Positions 1 to 64,000 of a stretch of DNA of 64,000 nt are shown piece by piece; position 1 is the stretch's first letter, and every line of letters begins with the position of its first letter. The translations under genes and the position numbers were made by a program. This DNA is from an uncultured Lachnospiraceae bacterium. GTDB lineage: Bacteria; Bacillota; Clostridia; Lachnospirales; Lachnospiraceae. The stretch spans positions 1-64,000 of the forward strand of contig CANRZW010000010.1 of assembly GCA_947644545.1 (NCBI GenBank), written 5' to 3'. The notes under the pieces are model-generated. The model was not told the DNA's origin. It did not search any database and saw only the letters and a list, made by a program, of their open reading frames with translations.

Positions 1-139
1 TTTTTATTTCATTTAAATGCATACGAGCAGGCTGAAAAATGGGGAAACTCAAAATTCTTTCTCTTTCTTGCGGGAATCTGTATTTCATGTTACGATGGAA
101 CAAACAATTACGCGTTCAGAGAAAGGTATGGTCAACCTT

Positions 140-1792
140 ATGGAAACTCTGTTTATTGCCGATGACGAAGCCTCTATCAGAGAAGGATTAAAATATATTG
201 CCGACTGGGAAGCCCTCGGTTTCAGCCTGTGCGGAGAAGCCTCCAACGGCGCGGATGCTCTGGCACAGATCCTCGCCCTGCAGCCCAGCCTTGCCATGCT
301 GGACGTGCGGATGCCGAAAATGCACGGCACCGAAGTGATCCGCCGGGCCAGGGAAGCCGGTTATCAGGGGAAATGCATTATCCTGAGCGGCTATTCCGAT
401 TTCAAGTATGCCCAGGAAGCGATCCGCGGCGGCGTCAGTTACTATCTGACCAAGCCCCTGGATGAAGACGAGCTGTATGCGGTGGTGGATGAAGTCAAGG
501 CGGCTCTGTCCGCTGAGAGGCAGCGCTCCAGTCATGTAACCGCTATGAAAAATAAGGCCAAAAGCGTTATCCTTCACGAACTCGTCACCGATACGCTCGA
601 TACGCCGCTTACTCCGGAAGATATTGAACACTTCCGCCTGCAGGCTGAATCCTATCAGGTAGTAATCTGCGAAGATTTCCATACCCATTCTGCCGCAGCG
701 CCCTATACTTTCGCCGAGCTTTTGAAAGTGATCAACCGGGAGAATACTATTTTTGAGCACCTGTGTGCCGACGGCAGGGATATCGTTCTGTTGAAAGGCG
801 CCCACGGCCTTTCCAAACTGTCCGATTTCCTGGAACACTATGAGGATCAGCCGCCGCAGGAAGGCAGCCCCATGGAATCCATGTTCCTGACTTACGGAAG
901 GCCTGTCTACACCCTCGGCGATGTCCACCTGTCTTATGAAGATGCCGCCAGACTCCTGCGCAGACGCTTTTTCTGTGCCCAGGAGCAGCATGCCATCGGA
1001 TATGAAATGCTGCCGGCATGGTCCGATCTGGACAATACCGATGCCGATTTACCCATGTCGCTCTCGGAGGATACCCTTACAGACTTCGCGGAACGCTTTG
1101 TCGGATACATACAGTCTTATAACCGCAGAATGACCGTTGAGGCTCTGTCCGAACTGGAATATGGACTTTCCCGTATTTGCGGCGAAATTGCCGACATTAA
1201 GCTTTTTCTGACGGATCTGTACCTGCGGATCAAGGAAAGCATGAATCGGAATTATGCTTCTGCTGAGATACCTTTCCTGAGCAATTCCACGGTGATCGCC
1301 TACATAGACAGGCGCAATTACCTTTACGAGATCATCAAGTTTCTCTCGGAACAGTTCGAGATGATCATGAATGCCATCGGAAGCCCCTCCCGGGATACGA
1401 TCCTGGACGATGTCCTCTTCTATATTGATCATAACTTCCAGAATCCTATCAAGCTGGAAACGATCGCGCCTCTATTCGGGTACAACAGCGCCTACCTGGG
1501 CAAGATCTTCAGCAAGACCGTAGGGGAGAACTTCAATTCTTATATTGATCATAAGAGGATCGATCTGTCAAAGCAGCTGCTGTCGGAGAATAAAATGAAG
1601 GTATACGAGATCGCAGAACAGATCGGTTACAAGAACGTAGACTATTTCCATAAGAAATTCAGGAAATACGTAGGGATCAGTCCGGCGGAATTCCGCAAAG
1701 GATACGGTCCGGACACGGAGTCCGGAAAATACCCCCCCCCACAAAAAATTACGCCTGAAACAGCTCAGGCATCCTCAAACAGCTTCCATTAG
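140..1792 (+). CDS. YesN-type AraC-family response regulator
   Basis: Two-component response regulator, probably the partner of the YesM-type kinase about 4 kb downstream on the other strand. The N-terminus is a receiver domain (TLFIADDE, acceptor Asp in MLDVRMPKM, Lys in LTKPLDEDE). A long middle region follows, and an AraC double helix-turn-helix lies at the C-terminus (LETIAPLFGYNSAYLGKIF, then VYEIAEQIGYKNVDYFHKKF). It is likely to activate the convergent ABC sugar genes. The ORF track starts at 17. I prefer ATG 140, because the receiver begins there as in the family; ATG 128 sits only 1 nt after GAAAGG. A C9 tract lies just after the DNA-binding domain and is followed by a nonconserved tail, so the true C-terminus is uncertain. 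Confidence 0.88.
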   Translation: METLFIADDEASIREGLKYIADWEALGFSLCGEASNGADALAQILALQPSLAMLDVRMPKMHGTEVIRRAREAGYQGKCIILSGYSDFKYAQEAIRGGVSYYLTKPLDEDELYAVVDEVKAALSAERQRSSHVTAMKNKAKSVILHELVTDTLDTPLTPEDIEHFRLQAESYQVVICEDFHTHSAAAPYTFAELLKVINRENTIFEHLCADGRDIVLLKGAHGLSKLSDFLEHYEDQPPQEGSPMESMFLTYGRPVYTLGDVHLSYEDAARLLRRRFFCAQEQHAIGYEMLPAWSDLDNTDADLPMSLSEDTLTDFAERFVGYIQSYNRRMTVEALSELEYGLSRICGEIADIKLFLTDLYLRIKESMNRNYASAEIPFLSNSTVIAYIDRRNYLYEIIKFLSEQFEMIMNAIGSPSRDTILDDVLFYIDHNFQNPIKLETIAPLFGYNSAYLGKIFSKTVGENFNSYIDHKRIDLSKQLLSENKMKVYEIAEQIGYKNVDYFHKKFRKYVGISPAEFRKGYGPDTESGKYPPPQKITPETAQASSNSFH

Positions 1793-1796
1793 ACAC

Positions 1797-1832
1797 AAAA
1801 CTGCCGCACGGATCTCTCCATGCGGCAGTTTC
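1797..1832. terminator. Bidirectional terminator between convergent genes
   Basis: An inverted repeat, ACTGCCGCA and TGCGGCAGT around a short loop, is flanked by A's on the left and T's on the right. It lies between the stop of the yesN-like gene and the stop of the convergent binding-protein gene, so it could serve both strands. Confidence 0.75.
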
Positions 1833-1858
1833 CTGATAACCCACCATGTCAAAAATTT

Positions 1859-3568
1859 TTACTGTACAACTGCAACCTTCTCGGCAATAACCTCTGTCAT
1901 CATCTGTTCTGCTTCGTTCAAACCTGTTGCTTCCAGCTCTGCGATCATCTCATCATAATTAGCGTCAAAGTCTGCCTCTGTTCCGGTGATACATTTGATC
2001 AGCGCGGACCAGGAGATCTCATCCAGCTTATCAACGATCTCCGTGAACTCGATCGGCATAGCATATGCCCAGAGCGGAGAATAATCCGGTGTCTCAAACT
2101 CGTCAGCCTGCGGGAACATATCTACCAGAAGCTCCACACCCCATGCTTCCACTGCTGCCTTTTCTTCTTCATTATACTCATCGATCACGGCCTGCTTACT
2201 GGTTGTCGTGTAGGTGCTGCCTGTAGGATCCAGGATGCCGTCGCCATAGGTCGGGAACGGATAGTTATGGAAACCAACGCCTGTATTCTTCGCGTAATCC
2301 TGGTTCTCCTGTGACTCTTTGATCTCCTCCTCTGTCCTGTAACGGTGTCCGTCATCATCCAGGAAGTAGTTCACGCCTTCGATTCCCCATTTGTTCAATA
2401 CCTGACCCTCATCGGAGCAGAGGAAATCAAGGAACTTGATCGCTGCCACAGGATCTTTACAGGATGTGGTGATACCCACGCCTGTTCCGGTGGTCAGACC
2501 CTGGTACATAAGGGATGCGCACTTGGTATCTGCGTCCATGGTGAGCGGAATACCTGCATAAGTAGCTCCCAGCTTACCGTCAGCCTTAAGCACTTTCTCG
2601 GCATCCAGATAATCCCAGTCTGAATCGAAGATCGCTACCACACGGCCGGATGCCAGCTTCGCGATATAGTCTTCATGTGTCTGTGTCGCAAATTCAGGAT
2701 CCAGAATCCCCTCGTTATACATGCGGCACATCCATCTGAAATATTCTCTCTCTTTATCGGAACGGAACTTATAGATACCCTCATTGTTCTCGTTAACGAT
2801 CCACTGTCCGTTATCCGGTGCACCGTCTGCGATAAAGCCGGCCGGGTTACCTACCGTAATCAACCAGTGCCAGTCGGAAGCGGATAAGGTGATGCCGATC
2901 CTGTCAAGGCCGTCTTCTGTGGTCGGGTTCGCTGCCAGATAATCCTTGATCATTTTCTCGAACTCTTCCAGCGTATCAGGAAGCTTATAATCATTTGCTT
3001 TCAACGCATCCCACTGCATCTGCGCCGTTCCGCAATGCTTGAACTTCTCGCCGCCTACCGCATACGCGGACAGCTGATAGATCGCCGGATCATCTGCGGA
3101 CTGTTTCAATTTCTCAAACTCATCGCCGTACAGTTTCTTAATATTAGGGCCGTACTCTTCGATCAGGTCTGTCATATCCATCATAACACCTGCATCGATC
3201 AGGCTTCCTGCAGAACCCTTGGCAAAAATGATATCCGGATACTTCTCCTCCGCGATCATCAGCGCCACCGCTTCACTCTCATCATTGCCGCCTACCGGAC
3301 GGTCTGTCTTCAGCTTAACGCCTGTTGCTTCCGTGATCGCCAGCGCCACAGGATCTGTCCAGGGATCGTCCTGGTTTGCATCCGCACTGAAAAAGGTCAA
3401 CTCGATCACCTCTCCGGACTCTGCGCTGCCACCCTCACTGCTGCCGCCTTCGCTGCCGGATGCTGCACCGTCCGTACTGGCAGTGGAGTCACCACCGCCG
3501 CATCCTGCAAGCGCTCCTGCTGCCATTGTCACTGCCAGCAGCAATGCAAAAACTCTTCTTTTTTTCAT
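1859..3568 (-). CDS. Sugar ABC transporter substrate-binding lipoprotein (LplA/YtcQ type)
   Basis: Large extracellular solute-binding protein of 569 aa, the size usual for the LplA/YtcQ group that works with LplB/LplC permeases. The N-terminus is a lipoprotein signal peptide: KKRR, a hydrophobic stretch and the lipobox LAGC, then a low-complexity Ser/Gly/Glu linker. The mature part begins VIELTFFSADANQDDPWTDP, typical of family 1 binding proteins for oligosaccharides. A GGGAGAAG SD precedes the ATG. It is the last gene of an operon after the two permeases, and a terminator-like hairpin follows. The substrate is not readable from sequence; the neighbouring alpha-xylosidase suggests xylose-decorated oligosaccharides. 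Confidence 0.9.
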   Translation of the reverse strand: MKKRRVFALLLAVTMAAGALAGCGGGDSTASTDGAASGSEGGSSEGGSAESGEVIELTFFSADANQDDPWTDPVALAITEATGVKLKTDRPVGGNDESEAVALMIAEEKYPDIIFAKGSAGSLIDAGVMMDMTDLIEEYGPNIKKLYGDEFEKLKQSADDPAIYQLSAYAVGGEKFKHCGTAQMQWDALKANDYKLPDTLEEFEKMIKDYLAANPTTEDGLDRIGITLSASDWHWLITVGNPAGFIADGAPDNGQWIVNENNEGIYKFRSDKEREYFRWMCRMYNEGILDPEFATQTHEDYIAKLASGRVVAIFDSDWDYLDAEKVLKADGKLGATYAGIPLTMDADTKCASLMYQGLTTGTGVGITTSCKDPVAAIKFLDFLCSDEGQVLNKWGIEGVNYFLDDDGHRYRTEEEIKESQENQDYAKNTGVGFHNYPFPTYGDGILDPTGSTYTTTSKQAVIDEYNEEEKAAVEAWGVELLVDMFPQADEFETPDYSPLWAYAMPIEFTEIVDKLDEISWSALIKCITGTEADFDANYDEMIAELEATGLNEAEQMMTEVIAEKVAVVQ

Positions 3569-3664
3569 ACTTCTTCTCCCTTCTTAGATAATAGAACTTA
3601 ACTGTAAAACCTTTATATTTTTACGACGATACTGTTGTATTCTGCCGTATCCATATCTATTTGA

Positions 3665-4552
3665 TCAATCCTTCACCGCACCGACCGTCATACCGCCCAC
3701 GAAATACTTCTGCAGGAACGGATATACGATAATGATCGGAACCGTCGCCACCACCGTTACCGCCATGCGGACGGACATCGGAGATACCGCTGTCTTCAAC
3801 TGTTCCGCCGCGTGTGGATCGATCTTCACCGTCGCCTTCTCCATGATCTCGTACAATACGTACTGCAGGGTAGGCAGATCCTTCGCATAAAGATAGGTAT
3901 CCATGAAGGAGTTCCACTGTCCTACTGCCTGGAACAATGCCACCGTAGCCATAACCGGCGTACACAGCGGCAGAACGATCCTCAGCCAGATCGTAAAGTC
4001 ATTGGCGCCGTCCACCTTGGCCGCCTCCTGCAGTGCAATCGGCAGTCCCTCGATAAAGGAGCGGACAAGGATTACATTGTAAACCCAGATCAGGCCCGGA
4101 ATAATGTAAACCAGGAAGTTGTTGCCCATCTTCAGATCCCGCATAAGCAGCAGATACTCCGGAATCAGACCTCCGCTGACATACATGGTGATCACAAACA
4201 ACGTAGTGAACAACTTGTTAAAGTAGAAATCCTTCCGGCTCAGCACATAAGCCAGCATCGCCGTACAGATTACGCCTGCTCCTGCGCCGATCACGGTTCT
4301 TGTCACCGACAGGAAGATCGGCTTCATCAGATCGTTCTCCTTGAACACATAGATATAATTGCTTAAGGTAAAAGATCTGGGAATGACAAAGTTAATGTTA
4401 CGCATTGTGTCGATCGGGTCGTTGAAGGAGATCGCCAGCACGTTCAGGAACGGATAGAGCGTGACGATCATAATAAACAGACATACGACCAACAATATGT
4501 AATCCAGGATATTATCATTGCTTTTGATTCTGTGACTCTTCACTTTTGCCAT
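3665..4552 (-). CDS. Carbohydrate ABC transporter permease (LplC/YtcP type)
   Basis: Inner-membrane permease of the MalG group with about six transmembrane segments; the first is DYILLVVCLFIMIVTLYPFL. The ATPase-contact EAA loop is visible as LQEAAKVDGANDF, followed by WLRIVLPL. The C-terminus KYFVGGMTVGAVKD is characteristic of this subfamily. It sits 14 bp downstream of the partner permease and upstream of the binding protein. No dedicated ATPase is encoded here, as is usual for these importers, which share an MsmX-like ATPase. Confidence 0.93.
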   Translation of the reverse strand: MAKVKSHRIKSNDNILDYILLVVCLFIMIVTLYPFLNVLAISFNDPIDTMRNINFVIPRSFTLSNYIYVFKENDLMKPIFLSVTRTVIGAGAGVICTAMLAYVLSRKDFYFNKLFTTLFVITMYVSGGLIPEYLLLMRDLKMGNNFLVYIIPGLIWVYNVILVRSFIEGLPIALQEAAKVDGANDFTIWLRIVLPLCTPVMATVALFQAVGQWNSFMDTYLYAKDLPTLQYVLYEIMEKATVKIDPHAAEQLKTAVSPMSVRMAVTVVATVPIIIVYPFLQKYFVGGMTVGAVKD

Positions 4553-4566
4553 GGTCGTTTCCTCCT

Positions 4567-5508
4567 TTAAATCAATCTGCTCTCGCCGAGCCAGCCTGCG
4601 ACCTTATTCGCGATAAGGAGGAGGGTAATGCCGACTAACGACTGGAACATACCGATCGCAGTACCCAAACCGTAGTTACTGTTACCAATACCTCTCAGAT
4701 ATGCGAACCAGGAAAGCACCATCGCATGATCCTGTACGATACCGTTGCTCAGAAGCATCTGACGCTCCATTCCGACATTCAGCGCACCACCCACACCCAT
4801 GATCAGAAGCACGACGATCTGCGGCTTAATGCCCGGAAGCGTGATATGCCAGATCCTCTGCAGACGGTTCGCGCCGTCCACCTTGGCCGCCTCATACAGT
4901 CCGGTGTCGATTCCTGCCATAGCGGAGAGATATACGATGGCATCCCAGCCGACTTCTTTCCAGATATTGATGATACATACCGTCAGCCAGAACAGCGGTG
5001 AGTTCGTACTCATCAGACCCAGCTTCGTGTGAAAAAGCGTATCCAGCATACCGCCGTCATTGAGCACCATCTTCGCGATACTGGCGATAACCACCCACGA
5101 TACAAAGTGAGGCAGGTAGGAGATCGTCTGCGTAATCTTCTTAAATTTAACGAAGCAGATCTCATTCAGCACCAGTGCAAACAGAATCGCCATAACCGTT
5201 CCGAGCGCGATGCCCAGAACACTGAGGCCGATCGTATTAATCAATGTCTGCCCAAAGATACGATCCTGAAAGGCCTTCATGAAATTGTCGAATCCTACGA
5301 AAGGACGCTCCCAGATCGGCAGGGGGAAGGTCTTAGGCTTCACCTCCTGAAACGCCATCGTCCATCCCCACAGGGGAATGTACTTGAAAACAATCAGCCA
5401 TACGACGAACGGAACCGACATCAATAACAGATACCGCTGCTTCCACATAAGCTGCGCGCTGAACTTTTGTTTGACTACCGTCTCTTTTTGAGATTTTCTT
5501 ACACTCAT
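4567..5508 (-). CDS. Sugar ABC transporter permease (LplB/YteP type)
   Basis: MalF-group permease of 313 aa and first gene of the lplBCA-like operon. After a basic N-terminus, the first membrane segment is LLLMSVPFVVWLIVFKYIPL, and GWTMAFQEVKP is typical of LplB homologues. The EAA loop reads LYEAAKVDGANRLQRI. The operon order is permease, permease, binding protein, with the YesM-type kinase gene upstream. Its leader contains an AAATGCA/TGCATTT inverted repeat. Confidence 0.93.
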   Translation of the reverse strand: MSVRKSQKETVVKQKFSAQLMWKQRYLLLMSVPFVVWLIVFKYIPLWGWTMAFQEVKPKTFPLPIWERPFVGFDNFMKAFQDRIFGQTLINTIGLSVLGIALGTVMAILFALVLNEICFVKFKKITQTISYLPHFVSWVVIASIAKMVLNDGGMLDTLFHTKLGLMSTNSPLFWLTVCIINIWKEVGWDAIVYLSAMAGIDTGLYEAAKVDGANRLQRIWHITLPGIKPQIVVLLIMGVGGALNVGMERQMLLSNGIVQDHAMVLSWFAYLRGIGNSNYGLGTAIGMFQSLVGITLLLIANKVAGWLGESRLI

Positions 5509-5540
5509 GTCTGCTCATCCTTTCTCTCACATAATAGAAT

Positions 5541-5580
5541 AAATGCACCGCCGGAACCTTGCTTCCCAAGCGATGCATTT
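5541..5580 (-). promoter_or_regulatory. Inverted repeat in the lplB-like leader
   Basis: AAATGCA and TGCATTT arms, extended by CGC/GCG with one mismatch, enclose about 19 nt just upstream of the lplB-like gene. A TATAAT box on the minus strand at 5581-5586 has no good -35, consistent with activator dependence. The repeat may be an RNA hairpin at the transcript start or a regulator site; the sequence does not distinguish the two. Confidence 0.45.
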
Positions 5581-5743
5581 ATTATAAAAAATTTATAAAA
5601 TTAAAAATACCGAACAAAATAGACGAAAAATACAGTCTTAATTTTACCCTCACTTTCAGACACTGCCGCCGGCGAACCAGCCCCTTCCTGTTTCACCAAA
5701 TGGCTTGTCCACATCCTTAATCTGTCATAAAATGACAATGCTG

Positions 5744-7597
5744 TCACAAAGAACGATTCATCCGGTCGATTGGAATCATCAATCTGACCGTCGTACCCTC
5801 CTGCGGCTCTGCGTTAATGTGGATCCGATACCCATTTCCATAGTGCAGCTTCATGCGTTGGTTGATATTATAAAGCCCGATACTTTTGCTCCTGCTCATG
5901 TCCCGGTCCTCAATATCCCGGCGCAGCTTCCCCAAAATTTCCTCCGACATGCCGCACCCGTTATCCTCCACGTCGATATAGAGCAGTTTCGTCCGGTCAG
6001 ATGTCCTGGTATACACGGAAAGCGTGATCAGACCGTCCTCCTCCTTCTCCTCCATACCATGTACGATCGCATTCTCCACCACCGGCTGCAGCAGCAGCGG
6101 CAGAATCCGGTACGCCGACAGGATAAGCCCCTCTTCCACCTTCCGCTCGTAGCGGATCCTGTCGCCAAAGCGAAGATGCTGTATCATCATATAGACATCC
6201 ACATGATCGAGTTCCTTCTCCAGTGTCGTTTCGGCGGTTCCCACATTCTCCAGCACATAACGCATGGATTTACCCAGCAGCTTGACTGCCGTCGCCACCT
6301 CCCTGTCTCCCGCAGTAAATGCTTTCATGCGGATCGTCTCTAACGTATTATAGAGAAAATGCGGGTTGATCTGACTGGCTAACATCTTAAACTCCATCTC
6401 CTGCTGATTAATCAAAAGCGCCTGTTCCTTGATCTGTGCCTGATAGACTTTCGCTTCCTGTTCCTTGATATTCTTCACCATGATCTGCAGATCGGCAAAG
6501 GCTTCCGACAGCTCGTCATTCCCCTGGAAGATCGGAATCAGCTCATAATCCTGTCTGCTGGCCTTATGCATCTCCTGTCTCAACACCCCTACCCGCTCCA
6601 CAAAATAAGCGGTGAAGAAATGAATCATGATCAGCGGAATCGCAAGCGCCAGCAGCAAAACAGCGCCGCACAGATAGAGAATATTCCTTATGTTTTGATA
6701 CCCGTCAAAATCCAGCGTGCAGATATACAGCCTGGAATCCGACTGGTATGTGTGCAGTGCGGATATATTGACAAAGCACTCTACGCCCTCCTGCCGGATA
6801 CGGCCCTTTCGTTGAAAATAGGGCTGTTCATAATCAATCACGTCCGGCTGCCGCATTCCGTACTTCATTCTGTCCGAGCTGTAACAGACCGGCCCCTGGT
6901 CCACGGATATCTCGCTGAGGTAATCGCCGCTGTCCAGCCGCATCCGCAGATAATCGTCACTGACATGGATCACCAGCACCGCATGACAGGGCGAATTGAT
7001 AAGCGGAATCTTCCGCACCAGACAAAGCTCCCAATATTCGTTGCCGTATTCATCATACCATGACATTCCTTCCCAGAAGATGCCCGACTGCGATACCGCC
7101 TTCTGATACCATGCCTTCTTCTCAATCTCCTCATTGACAGGATGAAACTGCTTGGCGCCCACGAAGGTAGGATTATCCGTATACACATCGATCTTCCGGA
7201 TTTCCGTATAAGCGCTCAGATAATTATCCAACAGCACATTCTGCGAAATCGCCAGCGTGCAGGTGGAAGGCGCAGTGAACTGTGTCGTCAGAAGACTCTG
7301 TATATTGGAGTTAAAGGAAATGCTCTCCGATAGATTGTAGATCTGCGTCGTGATCTCAAACAGTATATTCTTCACCCGGCGGTTGTCGGCTTCCAGCAGA
7401 TCCTCGTGATAATTAAGCATCATCCGGTAATTATTAAGCAGCAAAAACGCGCCGATTAGAACCACCGGCAATACTACCACCGCCGCATAGACCAGATACA
7501 GCTGCTGCCTGATCTTTGCCTTACTGAAAATCCTTGTAAAACGTAATCTCTTAACCATATGAATCGTACTGCTTTCCTGTCTGTATTTCCCGCTCAT
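5744..7597 (-). CDS. YesM-type sensor histidine kinase
   Basis: Membrane histidine kinase of the HPK7/LytS-like YesM family, 617 aa. A first transmembrane helix (LYLVYAAVVVLPVVLIGAFLL) precedes a long extracytoplasmic sensor region. A second helix (LYLCGAVLLLALAIPLIM) leads to a HAMP-like linker. The phospho-accepting His lies in INPHFLYNTLETIRM, followed by the HATPase domain (VENAIVHG, DNGCGMSEE). It probably senses the sugar or sugar-loaded binding protein and signals to the YesN-type regulator at the left edge. An in-frame ATG at 7558 is an alternative start; neither has a strong SD. Confidence 0.9.
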   Translation of the reverse strand: MSGKYRQESSTIHMVKRLRFTRIFSKAKIRQQLYLVYAAVVVLPVVLIGAFLLLNNYRMMLNYHEDLLEADNRRVKNILFEITTQIYNLSESISFNSNIQSLLTTQFTAPSTCTLAISQNVLLDNYLSAYTEIRKIDVYTDNPTFVGAKQFHPVNEEIEKKAWYQKAVSQSGIFWEGMSWYDEYGNEYWELCLVRKIPLINSPCHAVLVIHVSDDYLRMRLDSGDYLSEISVDQGPVCYSSDRMKYGMRQPDVIDYEQPYFQRKGRIRQEGVECFVNISALHTYQSDSRLYICTLDFDGYQNIRNILYLCGAVLLLALAIPLIMIHFFTAYFVERVGVLRQEMHKASRQDYELIPIFQGNDELSEAFADLQIMVKNIKEQEAKVYQAQIKEQALLINQQEMEFKMLASQINPHFLYNTLETIRMKAFTAGDREVATAVKLLGKSMRYVLENVGTAETTLEKELDHVDVYMMIQHLRFGDRIRYERKVEEGLILSAYRILPLLLQPVVENAIVHGMEEKEEDGLITLSVYTRTSDRTKLLYIDVEDNGCGMSEEILGKLRRDIEDRDMSRSKSIGLYNINQRMKLHYGNGYRIHINAEPQEGTTVRLMIPIDRMNRSL

Positions 7598-7708
7598 CCG
7601 GTCCCGATAAGATCCCGATCCGCTTTATCTTTTCTTATCTTAACATTCTTCTGCCATCTTAGCCACAGCAAAAATTTCATGTAATTTACATCAAAAAATG
7701 GGGATACT

Positions 7709-7733
7709 ATTGCGCGGCAATAACTGCTATAAT
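7709..7733 (+). promoter_or_regulatory. Putative promoter and operator of the alpha-xylosidase gene
   Basis: A consensus TATAAT at 7728-7733 has no good -35, but the -35 region holds the perfect inverted repeat ATTGC-GCG-GCAAT (7709-7721). This looks like a regulator site overlapping the promoter. It lies in the 150-bp divergent region between the kinase gene and the GH31 gene. Confidence 0.5.
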
Positions 7734-7771
7734 ACAAATAACACCATAACATGGAAAGAGAGGATATTCGT

Positions 7772-10117
7772 ATGAAATTTAACAATGGCTGCTGGCTGTT
7801 CAAGGAAGGAACGGTCTGCTTTTCACCGCATGAGGTCTACTATACGAAAGTGACGGACACGGAAGTGACCTTATGCGCACCCACCCATCCGATCACCCAT
7901 CGCGGCGATACGCTTGGCTTTATCAATCTCAATGTCCGCATCTCCTCCCCCATGCCGGATGTTCTGCGCGTGCAGACTGACCATCACATGGGCCGGCTTC
8001 TGCGCACACCTTCTTTCGACCTGAAACTGGATGATCCGCAGAAGCTGCAGGTGGAGGACACGGAGGAATCTATCACGATCACCAGCGGCAGTTTATCGCT
8101 TGTGATCACGAAGAATCCCTGGTCCATGACCTATAAGAGCGGCGGCAAAGTGCTGACCGAGAGCGGCAGGAGAGACCTTGCCCTGATGAAGACCGCCTAC
8201 AAGGGCGATTTCTATGAGGTAAACGGTGATCTGGAAGACACTTATATGCGGGAACAGCTCGGTATCGGCGTGGGCGAACTGTTATACGGCACCGGCGAAC
8301 GCTTCACCCCTTTTGTGAAGAACGGACAGAGCGTGGAAATCTACAATGAAGACGGCGGAACCAGTACGGAACAGGCCTACAAAAACATTCCCTTCTTCCT
8401 TTCCAATAAGGGATACGGCGTTCTGGTCAACCATCCTGAGCGCGTCTCTCTGGAGTTCGGTACGGAGAATGTAACCAAGACTTCCTTCTGCGTGAAGGGC
8501 GGCAGTCTGGATTATTTCTTCTTCAACGGCCCCACCATGAAGGACGTGCTCACAAGATACACGGACCTCTCAGGCAAACCTGCTCTGCCGGCGCCCTGGA
8601 CCTTCGGCCTGTGGCTCTCCACCTCCTTCACGACCAATTATGATGAAGAGACGGTGATGAGCTTTATCGACGGTATGCTGGACCGCGGCATTCCGCTGCG
8701 TACCTTCCACTTTGACTGCTTCTGGATGAAGGCCTTCCACTGGTCCGATTTCGTCTGGGATGAGAAGGTATTTCCCGATCCTGCAGGCATGTTGTCGAGG
8801 ATCAAAGCCAAGGGCCTGAACATCTGTGTGTGGATCAATCCCTACATTGGCCAGGAATCTGTTCTGTTTGCAGAAGGAAAAGAAAACGGCTATTTCGTGA
8901 AACGGCCAAACGGCGACGTATGGCAGTGGGATATGTGGCAGCCGGGCATGGCGCTGGTGGATTTCACCAACCCGGAGGCATGTAAATGGTATCAGGACAA
9001 GCTGGAAGCGCTGCTTGACATGGGCGTGGACTGCTTTAAGACGGACTTCGGCGAGCGGATCCCGGTCAACTGTGTCTACCATGACGGCTCTGACCCGGAG
9101 AAGATGCACAACTTCTATACGTATCTGTATAACAAGACGGTCTTTGACCTGCTGGAGCGCAAACGCGGCAAAGGCGAAGCCGTGCTGTTCGCCCGCTCCG
9201 CCACCGTGGGCGGCCAGAAATTCCCCGTACACTGGGGTGGAGACTGCTGGTCCGACTATGTATCCATGGAGGAAAGCCTGCGCGGCGGCTTATCGCTTCT
9301 GATGTCCGGTTTCGGCTTCTGGGCGCACGATATCGGCGGTTTCGAGCAGACTTCTACGGCAGACGTGTATAAGCGCTGGGTCGCTTTCGGCCTGCTGTCT
9401 TCCCACAGCCGTCTCCACGGAAGCCAGTCTTACCGCGTGCCATGGCTGTATGATGACGAAGCAGTAGATGTGGTGAGAGCCTTTACCAGACTGAAAGCCT
9501 CCCTGATGCCTTACCTGTACAAGACTTCTATTGACACCTCCCGTTCCGGCATACCGACCATGCGCAGTATGGTACTGGAATTCACGCAGGACCGGAACTG
9601 TCAGTATCTGGATAAGCAGTATATGCTGGGCGACAACCTGTTGGTAGCGCCGATCTTCAACGATGAGAGCCTCGGCTCCTTCTACCTGCCTGCGGGCGTT
9701 TGGACGGACTTCTTTACCGGAGAGGTGACAGGAGGCGGCGCCTGGGTCGAGAAGACTTATGATTATCTGCATCTGCCGCTGATGGTACGTGAGAATTCCA
9801 TCGTGGCCATGGGCGCCTGCGATGACAAGCCGGACTATGACTATGCCGACGGCGTAGAGTTGCGGGTCTATGCACTTACAGATGGTCAGGAGTGCTCCAC
9901 CACAGTGTATGATATGCAGCAGACTATAGATCTGCAGGTCAGCATCGTCAAGAACGGCGGCTCGATTACGATCAATGCCAAAAGAAACGGTGGCAAGCCT
10001 TATACGGTACGGCTTGTCAATGTGAAGGCGGCAGACGCTTCCGGCGCATCGATTGTGATTGACGGAAACGATACGGTACTGACACCGGAGAATGATACAG
10101 TCACTGTAACACTGTAG
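7772..10117 (+). CDS. yicI: GH31 alpha-xylosidase (YicI type)
   Basis: Cytoplasmic alpha-xylosidase that removes alpha-1,6-linked xylose from isoprimeverose or xyloglucan oligosaccharides. The length, 781 aa, suits the family. The catalytic nucleophile is Asp425 in KTDFGERIP and the acid/base is Asp491 in HWGGDCWSDY. Their 66-residue spacing equals that of E. coli YicI (D416/D482), and ESLRGGLSL follows as in YicI. The N-terminus MKFNNGCW matches MKISDGNW of YicI, so I start at 7772, which has a GAGAGG SD, and not at ORF-track ATG 7751. No signal peptide is present. It is transcribed divergently from the kinase gene of the locus. Confidence 0.95.
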   Translation: MKFNNGCWLFKEGTVCFSPHEVYYTKVTDTEVTLCAPTHPITHRGDTLGFINLNVRISSPMPDVLRVQTDHHMGRLLRTPSFDLKLDDPQKLQVEDTEESITITSGSLSLVITKNPWSMTYKSGGKVLTESGRRDLALMKTAYKGDFYEVNGDLEDTYMREQLGIGVGELLYGTGERFTPFVKNGQSVEIYNEDGGTSTEQAYKNIPFFLSNKGYGVLVNHPERVSLEFGTENVTKTSFCVKGGSLDYFFFNGPTMKDVLTRYTDLSGKPALPAPWTFGLWLSTSFTTNYDEETVMSFIDGMLDRGIPLRTFHFDCFWMKAFHWSDFVWDEKVFPDPAGMLSRIKAKGLNICVWINPYIGQESVLFAEGKENGYFVKRPNGDVWQWDMWQPGMALVDFTNPEACKWYQDKLEALLDMGVDCFKTDFGERIPVNCVYHDGSDPEKMHNFYTYLYNKTVFDLLERKRGKGEAVLFARSATVGGQKFPVHWGGDCWSDYVSMEESLRGGLSLLMSGFGFWAHDIGGFEQTSTADVYKRWVAFGLLSSHSRLHGSQSYRVPWLYDDEAVDVVRAFTRLKASLMPYLYKTSIDTSRSGIPTMRSMVLEFTQDRNCQYLDKQYMLGDNLLVAPIFNDESLGSFYLPAGVWTDFFTGEVTGGGAWVEKTYDYLHLPLMVRENSIVAMGACDDKPDYDYADGVELRVYALTDGQECSTTVYDMQQTIDLQVSIVKNGGSITINAKRNGGKPYTVRLVNVKAADASGASIVIDGNDTVLTPENDTVTVTL

Positions 10118-10130
10118 CGTACATCATAAT

Positions 10131-10172
10131 ACAGGACAGAGCCACACGAAAAGCTCTGTCCTGTCACTTTTT
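10131..10172. terminator. Bidirectional terminator after yicI
   Basis: A perfect 12-bp stem, ACAGGACAGAGC and GCTCTGTCCTGT, is followed by CACTTTTT. It lies between the yicI stop and the stop of the convergent ABC permease gene. Confidence 0.88.
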
Positions 10173-10182
10173 CCCCGGGTCC

Positions 10183-12117
10183 TTACAGCCCTTTCAGACA
10201 CTTCACACGCTTCACCGTCTGGCCGGCCGAATCCCGGTAATACACCGTATATTCTTTGTTCCGATCTTTGCTGTTAAGCTGCTCGTCCACGCAAAGCTCC
10301 TCCATGTAAAGCTGCTTCGCCAGCTCCTCGATCTGCTGCGGATCGGTAATAGTCTGCTGCCTTTCCAGATAGCGTACATGATAGAGAAGCCCTTCTTTTA
10401 TCAAATATCTGTCCTCCACGATCCTCACGATCTCATAGTCTTCCATTCTCTTCCGCGCCGCAATGCCATAGTGCGATAATACCCGCAAAGTTTTGGAAAA
10501 ATCAGGGTAGATATAACCGGATACATCCCCCTGGTTCTTAGTCGAAACGAAGTCCAGCCGCCCCAAGGGTGTCCGCAGCCGGATCTGTGCAAAAGTCAAT
10601 TCTTCCAGATCTTCCTGGTACGCCGCAAGCAGCTCCTGCCGCTCCTGTTCATTCAGGTCCAGCGTATACTGCTCTGCCCCATTGGTCCACTGCACCTCAT
10701 AGTACTTGGTGCTGTCCATCCGCAGCGCGGAATACGTCCCCTGCTTAAACTCTTTCCTCGCAAAAATCTCGTCGAAAGCTGCCAGCGCATGGCCGGGCAG
10801 CCAGTACCTGCAATATTTGCTGCCGCCCTCCAATTCATACTTGACCAGCAGCTCATAGGAATCCCCTTCTCTGTCCCTTTCTTCACACACAAGCTGCATC
10901 CATTCATAAACATCGGACAGCGCCTCGCCCTCTATCTTCATCTGCGCCAGCAAAACCTCGCTGTCACCGCCGCTGGCAAGCGCCGGAATCGCCACCGCCA
11001 TCGACCGGATCTCCTCCCGGAGTGGCATTTCCCCACTCCTGCCGCCTGATACGGCAATCAGAACGAGAACCATAAACAGGACGCCGATCTCTGCCAGCAG
11101 ATGCCATTTGGACGAAATGAATTTCTTCGCGTCAAAAGCCAGGATCATATTCAGCAGTCCATGCAGAACCGGCACGCCCAACATCACGGTGATTCCTGCA
11201 AGCGGCCTGGAAAATCCTCCAAATGTAAATCTCTGCAGACCGCTTACCAGCCAAAGTCCCGCCAGCACCAGACAACTATATCGCACAAACCATTCTGCCA
11301 GCCGGAAGGTGAACATACTGCTCGTTCGTTCCGCCGGACGGATACAGAAGATCACAAGATTAAAGAGCGACAGCCAAATTGCACCGCCTGCCAGCGCAAT
11401 GATATACGGCTGATGTTCCTCCATAAGCCATAAGGCGCCATCCGCATATTCCTGCACGCCCGATGCCCTCGACAGCAGGGAAAGCGGCGACAGATATGCC
11501 TTCAGGCACTCCAGAAGTTCAGCCCGGTAAAAGGAAGGTGACATTACCCCAAACAGCTTCTCAACCAGGCGAAGTCCCACTCCCGGTCCCGCCAGAAACA
11601 ATACAAACAGCCCGATCCGGTATCCGGCATTCTGCGCCAAAAGGCAGGCCAGCATGGACAGGCCCATCACAAACACGAATCCCAACACCGGCACAAGACA
11701 TCCCATCCACACGGAAGCTAGGCTCTCCTCATAGCGGCTGTATCCCATGGCGAGCGAGATCCGGAAGAAGAGCAGCCTGCACAGCGTAAACGGCAGAGCA
11801 AAAATAAACAGGTTATTGAGCCATCCCGCCGCAAACAACTGCTGCCTGGTAAAAGGCAGGCCAAAATATAAGTCTGCTGCCGGTTCAAAGCGCAGGAATC
11901 GAAATGTGCCTGCCCCCATCAGGATTCCAGCCAATACCATGACCGCAAAAAAGGAAGTATTGCCCGGTCCCACATAGAGACTGCGTACTTCCCCTGTCGG
12001 AATCGTCGTCTTCATGGAAAACACGAGGCATAACATCCCCATGCCGTACCAGAGCGCCGCGATTATTCCTCTTTTACTCTTCAAGTCTTCCCACAAAAGA
12101 CCGGTAAATCTCTTCAT
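10183..12117 (-). CDS. ABC-2 type transporter permease
   Basis: Membrane subunit of an exporter-like ABC system, about 644 aa. The N-terminal half has several transmembrane helices (GIIAALWYGMGMLCLVFSM, FFAVMVLAGILMGAGTFRFL and others). After the last hydrophobic helix (EIGVLFMVLVLIAVSGG), a large soluble C-terminal domain of some 270 residues follows, probably extracytoplasmic. The start is taken at MKRFTGLLWEDL, which has AAAAGGA 9 nt upstream; the longer ORF begins at 12162 inside the ATPase gene. It lies 26 bp after the cognate ATPase gene. The layout resembles YtrBC-like systems, and the substrate is unknown. Confidence 0.82.
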   Translation of the reverse strand: MKRFTGLLWEDLKSKRGIIAALWYGMGMLCLVFSMKTTIPTGEVRSLYVGPGNTSFFAVMVLAGILMGAGTFRFLRFEPAADLYFGLPFTRQQLFAAGWLNNLFIFALPFTLCRLLFFRISLAMGYSRYEESLASVWMGCLVPVLGFVFVMGLSMLACLLAQNAGYRIGLFVLFLAGPGVGLRLVEKLFGVMSPSFYRAELLECLKAYLSPLSLLSRASGVQEYADGALWLMEEHQPYIIALAGGAIWLSLFNLVIFCIRPAERTSSMFTFRLAEWFVRYSCLVLAGLWLVSGLQRFTFGGFSRPLAGITVMLGVPVLHGLLNMILAFDAKKFISSKWHLLAEIGVLFMVLVLIAVSGGRSGEMPLREEIRSMAVAIPALASGGDSEVLLAQMKIEGEALSDVYEWMQLVCEERDREGDSYELLVKYELEGGSKYCRYWLPGHALAAFDEIFARKEFKQGTYSALRMDSTKYYEVQWTNGAEQYTLDLNEQERQELLAAYQEDLEELTFAQIRLRTPLGRLDFVSTKNQGDVSGYIYPDFSKTLRVLSHYGIAARKRMEDYEIVRIVEDRYLIKEGLLYHVRYLERQQTITDPQQIEELAKQLYMEELCVDEQLNSKDRNKEYTVYYRDSAGQTVKRVKCLKGL

Positions 12118-12143
12118 TTTGTCCATTCCTTTTCTGCACCGCT

Positions 12144-12788
12144 TCACAGCAGTTGACTCCATTCCTCCTGCGTAAGGATCCTGCCGCGATGCAGATATCC
12201 CTTCCTCCCACAGATCCTGTCAAGCTCCTCCAGATAATGTGATACGATCAGGATCGTCAATTTTCTTCCTTCCGCTGCGCTAAGCAAAAGATCGTTCACC
12301 ACCCTGCGGATCTGTGGATCCAGTCCGTCAAACACCTCATCACACAGCAGATATTTGGTGTTGCTACAGATTGCCGCCGCGATAAATGCCTGCTTCTTCA
12401 TGCCCTTTGAGAAGGAGTCCAACAGCGCATTCTCATCCAGCCCGAACGTCTCCAGAAGACCGCGGTAATCTTCCATCGAAAACCCTTCATAGAAATTCCT
12501 GTAGAAATTCCCGATGGTCAGAGGCGTGGCATTCCTGTCATAATACTGCCTGTCCGGCATATAGAAAACTTCCCGTTTCGCCGCCACCGCCGAAGCTTTT
12601 CTCCCGTCGATCCTGATCTCTCCCGCATCCGCCCGGTAGACACCGGCGATCAGGCGAAGAAGCGTACTCTTACCGGCGCCGTTCTCACCCACCAGTCCGT
12701 ATACTGTACCGCCCGGAATCTCCAAAGACACCTGGTCCAGACATACAAAGTTCCCGAACCGCTTGCTGATATTACAGATCTCAATCAT
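12144..12788 (-). CDS. ABC transporter ATP-binding protein
   Basis: Short single-domain ATPase of 214 aa. Walker A is GENGAGKST, the signature region is SFSKGMKKQAF (a degenerate LSGGQ, common in ABC-2 exporter ATPases), Walker B is YLLCDEVFDGLD and the switch His is in LIVSHYLEEL. It pairs with the ABC-2 permease immediately downstream. The pair may export a peptide or lipid-linked compound, or act in envelope stress, as proposed for YtrB-like systems; the sequence does not settle this. Confidence 0.92.
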   Translation of the reverse strand: MIEICNISKRFGNFVCLDQVSLEIPGGTVYGLVGENGAGKSTLLRLIAGVYRADAGEIRIDGRKASAVAAKREVFYMPDRQYYDRNATPLTIGNFYRNFYEGFSMEDYRGLLETFGLDENALLDSFSKGMKKQAFIAAAICSNTKYLLCDEVFDGLDPQIRRVVNDLLLSAAEGRKLTILIVSHYLEELDRICGRKGYLHRGRILTQEEWSQLL

Positions 12789-12859
12789 ATTCCGTCCTCA
12801 CCGCCGCATCTGCAGCCTTTAACCCCTGCCGGCTTCCACACAAACACGGCATACCGTAT

Positions 12860-14473
12860 TTATAATGCCTCAAGCACGCCCTTAATTCCCTTTTCCTCAT
12901 AGATCTGCTTGTAGAGCGCGACCTCGTCCCGGATCAATTCATCGATCACCTGCATGCCCAGAAGCTCCACCGGCGCCTTGTCATCAGTCATGATGTAATC
13001 TCCCGCCTCATAGGCTGTCAGCTGCCCGTCCACGGTTTCCATCATCCCGGCCAGATCTTTTGCCGCGATCTCCTTCCGATGGGCTGTCAGATTGTCGAGC
13101 ATCCGCGGATTGTCAGAAGCAAAAAGCTCTCTGTTGGTGGACCCCTTTACATCCACTGTATATACCTCGCCGAACACACTGCTGATCGTGTCCGCCAGAT
13201 GCTCATTGATGCTGCCCTCGCCGCTGCCGCGCATGTTCATATTGACCACCATCACGCCATTCTCTGACAGGCGCTCCTTCACCAGTGTGAAGAATTCCAC
13301 CGAAGACATCTGAAACGGAATGGTAATATCCTGATAAGCGTCCACCATGATCACATCATATGTATCATCAATAGCGTTCAGATACGCTCTGCCGTCATAA
13401 GTCGTCACCGGCACATCTTCCGGCAGTTCAAAATGCTCCCTGGCCAGTGCGGTAATCTTTGCATCAATCTCTACCCCTTCGATCTCCATATCCCCGAAAT
13501 AATTTCGGCACTGCGTCGCATAAGTCCCGGTTCCCATACCCAGGATAAGCGTCCTGCAATCACCCGGATCTTCCTGCTCCGTCATCAGCGGCGCCGCCAT
13601 GGCATAGTCATAGTACATTCCGGTCAGTCCTTCCTCCTTCACCAGCAAAGACTGCACACCGAACAAAACATTTGTCGATAATATGACAACTCTGTCATTC
13701 TCTTTCACCTGCAGATAATTATAGATGGACTCTCCCTCGTAAGTCAGGCCGCTCTCCCAAAATGCAAAGCTGCCCGACTTCCCCAGAAAACAACACCCCA
13801 CAAACAGAACTGCCGCCACGGCTCCCTTCACTGCCCCTTTTCTGCCGCTCACAAAATAAATCAGGGAAAGCGCCAGCAGAATTCCCGCAAAGATCAGGAA
13901 CGTGATCGACGTCCCCACCGCCGGGATAGAAATAAACGTAGGCACAAAGGTTCCGATAATACTGCCGATTGTATTCGCGGCATTCAGCATCCCCACCGTC
14001 TTGCCGCTGTCCGCCAGACTGTCCACAGAATACTTTGCCAGAGAGGGCGTCACGGTCCCCAGCAAAAACAGCGGAAACACAAAGACGACCATACAGGCCG
14101 CAAATGCCGCCCAGATCAGGAAATTCGTATTGACCGTAAAGATCAGCACCGCCGAAATTCCCAGAATAATATACTTCCCCACGACCGGAATGGCCGCGAT
14201 CCAGATCGCCGCAATCAGAATCCGGCCATACAGCCTGTCCGGATCAGGATTCTTGTCCGCACTGCGCCCGCCGTAAATGTTCCCCAGCGCCATGGCAATC
14301 ATGATCGTTCCGATAATGATCGTCCACACGATCTGTGAAGAACTGAAATAAGGCGCCAGAAGCCTGCTGGCGCCCAGCTCTACCGCCATCACCGACATCC
14401 CCGCAAAGAATTCCGTCAGATACAGAAATAATTTATTGTTTAATACAGGCGTTATGTTCTTCTTTATATCCAT
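12860..14473 (-). CDS. Membrane-bound spermidine-synthase-like protein
   Basis: Fusion of an N-terminal membrane domain with a C-terminal spermidine-synthase fold. The first half, about 230 residues, has seven or more hydrophobic helices (IVWTIIIGTIMIAMALGNIY, FAACMVVFVFPLFLLGTV). The C-terminal part has the nucleotide-binding glycine motif LILGMGTGTYATQ, the acidic residue in IEGVEIDAKI, and MVDAYQDITIPFQMSS where SpeE has its catalytic Asp region. Such fusions are common in Lachnospiraceae, but their aminopropyltransferase activity is unproven. It is monocistronic or cotranscribed from the SipL-like side; the leader includes a GC-rich hairpin at about 14529-14544. Confidence 0.8.
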   Translation of the reverse strand: MDIKKNITPVLNNKLFLYLTEFFAGMSVMAVELGASRLLAPYFSSSQIVWTIIIGTIMIAMALGNIYGGRSADKNPDPDRLYGRILIAAIWIAAIPVVGKYIILGISAVLIFTVNTNFLIWAAFAACMVVFVFPLFLLGTVTPSLAKYSVDSLADSGKTVGMLNAANTIGSIIGTFVPTFISIPAVGTSITFLIFAGILLALSLIYFVSGRKGAVKGAVAAVLFVGCCFLGKSGSFAFWESGLTYEGESIYNYLQVKENDRVVILSTNVLFGVQSLLVKEEGLTGMYYDYAMAAPLMTEQEDPGDCRTLILGMGTGTYATQCRNYFGDMEIEGVEIDAKITALAREHFELPEDVPVTTYDGRAYLNAIDDTYDVIMVDAYQDITIPFQMSSVEFFTLVKERLSENGVMVVNMNMRGSGEGSINEHLADTISSVFGEVYTVDVKGSTNRELFASDNPRMLDNLTAHRKEIAAKDLAGMMETVDGQLTAYEAGDYIMTDDKAPVELLGMQVIDELIRDEVALYKQIYEEKGIKGVLEAL

Positions 14474-14653
14474 TCCTTACTTCCATTCCTTCCTTACTCC
14501 TGTGTATTCTCCCCGGCCGATCCCGGGCACCCCGAAAACGGGGCCGCACCTCTACAAGCCCCGTCTTCCAGTATATACAATTTCTAATCCCTTTTCCACG
14601 AAAATATTTATAAATTTCACCGATAACCGGCGCCCGGGCCAATAGCAAAGCGC

Positions 14654-16210
14654 CTACACGCTCCCTTTCACCACCAGAATCTTATCCCCTGCATTGATCT
14701 CCTCCGTCACCAGCTCATTGACCTCCTTCAGCTGAGAAATCGTCACATAATACCGCTTACCGATATCCCACAGCGTATCATTCGGCCCGGCAATATAGAT
14801 CACCATTCCCGGCAGTTCACTGAGCTTATTCAGATCCAGCTCCTCCACCTTGATATCCGTGATCAGATTGCTTTTCTGCACTGCAAACACGATCACCTTA
14901 AACAACAAAGCCGCCTTTACGTCCAGTTCGTCACTGTCAAGCATCGTCACTGTCAGCTGCTCGATGCTGCAGCGCAGCTTAAAGATACTGGTTGGCGTGA
15001 TATTCTCGGCCTCGATCACGTACTGGAAGGGCAATACATTGCGTGAAGAGTAAATCGATTTGGACCCGTTACCGCACAGATACAGCGTAACTATCGTCAA
15101 GGTTCCCGTGATCGCGATTCCATTCTCCACGATCGCCTGTTCCTCAATCTGGATCTCCCCCTCCGAATGGATCAGCTGATACATGGACATCTCCGGATTC
15201 TGGATCTTGGCGTGCTCCGCAATCTTACACTTGCCGCTGCCGCAAAGCAGCAGACTTTTCAGCTGTACCTCCGTCGTCAGCGCCTCGATTTCCTTCTCCA
15301 CGCCGTAGATATCAGAAAGTACCTCCATGTTTTCTTCCTCGTACAGATGGATATCCAGATCCAGCACCGGTTCCACGCAGAAGACCCTCTCCTCCCCGTC
15401 GAAATCCTGCCGCACCTCCACATTGCACTGCCCAAGGCTGTAACGGATGTCCGGTATCATGTTTTCCCGGCAGCCATGACACTCGATGATCCCGCTGAAA
15501 GGCACCGTATTCTCATACCACAGCGTTCTGTCATTATCCCCTTCCCCTTCGTACAGGAAAAAGGCTCTCATCTCGCCCTGGATCGATATCTTCTCATCCA
15601 GCGCCTTAAATTCCACATGGTCAAAAGTGATATGATGCCAGATTGTCTGGAACACATTTGGCAGATTGCCCGACAGCTCCATCTCCTCTTTTAACCGGAA
15701 AATATCCTTCTTCTGCAACACAAGCTCCGCCATGGGATAAGTACGCTTGCGGTATTCCACCGGCTCCTCATGGTAGATATCCACTGCCGTTTCCTGTTCA
15801 ATATGCTCTTCCAGTTCCAGACCAAAGGAGACTACTGCCTGCACGCTGATCTTTCTGGAATTGATCAGACCCACTGTCAGATCCTCGATCGTCCAGTCCG
15901 TCAGAATAATGTCGCCGCCGGAAACGCCTTCCATATTGACCCGTTCTTCAAACGGAAGCACCGACTCCATGCTGGCACAGGTACCCTCCATATCCGTCAG
16001 ATACAGGATCGACACCACCAGCTTACCCCTTAAATTCACCACATTTTCCCCGCCACGGATCTCCTCCATGATGATCTCGCCCTTGCTGTTAAGCAGGTGA
16101 CTGGCGTCAGGCTTGTTATCTGAAATATTCACATCTTCTTCCAATACCATCTGGGTGCCGGCTCTGCTGCTGATCCGATCCATATGTATCTTCTTTTTTA
16201 CTAATTCCAC
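14654..16210 (-). CDS. sipL: SipL-like spore coat morphogenesis protein (SPOCS/DUF3794 and LysM)
   Basis: Probable homologue of Clostridioides difficile SipL, which binds SpoIVA at the forespore surface to anchor the coat. The length, 518 aa, is close to SipL. Repeated DUF3794/SPOCS units are visible (for example DASHLLNSKGEIIMEEI near residue 35 and MYQLIHSEGEIQIEEQAI near residue 345). A C-terminal LysM domain spans about residues 470-515 (YIAGPNDTLWDIGKRYYVTI). The start is GTG 16210; its SD GGAGG lies in the 3' arm of a strong hairpin, so translation may be gated by that structure. The gene follows the GH120 operon but has no obvious functional link to it. Confidence 0.85.
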   Translation of the reverse strand: MELVKKKIHMDRISSRAGTQMVLEEDVNISDNKPDASHLLNSKGEIIMEEIRGGENVVNLRGKLVVSILYLTDMEGTCASMESVLPFEERVNMEGVSGGDIILTDWTIEDLTVGLINSRKISVQAVVSFGLELEEHIEQETAVDIYHEEPVEYRKRTYPMAELVLQKKDIFRLKEEMELSGNLPNVFQTIWHHITFDHVEFKALDEKISIQGEMRAFFLYEGEGDNDRTLWYENTVPFSGIIECHGCRENMIPDIRYSLGQCNVEVRQDFDGEERVFCVEPVLDLDIHLYEEENMEVLSDIYGVEKEIEALTTEVQLKSLLLCGSGKCKIAEHAKIQNPEMSMYQLIHSEGEIQIEEQAIVENGIAITGTLTIVTLYLCGNGSKSIYSSRNVLPFQYVIEAENITPTSIFKLRCSIEQLTVTMLDSDELDVKAALLFKVIVFAVQKSNLITDIKVEELDLNKLSELPGMVIYIAGPNDTLWDIGKRYYVTISQLKEVNELVTEEINAGDKILVVKGSV

Positions 16211-16216
16211 AAAAAT

Positions 16217-16262
16217 AAACCTCCATGCGTATACTTAATTAAAGTATATGCCGCATGGAGGT
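16217..16262 (-). terminator. Hairpin: terminator of the GH120 operon that also contains the sipL SD
   Basis: Inverted arms ACCTCCATGCG and CGCATGGAGGT, with inner ATACTT/AAGTAT, form a long stem followed on the minus strand by TTTATTTTTG. It looks like the intrinsic terminator of the upstream beta-xylosidase genes. The 3' arm also contains GGAGG, the only SD for the GTG start of the SipL-like gene, so the same structure could occlude that start in readthrough RNA. Confidence 0.72.
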
Positions 16263-16278
16263 CATACATACCACTTTC

Positions 16279-18240
16279 TTACCAGATCCGCACCCTGTTA
16301 TGCCCTGGTTTCAGGCAATTGAGCGGGCCTGCAATCACATGTTCCTGTTCTCTTTTCTGTCCGAGATAGTCCACGTCAAAGAGGATCGGTGTTCCGTCCG
16401 GATTCTCAAATAACCCTTCCACAGCCCTGGTGCAGCCAAGATCCTTCGTCTGCATGATCACAGCCTCCTGCTCCAGGATTTCCGCATCCACATCCAGCTC
16501 CAGATAAACCGCCCGGCCATCCTTCGTCACTTCCTGCGTGATCCTGGCCTTCAACATGCCGCTGCCGCGATAACTGTTGTGCTCACCGGCATAGCCCTGC
16601 GCTCCCTGAAGGTAGACATTACGGTCGATATACACCGGCTGTTTCACCTTGACATACAGATCTTCATCCCCCGGGAACGCCTCGTTAATAAGCCGTATAT
16701 ACTCCTCGTACTCTCCCGGATGGCCGTCAAATGCCGCCGTACCGCAGGATACCCCCTTCACCTCTCCAAGCGTGGGAGCTCCTCCCACGAAGATATTCTG
16801 ATAGAACCGGTCGTCTCCGCCATAGATAAAGGAAGATGCCATAATCTGTGTCATGTGCGGGAAATGATACGGTGTGGAACGGTCCAACACGGTCCAGTGC
16901 TTCATGTTCCCCAGCACCAGATTATGCAGATAAGCGCCTCCCTGCGAAGCATTCTCGAAGCTGTACGGGGACCCTAATATATTATGATCCACCAGATAAG
17001 GCCCGTGAGATACTTCCACCATCAAGTCACGGATATTGCCGCAGAGCAAATTACTGCTCACCCTTGTGCCTTGTGTCTCCCAGTCCAGCCATATGCCCAG
17101 CGTACAGTCATGAATATAATTATGATGTATCTGCGTATCGATCGGCGCGTGGAACTTGATTCCCGCGATCTCATACCCGTAGAACTCATGCTTCGTGGCA
17201 ATCTGATAGATCTCGTTGCCATAAATATCACTGAATACACAACCCAGATGCCCCACAATACCGTTCTGGCCGCAATCATGGATCACGTTGTTGCGCACGA
17301 CATGAGAGCCAATGTTATCTTTGTGCCAGCCCTGCAGAAGCGCCCTGCCTACCGCTTCAAACTGATAGGTATAACCCGGTTTCCTTCTGGTTCTGGTGAA
17401 AAGGTTATCGCCCGTCTTCTCATCTTTACCAAGGGTAACGGCACTGCACTTGGCGTCATGGATATGATTATCCTCTATGATCCATCCTTTGGACCAGTGA
17501 GGCCCGATCAGCCCCGGCTGATCTCCGGTAGGCGGTGCGAAAGGACACGCCGCCTGTGCCAATTCAAATCCTGAGACAGTAATGTAATCCTTACCGCTCT
17601 GCGTCGGATAAAACACACATTTACGTACATTGATCTCTACCAGTTCCTGATTCGGATCCGCACCCTGGAAATTTGCCCAGATCGTCGTCATTTCCTCGTC
17701 CACCTGTGCATACCACCGATATACCGTACCGTCCACATCCGCGATGGGCTCCTTGAAATCCTGCCAGGGAACATTATAACCTGTCTCCCGGCGCTCGGCC
17801 TTCTCCACCTCTTCCAGGCTGACCGCTTCATAGAAGGAACGGCCGTTCAGATATACATCCCCCAGATGCAGCGTGGGGTAGGCCGGCCCGATCATCCAGT
17901 CCCCGTAAAGATAGGTATTATAAGGGTTGAAATTCCCGAACATGGAATTCGGAACCACGGCTTTCCACACCGTACCCTTCACATTTTCCCAGCCGGTGAT
18001 CTGCTCGGAACCTTTGATCACAGGCTTCTCACCCTCCGCGGCACGATAAGTGATCCTCTCCTGGTCACTGATACCGCCCATCCTGGGATCCACCCATTCC
18101 CGATACACTCCTTCATGAACGATCACCGTATCCCCGGGCATGGCTACATCCGCCGCCCGCTGGATCGTCGCGAAAGGCGCTTCGGCCGAACCCGCGGCAT
18201 GATCACTGCCACATACTGCTACATGATACTCTCTTACCAT
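16279..18240 (-). CDS. GH120 beta-xylosidase (right-handed beta-helix)
   Basis: Predicted cytoplasmic beta-xylosidase acting on xylo-oligosaccharides, 653 aa. It matches Thermoanaerobacterium XylC (GH120) along its length from my knowledge of that sequence: the N-terminus EYHVAVCGSD, VYREWVDP, GADPNQELVEINVR and SKGWIIEDNHIHDAKCSA. The predicted nucleophile is Asp386 in WLDWETQGTR and the acid/base is Glu409 in MVEVSHGP, with the same 23-residue spacing as XylC D382/E405. The longer ORF starts at 18336, but ATG 18240 has a GAAGGGA SD and begins exactly like the family. There is no signal peptide, so substrate must be imported by the ABC genes of the same operon. Confidence 0.92.
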   Translation of the reverse strand: MVREYHVAVCGSDHAAGSAEAPFATIQRAADVAMPGDTVIVHEGVYREWVDPRMGGISDQERITYRAAEGEKPVIKGSEQITGWENVKGTVWKAVVPNSMFGNFNPYNTYLYGDWMIGPAYPTLHLGDVYLNGRSFYEAVSLEEVEKAERRETGYNVPWQDFKEPIADVDGTVYRWYAQVDEEMTTIWANFQGADPNQELVEINVRKCVFYPTQSGKDYITVSGFELAQAACPFAPPTGDQPGLIGPHWSKGWIIEDNHIHDAKCSAVTLGKDEKTGDNLFTRTRRKPGYTYQFEAVGRALLQGWHKDNIGSHVVRNNVIHDCGQNGIVGHLGCVFSDIYGNEIYQIATKHEFYGYEIAGIKFHAPIDTQIHHNYIHDCTLGIWLDWETQGTRVSSNLLCGNIRDLMVEVSHGPYLVDHNILGSPYSFENASQGGAYLHNLVLGNMKHWTVLDRSTPYHFPHMTQIMASSFIYGGDDRFYQNIFVGGAPTLGEVKGVSCGTAAFDGHPGEYEEYIRLINEAFPGDEDLYVKVKQPVYIDRNVYLQGAQGYAGEHNSYRGSGMLKARITQEVTKDGRAVYLELDVDAEILEQEAVIMQTKDLGCTRAVEGLFENPDGTPILFDVDYLGQKREQEHVIAGPLNCLKPGHNRVRIW

Positions 18241-18257
18241 ATTTCCCTTCATTTCTG

Positions 18258-18316
18258 CGTTGCTTTTTGCGCATATCGAGTTTGTGGCAAGCAACGCGCA
18301 GACACAAATCTCGCGA
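18258..18316 (-). repeat. Dispersed structured repeat, copy A
   Basis: An intergenic element 5' of the GH120 gene. It contains inverted arms GCGTTGCTT and AAGCAACGC, and a core (18281-18316) that matches copy B at 32815-32850 in 27 of 36 positions, all nine differences being transitions. It has the same orientation relative to the downstream minus-strand gene as copies B and C. Confidence 0.6.
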
Positions 18317-18405
18317 TTGAAAATTTTAATTTTCAATCTTATCCACCATTTCTGCTCAACTTGCGAATTTACGTACTAACTTCCGGCATTCCGCATTACG
18401 AAATC

Positions 18406-20418
18406 TCAGCTCCACACTGCCTTCTTTGCCACTTCAACGCCTTCAAAAGGCCCGCATACCGGACTGATGCCCCGATGATTCCCGAAATAATCCGTATCAA
18501 ATACGATTTCCGTACCGTCCGGATTCTCAAACCGCTCCTCCGGCTCAAATGCCATACCCAGCGTCTGCGTGGATATGGTCTGCCAGGTCTTCTCAGGCAG
18601 GAAGTCATACAGATTTGTCTGTAACCGCCAGCCGTCATCCTCATGCACTAAGGCCAGCTCAACCTTGTTCCGGGTATCCGTCACGAAGTCCTCTTCCCCG
18701 TCATAGGGCTGCGCTCCATTAAAATACACATTCCCGCCGGTATAGACCGGAAGATGGTCATAATACTTATCCCGCTCCTCCCGGATGTTATAATTCTGCG
18801 CCGTGAATCGCGTCAGATACTCCTCTTCCTTAGGATATCCGTCATAAGGCTTCGTACCGCAGATATCATTGAACAGCCCCAGCTCATATGCACCTATCTT
18901 CTTCGCATAATCCGTAAAGATAGACCGTACCGGCATCTGGACGAAGATATTGTTATAGAATCTGGCATCCCCGTGCAGGATCGTCATAAAGCCGTCCACT
19001 TCTGTCCTGTGAGGCACGTGATAGGGCGTATATCTCGGCGTTGGAAATACCTTGCCCCCGTTGTCCACTCCGTTCCCGACATAAGTAAAGGTACCTGCAA
19101 TCAGATTGTGCACAAAGGCAAGTCCCTGTGTGCTCAGCCGTCCCGCGGCCTCCGACAGCAGAAGATTATTGTCAATCAATGTAGGCCCATGGGATACTTC
19201 TACGAAGATATCCTCCGCCAGCGCTAACGGCATAGTAATCTCGGTGCCTTCCGGCGGCATATTGTCATGGAACAGATTCTGCGTGACCCGGGTGCCCTGC
19301 GCCTGCCAGTCAAGCCACAGCCCCCTGGTACAACGTTCAAAATGATTCCTGCGAATGATCACGTCAATAGCCGCATGAAGCTTGATCCCGCCGATCTCGG
19401 CGCCTGCCAGATCCTGTTTGTTGTTGATATGATGAATATAATTATCTTCAATAATCGAAAATACACATCCTAAATGACCAACGATACCGGTCTGTCCGCA
19501 ATCATGGATATTACAACGGCGGATAATATGGGAGCCGATCAGTTCCTTCGTCCATCCTTCCCGCTGTGCCTGACAGATCGCATCCCTCTCGTTCTGGGTA
19601 CCGTCCTTCACAAACCTGGTGGACCATTTATTCTCATTTGCAGGCTGTAAATATTTCCCCAGGGAAATACCGCTGCACTTGGAATGAGACACCTCACAGT
19701 CTTCTATGATCCATCCCTTAGACCAGCGCGGCCCGATCATGCCTTCCTGATAAGCTGTCGGCGGCGCCCACTGCGTAGCTGCCCTGGTCACCTTGAAGCC
19801 GGATAATGTAATATACCCGACACCCGTCCTGGACGGGTAGAAGCAGTTACGTCTGACGTTGATCTCCACGTCTTCCTGATTAGGGTCTGCCCCCTGGAAA
19901 TTCGCATAGATCACCGTAGTGTCTCCATCCTGTTTCGTATACCATTTATATAAGGTAGACTCCTGATCCCAGGAACCCTTATAGATCGCAGGCGACTCTA
20001 CCTCTTCCAGGCTGGGCACTTCATAGAAGGACTTATCTCTCAGATAGACCTCTCCCGTGTGCACCGGCTGGATCGCATTGTACCAATCTCCACGCACATA
20101 AGTCGTATAAGGATTGTAATCGCCAAAGAGACCGTTCGGGATACGTACCATCCATACATCGCCTTTCCAGCGCTCCCAGTTCTTCACCGGCTCGGCGCCC
20201 GTGATCACCGCACCGTTCCTGACTTCACTGCGGTAAACAATCCTCTTATCCGGCGTACCCGCATTCACAGGATCCACATATTCCCGATAGATTCCGGGCG
20301 CCACAATAACCTCGTCTCCTGCCACAGCCAATTTGGCGGCCTGTGCCAGTGAACGAAACGGCCTTTCTTTCGTTCCGTCTCCGTCCCTTTGTGCATCTGC
20401 TGCTACATAAATATGCAT
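18406..20418 (-). CDS. GH120 family beta-helix glycosidase, divergent paralogue
   Basis: Second GH120-type right-handed beta-helix enzyme, 670 aa, paralogous to the gene downstream. Shared blocks include GIYREYVDP, FQGADPNQEDVEINVR, GPRWSKGWIIEDCEVSHSKC and LHAAIDVIIRRNHF. The predicted nucleophile is Asp370 (WLDWQAQGTR) and the acid/base is Glu407 (FVEVSHGP). A 14-residue insertion (around NMPPEGTEITMPLA) lies between them compared with XylC and its neighbour, so substrate choice may differ. No signal peptide is present. It lies 18 bp after the second permease gene, so it is cotranscribed with the transporter. Confidence 0.88.
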   Translation of the reverse strand: MHIYVAADAQRDGDGTKERPFRSLAQAAKLAVAGDEVIVAPGIYREYVDPVNAGTPDKRIVYRSEVRNGAVITGAEPVKNWERWKGDVWMVRIPNGLFGDYNPYTTYVRGDWYNAIQPVHTGEVYLRDKSFYEVPSLEEVESPAIYKGSWDQESTLYKWYTKQDGDTTVIYANFQGADPNQEDVEINVRRNCFYPSRTGVGYITLSGFKVTRAATQWAPPTAYQEGMIGPRWSKGWIIEDCEVSHSKCSGISLGKYLQPANENKWSTRFVKDGTQNERDAICQAQREGWTKELIGSHIIRRCNIHDCGQTGIVGHLGCVFSIIEDNYIHHINNKQDLAGAEIGGIKLHAAIDVIIRRNHFERCTRGLWLDWQAQGTRVTQNLFHDNMPPEGTEITMPLALAEDIFVEVSHGPTLIDNNLLLSEAAGRLSTQGLAFVHNLIAGTFTYVGNGVDNGGKVFPTPRYTPYHVPHRTEVDGFMTILHGDARFYNNIFVQMPVRSIFTDYAKKIGAYELGLFNDICGTKPYDGYPKEEEYLTRFTAQNYNIREERDKYYDHLPVYTGGNVYFNGAQPYDGEEDFVTDTRNKVELALVHEDDGWRLQTNLYDFLPEKTWQTISTQTLGMAFEPEERFENPDGTEIVFDTDYFGNHRGISPVCGPFEGVEVAKKAVWS

Positions 20419-20436
20419 ACCATATCCTCTCTTTCC

Positions 20437-21300
20437 TTAACCCTTCACCGCGCCGGCCATCATACCCTTCACCAGCTTATCCTGGAAAACTATGAACAGG
20501 ATGATCATCGGCAGCACTGACAATACCAATACCGACAGAATAATCGGAATATCCATGGCATGTTCTCCCTTAAACTGTCCGAGCGCCAAAGGCAGCGTCT
20601 TATGCGCAGGTGTCTGCAGCAAGGTATTGGCAAATGCAAATTCGTTCCACATGGACACACCATTATAAATGGCCAGTGTGGAAAGCCCGGACTTGGATAA
20701 TGGCAGGATAATGGAGAAAAAGTTCCTGTACTTATTGCAACCATCAATCTCTGCAGATTCTTCCACTTCCTTGGGAATCGTCATCATAAACGCAGTCAGG
20801 ATAAAGACTGACATGGGAAGAGCGAACGTTACATAAGGGCCGATCAGGGAACGGAGCGAATCATACAGCCCCATTTTGGTCGTCATCTTAAAAATAGGTA
20901 TCAAGGTTACATGCATCGGAATCGACATCATGGCAACAATCCCGGCATAGATCAGTCCGCGCATCTTAAACTTCATCCTGGAAAGCGGATAAGCTGCACA
21001 AGCTGCTATGATCAGCATCAGGATCAGGCTCACTGCCACCACAATCACACTACGGAAGAAATACCCAAAGAAACCGTTCGTTGCCACTTCCACATAATTC
21101 TCAAAATACCAGGGATCCGGGAAATGGAAGACACCCTGTGCCAACATATCGAACTGCTTACGGAAGGAGTTCATGATCATGAAGAAAAAAGGCACCAATG
21201 TGATCACCAGCCAAATACAGGCAAACAGGATGGCAATTCCCCAGGCGATCCTGGATTTCATTTTCTCTTTCTTGTAGTCAACTTCTTTCTGTCCATTCAT
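20437..21300 (-). CDS. Carbohydrate ABC transporter permease (MalG type)
   Basis: MalG-group permease of 287 aa in the beta-xylosidase operon. The first transmembrane helix is AWGIAILFACIWLVITLVPFF, and the EAA loop reads VEESAEIDGCNKYRNF followed by SIILPLSK. The C-terminus FQDKLVKGMMAGAVKG is typical of the subfamily. Its start is 1 bp from the stop of the MalF-type gene, implying translational coupling. It should import oligosaccharides, probably xylo-oligosaccharides given the downstream GH120 enzymes. Confidence 0.94.
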   Translation of the reverse strand: MNGQKEVDYKKEKMKSRIAWGIAILFACIWLVITLVPFFFMIMNSFRKQFDMLAQGVFHFPDPWYFENYVEVATNGFFGYFFRSVIVVAVSLILMLIIAACAAYPLSRMKFKMRGLIYAGIVAMMSIPMHVTLIPIFKMTTKMGLYDSLRSLIGPYVTFALPMSVFILTAFMMTIPKEVEESAEIDGCNKYRNFFSIILPLSKSGLSTLAIYNGVSMWNEFAFANTLLQTPAHKTLPLALGQFKGEHAMDIPIILSVLVLSVLPMIILFIVFQDKLVKGMMAGAVKG

Positions 21301-21301
21301 A

Positions 21302-22216
21302 TCAATAATCCTCCTTTACCACAAAGATTTTCTGGAATACCAGGGCAATGAAGGTAATCAGCAGGAACATTCCCGCTGCCACACAGGATCCATAACCCAT
21401 ATTAAACTGCTGGAAGGAAAGCTTATACATATAGGTAGCCATCAATTCGGTTCCACCGGCCGGACCGCCGCCTGTCATATTCCAGATCATGTCGAAATAT
21501 TTCAGTGAACCGATCAGTGACATGGTACATGCCGTCTTGAAGATAGGCCCCAGCAGAGGAATGGCTATCGTCCGCAGATACTGGCCTCTTGTCGCACCGT
21601 CTATCACGGCCGCCTCGTAGATCGATGTGTCAATATTGCCGTAACCGGCTATGAAATACACCATATAGAAAGGCGTAAACTGCCATGCCATAACACCGAT
21701 CACAGAAAACAGCGCATGAGGATTCCTGCCTAACAGGTCTACAGTCACCTTGCCACCCTTGATCATAGATGCAATCGAAGAGAAAATACCTCCGTTCGTA
21801 GCCAGTGCATAACTGAACAGGAATGCGATGGCAACGGAACTCATCAAATAGGGAAGGAACCAGATAACCTTAAACAGATTAAATTTCCTCCCGCCTGCAT
21901 CCAGAAAAGTAGCTAACAGCATACCGATCGGAATCTGAAGAAGGATTGAGAATACCATCACCACCACGTTATGGCCAAACGAAGACCAGAATGTCATATC
22001 CGTAAACAATGTCTTCCAATTCTTCATACCGATGAAAATCTTATCTGACGAAATACCGTTCCAGCTGTAAGCGCTGGTCGTAAAGGTATCAATAATCGGA
22101 TAAATCATATAAACCGCTATCAAAAACAGCGCAGGAAAAAGAAATACCGCGGCGGCCTTAACCGTGCTCTTTTCTCTTGCCTGGGCCAGCCCGTTTGTAT
22201 TGTTTTTCAAAGCCAC
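21302..22216 (-). CDS. Sugar ABC transporter permease (MalF type)
   Basis: MalF-group permease, about 304 aa. First membrane helix AAAVFLFPALFLIAVYMIYPI; EAA loop YEAAVIDGATRGQYL followed by AIPLLGP. I place the start at GTG 22216 because AAAGGAG lies 6 nt upstream; the ORF track begins at ATG 22240, which lacks an SD and adds eight nonconserved residues. An intrinsic terminator separates it from the binding-protein gene, a usual way to make less permease than binding protein. Confidence 0.92.
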   Translation of the reverse strand: MALKNNTNGLAQAREKSTVKAAAVFLFPALFLIAVYMIYPIIDTFTTSAYSWNGISSDKIFIGMKNWKTLFTDMTFWSSFGHNVVVMVFSILLQIPIGMLLATFLDAGGRKFNLFKVIWFLPYLMSSVAIAFLFSYALATNGGIFSSIASMIKGGKVTVDLLGRNPHALFSVIGVMAWQFTPFYMVYFIAGYGNIDTSIYEAAVIDGATRGQYLRTIAIPLLGPIFKTACTMSLIGSLKYFDMIWNMTGGGPAGGTELMATYMYKLSFQQFNMGYGSCVAAGMFLLITFIALVFQKIFVVKEDY

Positions 22217-22274
22217 ATTATCTCCTTTCCGGGTAACCATCTCGCAACAGCCCCCTTACAAAACCCCAATAGTG

Positions 22275-22312
22275 AAAAACAGCCCGCAAGAGATGAAATC
22301 TCCTGCGGGCTG
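22275..22312 (-). terminator. Intergenic terminator between binding protein and permease genes
   Basis: On the minus strand, CAGCCCGCAGGAGA and TCTCTTGCGGGCTG form a stem followed by TTTTTC. It lies after the binding-protein stop and before the permease start, so partial readthrough would give excess binding protein. Confidence 0.88.
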
Positions 22313-22383
22313 ATCCTACTTGTGCCCCATATCATCCTCGACACAAACCTTCATGAAAAGTGTAAACACTTCCGGAAAATGCT

Positions 22384-23868
22384 TTATTCAGCAAGCGCCG
22401 CCTGCATAGCCGCATCATGTGCCTGACCGATCTCTTCCGGTGTCTTCTGCAGACCAAACAACTCTGTCATACAATCCTTATGAACCTCTGTAACGGAAGC
22501 CGGCAGATACTGGTCATACCACAGCTGTACATTAGAAGCATCGAAAAATACCTTTGCGACTACCTTCATGTTCTCATCCTCAATCTGCTGATCAAAACCC
22601 TTGATGGAAGGAATCGTAGTACTTGCAAGCTGCTCCTGATTATAGGTATCATCATTGTAATACTGAGTTGCCAGAACATAACATGCATCCAGCTTAGTCT
22701 GATCAACGGAACCGTCCTCATTCCAGCAGTTGAAGGAGAAGCCGTTACCAATTGCCGTACCGATCTCTACATTCTGCGGAACACCCTTTGCAGCAGCCTC
22801 AGAATCCTCAGGGAAACGGAATACACCGATATTCTCTTTATACCAATCTGCATTGTCATCCTGAATACTTCTTGTCTGCCAGGAACCATGGAGCATCATC
22901 GCACAGGTATTGTCATACAGAAGCGCTCTATCCTGTCCGTCATCGGTAGAAAGAGAGTTAACGCCCTCCGGGAAGTAACCCTTCTTAACCCAATCCTGAA
23001 TCTTCTCACCTGCCCAGATAAATGCATCCGAAGTAAAGGTTCCGCCATTCTCCTGAGTATAAGCCGCATCAAACTCATCATTACCTGAATGACGTGCTAC
23101 CAGATACATAAAGTACATGGAGCCGGTCCACTTGGAACCATTTGCCAGAGAGAACGGAACATAACCGGCCTCGACCAGCTTATCACATGCTGCTTCCAGT
23201 TCATCGATCGTCTTCGGAACTTCAATCCCTACTTCTGCAAAGATCGTCTTGTTATAGAAAATATCACATCCGGAAAGACCGCCAAAAGGAATCGCCAGGA
23301 TCTTGCCGTCATAGCTGGACTGTGCAACTGCTGCATCAATGAAATCCGGATGATCATATGTATTGTACATGTCTGTAATGTCATTAACGAATCCTGAATT
23401 ATAGTACTCATTCATCGGACCGCCGCCCCAGTGGATATACATATCCGGAGCCTGTCCGGAACTCATAGCCACGATCAGCTGCTGTTTATAGTTATCGTTC
23501 TGCTGATGAACCTGATTTACTGTGATATTCGGATAGTCCGCCATAAATCTCTGTACGGCAGCTTCCTGGATATCTTTACTGGAACCTTCTGTAGCGATAT
23601 CCCACAGATTAATCGTCAAAGGCTCCGTTGTCAGTTCCGGAAGATTCTTCCCCTCTGTAGAACTTGCTGCTGCTTCCTCTCCGGAAGCCTCCTCTGCAGG
23701 AGCATCCTCTGCCGCCGGTGTCTCCTCGGCTGCGTCACTTTCCGCAGGCGCTTCCTCAGCAGCGGGCTGACTTGCCGCAGAATTATCTGTGCCGGAGCCG
23801 CCGCATCCTGCCAGCAGCGTTCCCGTTAAAGCCGCTGCCAAAATAATTGATACAAACTTTTTTTTCAT
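22384..23868 (-). CDS. Sugar ABC transporter substrate-binding lipoprotein
   Basis: Family 1 extracellular solute-binding protein, 494 aa. The N-terminus is a lipoprotein signal: KKK, ILAAALTGTLLAGC. A Glu/Ala/Ser-rich linker precedes the mature domain (LTINLWDIATEGSSKDIQEAA; later AMSSGQAPDMYIHWGGG). Start is ATG 23868 with a GGGAGAAAG SD; the 25 extra residues of the ORF-track start (23943) resemble leader, not protein. It is first in the operon with two permeases and two GH120 enzymes, so the ligand is probably a xylo-oligosaccharide. The -35/-10 spacer of its promoter contains a G8 run. Confidence 0.92.
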   Translation of the reverse strand: MKKKFVSIILAAALTGTLLAGCGGSGTDNSAASQPAAEEAPAESDAAEETPAAEDAPAEEASGEEAAASSTEGKNLPELTTEPLTINLWDIATEGSSKDIQEAAVQRFMADYPNITVNQVHQQNDNYKQQLIVAMSSGQAPDMYIHWGGGPMNEYYNSGFVNDITDMYNTYDHPDFIDAAVAQSSYDGKILAIPFGGLSGCDIFYNKTIFAEVGIEVPKTIDELEAACDKLVEAGYVPFSLANGSKWTGSMYFMYLVARHSGNDEFDAAYTQENGGTFTSDAFIWAGEKIQDWVKKGYFPEGVNSLSTDDGQDRALLYDNTCAMMLHGSWQTRSIQDDNADWYKENIGVFRFPEDSEAAAKGVPQNVEIGTAIGNGFSFNCWNEDGSVDQTKLDACYVLATQYYNDDTYNQEQLASTTIPSIKGFDQQIEDENMKVVAKVFFDASNVQLWYDQYLPASVTEVHKDCMTELFGLQKTPEEIGQAHDAAMQAALAE

Positions 23869-23998
23869 ACTCTTTCTCCCTTTCCTTATATTAGATTCGA
23901 CAGTTTGCACCATATGCCGCATTTTCTCAAATAAGAAAGACATATTATATGGCTAAACTGCACAAAAAATGGTTTGTTTTCCACTTTTTTCTGAAACA

Positions 23999-24026
23999 AT
24001 TATACCCCCCCCAAGTACTTTGGCAA
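23999..24026 (-). promoter_or_regulatory. Promoter of the xylo-oligosaccharide operon with a G8 spacer tract
   Basis: On the minus strand TTGCCA (24021-24026), a 16-bp spacer and TATAAT (23999-24004). The spacer is AAGTACTT followed by eight G's. A second AAGTACTT lies overlapping the upstream side, giving two palindromic 8-mers around the -35, which may be an operator. The leader to the binding-protein ATG is about 125 nt. The rest of the 411-nt gap (23869-24279) is AT-rich without a gene. Confidence 0.75.
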
Positions 24027-24199
24027 GTACTTTTTATCTTTTTTGCTTTTTATTTCCATTCCGTTTCGTTAAAACTACAAATATATTTTAATTAATTTAC
24101 GTATCATTTACCGTAAATTACATAATCCAATTACTATATCCTGCAATCCTTACAAAGCATTTATTCTGATAAGCTAACGACCAAACAAACAGCATAAGG

Positions 24200-24258
24200 A
24201 AAAATTCCCGCTATAGCGAAAATCCCGGAAAGCACATCATTTGATATGCCTTCCGGGA
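24200..24258 (-). terminator. Terminator of the pyr genes
   Basis: On the minus strand after pyrD, TCCCGGAAGGC and a loop, then GCTTTCCGGGA and ATTTT form a terminator. A second small inverted repeat, TTTTCGCTATAGCGGGAA followed by TTTTT, follows directly. Confidence 0.8.
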
Positions 24259-24279
24259 CTGTTAACTTCTTATTGCCCT

Positions 24280-25191
24280 TTAGCGCAGCTCTTCCACCGC
24301 TCCGATCAGTTCCGTCACGTTCTCGATCCCATACTGCTGCATATAAGCCTCGATCCCTTCCACCACTTCTACCGTAGTATAAGGATTCACGAAATTCATG
24401 GCGCCCACCGCTACCGCACTGGCGCCGGCTAACAGAAATTCTACCGCATCCTCTGCATTCGCGATACCGCCCATGCCGATAATCGGAATCTTCACCGCAT
24501 GCGCCGCCTGATAGACCATACGTACCGCCACCGGCTTGATCGCCGGCCCCGAAAGCCCGCCCGTCTTATTTGCGAGGGCAAATTTTCTCCTGTGGATATC
24601 AATCTTCATCCCGGTGATCGTGTTGATCATGGACAATGCGTCAGCACCTGCCGCTTCCGCCGCCCTCGCCATCTCCGTAATATCCGTCACGTTTGGACTT
24701 AATTTCATGATCACCGGCTGCTTCGCCTTCTTCTTCACCTGAGAAGTAATGTCATACAGGCTGTCCGGTCTCTGGCCGAAGGCGATGGCGCCCTCCTTCA
24801 CATTCGGACAGGACACGTTAATCTCCAGCATGTCCACCGGCTCCTGTCCCAGCCGCTCCACCACTTCCAGATAATCTTCCACCGTCCTGCCGCACACATT
24901 GACAATAATCTTCGTATCATACTTCTGTAAAAAGGGGATATCCCGCTCCACAAAGACGTCAATGCCCGGATTCTGCAGTCCTATGGCATTCAGCATACCG
25001 CCATAGGTTTCCGCCACCCGGGGCGTAGGATTGCCCGGCCACGGCACATTCGCAACCCCCTTGGTCACCACCGCGCCCAGACGGCCAAGATCCACAAAAT
25101 CGCTGTACTCCATCCCGGATCCGAACGTTCCGGATGCCGTCATAACCGGATTGTTTAAGGTTACACCCGCTATCGTCACTTTTGTGTTCAT
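24280..25191 (-). CDS. pyrD: Dihydroorotate dehydrogenase B, catalytic subunit
   Basis: Oxidises dihydroorotate to orotate in pyrimidine synthesis, passing electrons through PyrK to NAD+. The length, 303 aa, is typical of class 1B. The FMN-binding TIM barrel starts VTIAGVTLNNPVMTASGTFG. The active-site Cys is in INVSCPNVKEG, and a conserved FMN-binding segment is SGPAIKPVAVRMVY, then IIGMGGIANAEDA. The start overlaps the pyrK stop by 1 nt, so the two subunits are translationally coupled. Confidence 0.96.
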   Translation of the reverse strand: MNTKVTIAGVTLNNPVMTASGTFGSGMEYSDFVDLGRLGAVVTKGVANVPWPGNPTPRVAETYGGMLNAIGLQNPGIDVFVERDIPFLQKYDTKIIVNVCGRTVEDYLEVVERLGQEPVDMLEINVSCPNVKEGAIAFGQRPDSLYDITSQVKKKAKQPVIMKLSPNVTDITEMARAAEAAGADALSMINTITGMKIDIHRRKFALANKTGGLSGPAIKPVAVRMVYQAAHAVKIPIIGMGGIANAEDAVEFLLAGASAVAVGAMNFVNPYTTVEVVEGIEAYMQQYGIENVTELIGAVEELR

Positions 25192-25967
25192 CAGATTTCC
25201 ACCTCTTTCGCCTCAAATACAGGACCGTCCGTACAGATCCGCGCGTTGTTCACATGGGAATGATGATCGATACCGCTTGTCCTGCACACACAGCCAAGGC
25301 AGGCGCCCACGCCGCAGGCCATCCGTTCCTCCAAAGAGATGTAAGCATCGATTCCCCGTTCCTCTGCATACTGTTTGATCGCACGCAGCATGGGCATCGG
25401 CCCGCACGCCATGATCATATCCGCCTGCAGGGCATTGACTCTGATGATATCCATCACATTACCCTGTACGCCGACACTGCCGTCCTCCGTGGCAATGTGG
25501 ACCTGTCCATATTTTCCAAGATCTTCCTGCAGGAACAGATCCCGATCCCGATATCCTAACAGAATGTGTTTCTCCGCTTCCAGTTCCTTCGCCAGCTGCA
25601 GCATCGGCGGAATACCGATACCGCCGCCCATCAGGAATACTTTCCTGCCGACCGCCTTCTCCACCGGAAAGCCATTGCCCAGTACCCCCAGGACATCCAG
25701 CGTATCCCCTGCCCTGCAGGCAGCAAATTCCGCCGTCCCTTTCCCGGCAACACGATATACAAGCCGCAGCCGGTTTCTGTCGGAATCCACCTCACAGATA
25801 CTGATCGGGCGCGGGAGCAGCGTCGCCGCATTGTGCGGATATACCGCCGCAAACTGTCCTGCGTGAGCATCGTTCGCCAGTTCCGTCTCCAGCCACAGAT
25901 CATAGATCTGCGCCGCGATCTGTTTTTGTGACACTACTGTCACTGAAGTTTTTCTTTTCTGTGCCAT
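25191..25967 (-). CDS. pyrK: Dihydroorotate dehydrogenase B, electron transfer subunit
   Basis: FAD and [2Fe-2S] subunit that carries electrons from PyrDB to NAD+. The FAD-binding part has LLPRPISICEVD, the NAD site is VFLMGGGIGIPPMLQLA, and the cluster ligands are in MACGVGACLGCVC with a further Cys in RICTDGPVF. The length of 258 aa is normal. It lies between pyrC and pyrD in a compact minus-strand cluster. Confidence 0.96.
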   Translation of the reverse strand: MAQKRKTSVTVVSQKQIAAQIYDLWLETELANDAHAGQFAAVYPHNAATLLPRPISICEVDSDRNRLRLVYRVAGKGTAEFAACRAGDTLDVLGVLGNGFPVEKAVGRKVFLMGGGIGIPPMLQLAKELEAEKHILLGYRDRDLFLQEDLGKYGQVHIATEDGSVGVQGNVMDIIRVNALQADMIMACGPMPMLRAIKQYAEERGIDAYISLEERMACGVGACLGCVCRTSGIDHHSHVNNARICTDGPVFEAKEVEI

Positions 25968-26045
25968 CCTGTCGTATCCTTCCTCCCTGTCTCGTTTCCT
26001 CTGTCCCCTGTTGTACCGTCCTCTATGCCGCTGGTACCTGCGTAC

Positions 26046-27362
26046 CTACGCCAGGGGATCGTCTCCCTCATATACAATCTTACCTCCGCAGATCGTATAG
26101 CTGACCACCCCCGGCATCGTTTCTCCCAGGAACGGGGAATTCACCGCTTTAGAGGCAAAGCGCTCCACCACCCACTCTTTGTCCGGATCGAACACCACCA
26201 GATCTGCCGGGCCGCCCTCCGCCACATAGCCCGCATCCAGATGATACAGCCTGGCCGGCGCCAGACTCATCTTCCGCACCAGCTGTGACATAGACAGGTA
26301 TCCCTTCCGCACCAGTTCCCGGATCCCCAGAGACAGCGCGGTCTCCAGTCCGATAATGCCGCTGGGCGCTTCCGTCAGCGGTCTCTCCTTCTCTTCCGTG
26401 CTGTGGGGCGCGTGATCGGTGGCGATCATATCAATAGTGCCGTCCCGCAGTCCTTCGATGACCGCGAGTCTGTCCGCCTCCTCCCGCAGCGGCGGGTTCA
26501 TCTTCGCCAACGTACCATGCCGCATCACCGCTTCCTCTGTCAGGGTAAAATGGTGAGGCGCAGCCTCCGCATAGATATGACTGCTCTTTCGCTTGGCCTG
26601 CCGCACCAGCTCCACAGCCTCCTTCGTGCTGATATGCTGGATGGACAGATCCGCTTCCTGCGTCACCGCTATTTTCAGATCCCGCTCCACCATGGAGATC
26701 TCCGCTTCTCTGGGAGAACCGCCAATCCCGAAATATGCCGCCGCCCTGCCGGCATTCACCCCGTTATTTCGGATCAGGGCCGGGTCCTCCTCATGCAGGC
26801 TGACAGGCCTGTGCAGCGCCGCCGCACGCTTAAGCGCCTGCCGCAGCAGCTCTTCGTCAAGAAGCGGTATGCCGTCATCCGTAAAACCGACCGCCCCCAG
26901 TCTGCCAAGCTCCTCCATATCCGTCAGTTCCTGGCCTTTTAACCCCTTGGTTACATTGGCGCAGGTATGGATGTGGATCGACGTTTCCCGGCCCTTTTCC
27001 AGCACATAGGAAAGCGTCTGCGCATTATCCACCGCCGGTTTCGTGTTCGCCATCAGCACCACGGTCGTAAATCCGCCGCGGGCCGCCGCCGCCGCGCCTG
27101 TATGGATATCCTCCTTATGGGTAAACCCCGGATCCCGGAAATGTACATGGACATCCACCAGTCCCGGAGCGACATACTTCCCTTGCAGATCAAGAACCCT
27201 GACCTGGCTTTGCCTCTCCCGGTCAAATATCGTCTCCTTTCCTTCCGCCGCTGCCCCCTGTGGCAAAATACGCGCGATCTTTCCGCCGTCAATCAGAATA
27301 TCCCGATATCCTTCTGTCCCTGACGCAGGATCGATCAAATAACCGTTCTTTAAGTACAGCAT
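26046..27362 (-). CDS. pyrC: Dihydroorotase
   Basis: Zinc amidohydrolase converting carbamoyl-aspartate to dihydroorotate, 438 aa, class I type. Metal ligands: HVHFRDPG (HxH with following Arg), His in VSLHEEDP, His in QHISTKEAVE and Asp in MIATDHAPHS. Start is ATG 27362 (MLYLKNGYLIDP), as in the family, with AAGGAG upstream; the ORF track adds 23 residues. A TTGATT/TATACT promoter overlaps the end of the upstream PrcB-like gene. Confidence 0.95.
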   Translation of the reverse strand: MLYLKNGYLIDPASGTEGYRDILIDGGKIARILPQGAAAEGKETIFDRERQSQVRVLDLQGKYVAPGLVDVHVHFRDPGFTHKEDIHTGAAAAARGGFTTVVLMANTKPAVDNAQTLSYVLEKGRETSIHIHTCANVTKGLKGQELTDMEELGRLGAVGFTDDGIPLLDEELLRQALKRAAALHRPVSLHEEDPALIRNNGVNAGRAAAYFGIGGSPREAEISMVERDLKIAVTQEADLSIQHISTKEAVELVRQAKRKSSHIYAEAAPHHFTLTEEAVMRHGTLAKMNPPLREEADRLAVIEGLRDGTIDMIATDHAPHSTEEKERPLTEAPSGIIGLETALSLGIRELVRKGYLSMSQLVRKMSLAPARLYHLDAGYVAEGGPADLVVFDPDKEWVVERFASKAVNSPFLGETMPGVVSYTICGGKIVYEGDDPLA

Positions 27363-27452
27363 ACCGCTTTTACTCCTTTTCTTACCGTCATAATCAAACA
27401 TTCTGATCAAGCGCTTTTCTTCTGTCTGCAAACGCTTCTGTTATGTCTGTTC

Positions 27453-27480
27453 AGTATAGCATATTTTGAACATTAATCAA
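27453..27480 (-). promoter_or_regulatory. Promoter of pyrC
   Basis: Minus-strand TTGATT (27475-27480), 16-bp spacer and TATACT (27453-27458). The -35 overlaps the stop codon of the PrcB-like gene, so pyrC can be transcribed independently of it. Confidence 0.65.
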
Positions 27481-27901
27481 ACACTACCGGCTTGTCGATA
27501 AACTCCGTTTTAAGCACGATATAAGGATAGCTTTCCACCTGATTGCTCTTTTCTTCCGGCTTCGGACCGATCAGGTTCGTATCCACATAGACCGCGTTCG
27601 CCGTCTCAAACATGTCGTTGACCGCTATGCTGTAACCGCCGGTCTGCTGTGTCCCATATCCCACGCAGACATAGAGGAATCCCTTATCCTCAAAGGTGAT
27701 CTTAAAGGCTTCCTTCTTCTTTTCCTCGATCTTGCCGAACAGTTCCTCCGGTATATTATCCTCCGCAATCACTGTAAATTCCAGGTCTTTGATCTTCTCC
27801 ATCGTATCCTGCTTTTTCCCACATGCATAGACACTCATACACATCAGACATACAAGAAAAACACTTAATAATCTCTTTTGATATTCACATAACCTGCCCA
27901 T
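27473..27901 (-). CDS. PrcB-like lipoprotein of unknown function
   Basis: Small secreted lipoprotein, 142 aa from ATG 27901 (GGAG 9 nt upstream). Signal peptide: KRLLSVFLVCLMCMSVYAC, with the lipobox ending at Cys. The mature domain contains FLYVCVGYGTQQTGGYSIAV, which resembles the PrcB C-terminal domain of the Treponema PrtP protease complex, where it stabilises the protease. No protease gene is adjacent, so any partner lies elsewhere. The function is not established. Its nearness to pyrC seems positional only. Confidence 0.65.
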   Translation of the reverse strand: MGRLCEYQKRLLSVFLVCLMCMSVYACGKKQDTMEKIKDLEFTVIAEDNIPEELFGKIEEKKKEAFKITFEDKGFLYVCVGYGTQQTGGYSIAVNDMFETANAVYVDTNLIGPKPEEKSNQVESYPYIVLKTEFIDKPVVFD

Positions 27902-27973
27902 ACGTCTACACTCCGCATTTAAAGTCTTATTATCTAATTTATTATCCAAACGCAAAGTCTATTCCTGTAACTA

Positions 27974-28002
27974 TTGATTAATACGACGATAGCCTATATA
28001 AT
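27974..28002 (+). promoter_or_regulatory. Promoter of plsC
   Basis: TTGATT (27974-27979), a 17-bp spacer and TATAAT (27997-28002), about 40 nt before the acyltransferase start. Confidence 0.8.
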
Positions 28003-28044
28003 AAAACAAAAAACATACCGGCAGGTTATGGAAAGGTCATTTTT

Positions 28045-28779
28045 ATGATACGCTTAATACTCGTTTTGGTTTTTGTCATCCTTTTTCTGATCATCAGTCT
28101 GCCCATTCAGCTGGCAGAGCACCTCATCGGTAAAGTCAACCCTTCTCTCAAGGACCGCAGTTCACTGGCGATCGTTAAGTGGGCTTTTCGGGTTGTCCTG
28201 TTCCTGTCAGGCACCAGCGTGACCGTGATCGGAGAGGAGAATGTGCCCAGGGATGAACCTGTACTGTATATCGGGAATCACAGAAGTTATTTCGATATTC
28301 TGATCACCTACATCCGTGTTCCCAGGCTTACCGGCTATATGTCCAAGATCGAGATCCTGCGCATTCCGTCTTTAAATACATGGATGAAATACCTGCACTG
28401 CGTCTTTTTGGACCGCTCGGATATCAAAGCCGGTATGCAGTCCATTCTGACCGCTATCGAGAAGATACGGGCCGGCATCTCCATCTGTATTTTTCCGGAA
28501 GGAACCCGCAACCGCTCCAACGACACTTTTCTGGAATTTCACAACGGCAGTTTCAAGGTCGCCGAGAAGACCGGCTGTGCAATCGTCCCGATGAGCATCA
28601 ACAATGCGGGACAGATTTTTGAGGATCATGTCCCCTTTATCAGAAAGACGCATGTGGTGCTTGAATACTGCAAACCGATCTATATGAGCGAACTGGATAA
28701 GGCCGACAGGCGACGCATCGGCGCACTGGTACAGGACGTCATCAAAGAAGCTTATTACAGGAATAAAGAACTGGTTTAG
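28045..28779 (+). CDS. plsC: 1-acyl-sn-glycerol-3-phosphate acyltransferase
   Basis: Membrane acyltransferase that makes phosphatidic acid from lysophosphatidic acid, 244 aa. An N-terminal transmembrane helix (LILVLVFVILFLIISLPIQL) is followed by the catalytic HX4D motif in GNHRSYFDIL and the substrate-binding motif FPEGTRNRS. Its own promoter and overlapping terminator make it a single-gene unit convergent with the GH9-like gene. Confidence 0.94.
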   Translation: MIRLILVLVFVILFLIISLPIQLAEHLIGKVNPSLKDRSSLAIVKWAFRVVLFLSGTSVTVIGEENVPRDEPVLYIGNHRSYFDILITYIRVPRLTGYMSKIEILRIPSLNTWMKYLHCVFLDRSDIKAGMQSILTAIEKIRAGISICIFPEGTRNRSNDTFLEFHNGSFKVAEKTGCAIVPMSINNAGQIFEDHVPFIRKTHVVLEYCKPIYMSELDKADRRRIGALVQDVIKEAYYRNKELV

Positions 28780-28794
28780 CCGCCAGTTCTTTTC
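28764..28794 (+). terminator. Terminator overlapping the plsC stop
   Basis: GAACTGG and CCAGTTC form a stem around the stop codon, followed by TTTT. Confidence 0.7.
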
Positions 28795-28799
28795 ATCTT

Positions 28800-30368
28800 C
28801 TAATCTTCCAACTCTTCTACAATCGCACTCATCATCAGTACCAATTCCGCATTCAGATCGATCTGATTCATAATCCCCTGTGCCGCATCGATGTCCATAT
28901 AATTATAGCTGCCGGACTTGTCAAGATAACTGATAGATTGCAGGTTCCGTCCCAGCATATAGTGCAGATGATTCTGCAATACCATGGCATACTCATGATT
29001 GGTTATCACATGATCTACTACCGTAAGTCTCGTGATATCCCGCAGCAGTTCCGCATTCCCGCCTTCTTCTCCGGCATCATTGATCAACAGCCCGGATCTC
29101 TGGGAATTACCGGCAATCCTCTCACCTTCCTGCATCAACGTCTTCATCGTCTCACCGCAAAGTCCCACATCGACCTTCTGCTTCGTTGACATATACGTCA
29201 CGCATCCCCAGAACACGTGATCATTCTTCATATCAGCCGGTATGTGCTCCGCCATATAGTCTTTCACGGCCGTATGATATCCGTAAGAACCTGTTGCCCG
29301 GTACAATTCCGCAGCGGCATGAAAATATTCTTCCGCCGTGACGTCCTCGATATACTTCCCCACATATCGGTAGGCCCTGTCTGCAGCATTCAGACACTGC
29401 GTCGCAAATGCCCTGTCATAATTCTGATACAGATAACTGAATTTCGCCAGCGTAGCAGCAAATTGAACGGTCGCATTCATATTAATACTGTCCACATAGA
29501 GCAGATATCCCGATGCTTTGTTATCCACACTGCTGACACCGGAATACACTGCGCCGCTCTTGGAATCCTGCATTTTCAAAAGCCAGTCTATCTCATATTT
29601 CACTTCATCCAGCACATCCGGAATCTCATTGCCGCTCTCCGGAATCCCGGCGGCATCGTCAAACACTTCCGGATACAGTTCATATGCCAATAACAGATAG
29701 TTGGCGCTCCTGCATCCCTTGGATACGTCCCTGCTGCTCATTTCATCCACATGCCATCCGCCCGAAACATCCAGCCTGACATCCGCCTCGTCCTTAAGCT
29801 GCGCTTCTCTGGCATGACAGGCATTCCTTGCCGCCTCTCCGGCCATCTCTGAGGAAAGCGTCAGTCCGCATCGATTATAATAATATTTCTTAAGCGCAAC
29901 ATGATACAGCTCTTCATACGGATTATCCGTAATCTCAAAAGTGTAAGATTGTCCGACCGTCGCTGCCTGTATGTAATAAGCGCCGCCCTTCTCCAAAGGC
30001 GTGAAGTCACCATAGCAGACCGGAATACCTGCGATCTCATCCGCACTTTCTTTCTCAACCTGCCCCGTGTAGACCACCTGCCCGCTGTCAGAATCCACTA
30101 CGGAGAAGATCTCCGGAAGCTTCTCTCCCACAAAAATGGCAACCTTATCGCTTCCCTTCGCATAGCCCACCTGATCTACGAGAATACTGGGCCGGCTCTC
30201 CGGCACCTCATAGTTAAATTCCGGCGTCAGCCCAAGCGTAGTCATCTCTTCCCCGGCGCTTCCGGCCTGCGGCGCATCAAAAGACAGCTTGGCCATCCTC
30301 CCGCAGCCCGTTGTCAAAACGGCTCCGATCACGAAACTAATTAGTATTTTATTGTATCTCTTCTTCAT
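28800..30368 (-). CDS. GH9-like lipoprotein with degenerate active site
   Basis: Secreted lipoprotein of 522 aa (lipobox LTTGC) with the domain order of GH9 glucanases: an Ig-like N-terminal domain (PSILVDQVGYAKGSDKVAIF) and an (alpha/alpha)6 barrel. Recognisable barrel motifs are EIPDVLDEVKYEIDWLLKMQD and the C-terminal HYMLGRNLQSISYL. The usual catalytic DAGD is replaced by HVDEMSSRD, and the acid Glu of the motif NE..I..NA falls on Met in MNQIDLNAEL. It may be a non-catalytic binding protein or use other residues. The start codon lies 60 bp downstream of the amidohydrolase gene. Confidence 0.78.
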   Translation of the reverse strand: MKKRYNKILISFVIGAVLTTGCGRMAKLSFDAPQAGSAGEEMTTLGLTPEFNYEVPESRPSILVDQVGYAKGSDKVAIFVGEKLPEIFSVVDSDSGQVVYTGQVEKESADEIAGIPVCYGDFTPLEKGGAYYIQAATVGQSYTFEITDNPYEELYHVALKKYYYNRCGLTLSSEMAGEAARNACHAREAQLKDEADVRLDVSGGWHVDEMSSRDVSKGCRSANYLLLAYELYPEVFDDAAGIPESGNEIPDVLDEVKYEIDWLLKMQDSKSGAVYSGVSSVDNKASGYLLYVDSINMNATVQFAATLAKFSYLYQNYDRAFATQCLNAADRAYRYVGKYIEDVTAEEYFHAAAELYRATGSYGYHTAVKDYMAEHIPADMKNDHVFWGCVTYMSTKQKVDVGLCGETMKTLMQEGERIAGNSQRSGLLINDAGEEGGNAELLRDITRLTVVDHVITNHEYAMVLQNHLHYMLGRNLQSISYLDKSGSYNYMDIDAAQGIMNQIDLNAELVLMMSAIVEELED

Positions 30369-30428
30369 CGTACATCACATCTTCCAAAAAATAAGTAAAG
30401 CCTGTTTTACTGATCACGTCCTATTTTA

Positions 30429-31610
30429 TCACATAAGTCCGCTTTCTTCATCATAATATACAATTTTTCCTTCGATTATTGTACATAATGTCCTGGTAAA
30501 TACTTCCATCGGATTGCCGTCAAAAATTACCACATCGCCATCTTTTCCTGCTGTCAGGCTTCCCACCCTGTCATCCACGCCGCAGATCCTGGCGGCATTG
30601 ATGGTGATCGACCGCATCCCTTCCTCCGGTGACATCCCTTCCTTCACGGCCAGCCCCGCACAGATCGGCAGAAACTGTATCTTGGATACGGGATGATCCG
30701 TCGTGACAGCCGTCAGGATTCCTTTCCTGCTCAAAATTCCCGCCGTCTTAAAAGCCATGTTCTTAACTTCTATTTTATTGCGGCTGGCCATATCCGGTCC
30801 CACTATAGCCGGAAATCCTGCCTCCCGCAGTTCTTCCATGATCAGGTGTCCCTCGCTGCAGTGATCCAATGTCATGCGCAGTCCAAATTCTTTGGCAATA
30901 CGTACCGCCGTCAGAATATCATCCGCTCTGTGCACATGTGCTTTCAATGGGATCTCACCGTTCAGGACCGGGATCCAGCATTCATAGCGAAAATCCGGCG
31001 CCATTTCCGGATCTGCCTTTTTTCTTGTATAATACTCCCTCGCTTTGACCAACTCTTCCCTGAGCATCGCCGCAATCGCCATGCGGGTGGACGGAGAGAC
31101 GTTCTGTCCGGAATAATTTACCTTGGGATTCTCACCGAAAGCCACCTTCATCGCTGCGGGCGCCTTAACGACCATCTTGTCAATGCATCTTCCATGTGTC
31201 TTCAAGAAGGCAAACTGGCCTCCCACCACATTGGCGCTGCCCGGGCCGATCATAGCCGAGGTAATGCCGGCCTGGATTGCGTCATTAAAGGCCGCATCCA
31301 TCGGATTAATGGCGTCTATCGCCCGCAGATAAGGTGTGACGGGATCCACATTTTCATTACAGTCATCCCCTTCCATGCCTTTCTTCTCCTCGGTGATCCC
31401 CATGTGGCAGTGCGCTTCAATAATGCCCGGCATCACCAGATTCCCTCTGGCATCCACGATCTGCACCTCGTCGTTTTCCCATAAGATGTCCGACCGGCAT
31501 GTCCTCATATCTCCCACTGCCATGATCTTGCCGTCCTCGATCTGCACATAGCCGTCCTCATAGTCCTTCGCGTCCATTGTTTTGATATTGCCATGTATGA
31601 TAACCAACAT
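30429..31610 (-). CDS. Amidohydrolase family protein
   Basis: Metal-dependent hydrolase of the amidohydrolase superfamily, 393 aa, imidazolonepropionase/dihydroorotase-like fold. Metal ligands visible: HxH in IEAHCHMGI, His in KAHVHRADDI, His in TLDHCSEGH, Asp in AVTTDHPVSK. The two beta-sandwich strands at the ends read IIHGNIKTMD and GDVVIFDGNP. I start at ATG 31610 rather than ORF-track 31673, since the strand LVIIHGN opens the family domain. The substrate is unknown. It is probably cotranscribed with the GH9-like gene, although a weak hairpin (AGTAAA/TTTACT then TATTTTTT) lies between them. Confidence 0.82.
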   Translation of the reverse strand: MLVIIHGNIKTMDAKDYEDGYVQIEDGKIMAVGDMRTCRSDILWENDEVQIVDARGNLVMPGIIEAHCHMGITEEKKGMEGDDCNENVDPVTPYLRAIDAINPMDAAFNDAIQAGITSAMIGPGSANVVGGQFAFLKTHGRCIDKMVVKAPAAMKVAFGENPKVNYSGQNVSPSTRMAIAAMLREELVKAREYYTRKKADPEMAPDFRYECWIPVLNGEIPLKAHVHRADDILTAVRIAKEFGLRMTLDHCSEGHLIMEELREAGFPAIVGPDMASRNKIEVKNMAFKTAGILSRKGILTAVTTDHPVSKIQFLPICAGLAVKEGMSPEEGMRSITINAARICGVDDRVGSLTAGKDGDVVIFDGNPMEVFTRTLCTIIEGKIVYYDEESGLM

Positions 31611-31691
31611 AGTTCGTCCCACCGCTCCATTTCTTTCTGCAGGCATCCATATCCTGCATCTGTACACCGCCATAAACAGAAGGGAATGTAA

Positions 31692-31724
31692 GGAAACGTC
31701 ATCGGAATTGCTCCATGACGTTTC
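31692..31724 (-). terminator. Hairpin after the SpoIIQ-like gene
   Basis: GGAAACGTCAT and ATGACGTTTCC form a perfect 11-bp stem just after the stop of the SpoIIQ-like gene. The following T-run is weak (TTACATT), so it may be a weak terminator or an RNA-stabilising hairpin. Confidence 0.6.
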
Positions 31725-31738
31725 CCGTGCCCGTATCT

Positions 31739-32731
31739 CTAATTAAGCTTCGTCATCGGATTCACAGGTTGTCCGTCTTTCGTCAGCTTGAAATACACAT
31801 TGGTTCCTTCCACGCTGTAGTATTTCGTCGGAGAAGCCACGGTGCCGATCCCATCGCCTACCGATACATAACTGCCCTCTGAGACCGTTATATTCTCCAA
31901 TTGCCCGTAAGTCAGTTCATAACCGTTACCCAGATCCATCACTACCGTATTGCCTATGGTCGGATCATATCCCACAGAAGACACGCGGCCGTTCGCTGCC
32001 GCCGTGATACTCTCACCCTGATTTGCCGCAATCACAATCGCCGGATTGTATTTATACTGCTGGAGCGTCGGGAAATAAATCGTCTGATCCATGCTGAAAT
32101 TAATCAGCACATCTCCCACAATAGGCCACACCAGACCGTCCTCTTCCTTAAAGTCAAGCTCCGGCTGCACTGTTGTGGAGATTGCCTCTGCAGTTTCCGG
32201 CTCTGCGTTGTTCTGTGCCGTATCCACTGTCTCGTCAAACATCCCCTCTGCCGACTCGTCTTCTTTCTTTTTCTGATCCTTCCCCGCATCCTCTTTCTTC
32301 TCCAGGGACTGCTCCTTTTTGTCCTGTTCCGTTATCTTGTCATCTTCATCGGATTTCTTACCAAGCGCATCTTCCTTCTTTTCTTCTGCGCCGCCTTTCT
32401 TCCCATCCTCCTGTTTGACCGGGGACAGCTTGCTCTCATTGTTCTCTACATTCTGGGAATTGGCCTCCTGAAAGCTGGGATCATAGTCCAGATCGTCAGT
32501 TCCCACCTCCGCGAACAGCGTGTCCAGTTCTTCTCCGGTCATCATATTCTCCGCGGTCATCTCACTGCTCTTCTCGATCGCTTCAAAATCCACCACATAA
32601 TCGTCCTTCTCTGCATTGTTGTTTCTTTTTACAAAAACGCCCGTGACCGTCAATGCCGTCAAAACCAGGACGGATGAGGCCATCATAATGATCCTTTCTT
32701 TCCTAACACCATTTCTATTTCTTCTTGCCAT
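31739..32731 (-). CDS. SpoIIQ-like M23 domain protein lacking zinc ligands
   Basis: Single-pass membrane protein of 330 aa. TM helix IIMMASSVLVLTALTVTGVFV, then about 150 residues of charged Glu/Lys-rich linker, then a C-terminal LytM/M23 domain. The M23 metal and catalytic positions are all changed: HxxxD is NPAIV, the catalytic His is Gln in YGQLEN, and HxH is NVY in GTNVYFKL. This is like the degenerate SpoIIQ of Bacillus, which bridges to SpoIIIAH during engulfment. The SpoIID-like gene directly upstream supports that role. Start is ATG 32731, with AGGAGG 9 nt upstream; the ORF-track start 32800 would run into the repeat element. Confidence 0.82.
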   Translation of the reverse strand: MARRNRNGVRKERIIMMASSVLVLTALTVTGVFVKRNNNAEKDDYVVDFEAIEKSSEMTAENMMTGEELDTLFAEVGTDDLDYDPSFQEANSQNVENNESKLSPVKQEDGKKGGAEEKKEDALGKKSDEDDKITEQDKKEQSLEKKEDAGKDQKKKEDESAEGMFDETVDTAQNNAEPETAEAISTTVQPELDFKEEDGLVWPIVGDVLINFSMDQTIYFPTLQQYKYNPAIVIAANQGESITAAANGRVSSVGYDPTIGNTVVMDLGNGYELTYGQLENITVSEGSYVSVGDGIGTVASPTKYYSVEGTNVYFKLTKDGQPVNPMTKLN

Positions 32732-32764
32732 GGAACCTTGCCTCCTGTTTTCTTTTTTTGCTCC

Positions 32765-32850
32765 ACTTTTGCGATGCTTTTGTCCCGGCTGCGCCGGCAC
32801 AATGCACTAACAAATTTGTAACAGACAGCGCGCAGGCACAAGTCCCACGA
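32765..32850 (-). repeat. Dispersed structured repeat, copy B
   Basis: Intergenic element between the SpoIID-like and SpoIIQ-like genes. Core 32815-32850 matches copy A (27/36, transitions only). The segment GCAGGCACAA-TCCCAC is nearly identical to copy C. Inverted arms CTGCGC and GCGCAG enclose the ACAAATTTGT palindrome. Confidence 0.6.
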
Positions 32851-32898
32851 ATGTCTGAATGCAAGTACATGGTGTTAGTCTTACCCAATTTTGACAGG

Positions 32899-33885
32899 TT
32901 ATTCAAATTTTGCTAATTCTGTCCTGTAAAAAAATTCCTCCAATATTTCATCATATGTTTTTCCGTTTAGCGCCATACAATTAGCACCATATTGGCTCAT
33001 GCCAAAGCCATGTCCCACTCCCTTTACCCGGAAGATTATCTGTCTTTCCTCCTTTTCCACCTCAAAGGATGCCGATGCCAGGCCAAACAAATGCCGGTAG
33101 GTCTCCCCGTCAATCTGTGCGCTTTCCTTATCTTCATCCTCCGCTGTAAAGAGCACCTTCGTCACATATCCGGCGTCATCATACACAAACTCCACCTGCT
33201 CCCAGATCTCCTGCTCTGTATAAACTCCTCCCAGCTTGCTTTGCACCGCACGGATATATTCCGCCCGGGATACCCTTGCCGAACTGCTGTAGCTCGGCGA
33301 CGCTTTGTCCTGTACACAATCCACACTCCTCAAATAAGGTCTGCGGTCCGTCTCCCACACCTTGGCAGCATCTCTTGTCCTGCCATTGCTAAGCGGAAAA
33401 TAAGACGCCTGAACCGCCTCCCCCTCCCAGCTAAGATACAGCCCTTCCGTTTCTTCCACAGCCTGCCGCCAGGCTGCAAACGCTTCGCTATAAATATCCT
33501 CTTCATACCAGTCTTCAAAGCCTTCTCCGGTCAATGTCAGGCTCTGGCCCGCCTGTTCTCTAAGCGCCTGGATCAGCTCCGTCCGCAGAAGAACGGCCTG
33601 TGCCTTCATCGCTTCCTTCTCATAATCCTGCGGCATCACGGCACTCAGCTTATGAATCAGGTATTCCTCCATAGAGAGTTCCCAGATCCCCCATTTGAAT
33701 GCCACTTTGATCTGATGCGGCGACGCTTCCTCCCGCTCTATACTGCTGCTTCGCAGTTTCTCCGCATCCTCCCCTACATGTCCCCACAGGCTTGCACATA
33801 CATAGGGCAGCAAAAAAACAAACAAAAGAAAGCCTCCAGCATCTCTTTTGTTTGTTTTCTTTAAGACGATTCTATTAAACTTCAC
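32899..33885 (-). CDS. SpoIID/LytB-domain protein (stage II sporulation protein D-like)
   Basis: About 328 aa with an N-terminal membrane anchor (GGFLLFVFLLPYVCASLWG) and a SpoIID domain: SMEEYLIHKLSAVMP, AMKAQAVLLRTELI and the C-terminal GVGHGFGMSQYGANCMA. SpoIID is a lytic transglycosylase for septal peptidoglycan in engulfment. Here the catalytic Glu of the usual AEMP motif is Val (SAVMP), and the HSTSGG-like segment is FPLSNGRT. It is probably structural or altered in activity. Start taken as GTG 33885 (GAGGT 7 nt upstream); ORF-track GTG 33894 is an alternative. The SD lies in a CTCACAT/ATGTGAG inverted repeat. Confidence 0.85.
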   Translation of the reverse strand: MKFNRIVLKKTNKRDAGGFLLFVFLLPYVCASLWGHVGEDAEKLRSSSIEREEASPHQIKVAFKWGIWELSMEEYLIHKLSAVMPQDYEKEAMKAQAVLLRTELIQALREQAGQSLTLTGEGFEDWYEEDIYSEAFAAWRQAVEETEGLYLSWEGEAVQASYFPLSNGRTRDAAKVWETDRRPYLRSVDCVQDKASPSYSSSARVSRAEYIRAVQSKLGGVYTEQEIWEQVEFVYDDAGYVTKVLFTAEDEDKESAQIDGETYRHLFGLASASFEVEKEERQIIFRVKGVGHGFGMSQYGANCMALNGKTYDEILEEFFYRTELAKFE

Positions 33886-33954
33886 ATGCAACACCTCACA
33901 TGTCTATTCGTATGTGAGATATTCTCTTTTTATTACCTGGTGCTTCTCTCAATC

Positions 33955-35031
33955 TTATCTTGCCAGATCCAAATGCTGTACGGTAGACACCGTGCCATTC
34001 TCGTACAGGAAAATACCTGTATTCCTGATCATCGCATTATGCTGGTTATCGCTTTCGGAATTCAGGGCAAACTGCGTTGACACCCTGCCAAGTCCTATGG
34101 CCCCTACGCCAAGGTCTGACAGATGATACAGCTTATCATTGCCGTTCTCATCCTTCGTCCAGATCAAAAGCTTCTCCCAGATCTCGTCTGCTTCGTCGAT
34201 CCATCCGTTTCCGTCATCGTCGTATTTCGCCAGATCGGCAAAACCGTCGCCCGACTTCGTGCCAAAAAGTTCACCGCCGTCGTTGATCACGCCGTCACCA
34301 TTCAGATCCAGCGCCAGAAACCCGCTGCCGGCTTTCAGGTTCGATATCTCTTCCTTCCTGCCATCCTGATCAAGATCAAAGAAAAACTTCTGATCGGACA
34401 CCTGCGCGATGTTGGTATCCAGATTGATCACCAGCGGATCACTATACTTCACAACTTCCGTCGTATAGGTTTCCTTATAATACTCCTCAAATCTGCGGCT
34501 CATGGAAAACTCAAGATTGAAGGACAGCTCTCTTCCGTCTGCCGTCTTTACCATTCCCGTGGTAGCAAACGTCGTATGTTCCTCTTCCATATGGTAATAC
34601 TCATTTGTAACCGTATTCACCTGCCGGATAGGCGTTCCTGCGCTCATCCCAAAATCACCCGGCGTTCCCAGGATCTCCTGCTCACTCACATTCTCGCCGC
34701 GAAACCGGAAGAAAAGATCCATCAGAAACCGCACGCACTGCTGCCTGATCGTCATAACGGGATCCTGCTGTCTTGTGGTCCCTGAAACTCTCCCCGCATT
34801 GGATAAATTCTTAAAATGTGTCGTAATGTCGTCCAAATTCGCAGTGTTCTTCTCATTCCCGCCGGTCTGTTCCGTATTGTCGCCGGTGCTGACCAGACTT
34901 CCGAAGAAACCGCCAAGACTGCCGTTCAAACCGCCTGTGCGCCGCATCGTGGAACTTCTCACAGAATTGGCTGTCACAGAAGCATACCTTCTGGAAGACT
35001 GCATTCCTACTACACTGGAATCGATCCTCAC
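33955..35031 (-). CDS. Hypothetical protein with calcium-binding-like DxDxDG loops
   Basis: 358 aa, function unknown. The GTG start has a perfect GGAGG 5 nt upstream. The first 90 residues are Ser/Thr/Gly-rich and probably disordered. The C-terminal half has several acidic loops of EF-hand/dockerin-like spacing: DLDQDGRKEE, DLNGDGVINDGGELFG and DDDGNGWIDEADEIW. The form resembles VCBS-associated calcium-loop proteins seen in Lachnospiraceae. No signal peptide or membrane helix is visible. The flanking 285 nt to the hydratase gene (35032-35316) show no gene or recognised motif. Confidence 0.7.
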   Translation of the reverse strand: MRIDSSVVGMQSSRRYASVTANSVRSSTMRRTGGLNGSLGGFFGSLVSTGDNTEQTGGNEKNTANLDDITTHFKNLSNAGRVSGTTRQQDPVMTIRQQCVRFLMDLFFRFRGENVSEQEILGTPGDFGMSAGTPIRQVNTVTNEYYHMEEEHTTFATTGMVKTADGRELSFNLEFSMSRRFEEYYKETYTTEVVKYSDPLVINLDTNIAQVSDQKFFFDLDQDGRKEEISNLKAGSGFLALDLNGDGVINDGGELFGTKSGDGFADLAKYDDDGNGWIDEADEIWEKLLIWTKDENGNDKLYHLSDLGVGAIGLGRVSTQFALNSESDNQHNAMIRNTGIFLYENGTVSTVQHLDLAR

Positions 35032-35316
35032 TATAACCTCCTTTTGCCAAGACCCGATCTACGCCTGTCTGTGCCACCGACTGCACCTTCCGTGATGCAT
35101 GGCAATAGAAAGGACGGCATCCCAAAAGAAAATCCTTTTCCCTCAAAAATACCGTCCGTGGTCTATACATTATTCAAATTCAAGAAACAATCGTCTGGCC
35201 GGGATCAACCGCCCCTTGTATTCTATATATCGGACGACGTTTCCAATTCCTTTAGCCGTCAAAATGCCAAATACGCAGTCATACTGCAGATTTCGGCCGT
35301 CCGCTTGTCTCAAACC

Positions 35317-37614
35317 TTAATCCACCCTGTTATAGTTGATCAGGCATCCTTTCAGGATGATCTGTCTCTCCTCATCCGTCAATTCACCCAGGCGCAGCGT
35401 AAACTCCGTCAGGCTGTTCTCCTCCACAGAGACTCTATAAGCCCTGATCTCCTCTGTCTTCTTCTCCACTGCCTGCCTGATTCCCGGCAAGAACAGATAA
35501 TCCAGATTCCTGAACGGCAGCTCGCCTTCTTCGATCAAAAACGGCAGCATACCCCAGTTGATCAGATTGGAGCGGTAGCGCTTGGTCGCATACTCGTTAG
35601 CGATATTGGCCCAGCCGCCCAGTACCTTCTGACAGCTCGCAGCCTGCTCTCTGGCGGAACCGTCACCCGGCTTCACTGCAAAAATGGTGGAGCCGAAACC
35701 GGTATTCTCATGGGATGCGTCCGCAAACTGCTCTTTGATCACGTTCATCACCGGTTTAACATCCGGATGTGCCTGACAGGGATGCTCTCCCTGCATTCTC
35801 GCCTTCTCGGCCTTCTGAATATCCTTGGCCCTTCCCACATATTCCGGATCTTTCCTGGACAGAGTAAACTCGGCCAGCCCCAGCGGATTGGAACGGTAGG
35901 AGGACGTCTCCCCGGAAGGGATCAGCTCGTCCGTCGTAGTCACCGGATCATGAATCTCGGCTACTACGCGCAATACAAGATTCTCCGGCAGCGCCCCCAT
36001 AGCAGGCCAGTCCTTGATATTAGGACCAAACTGGATCTCTACGCTTTCATCCGCCACCCCTTTGGAGTCAAATACGCGGTTCTTATAAATATTTGCATCA
36101 AAATGATATCTATACTTTGTCAGCTCTCCGTCAAACTCCGTCGCTGACGTGAGCATACCCTTGTTGGCCGCCGTCGCCGCGATAGAACGGGCATCCATAA
36201 GCGCCACCGAGGAAATCTGGCCATTCTGCAGCTTGGATCCTTCTCTGTTCGGGAAGTTCCTTGTAGAATGGCGGATGCTGAATGCATTGTTGGCCGGCGT
36301 GTCACCCGCGCCGAAGCAAGGACCGCAGAAAGCCGTCTTCAACACTGCTCCCGTCTCCAGAATCGCCGCCGCGCAGCCATTCTTGATCAGTTCCATATTG
36401 ACAGGCATGGAGGCCGGATAAACACTTAACGTAAAGCCGTCTGCTCCGATATAAGAACCTCGTAAGATATCCGCCGCCGCACAGATATTCTCGAATCCGC
36501 CGCCCGCACAGCCGGCAATAATACCCTGATCTACCATGAATTTTCCATTTACCACTTTATCCTGCAGGGAATAGGGCACTGCATTGTCCAGGCTTACTTT
36601 CGCCCGCTCCTCCACGTCATGAAGGATGTCCTGCAGATTCGCATTGACCTCATCGATGGTATAGGTATTGCTCGGGTGGAACGGCATGGCGATCATCGGC
36701 CTGATCTTCGACAGATCCACCATAATCATGCCGTCATAATATGCCGTCTCGCCCGGGTTCAATTCCTGATAGTCTTCCACTCTGCCATGAATCTCGTAGA
36801 ACTCCCTGATCTTCTCATCCGTACGCCAGATAGAAGACAGGCAGGTAGTCTCCGTGGTCATGACATCGATACCGATCCGGAAATCCGCGCTCAGATTGGA
36901 CACGCCCGGTCCTACGAACTCCATCACCTTATTCTTCACATAACCGTTACCAAATACCGCGCCAATAATCGCCAGCGCTACGTCCTGCGGACCTACCCCC
37001 TTGACAGGCTCACCGGTCAGATAGACACCGACAATGCCCGGCATATTAATATCATACGTCTGGGACAGCAGCTGCTTGACCAGTTCCGGCCCGCCTTCCC
37101 CCATAGCCATGGTGCCGAGCGCGCCATAACGCGTATGGGAATCCGATCCCAGAATCATCCTGCCGCCGCCTGCCATCATCTCTCTCGCGTACTGATGGAT
37201 AACTGCCTGATGCGGCGGTACATAGACGCCGCCGTATTTCTTCGCGCAGGTCAGTCCAAACATATGATCGTCCTCATTGATCGTACCGCCCACCGCACAC
37301 AGGGAATTGTGGCAATTCGTCAATACATAGGGAATCGGGAACCTGGTCAGGCCCGACGCCCTGGCCGTCTGTATGATACCGACGAAAGTAATATCATGGG
37401 ATGTCAGCTTATCAAATCTGATCTTCAACTTGTCCATATTGCCGGAAGTATTGTGCTCCCGCAAGATCCCATAAGCCATGGTATTCTTCGCCGCTTCCGC
37501 CTGGGAGACCTCCTGTCCGGTCTTGCTCTTTATCTGCGCCGCTGCCTCTGCCCCCGCCGGAACCACTTCCGTTCCATGCAGCAGATATGCGCCGCCTTCC
37601 ATTAATTGAATCAT
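35317..37614 (-). CDS. Aconitase-family hydratase
   Basis: Large [4Fe-4S] hydro-lyase of 765 aa, about the size of bacterial aconitases. Cluster ligands: one Cys in [14 protein letters not shown] and the CxxC pair in [14 protein letters not shown]. Substrate-site segments [15 protein letters not shown] and [14 protein letters not shown] are typical of the aconitase superfamily; a C-terminal swivel domain includes [18 protein letters not shown]. It could act as aconitase or on a related 2- or 3-hydroxy acid; no TCA-cycle genes are adjacent. It has its own promoter and a hairpin-containing leader downstream of hflX. Confidence 0.88.
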
Positions 37615-37662
37615 AGCAAACTCCTCTCTTTATCATCTTACACATACAATAACAAATAAACA

Positions 37663-37710
37663 CGACTGCGCCGCGCTCAGGATACTTACCCTGTCTCCTG
37701 AGCGCAGTCT
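37663..37710 (-). promoter_or_regulatory. Leader hairpin of the hydratase gene / hflX terminator
   Basis: On the minus strand GACTGCGCTCAGGA, a 13-nt loop, then TCCTGAGCGC-GG-CGCAGTC, followed by GTGTTTATTTGTTATT. It lies after hflX but also just downstream of a TTGCGC/TATAAT promoter, so it can be the hflX terminator, an attenuator for the hydratase, or both. Confidence 0.6.
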
Positions 37711-37718
37711 CATGTCCT

Positions 37719-37747
37719 ATTATATAGAATAGAGACATTCCGCGCAA
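37719..37747 (-). promoter_or_regulatory. Promoter of the hydratase gene
   Basis: Minus-strand TTGCGC (37742-37747), a 17-bp spacer and TATAAT (37719-37724). The upstream part overlaps a second inverted repeat, AGAGACA...TGTCTCT (about 37731-37763), which could be an operator. Confidence 0.65.
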
Positions 37748-37799
37748 TATGCGAAGTGTCTCTATTTTGTTTTTCAGGATATATAAACCGGATCAGACT

Positions 37800-39113
37800 T
37801 TAAACTGCATGATATTTCTGATAAAAATGATAATCCTCCACCCTGCAGTTGACCCGTAATCTCACACCCTCTTCCAGATATTCTGTTTCAAACACCACTG
37901 CATTCTCATTCAGATAGGACACTGCCCGGCCATCCGTATACGGGATCAGCAGCGTACACTCCTGATACCCTCCGGCCAGCTTCTTCTCGATCAGGCAGAT
38001 CAGTTCTTCCATGCCGATCCTCTCCCTTGCCGACAGATAGATGCTGTTCTCCGTCACCTGCGGCAGCACAGCCCTCACCTGTTCCGGCTCCGCTCCCGCC
38101 ATACCGGGAATCTTATCCGGACTCACCAGATCGGCTTTGTTGTAGACATAGAGCATCTGAATGCCGTCCGCCTCCAGATCCCGCAGCGTCTGATTCGTAA
38201 CCGCAATCTGCTCCTTATAGTGCGGATCACTGTAATCTACGATCTGCAAAAGAAGATCGGCCTCTTTCGCCTCCTCCAGTGTAGAATGGAAGGCCTCCAC
38301 CAGATTGTGCGGCAGCTTATGAATAAATCCTACCGTATCCGACAGCAGGAACGCGTGATGATCTGTGGGCATAATCTTGCGCACCGTCGTATCCAGCGTC
38401 GCAAAAAGCATATCCTTCTCCATCACCTTCTTCTCTTCCACATCCACCTGCTCGCTGCCGTACAGATCCAGCATGGCATTCATAAGCGTGGATTTCCCCG
38501 CGTTCGTATAACCGACCAGCGCCACCCGGGGCATACCGGATCCCGCACGGCGTTTGCGCTGCGTCTGCCGCTCCGCGCTCACTTCCTTAAGCTCCCGTCT
38601 AAGTTCCGTCAGCCGCCTCTCCAATACACGGCGGTCCAGTTCCAATTTCTTCTCACCGGCGCCCTTATTGCTCAACGAACCGGTGCCGCCGCCCTGTCTG
38701 CTCAGCGCCGCATGAAGTCCCACCAGTCTTGGCAGCATATACTGTAATCTGGCCACCTCCACCTGTAACTTCGCCTCCCTGGACCTGGCTCTGTTTGCAA
38801 AAATATCCAGGATCAGCGCACTCCTGTCAAGAATCGGCTTCTCCAGGCGTTCCTGCAGGTTCCGCAGCTGCATCGGTGAGAGAGACGCATCAAAGATGAT
38901 CACATCCGCACCGCAGTCTGCAGCGAGTTCCTTCACCTCATCCACCTTACCTGTACCGATATAAAATGCCTTATGCACCTCCGGAAGCGTCTGCTGTGCC
39001 GCTCCCGCCACGTCCATATCACAAGCCTGCGCCAACGCTCCCAGCTCCTCCAGGGAAAGCAGATAATCTTCCCCGTCATTTAAATTCACTCCGACCAAAA
39101 ATGCTTTTTCCAT
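37800..39113 (-). CDS. hflX: GTPase HflX
   Basis: Ribosome-associated GTPase that splits stalled or stressed ribosomes, 437 aa. The N-terminal HflX domain has IIFDASLSPMQLRNLQERL and the Gly-rich SRQGGGTGSLSNKGAGEKK. G-domain motifs: G1 GYTNAGKST, G3 DTVGFI, G4 NKAD. Start is ATG 39113 (MEKAFLVGVN) with GGAGG 6 nt upstream; the ORF-track extension of 11 residues lacks support. Repeat copy C lies about 100-140 bp upstream. Confidence 0.95.
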   Translation of the reverse strand: MEKAFLVGVNLNDGEDYLLSLEELGALAQACDMDVAGAAQQTLPEVHKAFYIGTGKVDEVKELAADCGADVIIFDASLSPMQLRNLQERLEKPILDRSALILDIFANRARSREAKLQVEVARLQYMLPRLVGLHAALSRQGGGTGSLSNKGAGEKKLELDRRVLERRLTELRRELKEVSAERQTQRKRRAGSGMPRVALVGYTNAGKSTLMNAMLDLYGSEQVDVEEKKVMEKDMLFATLDTTVRKIMPTDHHAFLLSDTVGFIHKLPHNLVEAFHSTLEEAKEADLLLQIVDYSDPHYKEQIAVTNQTLRDLEADGIQMLYVYNKADLVSPDKIPGMAGAEPEQVRAVLPQVTENSIYLSARERIGMEELICLIEKKLAGGYQECTLLIPYTDGRAVSYLNENAVVFETEYLEEGVRLRVNCRVEDYHFYQKYHAV

Positions 39114-39212
39114 ACAATACCTCCATCGCTTCCCAAATTTCATCAATTCCGCCAGGTTTCACCCTGCAGCCGGCAGGATGAAACCACTACATCAACTTTT
39201 CCCGTTTCCCCC

Positions 39213-39250
39213 AAAAGCGCAACAAAAAAGCAGGCACAATTCCCACAAAA
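39213..39250 (-). repeat. Dispersed repeat, copy C (partial)
   Basis: GCAGGCACAATTCCCAC matches GCAGGCACAAGTCCCAC of copy B in 16 of 17 positions. It also sits 5' of a minus-strand gene (hflX) in the same orientation. The flanking similarity is weaker than between A and B. Confidence 0.5.
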
Positions 39251-39574
39251 CAGAATTTTCCTGCTAAAACGATAAAATATGGCAGACAACACAAATACGA
39301 CACCGTCATACCTGCGTGACAGTCCTATGACAATTTTTATTCGTAGGCAAAGAAATCCCATTTACATGAGACTGCATATTTGCTTTTATCGCCCCTCGAT
39401 ACGGGTACGAGCACAACGAATAAAAATAATCACTTTCATGCCGCCTTTCTATAAATTATGATAATCTAAAAGTTACTTTATTGACTATAGCACAGACCGT
39501 ATTACGCTGTCAACTTTATTATTTTGTTCCATATGACAAATATGCAGCTGCAACGATAAATACACGGCAGCGAA

Positions 39575-39758
39575 TACCCTGCCGAACAGACCCGCGCCAT
39601 GCACATACTGAAATATATAAACGAGCATTTGTATGAAAAGATAACCGTGTCAATATATGCATGTGCCACTTGGTGCCCCGTTCCCAGAATATTCTTTCTG
39701 CCGTCTTTTTCAGAATCGTATCGATCAACGCCTTGCTGATTTTCACCATATTCTGGAA
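39575..39758 (+). pseudogene. Decayed AraC-family regulator fragment
   Basis: Within the 645-nt gap between hflX and the Rpn gene, the plus strand encodes AMHILKYINEHLYEKITV, a typical first helix of an AraC HTH. It is followed in a second frame by CHLVP and in a third by FCRLFQNRIDQRLADF, like the second half of the HTH. At least two frameshifts interrupt it and no start is present. The fragment runs up to the stop of the Rpn-family gene. Confidence 0.55.
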
Positions 39759-40649
39759 TCAGTTTAAGATACAGCGTTCAGATTCCGACATCCACGCCTC
39801 AAACTCAGATATGCTGGATGCTCTTGCCGCGCATCTGTGCCATCTGGCCAGAACATTCAGATTCGTCTCCTGTCCGATACGCTGCGCGATCTTTGTCGGA
39901 ATCTTGCCTAATTCCTCCAGCAATTCCATGATATCCTCTATTTTGCCTTCTATTTTTCCTTCGTTTTTTCCTTCCCGCCTGATTCTGTCTGCTATCTCAC
40001 ACATAACGTCTACTCCCTTCTTCTGCATCTTATATAAGTTGACCCGCTCCACGATCCGCGGGAATAATTTTGTCTGATATAACGGATCTGAATCCTTCAG
40101 ATAATTCAGCAATTCATCAATTTCTGCGTCCTTAGACGAATACTCCAGATTAAAATATTTCTCGTGCACTCCGTTAGCCGCATCGATTGCCCGGCTGCTG
40201 CCTCGTATCTTCCTGTCAACCTGATAAACCCCTGTTCTACATCCAATAAAATCACCCTTCGTAATATAGAGCACCGTCACGTCCGGCAATTCATAGTACT
40301 CCTTGCCTTTTTCCAGAACGTTCATGTCAATACACGACGTGTAATACCGGGTTCTTCTAAGTGGCGCATCCTCACTGTACATCTGCAATTCAACGCTGAT
40401 CATATTTCCGCTGTCTTCCTCCGCCAGGATATCCAGCTGCACGGAATGGCTCTCCAGATTCCTGATCACATACTGCGTCCTGACGCTCTTAAGCCGCAGC
40501 CCTGGCTGTCGCATCAGGATTCGGCATAACTCTTGGCTGGCCGCCAGATCCTCAAATACTTTCCCTGCAAACAGATCGCTGGTCAGATTGAATTGCCGAA
40601 CCCACTGCCGTTTCTGTTCATAAGTATCCAAAACACTCTTCTCTTCCAT
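39759..40649 (-). CDS. Rpn-family PD-(D/E)XK nuclease / putative transposase
   Basis: 296 aa, with AAAGGAGGG just before the ATG. It has the Rpn/YhgA-like arrangement: an N-terminal nuclease domain with LDILAEEDSGNMISVELQM (Asp then ExQ of the PD-(D/E)XK core), FFDIT-equivalent YYTSCIDMNVLEKGKEY, and a C-terminal Lys/Glu-rich coiled region (RREGKNEGKIEGKIED). Rpn proteins promote RecA-independent recombination in E. coli. Remnants of other genes on both sides mark this as a rearrangement-prone spot. Confidence 0.8.
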   Translation of the reverse strand: MEEKSVLDTYEQKRQWVRQFNLTSDLFAGKVFEDLAASQELCRILMRQPGLRLKSVRTQYVIRNLESHSVQLDILAEEDSGNMISVELQMYSEDAPLRRTRYYTSCIDMNVLEKGKEYYELPDVTVLYITKGDFIGCRTGVYQVDRKIRGSSRAIDAANGVHEKYFNLEYSSKDAEIDELLNYLKDSDPLYQTKLFPRIVERVNLYKMQKKGVDVMCEIADRIRREGKNEGKIEGKIEDIMELLEELGKIPTKIAQRIGQETNLNVLARWHRCAARASSISEFEAWMSESERCILN

Positions 40650-40971
40650 TGAAACCCTCCTTTATCATTTTCATACAGGAAAGTCACAATAAAATTCGGT
40701 ATTTCTTAACATAACAATCCTGCCAAACAAATGTGAGTCTTCGGCAGAACTGCCTGACAGTGCACGAAATGTCCTTGCAATCCACAGGAAACGGCAAAAA
40801 CAGTACCTGTTTGCCATAGCCCGTCCCTGCCTGCGGTGCACATTTAAGAATCAAGATTTGCTTTATTACAGAGAGTATAACACACCATTGTCCTGTATGC
40901 AATATGTTTTACACACATTTAAGAACGTTTTATCGTTATGTCTTCCTTCAGAATCTATCTACTCTTATTAA
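40650..40971. other. Intergenic stretch without a recognisable gene
   Basis: The 322 nt upstream of the Rpn gene contain short ORFs only (such as the 72-codon minus-strand ORF) with no family signal or SD. A minus-strand TATACT lies near 40870, but I see no matching -35. Confidence 0.4.
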
Positions 40972-41163
40972 TCAAAGACCCTCGCGGCAACCGCCAAGCC
41001 AATTACATAATTCTACACAAGGATCATATTTATCTGTACCTTTGACAATAGCCAGAGACTCAACAACAAATGGTTCTCCCACTTCCGGATCCGTCCATTC
41101 TGACGGCATATCCGCATAGTCAGCATTGCCGATCAGTAGCAATGGGGTTTGCCAATGCTGCCG
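40972..41163 (-). pseudogene. C-terminal fragment of a periplasmic-type binding protein
   Basis: An open minus-strand frame reads LLLIGNADYADMPSEW, then VGEPFVVESLAIVKGTDKYD and ends at a stop. This resembles the last quarter of ferric-iron/spermidine-type ABC substrate-binding proteins, in which an equivalent PVVVESVALLKGA stretch precedes the C-terminal helix. No start or N-terminal part is present, so it is a remnant, perhaps with further damage. Confidence 0.5.
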
Positions 41164-41205
41164 CCCCCTCGAGTGTCAGGAGTGTATCTTTTTAAAGAAC
41201 AAAAC

Positions 41206-41281
41206 CGGCACGGCAGTCTTGAAATCCTTGTGCTGCCTGAAAACAGGCAGATCCACAAGTGTATTCCAAAACGCCGTGCCG
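41206..41281 (-). terminator. Long hairpin after glgP
   Basis: A 76-nt imperfect palindrome: CGGCACGGC and GCCGTGCCG at the base, CACTTGTG/CACAAGG in the middle and CTGCCTG/CAGGCAG at the tip around TTTT. On the minus strand GGTTTTGTTCTTT follows. It lies about 50 nt beyond the glgP stop and probably ends that transcript, though it is unusually long for an intrinsic terminator. Confidence 0.65.
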
Positions 41282-41331
41282 AAATAGTTCCAGTCCTTCA
41301 TGAACTTAAACAATCATTTTGTAGTATCTAT

Positions 41332-43839
41332 TTATTTCAACAGTGACTTCTTCTGCGGCTCCACCGACTCCTTCGGCATAACCACTTTATCCAGTTTCCA
41401 GATCTCATCCACATACTCTTTGATGGTTCTGTCGGATGTGAACTTACCTGCACAAGCCACATTGAGAATCGCGCTTCTTGCCCAGCTGCTCTCATTCCTG
41501 TAGGCAGCTTCCACTTTCCTCTGCGCCTCCGCATAGGCCTTGAAGTCCTTCAGGATAAAGTACATATCCGCTTTGTTTGTGCTCAAAGTATTGAGCAGTG
41601 AATTGTAAAGCGTTCTGAACAGCTCCGGATCATGCGGTGAGTAAGTGCCGTTGATGAGCTGCATCAGCACTCTGCGCACATCGGGATCATTGTTGAAGAT
41701 CTCGTTCGGATCATAGCCGCCATAATTCTCGTAACGGATGACTTCATCGGAACTTAAGCCGAAGATAAAGGCATTCTCCTCGCCCACTTCTTCTACGATT
41801 TCCACATTAGCGCCATCCATTGTGCCCAGCGTGATCGCACCGTTTAACATGAACTTCATGTTACCCGTACCGGATGCTTCCTTACTTGCCGTGGAGATCT
41901 GCTCCGAAACGTCTGCCGCCGCAAAGATGATCTCCGCGTTAGACACACGATAATTCTCGATAAAGACCACCTTGATCTTACCATTGATGGCCGGATCATT
42001 GTTCACCACGTCAGCCACGGCATTGATCAACTTGATCGTCAGCTTCGCATTCCGGTAACCTGCGGCCGCCTTGGCGCCGAAAATAAACGTTCTCGGATAA
42101 AATTCCATATCCGGATGATCCTTCAATTCATTATACAGATACATCACATGCAGAATATTCAGCAGCTGACGCTTATACTCATGCAGTCTCTTAACCTGTA
42201 CGTCGAAAATGGAACGGGGATTCACTTCGATCCCGTTGTGCTCTCTGATATATTTTGCCAGACGAACCTTGTTCTGATACTTGATGTTCATGAATTCCTG
42301 CTGTGCCTTCTCGTCGTCCGCATATATTTTCAGTCTGTTAATCTGCGGCAGATCCGTAATCCAGTCGTTGCCTACATGCGCCGTCACCCAGTCAGCCAGA
42401 AGCGGATTTGCATGCAGCAGGAAACGTCTCTGCGTGATGCCATTGGTCTTGTTGTTGAACTTCTCCGGCATCATCTCGTAGAAATCTTTCAGCTCCTGAT
42501 GTTTGAGAATCTCCGTGTGCAGTCTCGCAACACCGTTCACGGAATAGCCTGCTGCGATCGCCAGATGAGCCATCTTCACCTGTCCGTCATAAACGATCGC
42601 CATCTTGCGGATCTTCTCCTGATTACCCGGATATTTGCGCTCGATCTCGATGATGAACCTGCGGTTGATCTCCTCCACGATCTGATAGATACGGGGCAGC
42701 AATCTTGAGAAAAGCTCGATCGGCCATTTCTCCAATGCCTCTGACATGATCGTGTGGTTGGTATATGCACAGGTCTTCGTGGTCACTGCCCACGCCTCTT
42801 CCCAGGTCAGATAATACTCGTCCATCAGGATACGCATAAGCTCCGCGATCGCTACCGTCGGATGGGTATCGTTGAGCTGGAAAGTCACCTTCTCATGGAA
42901 ATTCCTGACATCGTCGTGCTTCCGCATATATTTCGCAACCGCCGCCTGTACGGATGCGGAGATGAAGAAGTACTGCTGTTTTAAGCGCAGCTCCTTGCCC
43001 GCATAATGGTTATCGTTAGGATACAGCACCTCTACGATATTTCTTGCCAGATTCTCCTGCTCCACCGCTTTCTGATAATCACCCTTATCAAAGGAATCCA
43101 GCTGGAAACAGTTCACCGCCTCTGCATCCCAGATACGCAGTGTATTGACGATACCGTTGCCGTAACCGACAATCGGCAGATCATAGGGAATGGCGCGCAC
43201 TGCCTGATAGCCTTCCTGCTTAAAATGCTGTCTGCCATTCTCATCCATATATACATTCACATAGCCGCCAAAACGGATCTCCTTGGCATATTCCGGTCTG
43301 CGCAGTTCAAAAGGATTGCCGTCCTGCAGCCAGTTATCAGGCACTTCGATCTGAAATCCGTCCCTGATCTCCTGCTTGAACATACCATAACGATAGCGGA
43401 TACCACAGCCGTAAGCAGCATATCCAAGGGTTGCCAGCGAATCCAGGAAACATGCCGCCAGACGTCCCAGACCGCCGTTACCAAGTGCAGGATCCGGCTC
43501 CTGATCCTCGATCACGTTCAGATCCAGCCCCAGCTCCTCTAACGCTTCCTTCACTTCCTTATATGCCTGCAGATTGATGATATTATTTCCCAGAGCACGA
43601 CCCATCAAAAATTCCATGGAAAGATAGTAGACCATCTTCGGATCCTGTTTCTCATACTCTTTCTGACTCTTCATCCAGTGATCCACGACCGCATCCTTGA
43701 TCGCGTAGGATACCGCCTGGAAAATCTGCTGGTCAGTAGCTTCCTCAAGACTCTTCCTGTATAGCGTCTTTACATTGTACAGGACGCTTCTCTTGAAAAG
43801 CTCCGTATCAAAAGTTGGTGTTGCTGTCTTCTTTGCCAT
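41332..43839 (-). CDS. glgP: Glycogen/alpha-glucan phosphorylase
   Basis: PLP enzyme that releases glucose 1-phosphate from glycogen or maltodextrin, 835 aa. Conserved motifs: EDQEPDPALGNGGLGRLAACFLDS, the phosphate/PLP segment SKEASGTGNMKFMLNGA with the Schiff-base Lys, and GTMDGANVEIVEEVG. The start is ATG 43839 (MAKKTATPTF), with GAGGAGG 7 nt upstream. A TATAAT at 43914-43919 may be its -10, but no good -35 accompanies it. It is monocistronic, between ileS and the binding-protein remnant. Confidence 0.96.
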   Translation of the reverse strand: MAKKTATPTFDTELFKRSVLYNVKTLYRKSLEEATDQQIFQAVSYAIKDAVVDHWMKSQKEYEKQDPKMVYYLSMEFLMGRALGNNIINLQAYKEVKEALEELGLDLNVIEDQEPDPALGNGGLGRLAACFLDSLATLGYAAYGCGIRYRYGMFKQEIRDGFQIEVPDNWLQDGNPFELRRPEYAKEIRFGGYVNVYMDENGRQHFKQEGYQAVRAIPYDLPIVGYGNGIVNTLRIWDAEAVNCFQLDSFDKGDYQKAVEQENLARNIVEVLYPNDNHYAGKELRLKQQYFFISASVQAAVAKYMRKHDDVRNFHEKVTFQLNDTHPTVAIAELMRILMDEYYLTWEEAWAVTTKTCAYTNHTIMSEALEKWPIELFSRLLPRIYQIVEEINRRFIIEIERKYPGNQEKIRKMAIVYDGQVKMAHLAIAAGYSVNGVARLHTEILKHQELKDFYEMMPEKFNNKTNGITQRRFLLHANPLLADWVTAHVGNDWITDLPQINRLKIYADDEKAQQEFMNIKYQNKVRLAKYIREHNGIEVNPRSIFDVQVKRLHEYKRQLLNILHVMYLYNELKDHPDMEFYPRTFIFGAKAAAGYRNAKLTIKLINAVADVVNNDPAINGKIKVVFIENYRVSNAEIIFAAADVSEQISTASKEASGTGNMKFMLNGAITLGTMDGANVEIVEEVGEENAFIFGLSSDEVIRYENYGGYDPNEIFNNDPDVRRVLMQLINGTYSPHDPELFRTLYNSLLNTLSTNKADMYFILKDFKAYAEAQRKVEAAYRNESSWARSAILNVACAGKFTSDRTIKEYVDEIWKLDKVVMPKESVEPQKKSLLK

Positions 43840-43970
43840 TATGCGCCTCCTCATCTGCTGTTATTTCAGTAATGCAATAACTGTCTTAACTACATTCTTT
43901 TTTATTATATATCGTATTTGCACTTTTGACTATAAGCAATGTGCTTAAATTATAAATTCAGCTCTTTTCA

Positions 43971-46900
43971 TCATTTCTCTGTTTTCTCCACGCCAATGGT
44001 AACTTTCTCGCCGTTGACATTCCATTCCCTGGACACTGCCAGCGTTTCGTCCGTCACGATGGCGTCCGCCAGCACCTTGCCGGAAACAGCCTCGATATTC
44101 TTCTGCACGATCTTCTCTACCTTATCGCTGCCGCTCACCGACACCCTGATATGATCCGTCACCTCGAAGTCTGCTTCCTTACGCATGGTCTGAATCTTGC
44201 TGATCACCTCGTACACAAAGCCTTCCTCAATCAGCTCTTCCGTCAGGTTCGTATCCAGCACCACGGTGACACTGTTGTCCGCCTCAGATACGTAACCATC
44301 CTTCTGGGCCGTCTCGATCAGCAGGTCTTCCTCCGCCAGCGCGATCTCAACACCGCCAACCTCGAATTTCAACACACCGGCAGATTTCAGTTCTTCCATG
44401 GCCTTCGTGCCGTCTACAGCGCTCAGATACTCTCTGATGCCGCCCAGCTGTTTGCCGAATTTCGGACCTACCGTCTTAAGCTGGGGCTTGAAGCTGTAGC
44501 TCGTAAAAGAGGATACATCGTCACTGAATTCGATCTTCTTCACGTTCAGCTCATCCTCGATGATCTCCTGATAGAAGCTGCCAAGCGCATGCTCAGCCTT
44601 AACGAACATGGTGCCGATAGGCTGACGGTTCTTGATATTGGCCGCATTGCGGGCCGCCCGTCCCATCACCACGATCTTCAGCACTTCTTCCATATCCTCT
44701 TCCAGCTTCCTGTCGATCATCGTATCATCCGCCGTCGGGAAGTCACACAGGTGAATGCTTTCCGGCGCGCCTGCGTCGATGCTCTTTACCAGATTCAGAT
44801 AGATCTCCTCTGTCATGAAAGGAATCATGGGCGCCGCACATTTGCTGATCGTCACAAGCGCAGTATACAGCGTCATGTAGGCATTGATCTTATCCTGCTC
44901 CATGCCTCCCGCCCAGAAACGCTCCCGGCTCCTTCTCACATACCAGTTGCTCATCTCGTCCACGAACTCATCCAGCACGCGGGCCGCCTCCGGGATCCTG
45001 TAATGCTCCAGATCGCTGTCCACCTTCTTGATCACCGTGTTGAGCTTCGATAACAGCCATTTATCCATAACCGGCAGTTTGTCATACTCCAGACTGTACT
45101 TTGTAGCGTCGAACTGATCGATATTCGCATACAGCACGAAGAAGGCGTAGGTGTTCCACAGCGTGCCCAGGAACTTGCGCTGTCCCTCCTGCACTGCTTT
45201 GCCGTGGAAACGGTTCGGCAGCCAGGGCGCGGAATTGATATAGAAATACCAGCGGATCGCATCCGCCCCGTAAGTCTCCAGCGCCTCGAAAGGATCCACC
45301 GCATTGCCCTTGGACTTGCTCATCTTCTGGCCGTTCTCGTCCTGTACATGCCCCAGCACGATGACATTCTCAAAAGGCGCACAGTTAAACAATAACGTTG
45401 ACTCCGCCATCAGAGAGTAGAACCAGCCACGGGTCTGGTCCACCGCCTCGGAAATGAACTGCGCCGGGAACTGCTTTTCAAACAATTCCTTATTCTCAAA
45501 CGGATAGTGATGCTGCGCAAAAGGCATGGCCCCGGAATCGAACCAGCAGTCGATCACCTCCGGTACGCGCCGCATGGTCTTACCGCAGTCCGGACAGGTG
45601 ATGGTGATCTCGTCGATATAAGGCCGGTGCAGCTCCACCGTCTGCGCCGCCGGATTGCCGGACAGCTTATGAAGTTCCTCCCTGGAACCGACGGATTCCA
45701 TGTGGCCGCAGCCCTCGCACTCCCATACATTCAGCGGTGTGCCCCAGTAACGGTTTCTGGAGATGCCCCAGTCCTGAATGTTCTCCAGCCAGTTGCCAAA
45801 ACGGCCCTCGCCGATGGATTCCGGAATCCAGTTGACCGTCTTATTGTTGCGCACCAGATCGTCCCGCACCGCCGTCATCTTAATAAACCAGGACTCTCTC
45901 GCATAATAGATCAGCGGCGTATCACAGCGCCAGCAGAAAGGATAATCATGCTCGAACTTCGGCGCGTCGAACAGTTTTCCTTCCTTATCCAGATCCTTTA
46001 AGATCTCCGGATCCGCCTTTTTCACAAACATGCCTGCGTAGGCGGTCTCTTCCGTCATCTCGCCCTTGCCGTTTACAAACTGTACAAAAGGCAGGTCATA
46101 TCTGCGGCCCACCTGCGCGTCGTCCTCACCGAAGGCCGGCGCGATATGCACGATACCCGTACCGTCGGTCATGGTAACGTAATCGTCACAGGTCACATAA
46201 TGCCCCTTCTTGCGTTGCTTCGCCGCAGCCTCTCCCGCACAGGCAAAAAGCGGTTCGTATTCCTTATACTCCAGATCCGTTCCCACGTAAGTTTCCAGTA
46301 CCTCGTAGGCCGGCTTCTCTTCCTCTCCCAACTTGCCAAGCACCGTATCCAAAAGCGCCTGCGCCATATAGTAGGTATAACCGTCGGCCGCTTTTACCTT
46401 CACGTAAGTCTCCGACGGGTTCACGCACAACGCCACGTTAGAGGGCAGCGTCCAGGGTGTGGTCGTCCATGCCAGGAAGTAAGCGTCCTCGCCCACCACC
46501 TTAAAGCGAACGACTGCGGAACGCTCCTTGACCGCCTTATATCCCTGCGCTACCTCATGGGACGACAGCGGCGTACCGCAGCGCGGGCAGTAAGGCACGA
46601 TCTTGAAGCCCTTGTACAGAAGGCCCTTATCCCAGATCTGCTTAAGAGCCCACCACTCGGACTCGATGAAATCATCATGATAGGTCACGTAAGGATCATC
46701 CATATCCGCCCAGAAACCGACCGTGCCGGAGAAATCCTCCCACATTCCCTTGTACTTCCAGACAGACTCTTTACATTTGCTGATAAAAGGATCCAGACCA
46801 TACTCCTCGATCTGCTCCTTGCCGTCCAGACCCAGAAGCTTCTCCACCTCCAGCTCCACCGGCAGGCCGTGGGTATCCCATCCCGCCTTACGGGGTACCA

Positions 46901-47132
46901 TATACCCCTTCATGGTGCGGTATCTGGGGATCATGTCCTTGATTACGCGGGTCAGCACGTGGCCGATATGCGGCTTGCCGTTGGCTGTCGGCGGGCCGTC
47001 ATAGAACGTATAAGTCTCCCCCTCCTTCCGAGAGTCCATGCTCTTCTGAAAGATATCGTTGTCCTTCCAGAACTGACAGACTTCCTTCTCCCTGTCTACA
47101 AAATTCAGGCTTGTGTCTACTTTTTGATACAT
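43971..47132 (-). CDS. ileS: Isoleucyl-tRNA synthetase, long (IleS2-like) type
   Basis: Class I aminoacyl-tRNA synthetase, 1053 aa. The N-terminus YQKVDTSLNFVDREKEVCQFW, the HIGH motif in GKPHIGHVLTR, the CP1 editing domain (GWDTHGLPVELEVEK earlier, then DGTGIVHIAPAFGEDD) and KMSKS in QKMSKSKGNAV are all visible. Length and N-terminal signature place it in the eukaryote-like long group, which includes mupirocin-insensitive enzymes, rather than the roughly 930-aa type. Expression is controlled by an upstream T-box with an isoleucine ATC specifier. Confidence 0.97.
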   Translation of the reverse strand: MYQKVDTSLNFVDREKEVCQFWKDNDIFQKSMDSRKEGETYTFYDGPPTANGKPHIGHVLTRVIKDMIPRYRTMKGYMVPRKAGWDTHGLPVELEVEKLLGLDGKEQIEEYGLDPFISKCKESVWKYKGMWEDFSGTVGFWADMDDPYVTYHDDFIESEWWALKQIWDKGLLYKGFKIVPYCPRCGTPLSSHEVAQGYKAVKERSAVVRFKVVGEDAYFLAWTTTPWTLPSNVALCVNPSETYVKVKAADGYTYYMAQALLDTVLGKLGEEEKPAYEVLETYVGTDLEYKEYEPLFACAGEAAAKQRKKGHYVTCDDYVTMTDGTGIVHIAPAFGEDDAQVGRRYDLPFVQFVNGKGEMTEETAYAGMFVKKADPEILKDLDKEGKLFDAPKFEHDYPFCWRCDTPLIYYARESWFIKMTAVRDDLVRNNKTVNWIPESIGEGRFGNWLENIQDWGISRNRYWGTPLNVWECEGCGHMESVGSREELHKLSGNPAAQTVELHRPYIDEITITCPDCGKTMRRVPEVIDCWFDSGAMPFAQHHYPFENKELFEKQFPAQFISEAVDQTRGWFYSLMAESTLLFNCAPFENVIVLGHVQDENGQKMSKSKGNAVDPFEALETYGADAIRWYFYINSAPWLPNRFHGKAVQEGQRKFLGTLWNTYAFFVLYANIDQFDATKYSLEYDKLPVMDKWLLSKLNTVIKKVDSDLEHYRIPEAARVLDEFVDEMSNWYVRRSRERFWAGGMEQDKINAYMTLYTALVTISKCAAPMIPFMTEEIYLNLVKSIDAGAPESIHLCDFPTADDTMIDRKLEEDMEEVLKIVVMGRAARNAANIKNRQPIGTMFVKAEHALGSFYQEIIEDELNVKKIEFSDDVSSFTSYSFKPQLKTVGPKFGKQLGGIREYLSAVDGTKAMEELKSAGVLKFEVGGVEIALAEEDLLIETAQKDGYVSEADNSVTVVLDTNLTEELIEEGFVYEVISKIQTMRKEADFEVTDHIRVSVSGSDKVEKIVQKNIEAVSGKVLADAIVTDETLAVSREWNVNGEKVTIGVEKTEK

Positions 47133-47183
47133 GTTCTGCTCCTCCTTCGCAAACTCGTGATTCCATTAAGATAAACTGTTACA

Positions 47184-47399
47184 CTGTTTACTGCAAGGCC
47201 TCAAGACCCTGCTGAGACAAACTGCTTCTCTGTTTACTGCAAGGCCTCATAGCCCTGCTGAGACAAACCGATGCGTATAAGCAGATTCGAGAGGCTTCGC
47301 CTCTCTCATTCGCGTTGCTCGCCGGAAGACTTACGGTCCATACGCTCATGCAGGCATGGCTTCTGGTCCGTAAGTTTTCCGGCTCTGCTTATACGCGCA
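47184..47399 (-). repeat. Composite repeat: two 41-nt tandem copies plus large palindrome in the ileS leader
   Basis: Two copies of CTGTTTACTGCAAGGCCTCA... at 47184-47224 and 47230-47270 (period 46). Next to them is a large imperfect palindrome: outer arms GCGTATAAGCAG and CTGCTTATACGC, inner arms CCGGAAGACTTACGG and CCGTAAGTTTTCCGG, and a side hairpin GAGAGGCTTCGCCTCTC. It lies between the T-box terminator and the ileS start. It is not part of the T-box and its role is unknown. Confidence 0.8.
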
Positions 47400-47815
47400 A
47401 AAAGGCCCCGTCCGTAAAAGGACGAGGCCAATGTTCTCGCTAACCACCTGTTACGACGTACCGCCATCCCTGCTGAATGGCTATACGGTTCCCGGTAACG
47501 GCGGGATGCCGTCATTCCCTACTGTTCTCTGTCACTGTTCTATATCCTCCGGCTTCCCGCTTCCTTAACATCTTATTCCTAATATTCATAAATAATAGAA
47601 AACATCTGAAGCATCCACCTGGCAGTTCTGCGGACAGAAAAGTTCAGTCTGAGACTCAGAAGCGATCTTCCCTGTTCCCCTACTCGCACCGGCCTTCCAC
47701 CGCCGCCGGCTCGCTGTACCTTTGAGAGAACAGCTACTGTCTTCTTCAACGTCTGTATCTGCTGTATCTATTCATAACAGGCTACCTGCCCTGCGGTTTC
47801 CTGTTACGGTTTACT
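47400..47815 (-). promoter_or_regulatory. T-box leader of ileS (Ile, ATC specifier)
   Basis: On the minus strand: stem I with AGCGAGCCGG and a matching CCGG; specifier loop GAAGATCGCTTCTGAG with codon ATC at 47664-47666; the T-box sequence around CAGGTGGTTAGCGAG (47438-47452), whose TGGT can pair with the ACCA end of uncharged tRNA-Ile; then the terminator GGCCTCGTCC-TTTTAC-GGACGGGGCC followed by TTTTT (47402-47432). Uncharged tRNA-Ile should favour the antiterminator and raise ileS expression. Confidence 0.93.
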
Positions 47816-47825
47816 ACTAATTAAT

Positions 47826-47854
47826 ATATAGTATATCTTCCCCGCCGTTGTCAA
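47826..47854 (-). promoter_or_regulatory. Promoter of the ileS T-box transcript
   Basis: Minus-strand consensus TTGACA at 47849-47854, with an AT-rich -10 (CTATAT or TATATA) 17-18 bp downstream. Confidence 0.7.
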
Positions 47855-48025
47855 GGTATTCTGTGACAGTTTCCGTAAAATTAATTACTATTTACAACTT
47901 CCTGCTGCTCATAGAAACGGCATCTACACATTTATGCACAATTTGACTACAAATCATAACCCCGGATTGGTCTGCACTGTTTTCCATGTTCTAACGCTGT
48001 TACCATATTTAATTGATATGATTGA

Positions 48026-48240
48026 TTACGCTAACTGCATAACCTCAGCTTCAAGTTCTTTTAATTCATCAAATGACAGAGAAGATACACAATCCGCAAT
48101 TTCTTCAAGCGTCATTTTCCCCTTTCTTATCATTTGTTCGGCTATTTTTCTTTCTGTCTTTCTTTCTGTTTCTTTTTAAATGTCTTTCATATAAGTCCGC
48201 ATAATCTGCTGGCCGAAATGATTAGAGATATTGAATAATG
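48026..48240 (-). pseudogene. C-terminal remnant of an Rpn-like protein, frameshifted
   Basis: Minus strand: FNISNHFGQQIMRTYMKDI ends at a stop, and the next frame continues KETERKTERKIAEQMIRKGKM, then TLEEIADCVSSLSFDELKEL to a stop. The Lys/Glu-rich stretch and terminal helix resemble C-termini of Rpn/PD-(D/E)XK proteins. The frameshift and missing N-terminus indicate decay. About 200 nt of AT-rich sequence between it and the ileS promoter show nothing further. Confidence 0.5.
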
Positions 48241-48410
48241 TAAAAGAGCATACACACAGCGACAAAGTATATATTTGTGGGCAGTATTTTCCTAAAAGTT
48301 CACTCTTATACTTTACCATTGTTGATTCCGGCGAAACAATACCTTATAATATGAATAATTATTTTTCTGATTTCCCTGCTCATAGTCGGACCACCCGGAA
48401 AGGAAAACCC

Positions 48411-48911
48411 ATGAATAGCCTGAACATCAAGTCGCTCTCCGATACATTTACTGTCCGAAAACTTGACAGCAGCGACATCGATCTTATCTATAGCCTGTGC
48501 GCAGACAACCTGATCTTCTACCGGTATCATCCGCCCTTTGTCACAAGGGAAAGCATCCTGCAGGACATGGAGGCGCTTCCACCCGGTAAAGATATTTCCG
48601 ACAAATTTTATGTCGGCTTTTTTGACGCAGAAGCACTGGTTGCCGTTCTGGATCTGATCCTGGACTATCCAGAAAAGGGGACGGACTTTATCGGCTTTTT
48701 CATGATGAACGCTAATCTGCAGGGCAGAGGCGCCGGCTCGAAGATCATCCAGGAATGCCTCGCCTTCTTAAAGACAACAGGCTGCCGAAAAGTCCGTCTT
48801 GGCGTTGATCCGGGCAATCCTCAAAGCAGCGCCTTCTGGCAGAAAAACGGATTCCACATCGTCAGCGATGCGCAATATATTCTGATGGAACTGGAAATAG
48901 CAATCGACTGA
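48411..48911 (+). CDS. GNAT family N-acetyltransferase
   Basis: Acetyl-CoA-dependent acetyltransferase, 166 aa, acceptor unknown. The acetyl-CoA site is NLQGRGAGSKIIQECLAFL (Q/RxxGxG/A). KVRLGVDPGNPQSSAFWQKNGFHI is the typical C-terminal segment. Start is ATG 48411 with AAAGGA 7 nt upstream; the ORF-track start 48231 adds 60 residues that match no family and overlap the antisense remnant. The gene stands alone upstream of the kinase promoter. Confidence 0.86.
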   Translation: MNSLNIKSLSDTFTVRKLDSSDIDLIYSLCADNLIFYRYHPPFVTRESILQDMEALPPGKDISDKFYVGFFDAEALVAVLDLILDYPEKGTDFIGFFMMNANLQGRGAGSKIIQECLAFLKTTGCRKVRLGVDPGNPQSSAFWQKNGFHIVSDAQYILMELEIAID

Positions 48912-48955
48912 AATCAGACAGTCAAAGGGGTGTACGGTAAGAAGCGCCTTTGATA

Positions 48956-48984
48956 TTGACGCAGTCCGGGTCATATGATATTAT
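48956..48984 (+). promoter_or_regulatory. Promoter of the GAF hybrid kinase gene
   Basis: TTGACG (48956-48961), a 17-bp spacer and TATTAT (48979-48984). The predicted start near 48991 gives a leader of about 195 nt. Confidence 0.65.
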
Positions 48985-49025
48985 GACACAGTCTTTTTTA
49001 TATAGTTAACGACATTGGAACTTTA

Positions 49026-49177
49026 GCTTTCGATCCTGCCAGAGCTTCCCTATATGGCTTTAGCAGGAACCGAAAGCAGAATGATACAAATAATCCGAAA
49101 CAGCCATTCCAGTATGGATTCTCTCCATGCTGGAATTTGTTGTAGCGGTCATGGCCGAAAAGCGGTCTATAGGGAGG
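49026..49177 (+). ncRNA. Structured leader RNA with SD-pairing pseudoknot (riboswitch-like candidate)
   Basis: P1 is GCTTTCG/CGAAAGC plus CCTGC/GCAGG (49026-49077). Its loop carries CTTCCCTATA (49045-49054), which can pair over 10 bp with TATAGGGAGG (49168-49177), the SD of the downstream kinase gene. P2 is the 13-bp hairpin ATTCCAGTATGGA/TCCATGCTGGAAT (49106-49136), perfect if one G-U pair is allowed. The arrangement of a stem-loop, a hairpin and a loop-SD pseudoknot suggests ligand- or protein-controlled translation. I do not recognise a known riboswitch class. Confidence 0.5.
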
Positions 49178-49185
49178 GCAGGCAT

Positions 49186-51765
49186 ATGGATTATTCAGGT
49201 TATATGGTCGAACGGACCGATGAGGGAACGCCATACGTCGACGAGCACGAGCAGCAGGGCAGTATGAAGAGCGTCCAGAATCTGGAGTCCGTCATCAATG
49301 AGGGACTTCGCGTCGCTCTTCTGGAGGAGACGCCTGATCAGTCTCTGGAAGTGCTGTTAAATCATCTGGGAAAAGCGCTGAATGGGGAACGAACCTACAT
49401 ATTTGAGCAGAACGAATCCGGCTGCGACGACAATACCTACGAGTGGGTAGCCGACGGCGTAAGACCGGAAAAGGAAAATCTCCAGAACGTTCCTCCGGAG
49501 GTGTGTGCAAGCTGGTATCGGAATTTCAGCATCGGCAGACATATCGTCATTGAGAACGTAGAGGACATCCGTGAGACCGATCCGCTTCAATATGAGAATC
49601 TGAAACAGCAAAACATTCATTCTCTTGTGGTGGTTCCTCTTTATAACGGCAAAAAGATCATCGGCTTTTACGGCGTGGATAATCCTCCCGTAAAGTCACT
49701 GGAATACGCATCCAATATGCTCCAGACTGCAGCATACTTTATCGTATCCTCCCTGAAACGACGTAACCTGTTCCGTGAACTGCAAAAGCGAAGCTACAAT
49801 GTTCTCCATGCACTCAGTGTGGATTATCTTGGCATCTATCAGGTGAACTTCGATACAGGCGAATGCGAAGTCTACCGAAACAGTGAACAGACAGGTATGG
49901 ACTTTGCCGCCCATTTTGCGAACGGTTATCAGACCGCTATGGAACAGTATATTTCCGAGTACGTAGTATCCAGAGATCAGGAACGGCTCCGAACTGTAAC
50001 AAAAAAAGACTATGTGCTCACCCGGCTTAAAACAAATAAAAAGTTCTCTGTCCGCTACCAGGTAAAGGACAGTTCCTTCGGGCTCAAACATCTCGAATTT
50101 CATTTCTCAGCCACGACGTCCACATCCTCCTGTGCGATCTTTGCTCTGCGGGATGTCAATGCCGTAGTAGAGCAGGAAGAAAAGTACAAACTGGAGGCAA
50201 GACAGAGCCTGGAAGACATTCTGGAAGGGGCCAGAACCGGTATCTGGACGATCGAACTGGAGGAAGGCTGCCAGCCGAGAATGTATCCGGACCGGACCAT
50301 GCGAATTCTTCTAGGTGTATCGGAAGATATCGATCCCGAAGAGTGCTATCAACACTGGTTTGAAAATATCGAATCCGATTATGTGGAGATGGTACAGGAG
50401 GCCGTACAGGAAATATTGGAGAGCGGACGCTCCGAAGTAATCTATCCCTGGAATCATCCGACCCTTGGAAAAATATATGTCCGCTGCGGCGGCGTGCCGG
50501 ACAGAACCTTTAAGAAACCGGGTACCTGCCTGAACGGATACCATCAGGATATCACAGAAACCATGGTAACAAGGAAGAAACAGGAGCAGTCCATCATGGA
50601 GCTGCTGGAACGGGTGCGGCGGGCCAATTCGGCAAAAAGCGAATTTCTTTCCCATATGTCCCACGATCTTCGCACACCAATTAACGGGATTCTGGGTATG
50701 CTGGCCATCCTGGAAAAAAGCCAGGATGATCCGGAACGACAGAAAGACTGCCGAAACAAAATCCGTATATCAACACAGCATCTGCTTTCCCTGGTCAATG
50801 ACGTGCTTCAAGTCAGCAAGTTAGACAGCGGCGGTCTGGCGGAAGTAGCAGAACCCTTCGATCTGTATGACACTCTGGAAGACTGCATTACGGTCCTCTC
50901 TCCTCAGGCAGAAGAACAGGGCATCTGCCTGTCGCTGGATATGAGCGGCCTGCAACATGGCAGAGTGATCGGAAACCCGCTTCACCTGCAACAGATCCTG
51001 ATGAATGTAATAGATAATGCTCTCAAATACAATCGTCCTAACGGTTCCGTATTTGTGCAGGCTGCAGAGACCGCCTGCCAGAACGGAACTGCAAACTACC
51101 GTTTTGTGATCGAAGATACCGGGATCGGCATCGGCGAGGAATTTAAGGAACACATTTTTGAACCTTTTACCCAGGAGCATCAGACCGCCCGCACCCACTA
51201 CAACGGCGTCGGCGTCGGTATGTCCATCGTAAAGAAGCTGGTGGATCAGCTTAAGGGAACCGTTGAAATTAACAGCCAGCTCGGCAAGGGAAGCGTGGTC
51301 AGGATCAATCTCCCCCTCCGGATCGATGAAGCATGGTGCGAACCGACTGCAGACGAAGAACAGAATATACCTGGCAATGTCGCCGGGATGCATGTCCTTC
51401 TGGTGGAAGATAATGAAATCAACTGTGAGATTATACAATACATTCTTACGGATGCAGGCGCCGAAGTCATGACTGCAAACAATGGAAAGGCTGCCGTGGA
51501 CGCATTTACAGCCTCCGATCCGGGAGCTTTTGACTGCATCCTCATGGATTTGATGATGCCGGTCATGAGCGGATATGAAGCTGCCCGGGTAATCCGGAGC
51601 CTGAACAGGACGGATGCCAAAACCGTTCCCATCATAGCCTTGTCGGCAAACGCATTTGAAGAAGATATCGCACTGGCAAAAGACGCCGGGATGAATGAAC
51701 ATCTGGCGAAACCGGTAGACATCCCCCGAATGCTCAGGGTCATGAGGCGCCTTACCGCTCAGTGA
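49186..51765 (+). CDS. Cytosolic GAF-sensor hybrid histidine kinase
   Basis: 859 aa, no transmembrane helix. Domain order: GAF (about residues 20-190; TYIFEQNES, IHSLVVVPLYNGKKIIGFYGV), two PAS-like regions (about 215-330 and 350-450), HisKA with phospho-His in SHMSHDLRTPINGI, HATPase (NVIDNALKYN, DTGIGIGEEF, GVGVGMSIVKKLV) and a C-terminal receiver (VLLVEDNEINCEI, Asp in CILMDLMMPVMSG, Lys in HLAKPVD). No output domain is present, so it must signal through a relay partner. Start is ATG 49186 with GGGAGG 8 nt upstream; the ORF track extends into the structured leader. The next gene encodes a second hybrid kinase 54 bp away. Confidence 0.9.
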   Translation: MDYSGYMVERTDEGTPYVDEHEQQGSMKSVQNLESVINEGLRVALLEETPDQSLEVLLNHLGKALNGERTYIFEQNESGCDDNTYEWVADGVRPEKENLQNVPPEVCASWYRNFSIGRHIVIENVEDIRETDPLQYENLKQQNIHSLVVVPLYNGKKIIGFYGVDNPPVKSLEYASNMLQTAAYFIVSSLKRRNLFRELQKRSYNVLHALSVDYLGIYQVNFDTGECEVYRNSEQTGMDFAAHFANGYQTAMEQYISEYVVSRDQERLRTVTKKDYVLTRLKTNKKFSVRYQVKDSSFGLKHLEFHFSATTSTSSCAIFALRDVNAVVEQEEKYKLEARQSLEDILEGARTGIWTIELEEGCQPRMYPDRTMRILLGVSEDIDPEECYQHWFENIESDYVEMVQEAVQEILESGRSEVIYPWNHPTLGKIYVRCGGVPDRTFKKPGTCLNGYHQDITETMVTRKKQEQSIMELLERVRRANSAKSEFLSHMSHDLRTPINGILGMLAILEKSQDDPERQKDCRNKIRISTQHLLSLVNDVLQVSKLDSGGLAEVAEPFDLYDTLEDCITVLSPQAEEQGICLSLDMSGLQHGRVIGNPLHLQQILMNVIDNALKYNRPNGSVFVQAAETACQNGTANYRFVIEDTGIGIGEEFKEHIFEPFTQEHQTARTHYNGVGVGMSIVKKLVDQLKGTVEINSQLGKGSVVRINLPLRIDEAWCEPTADEEQNIPGNVAGMHVLLVEDNEINCEIIQYILTDAGAEVMTANNGKAAVDAFTASDPGAFDCILMDLMMPVMSGYEAARVIRSLNRTDAKTVPIIALSANAFEEDIALAKDAGMNEHLAKPVDIPRMLRVMRRLTAQ

Positions 51766-51819
51766 TCACAGTCATGCGGCTCATTGCCCGTGAGAATAAA
51801 GTCTATAGAATGGAGATGA

Positions 51820-54438
51820 ATGAACATGAAAAACATGGCTCTGCCACGTTCTTTAAAAATCAGTATAGCAGTGATCATTTGCATCAATATTTTCGTGTTT
51901 TCGTTTCTGGGATTGTCCATTAACAATATGAGTGAGAACACAATCGAAAATATAGGCACTACTTATATGGACAGCATGAATGAACAGGTATCTTTGCATT
52001 TTGAAACAATCATCGATCTGCGCCTGACGATGGCGGAATCCATTGCACACATTGCAGTCGATAAAGAAACTTCCGGTTACGGTTCAAAAGACGAAATAGA
52101 ATACGGCGCAAAAGCAAGACATTTTCTATGTGCCGCCCTGTATTCGGCTGATGGCAATATTGAAATGATTTTCGGCGATCCCGTGAAACTTAACCACCCC
52201 GACTCCTTTTTGGAAAGTCTGATAAACGGGGATCGCAAAACAGCGTCCGGTATTGACGAAAGCGGAAACGATGTGATCCTGTTCGGCGTTCCCTGCGAAT
52301 ATCCCATGGCAGACGGAAATACCAGCCTTGCTATGGTCGTTGGCCTTTCTTCCCAATACATGGGGGAAGTTCTTTTCCTCGATTCAGATGAATCGCTGAG
52401 CTATTCCTATGTGATCCGCAAGGATGGCAGCTACGTTGTACGCAATGAAGACGGGCTCCACGAGAACTATTTTGACAGGCTTTACAGCATCTTTGAAGGA
52501 CAAAATGAGGAAGCAGAGTCTTATATCAGCCAAATGACAGATGCCATGAATGCAGGTAAAGATTATTCCGTGATACTGCAAAGCGGCGAGTCACGCCGTC
52601 ATCTGTATTGTACCAACCTTCCCTATTGTGACTGGTATCTGGTAACGGTGCTTCCTTTTGACGGGCTTGATCATGCGATCTTAAGTATGAGCAGGCATTG
52701 GCTAGTCATCGTTTATGCCGCTTTACTGGCAGCGATCGCCATGCTCCTCTACATCTTCTTTCAGTATTTAAAAGTGTTCAAAAACCAGGTGGCTGAATTA
52801 AAGTGTATGAATACAGAGATGTCCGCGGCAAAGCAGGCAGCGGAAAAAGCAAGAAAAGAAGCAGAACAGGCCAATGCAGCAAAACAGGAATTTCTCTCCA
52901 GTATGAGCCACGACATCCGCACTCCCATGAACGCCATAATCGGTATGACGTCTCTGGCTGCGTCCAATATCCATAATCCGGAACAGATTCAGGAATACCT
53001 GCGCAAGATCGCAGTATCCAGTAATCATCTGCTGGGACTGATCAATGACGTGCTGGATATTTCCAAGATCGAAAGCGGCAAAATGACGCTGAATGTGGGA
53101 CAAATGTCACTGCGGGAAGCAATAGACAGCATCGTCAATATCATGCTCCCTCAGGTTAAGGCCAAAAACCAGCAGTTTGATGCGGCTGCATACGAAATCC
53201 TTTCGGAAAATGTTTGCTGCGACAGTGTACGGCTGAATCAGGTACTGATTAACCTATTGGGAAATGCCGTCAAATTCACACCGGAAAACGGCTCAGTTCA
53301 ACTTACCGTATATCAGGAGGCATTGCCGGAGGATACTTCCTGTGTCCGCACTCACTTCTTAGTGCGTGATACCGGCATCGGTATGTCAGAAGAGTACCAA
53401 AAGCAAATATTTGACTCCTTTAGCAGAGAGGACAATACCCGCGTACAGAAAACAGAAGGCTCCGGATTGGGAATGGCTATTACCAAATATATTGTCGACG
53501 CCATGGGCGGTCACATTTCCGTTCACAGCAAGCAGGGAGCAGGCAGTGAATTCCACGTGATTCTCGACCTGGCAAAAGCGCCGGCACAGAAGATCGATGC
53601 GCCGCTTCCCGGCTGGCATGTCCTTGTCGTTGACCGCGATGAGCGGTTATGCAGCAGTGCGGTCCGTTCCTTAGACGCAATCGGTATTTACGCCGACTGG
53701 TGTTCCGGCTTAGAACAGGCAATGGAACTGATCACCAAACGTCGGCGCCTCAGTGACGATTACCAAATGCTGCTTCTTGGCTGGGAATTGTCAGATAATA
53801 ACGGCATCGAAGCTGCCCGGGCAATCCGCTTGGCTTTCGGGGAAGACGGCCCGGCTTTATTGCTTGCGGCCTGCGACTGGAGTGAAATCGAAGAAGAAGC
53901 CAGAACGGCCGGTATTTCCGGGTTCCTCTCCAAACCGCTGTTTACCTCCGTTTTGTATGATGCCCTGAAAGTATATGCCGACACCGCTGCCGAAATGGCC
54001 GTCGATGACGACCAAACCGCCTGCACCGAAAGAACGGTCGACCTGGCGCTGCAGGGAAAACATATTTTACTGGCAGAAGATAACGAGCTTAACTGGGAAG
54101 TGGCAAACGGACTGCTTTCCTCTCTTGCAATGGACTTGGATTGGGTTGAAAACGGGCAGATCTGCGTGGAAAAATTCACCAACTCCCCCGTCGGATATTA
54201 TGACGCGATCCTTATGGATGTACGAATGCCCGTGATGGACGGCTACGAAGCGACAAAGGCCATCCGGCGTCTGCAGCGCGCAGACGCACAGCTTCCCATT
54301 ATTGCCATGACCGCCGATGCTTTTTCGGAAGATATCCAAAAGTGTTTAGATTGCGGCATGAACGACCATTTGGCAAAGCCGATCGATATACAGGACGTGA
54401 CCTTCAAATTGAAAAAATATATTCATCTCAATCTTTGA
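51820..54438 (+). CDS. Membrane hybrid histidine kinase with one degenerate and one intact receiver
   Basis: 872 aa. TM1 ISIAVIICINIFVFSFLGLSI, a Cache-like extracellular sensor of about 240 residues, TM2 WLVIVYAALLAAIAMLLYIFF, coiled linker, HisKA (SSMSHDIRTPMNAI), HATPase (LLGNAVKFTPENG, DTGIGMSEEY, GSGLGMAITKYIV) and two receivers. In the first, the acceptor Asp is replaced by Gly (MLLLGWELSDNNG). The second is intact (AILMDVRMPVMDG, Lys in HLAKPID). The start is ATG 51820 with GGAG 4 nt upstream; ATG 51826 is possible. Its 3' end overlaps the convergent FGGY kinase gene by 11 bp. Confidence 0.9.
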   Translation: MNMKNMALPRSLKISIAVIICINIFVFSFLGLSINNMSENTIENIGTTYMDSMNEQVSLHFETIIDLRLTMAESIAHIAVDKETSGYGSKDEIEYGAKARHFLCAALYSADGNIEMIFGDPVKLNHPDSFLESLINGDRKTASGIDESGNDVILFGVPCEYPMADGNTSLAMVVGLSSQYMGEVLFLDSDESLSYSYVIRKDGSYVVRNEDGLHENYFDRLYSIFEGQNEEAESYISQMTDAMNAGKDYSVILQSGESRRHLYCTNLPYCDWYLVTVLPFDGLDHAILSMSRHWLVIVYAALLAAIAMLLYIFFQYLKVFKNQVAELKCMNTEMSAAKQAAEKARKEAEQANAAKQEFLSSMSHDIRTPMNAIIGMTSLAASNIHNPEQIQEYLRKIAVSSNHLLGLINDVLDISKIESGKMTLNVGQMSLREAIDSIVNIMLPQVKAKNQQFDAAAYEILSENVCCDSVRLNQVLINLLGNAVKFTPENGSVQLTVYQEALPEDTSCVRTHFLVRDTGIGMSEEYQKQIFDSFSREDNTRVQKTEGSGLGMAITKYIVDAMGGHISVHSKQGAGSEFHVILDLAKAPAQKIDAPLPGWHVLVVDRDERLCSSAVRSLDAIGIYADWCSGLEQAMELITKRRRLSDDYQMLLLGWELSDNNGIEAARAIRLAFGEDGPALLLAACDWSEIEEEARTAGISGFLSKPLFTSVLYDALKVYADTAAEMAVDDDQTACTERTVDLALQGKHILLAEDNELNWEVANGLLSSLAMDLDWVENGQICVEKFTNSPVGYYDAILMDVRMPVMDGYEATKAIRRLQRADAQLPIIAMTADAFSEDIQKCLDCGMNDHLAKPIDIQDVTFKLKKYIHLNL

Positions 54439-55735
54439 TCTTCGATAAAGCCCACATGGCGGCACCTGCTGCCGCCTCCTCCTCGCTATCCGCTACTCTG
54501 ACCGGAAGGCCGAAAAGCCGCTCCACCTCCTGTCGCAGCAGTCTGTTCTTTCGGATGCCGTTCCCACTGGCGACGATCTCCCTTTTCCCCTGGCGCAGCG
54601 CAGCGGGCAGCTGTTCATACATCCGAAAAAGTTCGAGTGCCATCCCTGTCGCATAAGCCCTGACTACATCCCCAAGAGTAAAATTCTCAGGCGTCAGCCC
54701 CTCTATGCTTCCTCCCGGCGCTGCCCCGTTCCGGCTGCCGTAAAGTAGCGGCATTATCCGCAGATCCGTTGCCGGCACGCGTTCCCCCGCTTCCTCCAGC
54801 TTTTCATAGACATCTGCCTCGATTCCCGTCACGAGAAATACCGTGCTTTTGACAAACTCCGCCAACCGCTCGTAAACCTTACCGCCGTTCACCGAAGCCA
54901 GCACATACAGGAACCCCTTTTCCGTGAAAGGACGTATCTCGGCTCCCGTTCCAGGGATCAGATCTCTGTGAAAAAAGGAAACCTGAGCCCCGGTTCCCAC
55001 ATTGATCCCCAGCACCTGCTCATCCTCACCTATGGCGGCATAGAAGCTTGCCTGATTGTCGCCCTGTGCACAGGTTACCGGGATCCCCTGATAGGTACCC
55101 AGTATGGCCCCGTCCGCTCTCACCTGCGGATAATAGGATGTTGCCACGCCGGCCTTCTCCAGGGATTCCAGATCAAAACCCCTCTCTCCCAGGCAGAAAC
55201 CGCCCACACTGGCCGCAATAGAAGGACTCATCACCGGCTCTCTTATTCCACACAACTGCATGGCTGCATAGTCTCCGATATTGGCAAACCGTACCGCCTC
55301 TGCCGGAATCCGCCCTGTCTGCTGCAGATAGAAATGGGTCACGCACCCGTAACCGGTGTACAGCTCATGGCCCGTCGCACGGGACAGATAGGAAGCGTAC
55401 GTCTCCTCCCCGAAAGCCTCATTTCCCGATTCTACCTTCCACGTATAGTAAGGCGAGACCGCTCTTCCTTCCCGGTCCACATACAGGATTCCATGCATTT
55501 GGCTCGAAATACCAATCACAGCGGTTTTATCGTCGTTGTTGCCGCTATTGCAGCTTAGCAGCAGATCATCCAGCATCCTTTTTACTGTTGTAAAGATTCT
55601 GTCAGGATCCTGCCGGAACGTATCCGCCAGAAAGTGGTTCTTCTCCTGCCGCACTTCCCGAAGCTGCCCCGCAGCCTCCTCATATACACCCAGACAGATG
55701 CTGGTAGTGCCAATATCAATACCGATTGCTCTCAT
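54428..55735 (-). CDS. FGGY-family carbohydrate kinase (sedoheptulokinase-like)
   Basis: Sugar kinase of 435 aa, slightly short for the FGGY family. The N-terminal ATPase lobe has IGIDIGTTSICLGVY, the substrate region has GISSQMHGILYVDREGRAVSPYYTW, and the C-terminal lobe has REIVASGNGIRKNRLLRQEVE and EEEAAAGAAMWAL. The QMHG segment with GILYVD is most like sedoheptulokinase-type members, but substrate assignment is tentative. No metabolic neighbour clarifies the sugar. Confidence 0.8.
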   Translation of the reverse strand: MRAIGIDIGTTSICLGVYEEAAGQLREVRQEKNHFLADTFRQDPDRIFTTVKRMLDDLLLSCNSGNNDDKTAVIGISSQMHGILYVDREGRAVSPYYTWKVESGNEAFGEETYASYLSRATGHELYTGYGCVTHFYLQQTGRIPAEAVRFANIGDYAAMQLCGIREPVMSPSIAASVGGFCLGERGFDLESLEKAGVATSYYPQVRADGAILGTYQGIPVTCAQGDNQASFYAAIGEDEQVLGINVGTGAQVSFFHRDLIPGTGAEIRPFTEKGFLYVLASVNGGKVYERLAEFVKSTVFLVTGIEADVYEKLEEAGERVPATDLRIMPLLYGSRNGAAPGGSIEGLTPENFTLGDVVRAYATGMALELFRMYEQLPAALRQGKREIVASGNGIRKNRLLRQEVERLFGLPVRVADSEEEAAAGAAMWALSKIKD

Positions 55736-55901
55736 AACCTGTTGCCTTTCATTTCCATAATTATAGACTTCTGCAGATCCTGGAATCCTGCCGTTTCATC
55801 CCTGTGACTTTCTCCATTGCCATGAACGGTTCTCTTATCAGAATACGTTTTGTTTTCATCCTGAAATTCCTATCTTCCGAAAGTTCATAGACATCTGAAT
55901 G

Positions 55902-55930
55902 TTGTCAGGATCTGTTCCGGGCAGTATAAT
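55902..55930 (+). promoter_or_regulatory. Promoter of the Nudix gene
   Basis: TTGTCA (55902-55907), a 17-bp spacer and TATAAT (55925-55930), about 33 nt before the start codon. Confidence 0.8.
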
Positions 55931-55962
55931 GAAGGAAACTTCGCAAGAAAGGAATCTTAAAC

Positions 55963-56406
55963 ATGATTGAAGTCAAATTCTATGACCAGGTCGAAGACGC
56001 CCTCCTGAAATTCGCAGTCATCATCGCAAAAACTGACGGCAAATGGGTCTTTTGCAAGCATCGGGAACGGGATACTTACGAATTTCCGGGCGGACACAGA
56101 GAACCCGGCGAAACCATACTGGAAACCGCAAGGCGAGAACTGCGGGAAGAAACAGGCGCCATTGATTTTACACTAAAGCCTGTCTGTGTGTATTCTGTTA
56201 AAGGAAAAACCAGGGTGAACAATAGCGAAGACACCGAAAGTTTCGGCATGCTGTTTACCGCGGATATCACTTCTTTTGAAAAAGAACTGCACAGTGAGAT
56301 CGAGAAGATCCTGATCACCGATACTCTGGTGGATAATTGGACTTATCCGCTGATCCAGCCCCGGCTGTTTGAGGCGGCAGAAGCCGCTTGCAGGTCGCTC
56401 TCCTAA
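55963..56406 (+). CDS. Nudix hydrolase
   Basis: 147-aa hydrolase of nucleoside-diphosphate-linked compounds. The Nudix box is complete: GGHREPGETILETARRELRE followed by ETGA, with the preceding strand ending DTYEFPGG. It may be a MutT-like sanitiser; its convergent neighbour is the 8-oxoguanine glycosylase mutM, but the two are on opposite strands and the substrate is not determined. Confidence 0.9.
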   Translation: MIEVKFYDQVEDALLKFAVIIAKTDGKWVFCKHRERDTYEFPGGHREPGETILETARRELREETGAIDFTLKPVCVYSVKGKTRVNNSEDTESFGMLFTADITSFEKELHSEIEKILITDTLVDNWTYPLIQPRLFEAAEAACRSLS

Positions 56407-56455
56407 CGATGTACATCTGTTACAGACATTTTCCGGGTCATGGAACAAGGATAGG

Positions 56456-57292
56456 CTAGTTCTGGTTCTCCTTCTGGCACACCGGACAGTACACGCTGCT
56501 CCTGCCGCCAATCACCATACGGCAAAGTGTCTCTCTGCATTTCGGACAGGGACCGCCGCTATGCCCATATACCTGCAGAAATGGTGTATTCCGGTAATCC
56601 CTTCCCTTGGTCTCCAAATATTCTTCCGCCGTTATGGCGTTCTTTTCGATAAAATAAGAAATCCGTTCCGGAATCACTTCTGCAAGGCGTTCCCACTCCG
56701 ACTGTTCTAAGCTGTTGGCTGGACGCGCCGGGTGGATTCCAGCCGTAAACAAAATCTCATCCGAATAAATATTCCCGATTCCGGCCACAATTGACTGCTC
56801 CAACAGACATTCCTTGATCGCCTTCCGGCGTTTACTCAAATGTGCACGCAGATATTCCGCATTACATGCCGACGCCAACGGATCTATGCCCAATTTGTCC
56901 ATTCCGGTGCAGGTATCGGTCTCCTCCTCCCGAAGGAGCCAGAAACGCCCGAAGCGGCGCATATCGGCAAACCGTAATTCTTTTCCATTGTCCAATGAAA
57001 AAACAACATGCGTATACTTTTCTTCCGGACACTGCGCCGGGACAAGCAGCAGCCCGCCGGTCATCCGCAAATGCAGAATGACTCGCTCCCTGCTTTCTAA
57101 GTGAATGGCAAGGAATTTCCCCTTACGTGTCATATGGGAAATCGTCTGTCCCACCAGCCGCCGGCTGAATTCATCTGCCCCTGGATATGCCGTGACCTCC
57201 GGACGCCTTACCACTGCCCTGGTAATTACAAGCCCCCGGATCTGCGGCTCTATTACTCTCCTGATCGTTTCCACTTCCGGTAATTCAGGCAT
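56456..57292 (-). CDS. mutM: Formamidopyrimidine-DNA glycosylase
   Basis: Bifunctional DNA glycosylase/AP lyase removing 8-oxoguanine and Fapy lesions, 278 aa. It begins MPELPEVETIRR with catalytic Pro and Glu, has the conserved Lys in TRKGKFLAI, the H2TH segment LLEQSIVAGIGNIYSDEILF and a C-terminal zinc finger (CPKC...GRSSVYCPVC). All key residues are present. Confidence 0.97.
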   Translation of the reverse strand: MPELPEVETIRRVIEPQIRGLVITRAVVRRPEVTAYPGADEFSRRLVGQTISHMTRKGKFLAIHLESRERVILHLRMTGGLLLVPAQCPEEKYTHVVFSLDNGKELRFADMRRFGRFWLLREEETDTCTGMDKLGIDPLASACNAEYLRAHLSKRRKAIKECLLEQSIVAGIGNIYSDEILFTAGIHPARPANSLEQSEWERLAEVIPERISYFIEKNAITAEEYLETKGRDYRNTPFLQVYGHSGGPCPKCRETLCRMVIGGRSSVYCPVCQKENQN

Positions 57293-57531
57293 GTTCTCTT
57301 CTGTCCTTTCTGTTTCCTGTTATCTATCACGAACAACACTCGGAATTGCATTAAACCATTGCCTCCACAAGCGTTCTATCTCCAAATACGATTTCCTTCA
57401 CACCTATTTGCTTCTTTTTATTAAAGTTAAATACAATTTGCATTTACATTAAACTGTCTGCCCATAGACTTCCCGTGCCCTCTTTTTTCTTCATTATAGT
57501 CGAATCATTGCCGCTTTACAAGGAAATCCGA

Positions 57532-58260
57532 TTACTCCAATCCTATGGAAGGCTGACGCCACTTCGTCAGTGCAACCCGGTAAGCATCGTTCATGATCCT
57601 GCTCCCATTCTGCATACACAACTGGTAATGCCCCGGCAGGATGATATCACATTGGAATCGGGAAAATCGTTTGATTGATTCAAAGAACTTTTCCCTGTTA
57701 TAATCTACACCCCCTTCCCACCCCAGCAAGGCTTCCTTACAATCCCGGTCAACATTCAATACGTCTCCCGTAAAGAAAATCACCTTCTCTTCCATAACGA
57801 GCCGGTAAAAAACAGATCCGTCCGTATGACCTGGCGCCTCGATCACTTCAAAGCTCAACCCGCCAACTTCTATCTTGTCACCATCCTTCACCTTCCGGTC
57901 AATCTTACATGGTACATACGGTCTTTTTATCGGAAACGGGGCAAAATCGCAGATCTCCGTCAGCGCACCATTCTCGATCGCCCAGGCATCCTGTGCGCCT
58001 GCAACGATCTTAGCGCCCATTTCCCTGAATCTGTATGCATTTCCGATATGATTTAAATGCTTGTGGCTCAACAGGACATACGACACCGGATAGCGATCCA
58101 ATCCCCAGAAAGCCATATTCTCCAGGATCAGTTCATATTCCTCTTCTGTTTCAGCCGAATCAATCAATACCAGTTCCTCCCCTGCCTTTATCACGAAAAT
58201 ATTGGCTATATTGGCATAAGCACCGCCAAGAACCTGATAGATATTCTTCATAACCTGCAT
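57532..58260 (-). CDS. MBL-fold metallo-hydrolase with HxHxNH site
   Basis: Metallo-beta-lactamase-fold hydrolase, 242 aa, paralogous to the gene upstream. Metal-site motifs: LLSHKHLNHIGN (HxHxNH in place of HxHxDH), His in APGHTDGSVFY, Asp in FFTGDVLNVD, His in ILPGHYQL. The Asp-to-Asn change affects the second metal site. It is the last gene of the third ABC sugar operon, 67 bp after its paralogue. Lactonase, phosphodiesterase or glyoxalase-II-like activity are all possible. Confidence 0.85.
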   Translation of the reverse strand: MQVMKNIYQVLGGAYANIANIFVIKAGEELVLIDSAETEEEYELILENMAFWGLDRYPVSYVLLSHKHLNHIGNAYRFREMGAKIVAGAQDAWAIENGALTEICDFAPFPIKRPYVPCKIDRKVKDGDKIEVGGLSFEVIEAPGHTDGSVFYRLVMEEKVIFFTGDVLNVDRDCKEALLGWEGGVDYNREKFFESIKRFSRFQCDIILPGHYQLCMQNGSRIMNDAYRVALTKWRQPSIGLE

Positions 58261-58327
58261 ACTTGCACCCCCAATGCTTCTCCCTATTTTTATCCAGCCA
58301 CCTGCACACCTTGCTGCCTTCTACGAA

Positions 58328-59071
58328 TCAACGGGACATGGAATCCGCAAACACTGGCGTGTGCGGCTGAGTTGCAAGCAGAAGCCGCGCCCTTAGAAAC
58401 GCACCATTGAAAAGCCTTCCGCCGTCCTTCATACACACTTCTCCATGGCCGGGAAGTACAACATCCGCCTCCAGCTGAGCCAACCGTCTCAGACTCTCCA
58501 TATATTCCGCCTCGTTATAATCCACGCCGCCGGTCCAGCCTACCATGCTTTCCTGACATAGTTTATCTGCCAAAACGGTATCCCCGGTAAACATTACGAT
58601 CTTATTATCCATTCTCGTCCTGTAGAGTACCGAACCGTCTGAATGCCCCGGCACATGGATCACCTCAAAGGAATATTCCCCTGCCCGAATTTGCTCTCCA
58701 TCCTGTACGGCAGTACAATCCTTTACGGCACGATAGGGTTTTGCTCCCGGAAATCCGTACGCTGCCACCCGGTCATCTCCTGTCAGCACCGCCTCCTTCT
58801 CCGCCGCATGAACACAAATCTCTGCCCCTTCTTCCTCCAGCCGATAACAATTACCGGAATGCTCATAATGTGCATGTGTCAACAACACTTTCGTTATCTT
58901 GTACCGATCCAGTCCCCAGTACCCCAAAACTTTCTTGATAACATGAAAAGCCTGTTCATCCAGTCCACTGTCGATCAGAACAATACCTTCCTGTGTCTGT
59001 ACGGCATATACGTTCTCATGTACGCCATACATACATCCTGCAAGCTGATATAAATTCCGCAGCAGCCTCAT
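58328..59071 (-). CDS. MBL-fold metallo-hydrolase with HxHxEH site
   Basis: 247 aa, paralogue of the downstream gene. Motifs: LLTHAHYEHSGN (HxHxEH in place of HxHxDH), VPGHSDGSVLY, FTGDTVLADK, VLPGHGEV. Shared segments such as GWTGGVDYNEAEYMESLRRL suggest a common specific substrate class with its paralogue. AGGAGG lies 10 nt before the ATG, and the start is 20 bp after the permease stop, so it is cotranscribed with the importer. It may process the imported compound. Confidence 0.86.
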   Translation of the reverse strand: MRLLRNLYQLAGCMYGVHENVYAVQTQEGIVLIDSGLDEQAFHVIKKVLGYWGLDRYKITKVLLTHAHYEHSGNCYRLEEEGAEICVHAAEKEAVLTGDDRVAAYGFPGAKPYRAVKDCTAVQDGEQIRAGEYSFEVIHVPGHSDGSVLYRTRMDNKIVMFTGDTVLADKLCQESMVGWTGGVDYNEAEYMESLRRLAQLEADVVLPGHGEVCMKDGGRLFNGAFLRARLLLATQPHTPVFADSMSR

Positions 59072-59091
59072 ATAGTTTTCTCCACCTCCTG

Positions 59092-59919
59092 TTATCCCTT
59101 GACGGCTCCGGCCGTCATACCCCCGATCACCTGTTCCTGAAATGCCACAAAAAACACCATCATGGGAACGATTGCAATCATAAGCCCTGCGCAGAGTGTC
59201 GCGTAATCTGTACTGTAACGCCCTCTCAGTGCAAAAATCCCCTGCGTGATCGTCTTTATCTTCTCATTTGCCAGCATGATATAAGCAAACAGATACTCAT
59301 TCCAGCAGTTCAGAAGCGCCAGCGTGCCAATGGTTGCCAGTCCCGGTCTTGCCATGGGCAGAGCAATCTTATAAAACATCTTGAAATATCCACATCCATC
59401 TATATAAGCCGCTTCATCCAGTTCCATCGGAATGCTCTTCATAAAGCTGGTCAGGATAAAGACCGCCAGAGAAAGATTGGCCGCAGTGATCAAAATAACA
59501 AATCCCTGTCTCGTATTATAAATCGCAAGCTCCTTCATAATAATAAAAGTCGGAATCAGGACCGCATGCATGGGAATCATGATCCCCAATGTGAAATATC
59601 CATACAGAATCTTTGACTGCCAGACCCTCGTCAGCACAAAAGCCGCCATGGAAGCAAGCAGCAGGATCAATATTACACCCGAAGCCGAGTACAGCACGCT
59701 GTTTAAAAAATTCACACCAATCTTTACGTCTCTCCACGCCTTAAGGTAGCTGGAGAAATCGAAAGAATGCGGAAGCGCCAGCGGATCTGCCAATATCGCG
59801 ATATTTTCTTTAAAAGAACTCATCAATACCCAAAAGAACGGATAGAAATCAACCAGCGCCAAAAACCCCAGCGCCCCATATTTAATCAACCTTCCTGCAT
59901 TCCCTCTTCTTCTCTTCAT
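59092..59919 (-). CDS. Carbohydrate ABC transporter permease (MalG type)
   Basis: MalG-group permease, about 275 aa from MKRRRGNAG. The ORF-track start 59967 overlaps the upstream permease gene; 59931 is also possible. First helix ALGFLALVDFYPFFWVLM; EAA loop LDEAAYIDGCGYFKMF then KIALPMAR; C-terminus GGMTAGAVKG. It is part of the third sugar importer. Confidence 0.92.
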   Translation of the reverse strand: MKRRRGNAGRLIKYGALGFLALVDFYPFFWVLMSSFKENIAILADPLALPHSFDFSSYLKAWRDVKIGVNFLNSVLYSASGVILILLLASMAAFVLTRVWQSKILYGYFTLGIMIPMHAVLIPTFIIMKELAIYNTRQGFVILITAANLSLAVFILTSFMKSIPMELDEAAYIDGCGYFKMFYKIALPMARPGLATIGTLALLNCWNEYLFAYIMLANEKIKTITQGIFALRGRYSTDYATLCAGLMIAIVPMMVFFVAFQEQVIGGMTAGAVKG

Positions 59920-59959
59920 CCTTTCCCCCATTCTTCCACAGCCTGTTGCTATTTCTGAT

Positions 59960-60823
59960 TCAACCACTTCGATTCAACCGCTTCATCAGGATCGTCAACG
60001 CTATGGAATAGATCATGATCGTTACCGTAATAGAACTTCCCAATCCGAATTTATTCTGGACAAACGCCGTCTTATACATAAATACCGCCAGGAAAGAGGA
60101 TGCATTGCCCGGTCCTCCCTGCGTCAGCGCCCAGGAATAGTCGAAGGACTTCAAGGAGCCTGTAACCACCAGAATGATCGCAACTACAATCGCGTCCCAG
60201 CTCATCGGCACCACAATACGCGCAAAGATCTGAAAAGAATTAGCCCCATCGATATCGGCGCTTTCCAACATCTCGTGATTGATCGACTGCATCGACGCAA
60301 ATATAATCACCAGCGAATACCCGATATACTGCCAGATCTGCGGAAAAATAACGGAATTTACCACTACCTTTACATCCGAAAGCCAATTTCTTTTCAGAAA
60401 AGGCAAATGCAGCATATCCAGGATCCTGTTGATCGGACCGGCATCCCCATTATAAAAAACGGAAAACATGATACCAATCGCAATGGGCGCAACCACCACC
60501 GGAATGAAATAAAAAGTCCTGAAAACCTTATATCCCTTAGTCCGACGCAGCAGCAGAAACGATAAAACCGTTGCAATCGGTATCTGGACAAAAACAGAGG
60601 CGCCGACCAGTCTCAATGTATTGAACAGAACTCTCCAGTAATCCTTCTGTGAAAAGACCGTTATATAATTTTGAATACCGTTCATCCTAGGACTGCCGAT
60701 TCCGTCCCATGCCGTAAAGCTGTAATACGTGGAACAAAACACCGGCGCGATAATAAAAACCGTATATAAGATAAGCGCCGGCATGATGAATGCTATGGCA
60801 AACCAATACTTTCTTTTTTTCAT
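59960..60823 (-). CDS. Sugar ABC transporter permease (MalF type)
   Basis: MalF-group permease, 287 aa from ATG 60823 (GGGGGT 5 nt upstream; ORF-track ATG 60835 lies 4 codons earlier). First helix WFAIAFIMPALILYTVFIIAP; EAA loop LESADIDGANSFQIFARIVVPM; TQGGPGNASSFLAVFMY is a conserved sugar-permease segment. It follows the binding-protein gene. Confidence 0.93.
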   Translation of the reverse strand: MKKRKYWFAIAFIMPALILYTVFIIAPVFCSTYYSFTAWDGIGSPRMNGIQNYITVFSQKDYWRVLFNTLRLVGASVFVQIPIATVLSFLLLRRTKGYKVFRTFYFIPVVVAPIAIGIMFSVFYNGDAGPINRILDMLHLPFLKRNWLSDVKVVVNSVIFPQIWQYIGYSLVIIFASMQSINHEMLESADIDGANSFQIFARIVVPMSWDAIVVAIILVVTGSLKSFDYSWALTQGGPGNASSFLAVFMYKTAFVQNKFGLGSSITVTIMIYSIALTILMKRLNRSG

Positions 60824-60888
60824 ATTTACCCCCATGCCGAAGCGTCACAAATTCCAACGGAACTTGTTTAAGTTTGTGGAACTAAATT

Positions 60889-62256
60889 CTATTCCACATT
60901 GTCAAACGCAGCCTGCACCTTCTGTACGAAATCCACACCGTCAACAGCTCCCGCAAACATTTCGTCCAAGCCGTCAGAATACGTCGTAGCAGTATCTGTC
61001 GTCGGCATTAAGAACCAGAGCGGCTGATAAGTCGGCTTGTCGTTCGTGTACTCAATCGCTTTTGCCATCCAGGGATCCAGCTCGGAAGCATCAAGCGTAA
61101 TGTTCTTGGCCGGCATGGTAGCCGTCTTCCCCAATGCGCTGAAAATTTCATCCGAAAGCAGGAAATCCACAAAATCAATCACCGCTTCCTTCCTGACAGG
61201 ATCCTCAAAAGCTTCTGTGGTAATGCATAATCCTTCCGAAATCGCCCCCATATTAAACTCGGCAGGTACCGTGGCCGCCTCCGGCATGGTTGGGAAAGGA
61301 GCCATCACAGTCGTATTCAATACCTCTTCATTGATAGAGGAGAAAATCCAGGGTGCACACATCATCATTGCCGCTTTTGACTGTGTATAGAGCAGAGCCG
61401 CATTCTCTCCACCGCCGTTTGCGATCGTATCCTCCGGATACATGCCAAGATCCCTCATTTCAACGATATACTCCGCCGCTCTCTTCGTCGCCTCCGATGC
61501 AAACTCATGGTCGATCGTCAGATCTCTCGTTTCGTCAATTCCGCCCGCCATCTGATAGAGCACCTGGTTGTAAAGAATGTGTCCGTAATCACCGCCTTTT
61601 GAGCCTACTCCGATTGTCGTTATTCCATGCTCCCGAAATACCTCATTACATTGCTTCAATTGATCATATGTGGTCGGAATTTCCAGACCATATTCCTGAA
61701 ACAACGCCTCATTGTAAATGCAGAACCATTTAAAACTTTCCACCGGAAACATAAACTCCTTACCATCCAGTGTCGAATTCAGAAATGTGCTGTCATCCCA
61801 CTGCTCTCTTCGGATCGTCTTGCTTTCCGCACAATAAGTATCTACATCTACCAGCAGTCCGTTCTCCACCATCGAACCCAGGTTGGATTCCCCGCCCCAA
61901 TACATAAATACATCGGGCAGATCACCGGCTGCCAGATCTACCTTGATCTTATCCTGCAGATCCATTCCACTTGCTGTTTCCAGAATAATATTCACGGAAT
62001 CTTTATGGCTTTCCACATAGTCCGTGATCATTTTCTCATAAGCAGCATTTTTGGGATCGGCGGTTCCTGTCCAATTATAGGCGAACCGGATCGTTGGAAT
62101 ATCCGCATTGCCGCTCTCCTCACGTTCCTGTGCTGCTCTTTCCTCCTGGTCCTCATTGTCTCGCTGCACAGACTCCGAGGAAGCGGATGCACATCCGCCA
62201 AGCACTGCCACAACCATTGATGCCGCTAACAAGATCCCCATAACCTTTACCTTCAT
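60889..62256 (-). CDS. Sugar ABC transporter substrate-binding lipoprotein
   Basis: Family 1 solute-binding protein, about 455 aa. Lipoprotein signal: MKVKVMGILLAASMVVAVLGGC. The mature domain starts IPTIRFAYNWTGTADPKNAAYEKM, with LAAGDLPDVFMYWGG typical of sugar-binding members. Start ATG 62256 has AAGGAGG 8 nt upstream; 62262 and 62274 are in-frame alternatives. It is first in the operon binding protein, MalF, MalG, MBL, MBL and is likely controlled by the YesN/YesM pair upstream. Confidence 0.92.
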   Translation of the reverse strand: MKVKVMGILLAASMVVAVLGGCASASSESVQRDNEDQEERAAQEREESGNADIPTIRFAYNWTGTADPKNAAYEKMITDYVESHKDSVNIILETASGMDLQDKIKVDLAAGDLPDVFMYWGGESNLGSMVENGLLVDVDTYCAESKTIRREQWDDSTFLNSTLDGKEFMFPVESFKWFCIYNEALFQEYGLEIPTTYDQLKQCNEVFREHGITTIGVGSKGGDYGHILYNQVLYQMAGGIDETRDLTIDHEFASEATKRAAEYIVEMRDLGMYPEDTIANGGGENAALLYTQSKAAMMMCAPWIFSSINEEVLNTTVMAPFPTMPEAATVPAEFNMGAISEGLCITTEAFEDPVRKEAVIDFVDFLLSDEIFSALGKTATMPAKNITLDASELDPWMAKAIEYTNDKPTYQPLWFLMPTTDTATTYSDGLDEMFAGAVDGVDFVQKVQAAFDNVE

Positions 62257-62433
62257 ATTCATGCCCTCCTTCATTACTATAGTCCCTGTAATTACTCAGT
62301 TTCCTTCTGTACTTTTATAGTAAATGCCTGATAACAGCCTGTAAATTGAACTATTCTCAGAAACCTTAACCTATTTATATATTTTGCCTGTTTTGATTAA
62401 AATCAACCATACCAGGACTCTTTCTGTACCCGA

Positions 62434-62474
62434 CAAAAAAGCCCTGCGGACCATACATAGTCCTCAGAGCCTTT
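62434..62474 (-). terminator. Terminator after the YesN-like gene
   Basis: Minus strand: GGCTCTGAGGAC, a loop, then GGTCCGCAGGGC and TTTTTTG directly after the stop. It separates the regulator genes from the importer operon. Confidence 0.82.
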
Positions 62475-62476
62475 TG

Positions 62477-63277
62477 CTACTGCACCGGTTTTCCTTCCCG
62501 ATATTCCGACGGCGTCACCCCGACATATTTTTTGAAAATACGATTAAAATAAGCAATGCTGTTATAGCCCGACATATCCGCCACTTCATTTATTTTCAGG
62601 AAAGGCTGCCGTAAAAGTATCTTCGCATTTTCCAGCCGCAGGCTGTTCAAGTAATCATTAAACCCGCAGCCGGTCTCTTTCTTAAACAACTGCGAAAAAT
62701 ATGCCGGGTTCACAAAAACCTTTCCCGCAATCATTTCCAGGCTGATATCCTCGTTATAATGATTCCGGATATAGTCAATGGCCAGTCTTACCGACTCTTT
62801 CCCACTTACAACGGGATCTGCTTCAACCTCACTGCCCCCTGAAAGTTTCGCGATCTCCGTCTTCAGCTTGGAAACATACTTTGACGACTTTTCCCGTGCA
62901 AGAATCGCGTCTCTGGCTCTTTCCAGGATTCTGCGCATTTCGGCTTCCTCCAGTGGTTTCAGCAGATAGTCAAAAGCCTCCATCCGGATCGCTTCCCTGG
63001 CATACTGAAATTCATCATAACCGCTGATGAAAATCACGATCGTATCCTTATTCTTCTTGTTCTTTCTTATACGGTCAATCATCTGCAGGCCGTTAACACC
63101 AGGCATACAGATATCTGTGATAACGATTTCCGGATGCAGTCTTTCTATCATCTTCAACCCTTCCTCACCGTCATATGCCTCTCCCACAGGCTTCATACCA
63201 AGTTCATCCCAGGGGATCAGCCGCTTTACCAGAGAACAAATCGGTTTTTCGTCATCCAGAATTAAAACCTTGATCAT
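62477..63277 (-). CDS. YesN-type AraC-family response regulator
   Basis: Compact response regulator of 266 aa. Receiver: [14 protein letters not shown], acceptor Asp in [13 protein letters not shown], Lys in [11 protein letters not shown] short linker leads to the AraC HTH ([22 protein letters not shown], then [22 protein letters not shown]). It lies directly after the YesM-type kinase gene and before the third ABC operon, its likely target. Confidence 0.93.
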
Positions 63278-63354
63278 ACTTGCACCCTCATTTCTTCCTC
63301 ACTTCAATCTTTCCCACATGCCGCCTGCAGCGCTACCAACAGGCACCGATAACT

Positions 63355-64000
63355 TCACCCTTCTGTTCTGTACGGCAGCCGAACAGTCACCTGCGTCCCT
63401 TCTCCCTGACGGCTTTCCACCCGAATCCCGTAAGGCTCCCCGTAATACAGTTTCAGGCGCATATCTACATTGCTCAGGCCGATACCATGGGACGTTTCCC
63501 GTTTGTCTGCCAGATCGGCATTAATTTTGTCAAGCTGTTCCGGAGCCATTCCAATTCCGTTATCGATAATGCGGAATACGATCTCGCCCTCTTTGAGAGC
63601 GCCAATGACCGTCACAACACCACTGCCCTTTTTTGGCTCCACGCCATGACTGACCGCATTCTCAATAATCGGCTGCAAGATGAACTTTATCATGCGGCAG
63701 TCCATGACCGTCTCGTCAATATAATACAGGATCGACAGCCGGTCTCCATACCGGAAATTCTGAATCTGCGCATAGCTTTTGATATGATCGATCTCCTCCC
63801 GGACCGTTACGATATTCTCTTTGCTGATGCTGTACCGAAAAGTCTTCGCCAGCGCCTTCGTCATCTCGCCAATGCTTATCACACCATACTCCAGTGCAAT
63901 GCTCCTGATATCTTCCAGTGTATTATAGAGAAAATGTGGATTGATCTGCGCCTGCAGCGCCCGCAGCTGCGTGAATGCCCGCTCCTTTTCCTTTTCAACC
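63355..64000 (-). CDS. YesM-type sensor histidine kinase (partial, runs off the window)
   Basis: The C-terminal part of a YesM-family kinase, open to the window edge. The phospho-His box is QINPHFLYNTLEDIR (codons beyond the ORF-track start), followed by the HATPase domain: IIENAVSHGVEPKKGSG, DNGIGMAPEQL, GIGLSNVDMRLKLYYG. The sensor and membrane parts lie beyond position 64000. It pairs with the YesN-type regulator 77 bp downstream. Confidence 0.92.
   Translation of the reverse strand, partial: VEKEKERAFTQLRALQAQINPHFLYNTLEDIRSIALEYGVISIGEMTKALAKTFRYSISKENIVTVREEIDHIKSYAQIQNFRYGDRLSILYYIDETVMDCRMIKFILQPIIENAVSHGVEPKKGSGVVTVIGALKEGEIVFRIIDNGIGMAPEQLDKINADLADKRETSHGIGLSNVDMRLKLYYGEPYGIRVESRQGEGTQVTVRLPYRTEG

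Follow-up and report, generated by a model that had tools for sequence, protein, structure and literature searches.

Genes and signals of the locus

The window, by which we mean the whole 64,000-nucleotide stretch analysed, comprises bases 1-64000 of contig C10 in a draft genome of 4.07 Mb and 83 contigs. Towards its end, seven minus-strand genes run, in order of transcription, from a YesM-type sensor kinase and a YesN-type regulator through a binding protein and two permeases to two MBL-fold proteins, here called MBL1 and MBL2. This order and strand, together with the adjacent YesN/YesM pair, had been proposed in a sequence-only reading of the DNA, and both are borne out by the open reading frames and by Pfam (SBP_bac_1, two BPD_transp_1 and two Lactamase_B matches for the operon; Response_reg/AraC and His_kinase/HATPase for the pair). 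The features are listed below, with the source of each assignment in parentheses.

57532..58260, minus strand: MBL2, an MBL-fold protein of 242 aa with HKHLNH (ORF, Pfam Lactamase_B, alignment, AF2, Foldseek)
58051..58053, minus strand: Asn70 of MBL2, codon AAT, one base from an Asp codon (sequence)
58328..59071, minus strand: MBL1, an MBL-fold protein of 247 aa with HAHYEH (ORF, Pfam Lactamase_B, alignment, AF2, Foldseek)
58862..58864, minus strand: Glu70 of MBL1, codon GAG, one base from an Asp codon (sequence)
59092..59967, minus strand: second permease, BPD_transp_1, MalG/GlcU-like (ORF, Pfam, NCBIfam)
59960..60835, minus strand: first permease, BPD_transp_1, UgpA/GlcT-like, overlapping the next gene by 8 bases (ORF, Pfam, NCBIfam)
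60889..62256, minus strand: lipoprotein-type solute-binding protein, SBP_bac_1 (ORF, Pfam, ribosome site)
62317..62345, minus strand: promoter-like TTTACA-17-TACTAT in the gap 5' of the binding-protein gene (pattern match only)
62440..62452, minus strand: terminator-like hairpin and T run directly 3' of yesN (pattern match only)
62477..63277, minus strand: YesN-type response regulator, Response_reg and AraC DNA-binding domain (ORF, Pfam)
63355..64000 and on to contig position 65097, minus strand: YesM-type sensor kinase, His_kinase and HATPase_c (ORF, Pfam)

From the binding protein through MBL2, the intergenic gaps measure 53, -8, 20 and 67 bases, and an AGGAGG ribosome site lies just 5' of MBL1; this spacing suggests that the binding protein through MBL2 form one co-transcribed unit. 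A gap of 200 bases parts this unit from YesM/YesN, in which a kinase lies beside a Response_reg and AraC regulator, the arrangement of a two-component system. For the binding protein, the start at 62256 fits the ribosome site AAGGAGGG better than does an upstream ATG at 62274. The promoter-like and terminator-like patterns carry little weight, since shuffled sequence gives about as many matches. The combination of SBP_bac_1 with two BPD_transp_1 permeases of UgpA/MalG/GlcTU type identifies a CUT1 carbohydrate ABC importer, and the ORF list holds no ATPase gene in the operon. The nearest solved sequence to the binding protein is 4g68, described as an "ABC transporter", followed by several named sugar-binding proteins. 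Elsewhere in the window, two large histidine kinase/response-regulator hybrid genes stand in tandem on the plus strand (49054-54438).

Fold and metal ligands of MBL1 and MBL2

The two hydrolase-like proteins are 41% identical over 238 aa, and both give full Pfam Lactamase_B matches (E 9e-19 and 1e-22; 68.6 and 81.6 bits against a cut-off of 22.7). Their AF2 models, built without templates, have pLDDT values of 86.0 (MBL1) and 92.0 (MBL2) and match the alpha-beta/beta-alpha fold of MBLs in Foldseek with a probability of 1.00 and TM scores (by query) of about 0.62-0.75. The best fold matches are subclass B3 beta-lactamases, and PqsE and the crystallised D120N (2qjs) and D120C mutants of L1 are also among the matches. 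By profile and predicted fold, MBL1 and MBL2 are divergent members of the MBL-fold superfamily, an assignment that does not extend to a canonical metal centre. In the models, the N-terminus of each protein already forms the opening beta strands of the fold; neither has a signal peptide, which points to a cytoplasmic location.

Few residues of the MBL fold are as constant as the second-site Asp of HxHxDH, whose study has relied mostly on mutants of beta-lactamases. Neither protein has this Asp: MBL1 reads T-HAHYEH and MBL2 S-HKHLNH, as the sequence-only reading had recognised in naming them HxHxEH and HxHxNH. All other metal ligands are kept in the alignment, namely H66, H68, H71, H143, D164 and H209 in MBL1 and H66, H68, H71, H145, D166 and H211 in MBL2. 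These include, in both, a bridging Asp within "TGD", as is typical of glyoxalase II and lactonases. The same reading had taken HxHxDH as the normal motif, and we find the position otherwise fixed: Asp occupies it in every member (10/10, all HxHxDH) of a set of ten relatives, which come from nine further genomes of the family, the order and the class and share 26-48% identity with MBL2 and about 29-40% with MBL1. Among the MBL loci retrieved from this genome and from two congeners, Asp is likewise present wherever HxHxxH was seen, save in MBL1 and MBL2 (three loci, L066-L068, showed no motif). Because these relatives and the other motif-bearing MBLs all have HxHxDH, the Glu and the Asn are particular to the MBL1/MBL2 pair in the sample examined. 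With full Lactamase_B matches and Asp in all ten relatives, the observation is not a chance one. A literature search found no paper that names HXHXEH, and the sole paper found for HXHXNH concerns a demethylase and not MBLs.

Nearly all positions that are invariant in the ten relatives are kept in both proteins. MBL1 departs at its position 119 from an Asp fixed in the ten, while MBL2 departs twice from residues fixed in 10/10, at G36 (G36A) and at T65 (T65S), the latter immediately preceding the HxHxxH motif. These two changes, along with the charge that Asn70 removes at the second metal, would fit an MBL2 that is non-hydrolytic, a pseudo-enzyme that partners or controls either MBL1 or the regulator. 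The presence of PqsE among the fold matches points the same way, the main role of PqsE being thought non-catalytic. However, the six other ligands and almost every invariant position are in place, which is not what relaxed selection should produce, and the crystallised L1 D120N mutant indicates that the fold tolerates Asn; we regard the pairing of one catalyst with one pseudo-enzyme as a tentative alternative, on balance unlikely.

We find no substrate-specific signature for either protein, all NCBIfam matches being sub-threshold with B3 beta-lactamase at the top. Membership of subclass B3 was rejected, as the scores for NF033105 (91.7 and 90.1 bits) fall far under its 240-bit cut-off and the bridging Asp of glyoxalase II type is present. 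Membership of the UlaG family was also set aside, with Lactamase_B as the top match, Lactamase_B_2 below its cut-off and Lactamase_B_3 giving no match.

Distribution, chromosomal site and relatives

We searched for the pair in 76 congeners, 299 and 397 genomes of the family, 344 of the order, 391 of the class and 300 of the phylum, about 1,430 distinct genomes in all, which form a sample rather than a census; the profile searches among them were run under strict limits. Protein and profile searches of these roughly 1,430 other genomes found no second copy of the pair, nor any close orthologue of MBL1 or MBL2, and searches of plasmids and of IMG/VR for relatives of the two gave none. One scan of genome contigs, with poorly chosen patterns, gave a distant protein with HxHxDH. 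A phage search gave one match, 32% identical to MBL1, at 1156-1719 of MT835471.1, near the end of an unannotated human-faecal record that may be bacterial sequence. For now, the pair is a well-documented oddity of one genome. That one genome only carries it, and that each of the two codons lies a single base from an Asp codon, would also fit assembly or sequencing errors in the draft contig. Against this, two independent errors would have to strike the same codon position in neighbouring genes, neither reading frame is broken and the rest of the motif is not the same in the two (HAHYEH versus HKHLNH), and we consider such errors highly improbable.

Two congeners, G031 and G392, lack all 7.8 kb of the module (window position 57523 to contig position 65312) between collinear flanks of about 80-87% DNA identity that carry FGGY kinase, NUDIX and Fpg genes and an AI-2E permease gene, joined by a chemoreceptor gene in G031 and an MFS gene in G392. 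These comparisons mark the module as accessory and its site as variable. The module has a G+C content of 45-51%, a little below that of most flanks (49-53%). The operon is rare and probably acquired. At the module site, we observe a small gene in G031 and the same small gene plus a GH123 gene in G392. The latter (L049:5414-7171) encodes a GH123-type glycosidase at the equivalent position, which suggests a site where carbohydrate genes come and go. A functional link between the operon and the nearby FGGY kinase (54428-55735) was considered and dropped, as the kinase stays with Fpg/NUDIX in congeners that have no module.

Sister CUT1 operons occur in the genus (G392, G023 and G009), with 37-38% identity to the window in the binding protein and 43-46% in the permeases. 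Like the window, they combine a binding protein and two permeases with YesM/YesN; in these operons, a GH35/42 enzyme and then YesM/YesN follow the transporter genes, whereas in the window the two MBL genes follow the permeases and YesM/YesN stand in front. The GH35/42 enzyme was identified by profile in G392, and G023 and G009 have a protein with the same sequence start. This comparison supports the view that the MBL pair occupies the position that GH35/42 holds in the sister operons. The sequence-only reading had interpreted the locus as an uptake-and-cleavage system without a glycosidase in which the two hydrolases may act in sequence on an imported lactone, phosphodiester or glycan derivative. 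The first part stands, with the MBL pair in the place of the GH35/42 enzyme, whereas the substrate class is a guess. The pair has been seen only here and is not conserved as a unit; conservation thus offers no support for sequential action or for the association with the transporter.

In the tree, the branches of MBL1, MBL2, a pair of proteins from G904 and others meet at a fork that is not resolved, and MBL1 and MBL2 do not emerge as sisters. MBL2 shares 48% and 45% identity with the two G904 proteins, which belong to another family and have HEHFDH, and is closer to them than to MBL1. A recent local tandem duplication of MBL1/MBL2 is not supported, given the unresolved tree and the nearer kinship of MBL2 to the G904 proteins. 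The G904 genes lie on separate contigs (L030:9583-10293 and L031:7170-7880), one of them near amidohydrolase and isochorismatase genes; transport genes are also nearby, and there is no sugar operon. The relatives from G497 and G762 are likewise found outside sugar loci. Five other relatives (G075, G1375, G738, G283 and G470) form a well-supported clade (99/98). In the four neighbourhoods read for this clade (G075, G738, G283 and G470), its members lie in carbohydrate loci, as does the G310 relative: those of G075 and G310 are beside CUT1-type ABC genes and GH3, PF10282 lactonase, SnoaL and HAD genes, those of G470 and G738 beside genes for an FGGY kinase, a UlaG-like MBL and AP_endonuc_2, and that of G283 beside PTS and SnoaL genes.

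The closest MBL2 relatives being outside sugar loci, and the best sequence and fold library matches being subclass B3 beta-lactamases, one might suppose that the pair is a detoxification passenger (e.g., beta-lactamase, acyl-homoserine lactonase or thioesterase) acquired beside the importer with no metabolic link to it. We judge this clearly unlikely: the B3 scores of 92 and 90 bits are far under the cut-off of 240, the bridging Asp of glyoxalase II type is present, and the MBL genes follow the permeases on the same strand at gaps of 20 and 67 bases. B3 enzymes are, moreover, exported, unlike MBL1 and MBL2 with their lack of a signal peptide.

A candidate role behind a sugar importer

The reading we prefer, to which we give about an even chance of being right, is that MBL1 and MBL2 are cytoplasmic hydrolases in the enzyme slot of the importer, with a likely ester or lactone substrate, MBL1 doing most of the work and MBL2 weakened or mono-metal. 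YesM/YesN would sense a ligand outside the cell and turn on the CUT1-type binding-protein importer, and the two proteins, having no signal peptides, would hydrolyse the imported compound in the cytoplasm, replacing the glycosidase of the sister operons. The bond cleaved would most likely be the ester or lactone bond of a sugar-derived compound. MBL1, with its Glu, would most likely keep a two-metal site of altered geometry; it is predicted from its ligands to be probably active and would serve as the main hydrolase. MBL2, with its Asn, would most likely bind the second metal weakly, and the prediction is of a probably weakened or mono-metal enzyme, slower or differently tuned. We infer both the activity and this division of labour. 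Several observations favour the reading: the gene order and spacing on one strand, the lack of signal peptides, the retention of all ligands but one in both proteins, the occurrence of MBL relatives in carbohydrate loci, the sister operons with GH35/42, the sugar-binding proteins among the neighbours of the binding protein and the absence of the module from the collinear site in G031 and G392. Against it, the relatives from G904, the closest to MBL2, and those from G497 and G762 are not in such loci, no substrate-specific signature emerged and the pair is seen once. It is decidedly doubtful that the two co-encoded enzymes exchanged Asp independently, one for Glu and one for Asn, so that two differently tuned metal centres share a single catabolic task on a carbohydrate derivative brought in by the importer; such a natural pair would be previously undescribed.

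Although unusual, the pair is a variation on a well-known fold and a familiar arrangement; it does not constitute a new type of system. HxHxxH ... H ... D (bridging, in TGD) ... H is the ligand pattern of glyoxalase II and AHL lactonases, and the window proteins share it, although HxHxDH is altered in both and overall sequence similarity is weak. Subclass B3 (BJP-1, L1 and the B3-Q/B3-E variants) provides the best sequence and fold matches and a natural ligand replacement as well, known at position 116 (PMC10318434), whereas in MBL1 and MBL2 the replaced residue is the second-site Asp (position 120); sub-cut-off scores, the extra bridging Asp and the lack of a signal peptide also set the window proteins apart. 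Engineered D120E in IMP-1 is reported, in a paper citing other work, to suppress the loss of a proton from metal-bound water (PMC3846777), so reduced activity is possible even for MBL1. A natural, neighbouring Glu/Asn pair would allow study of how each residue affects metal loading and reaction type in enzymes under selection, and it would add an enzyme class to those that bacteria place behind sugar importers.

The ula regulon offers a further close arrangement, in that UlaG is an MBL-fold sugar-lactone hydrolase that works behind sugar-type uptake as part of a regulon for catabolism (PMC3219644). The likeness lies in the combination of an MBL-fold enzyme with sugar-type uptake, which is a PTS in ula and an ABC importer in the window. 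The UlaG-like proteins that neighbour some relatives match Lactamase_B_2/_3 and keep the Asp (HYHQDH/HYHNDH), whereas MBL1 and MBL2 match Lactamase_B and have the Asp replaced. At two loci, relatives of MBL1/MBL2 have a UlaG-like protein close by. As a separate observation, MBL relatives are repeatedly found next to SnoaL_4-like proteins, one or two at a time and about 225-255 aa long (L032:3266-13150, L012:6478-7919 and L010:1434-2865), a pairing for which we found no match to a known pathway; the first of these loci also contains an SDR and a UlaG-like MBL.
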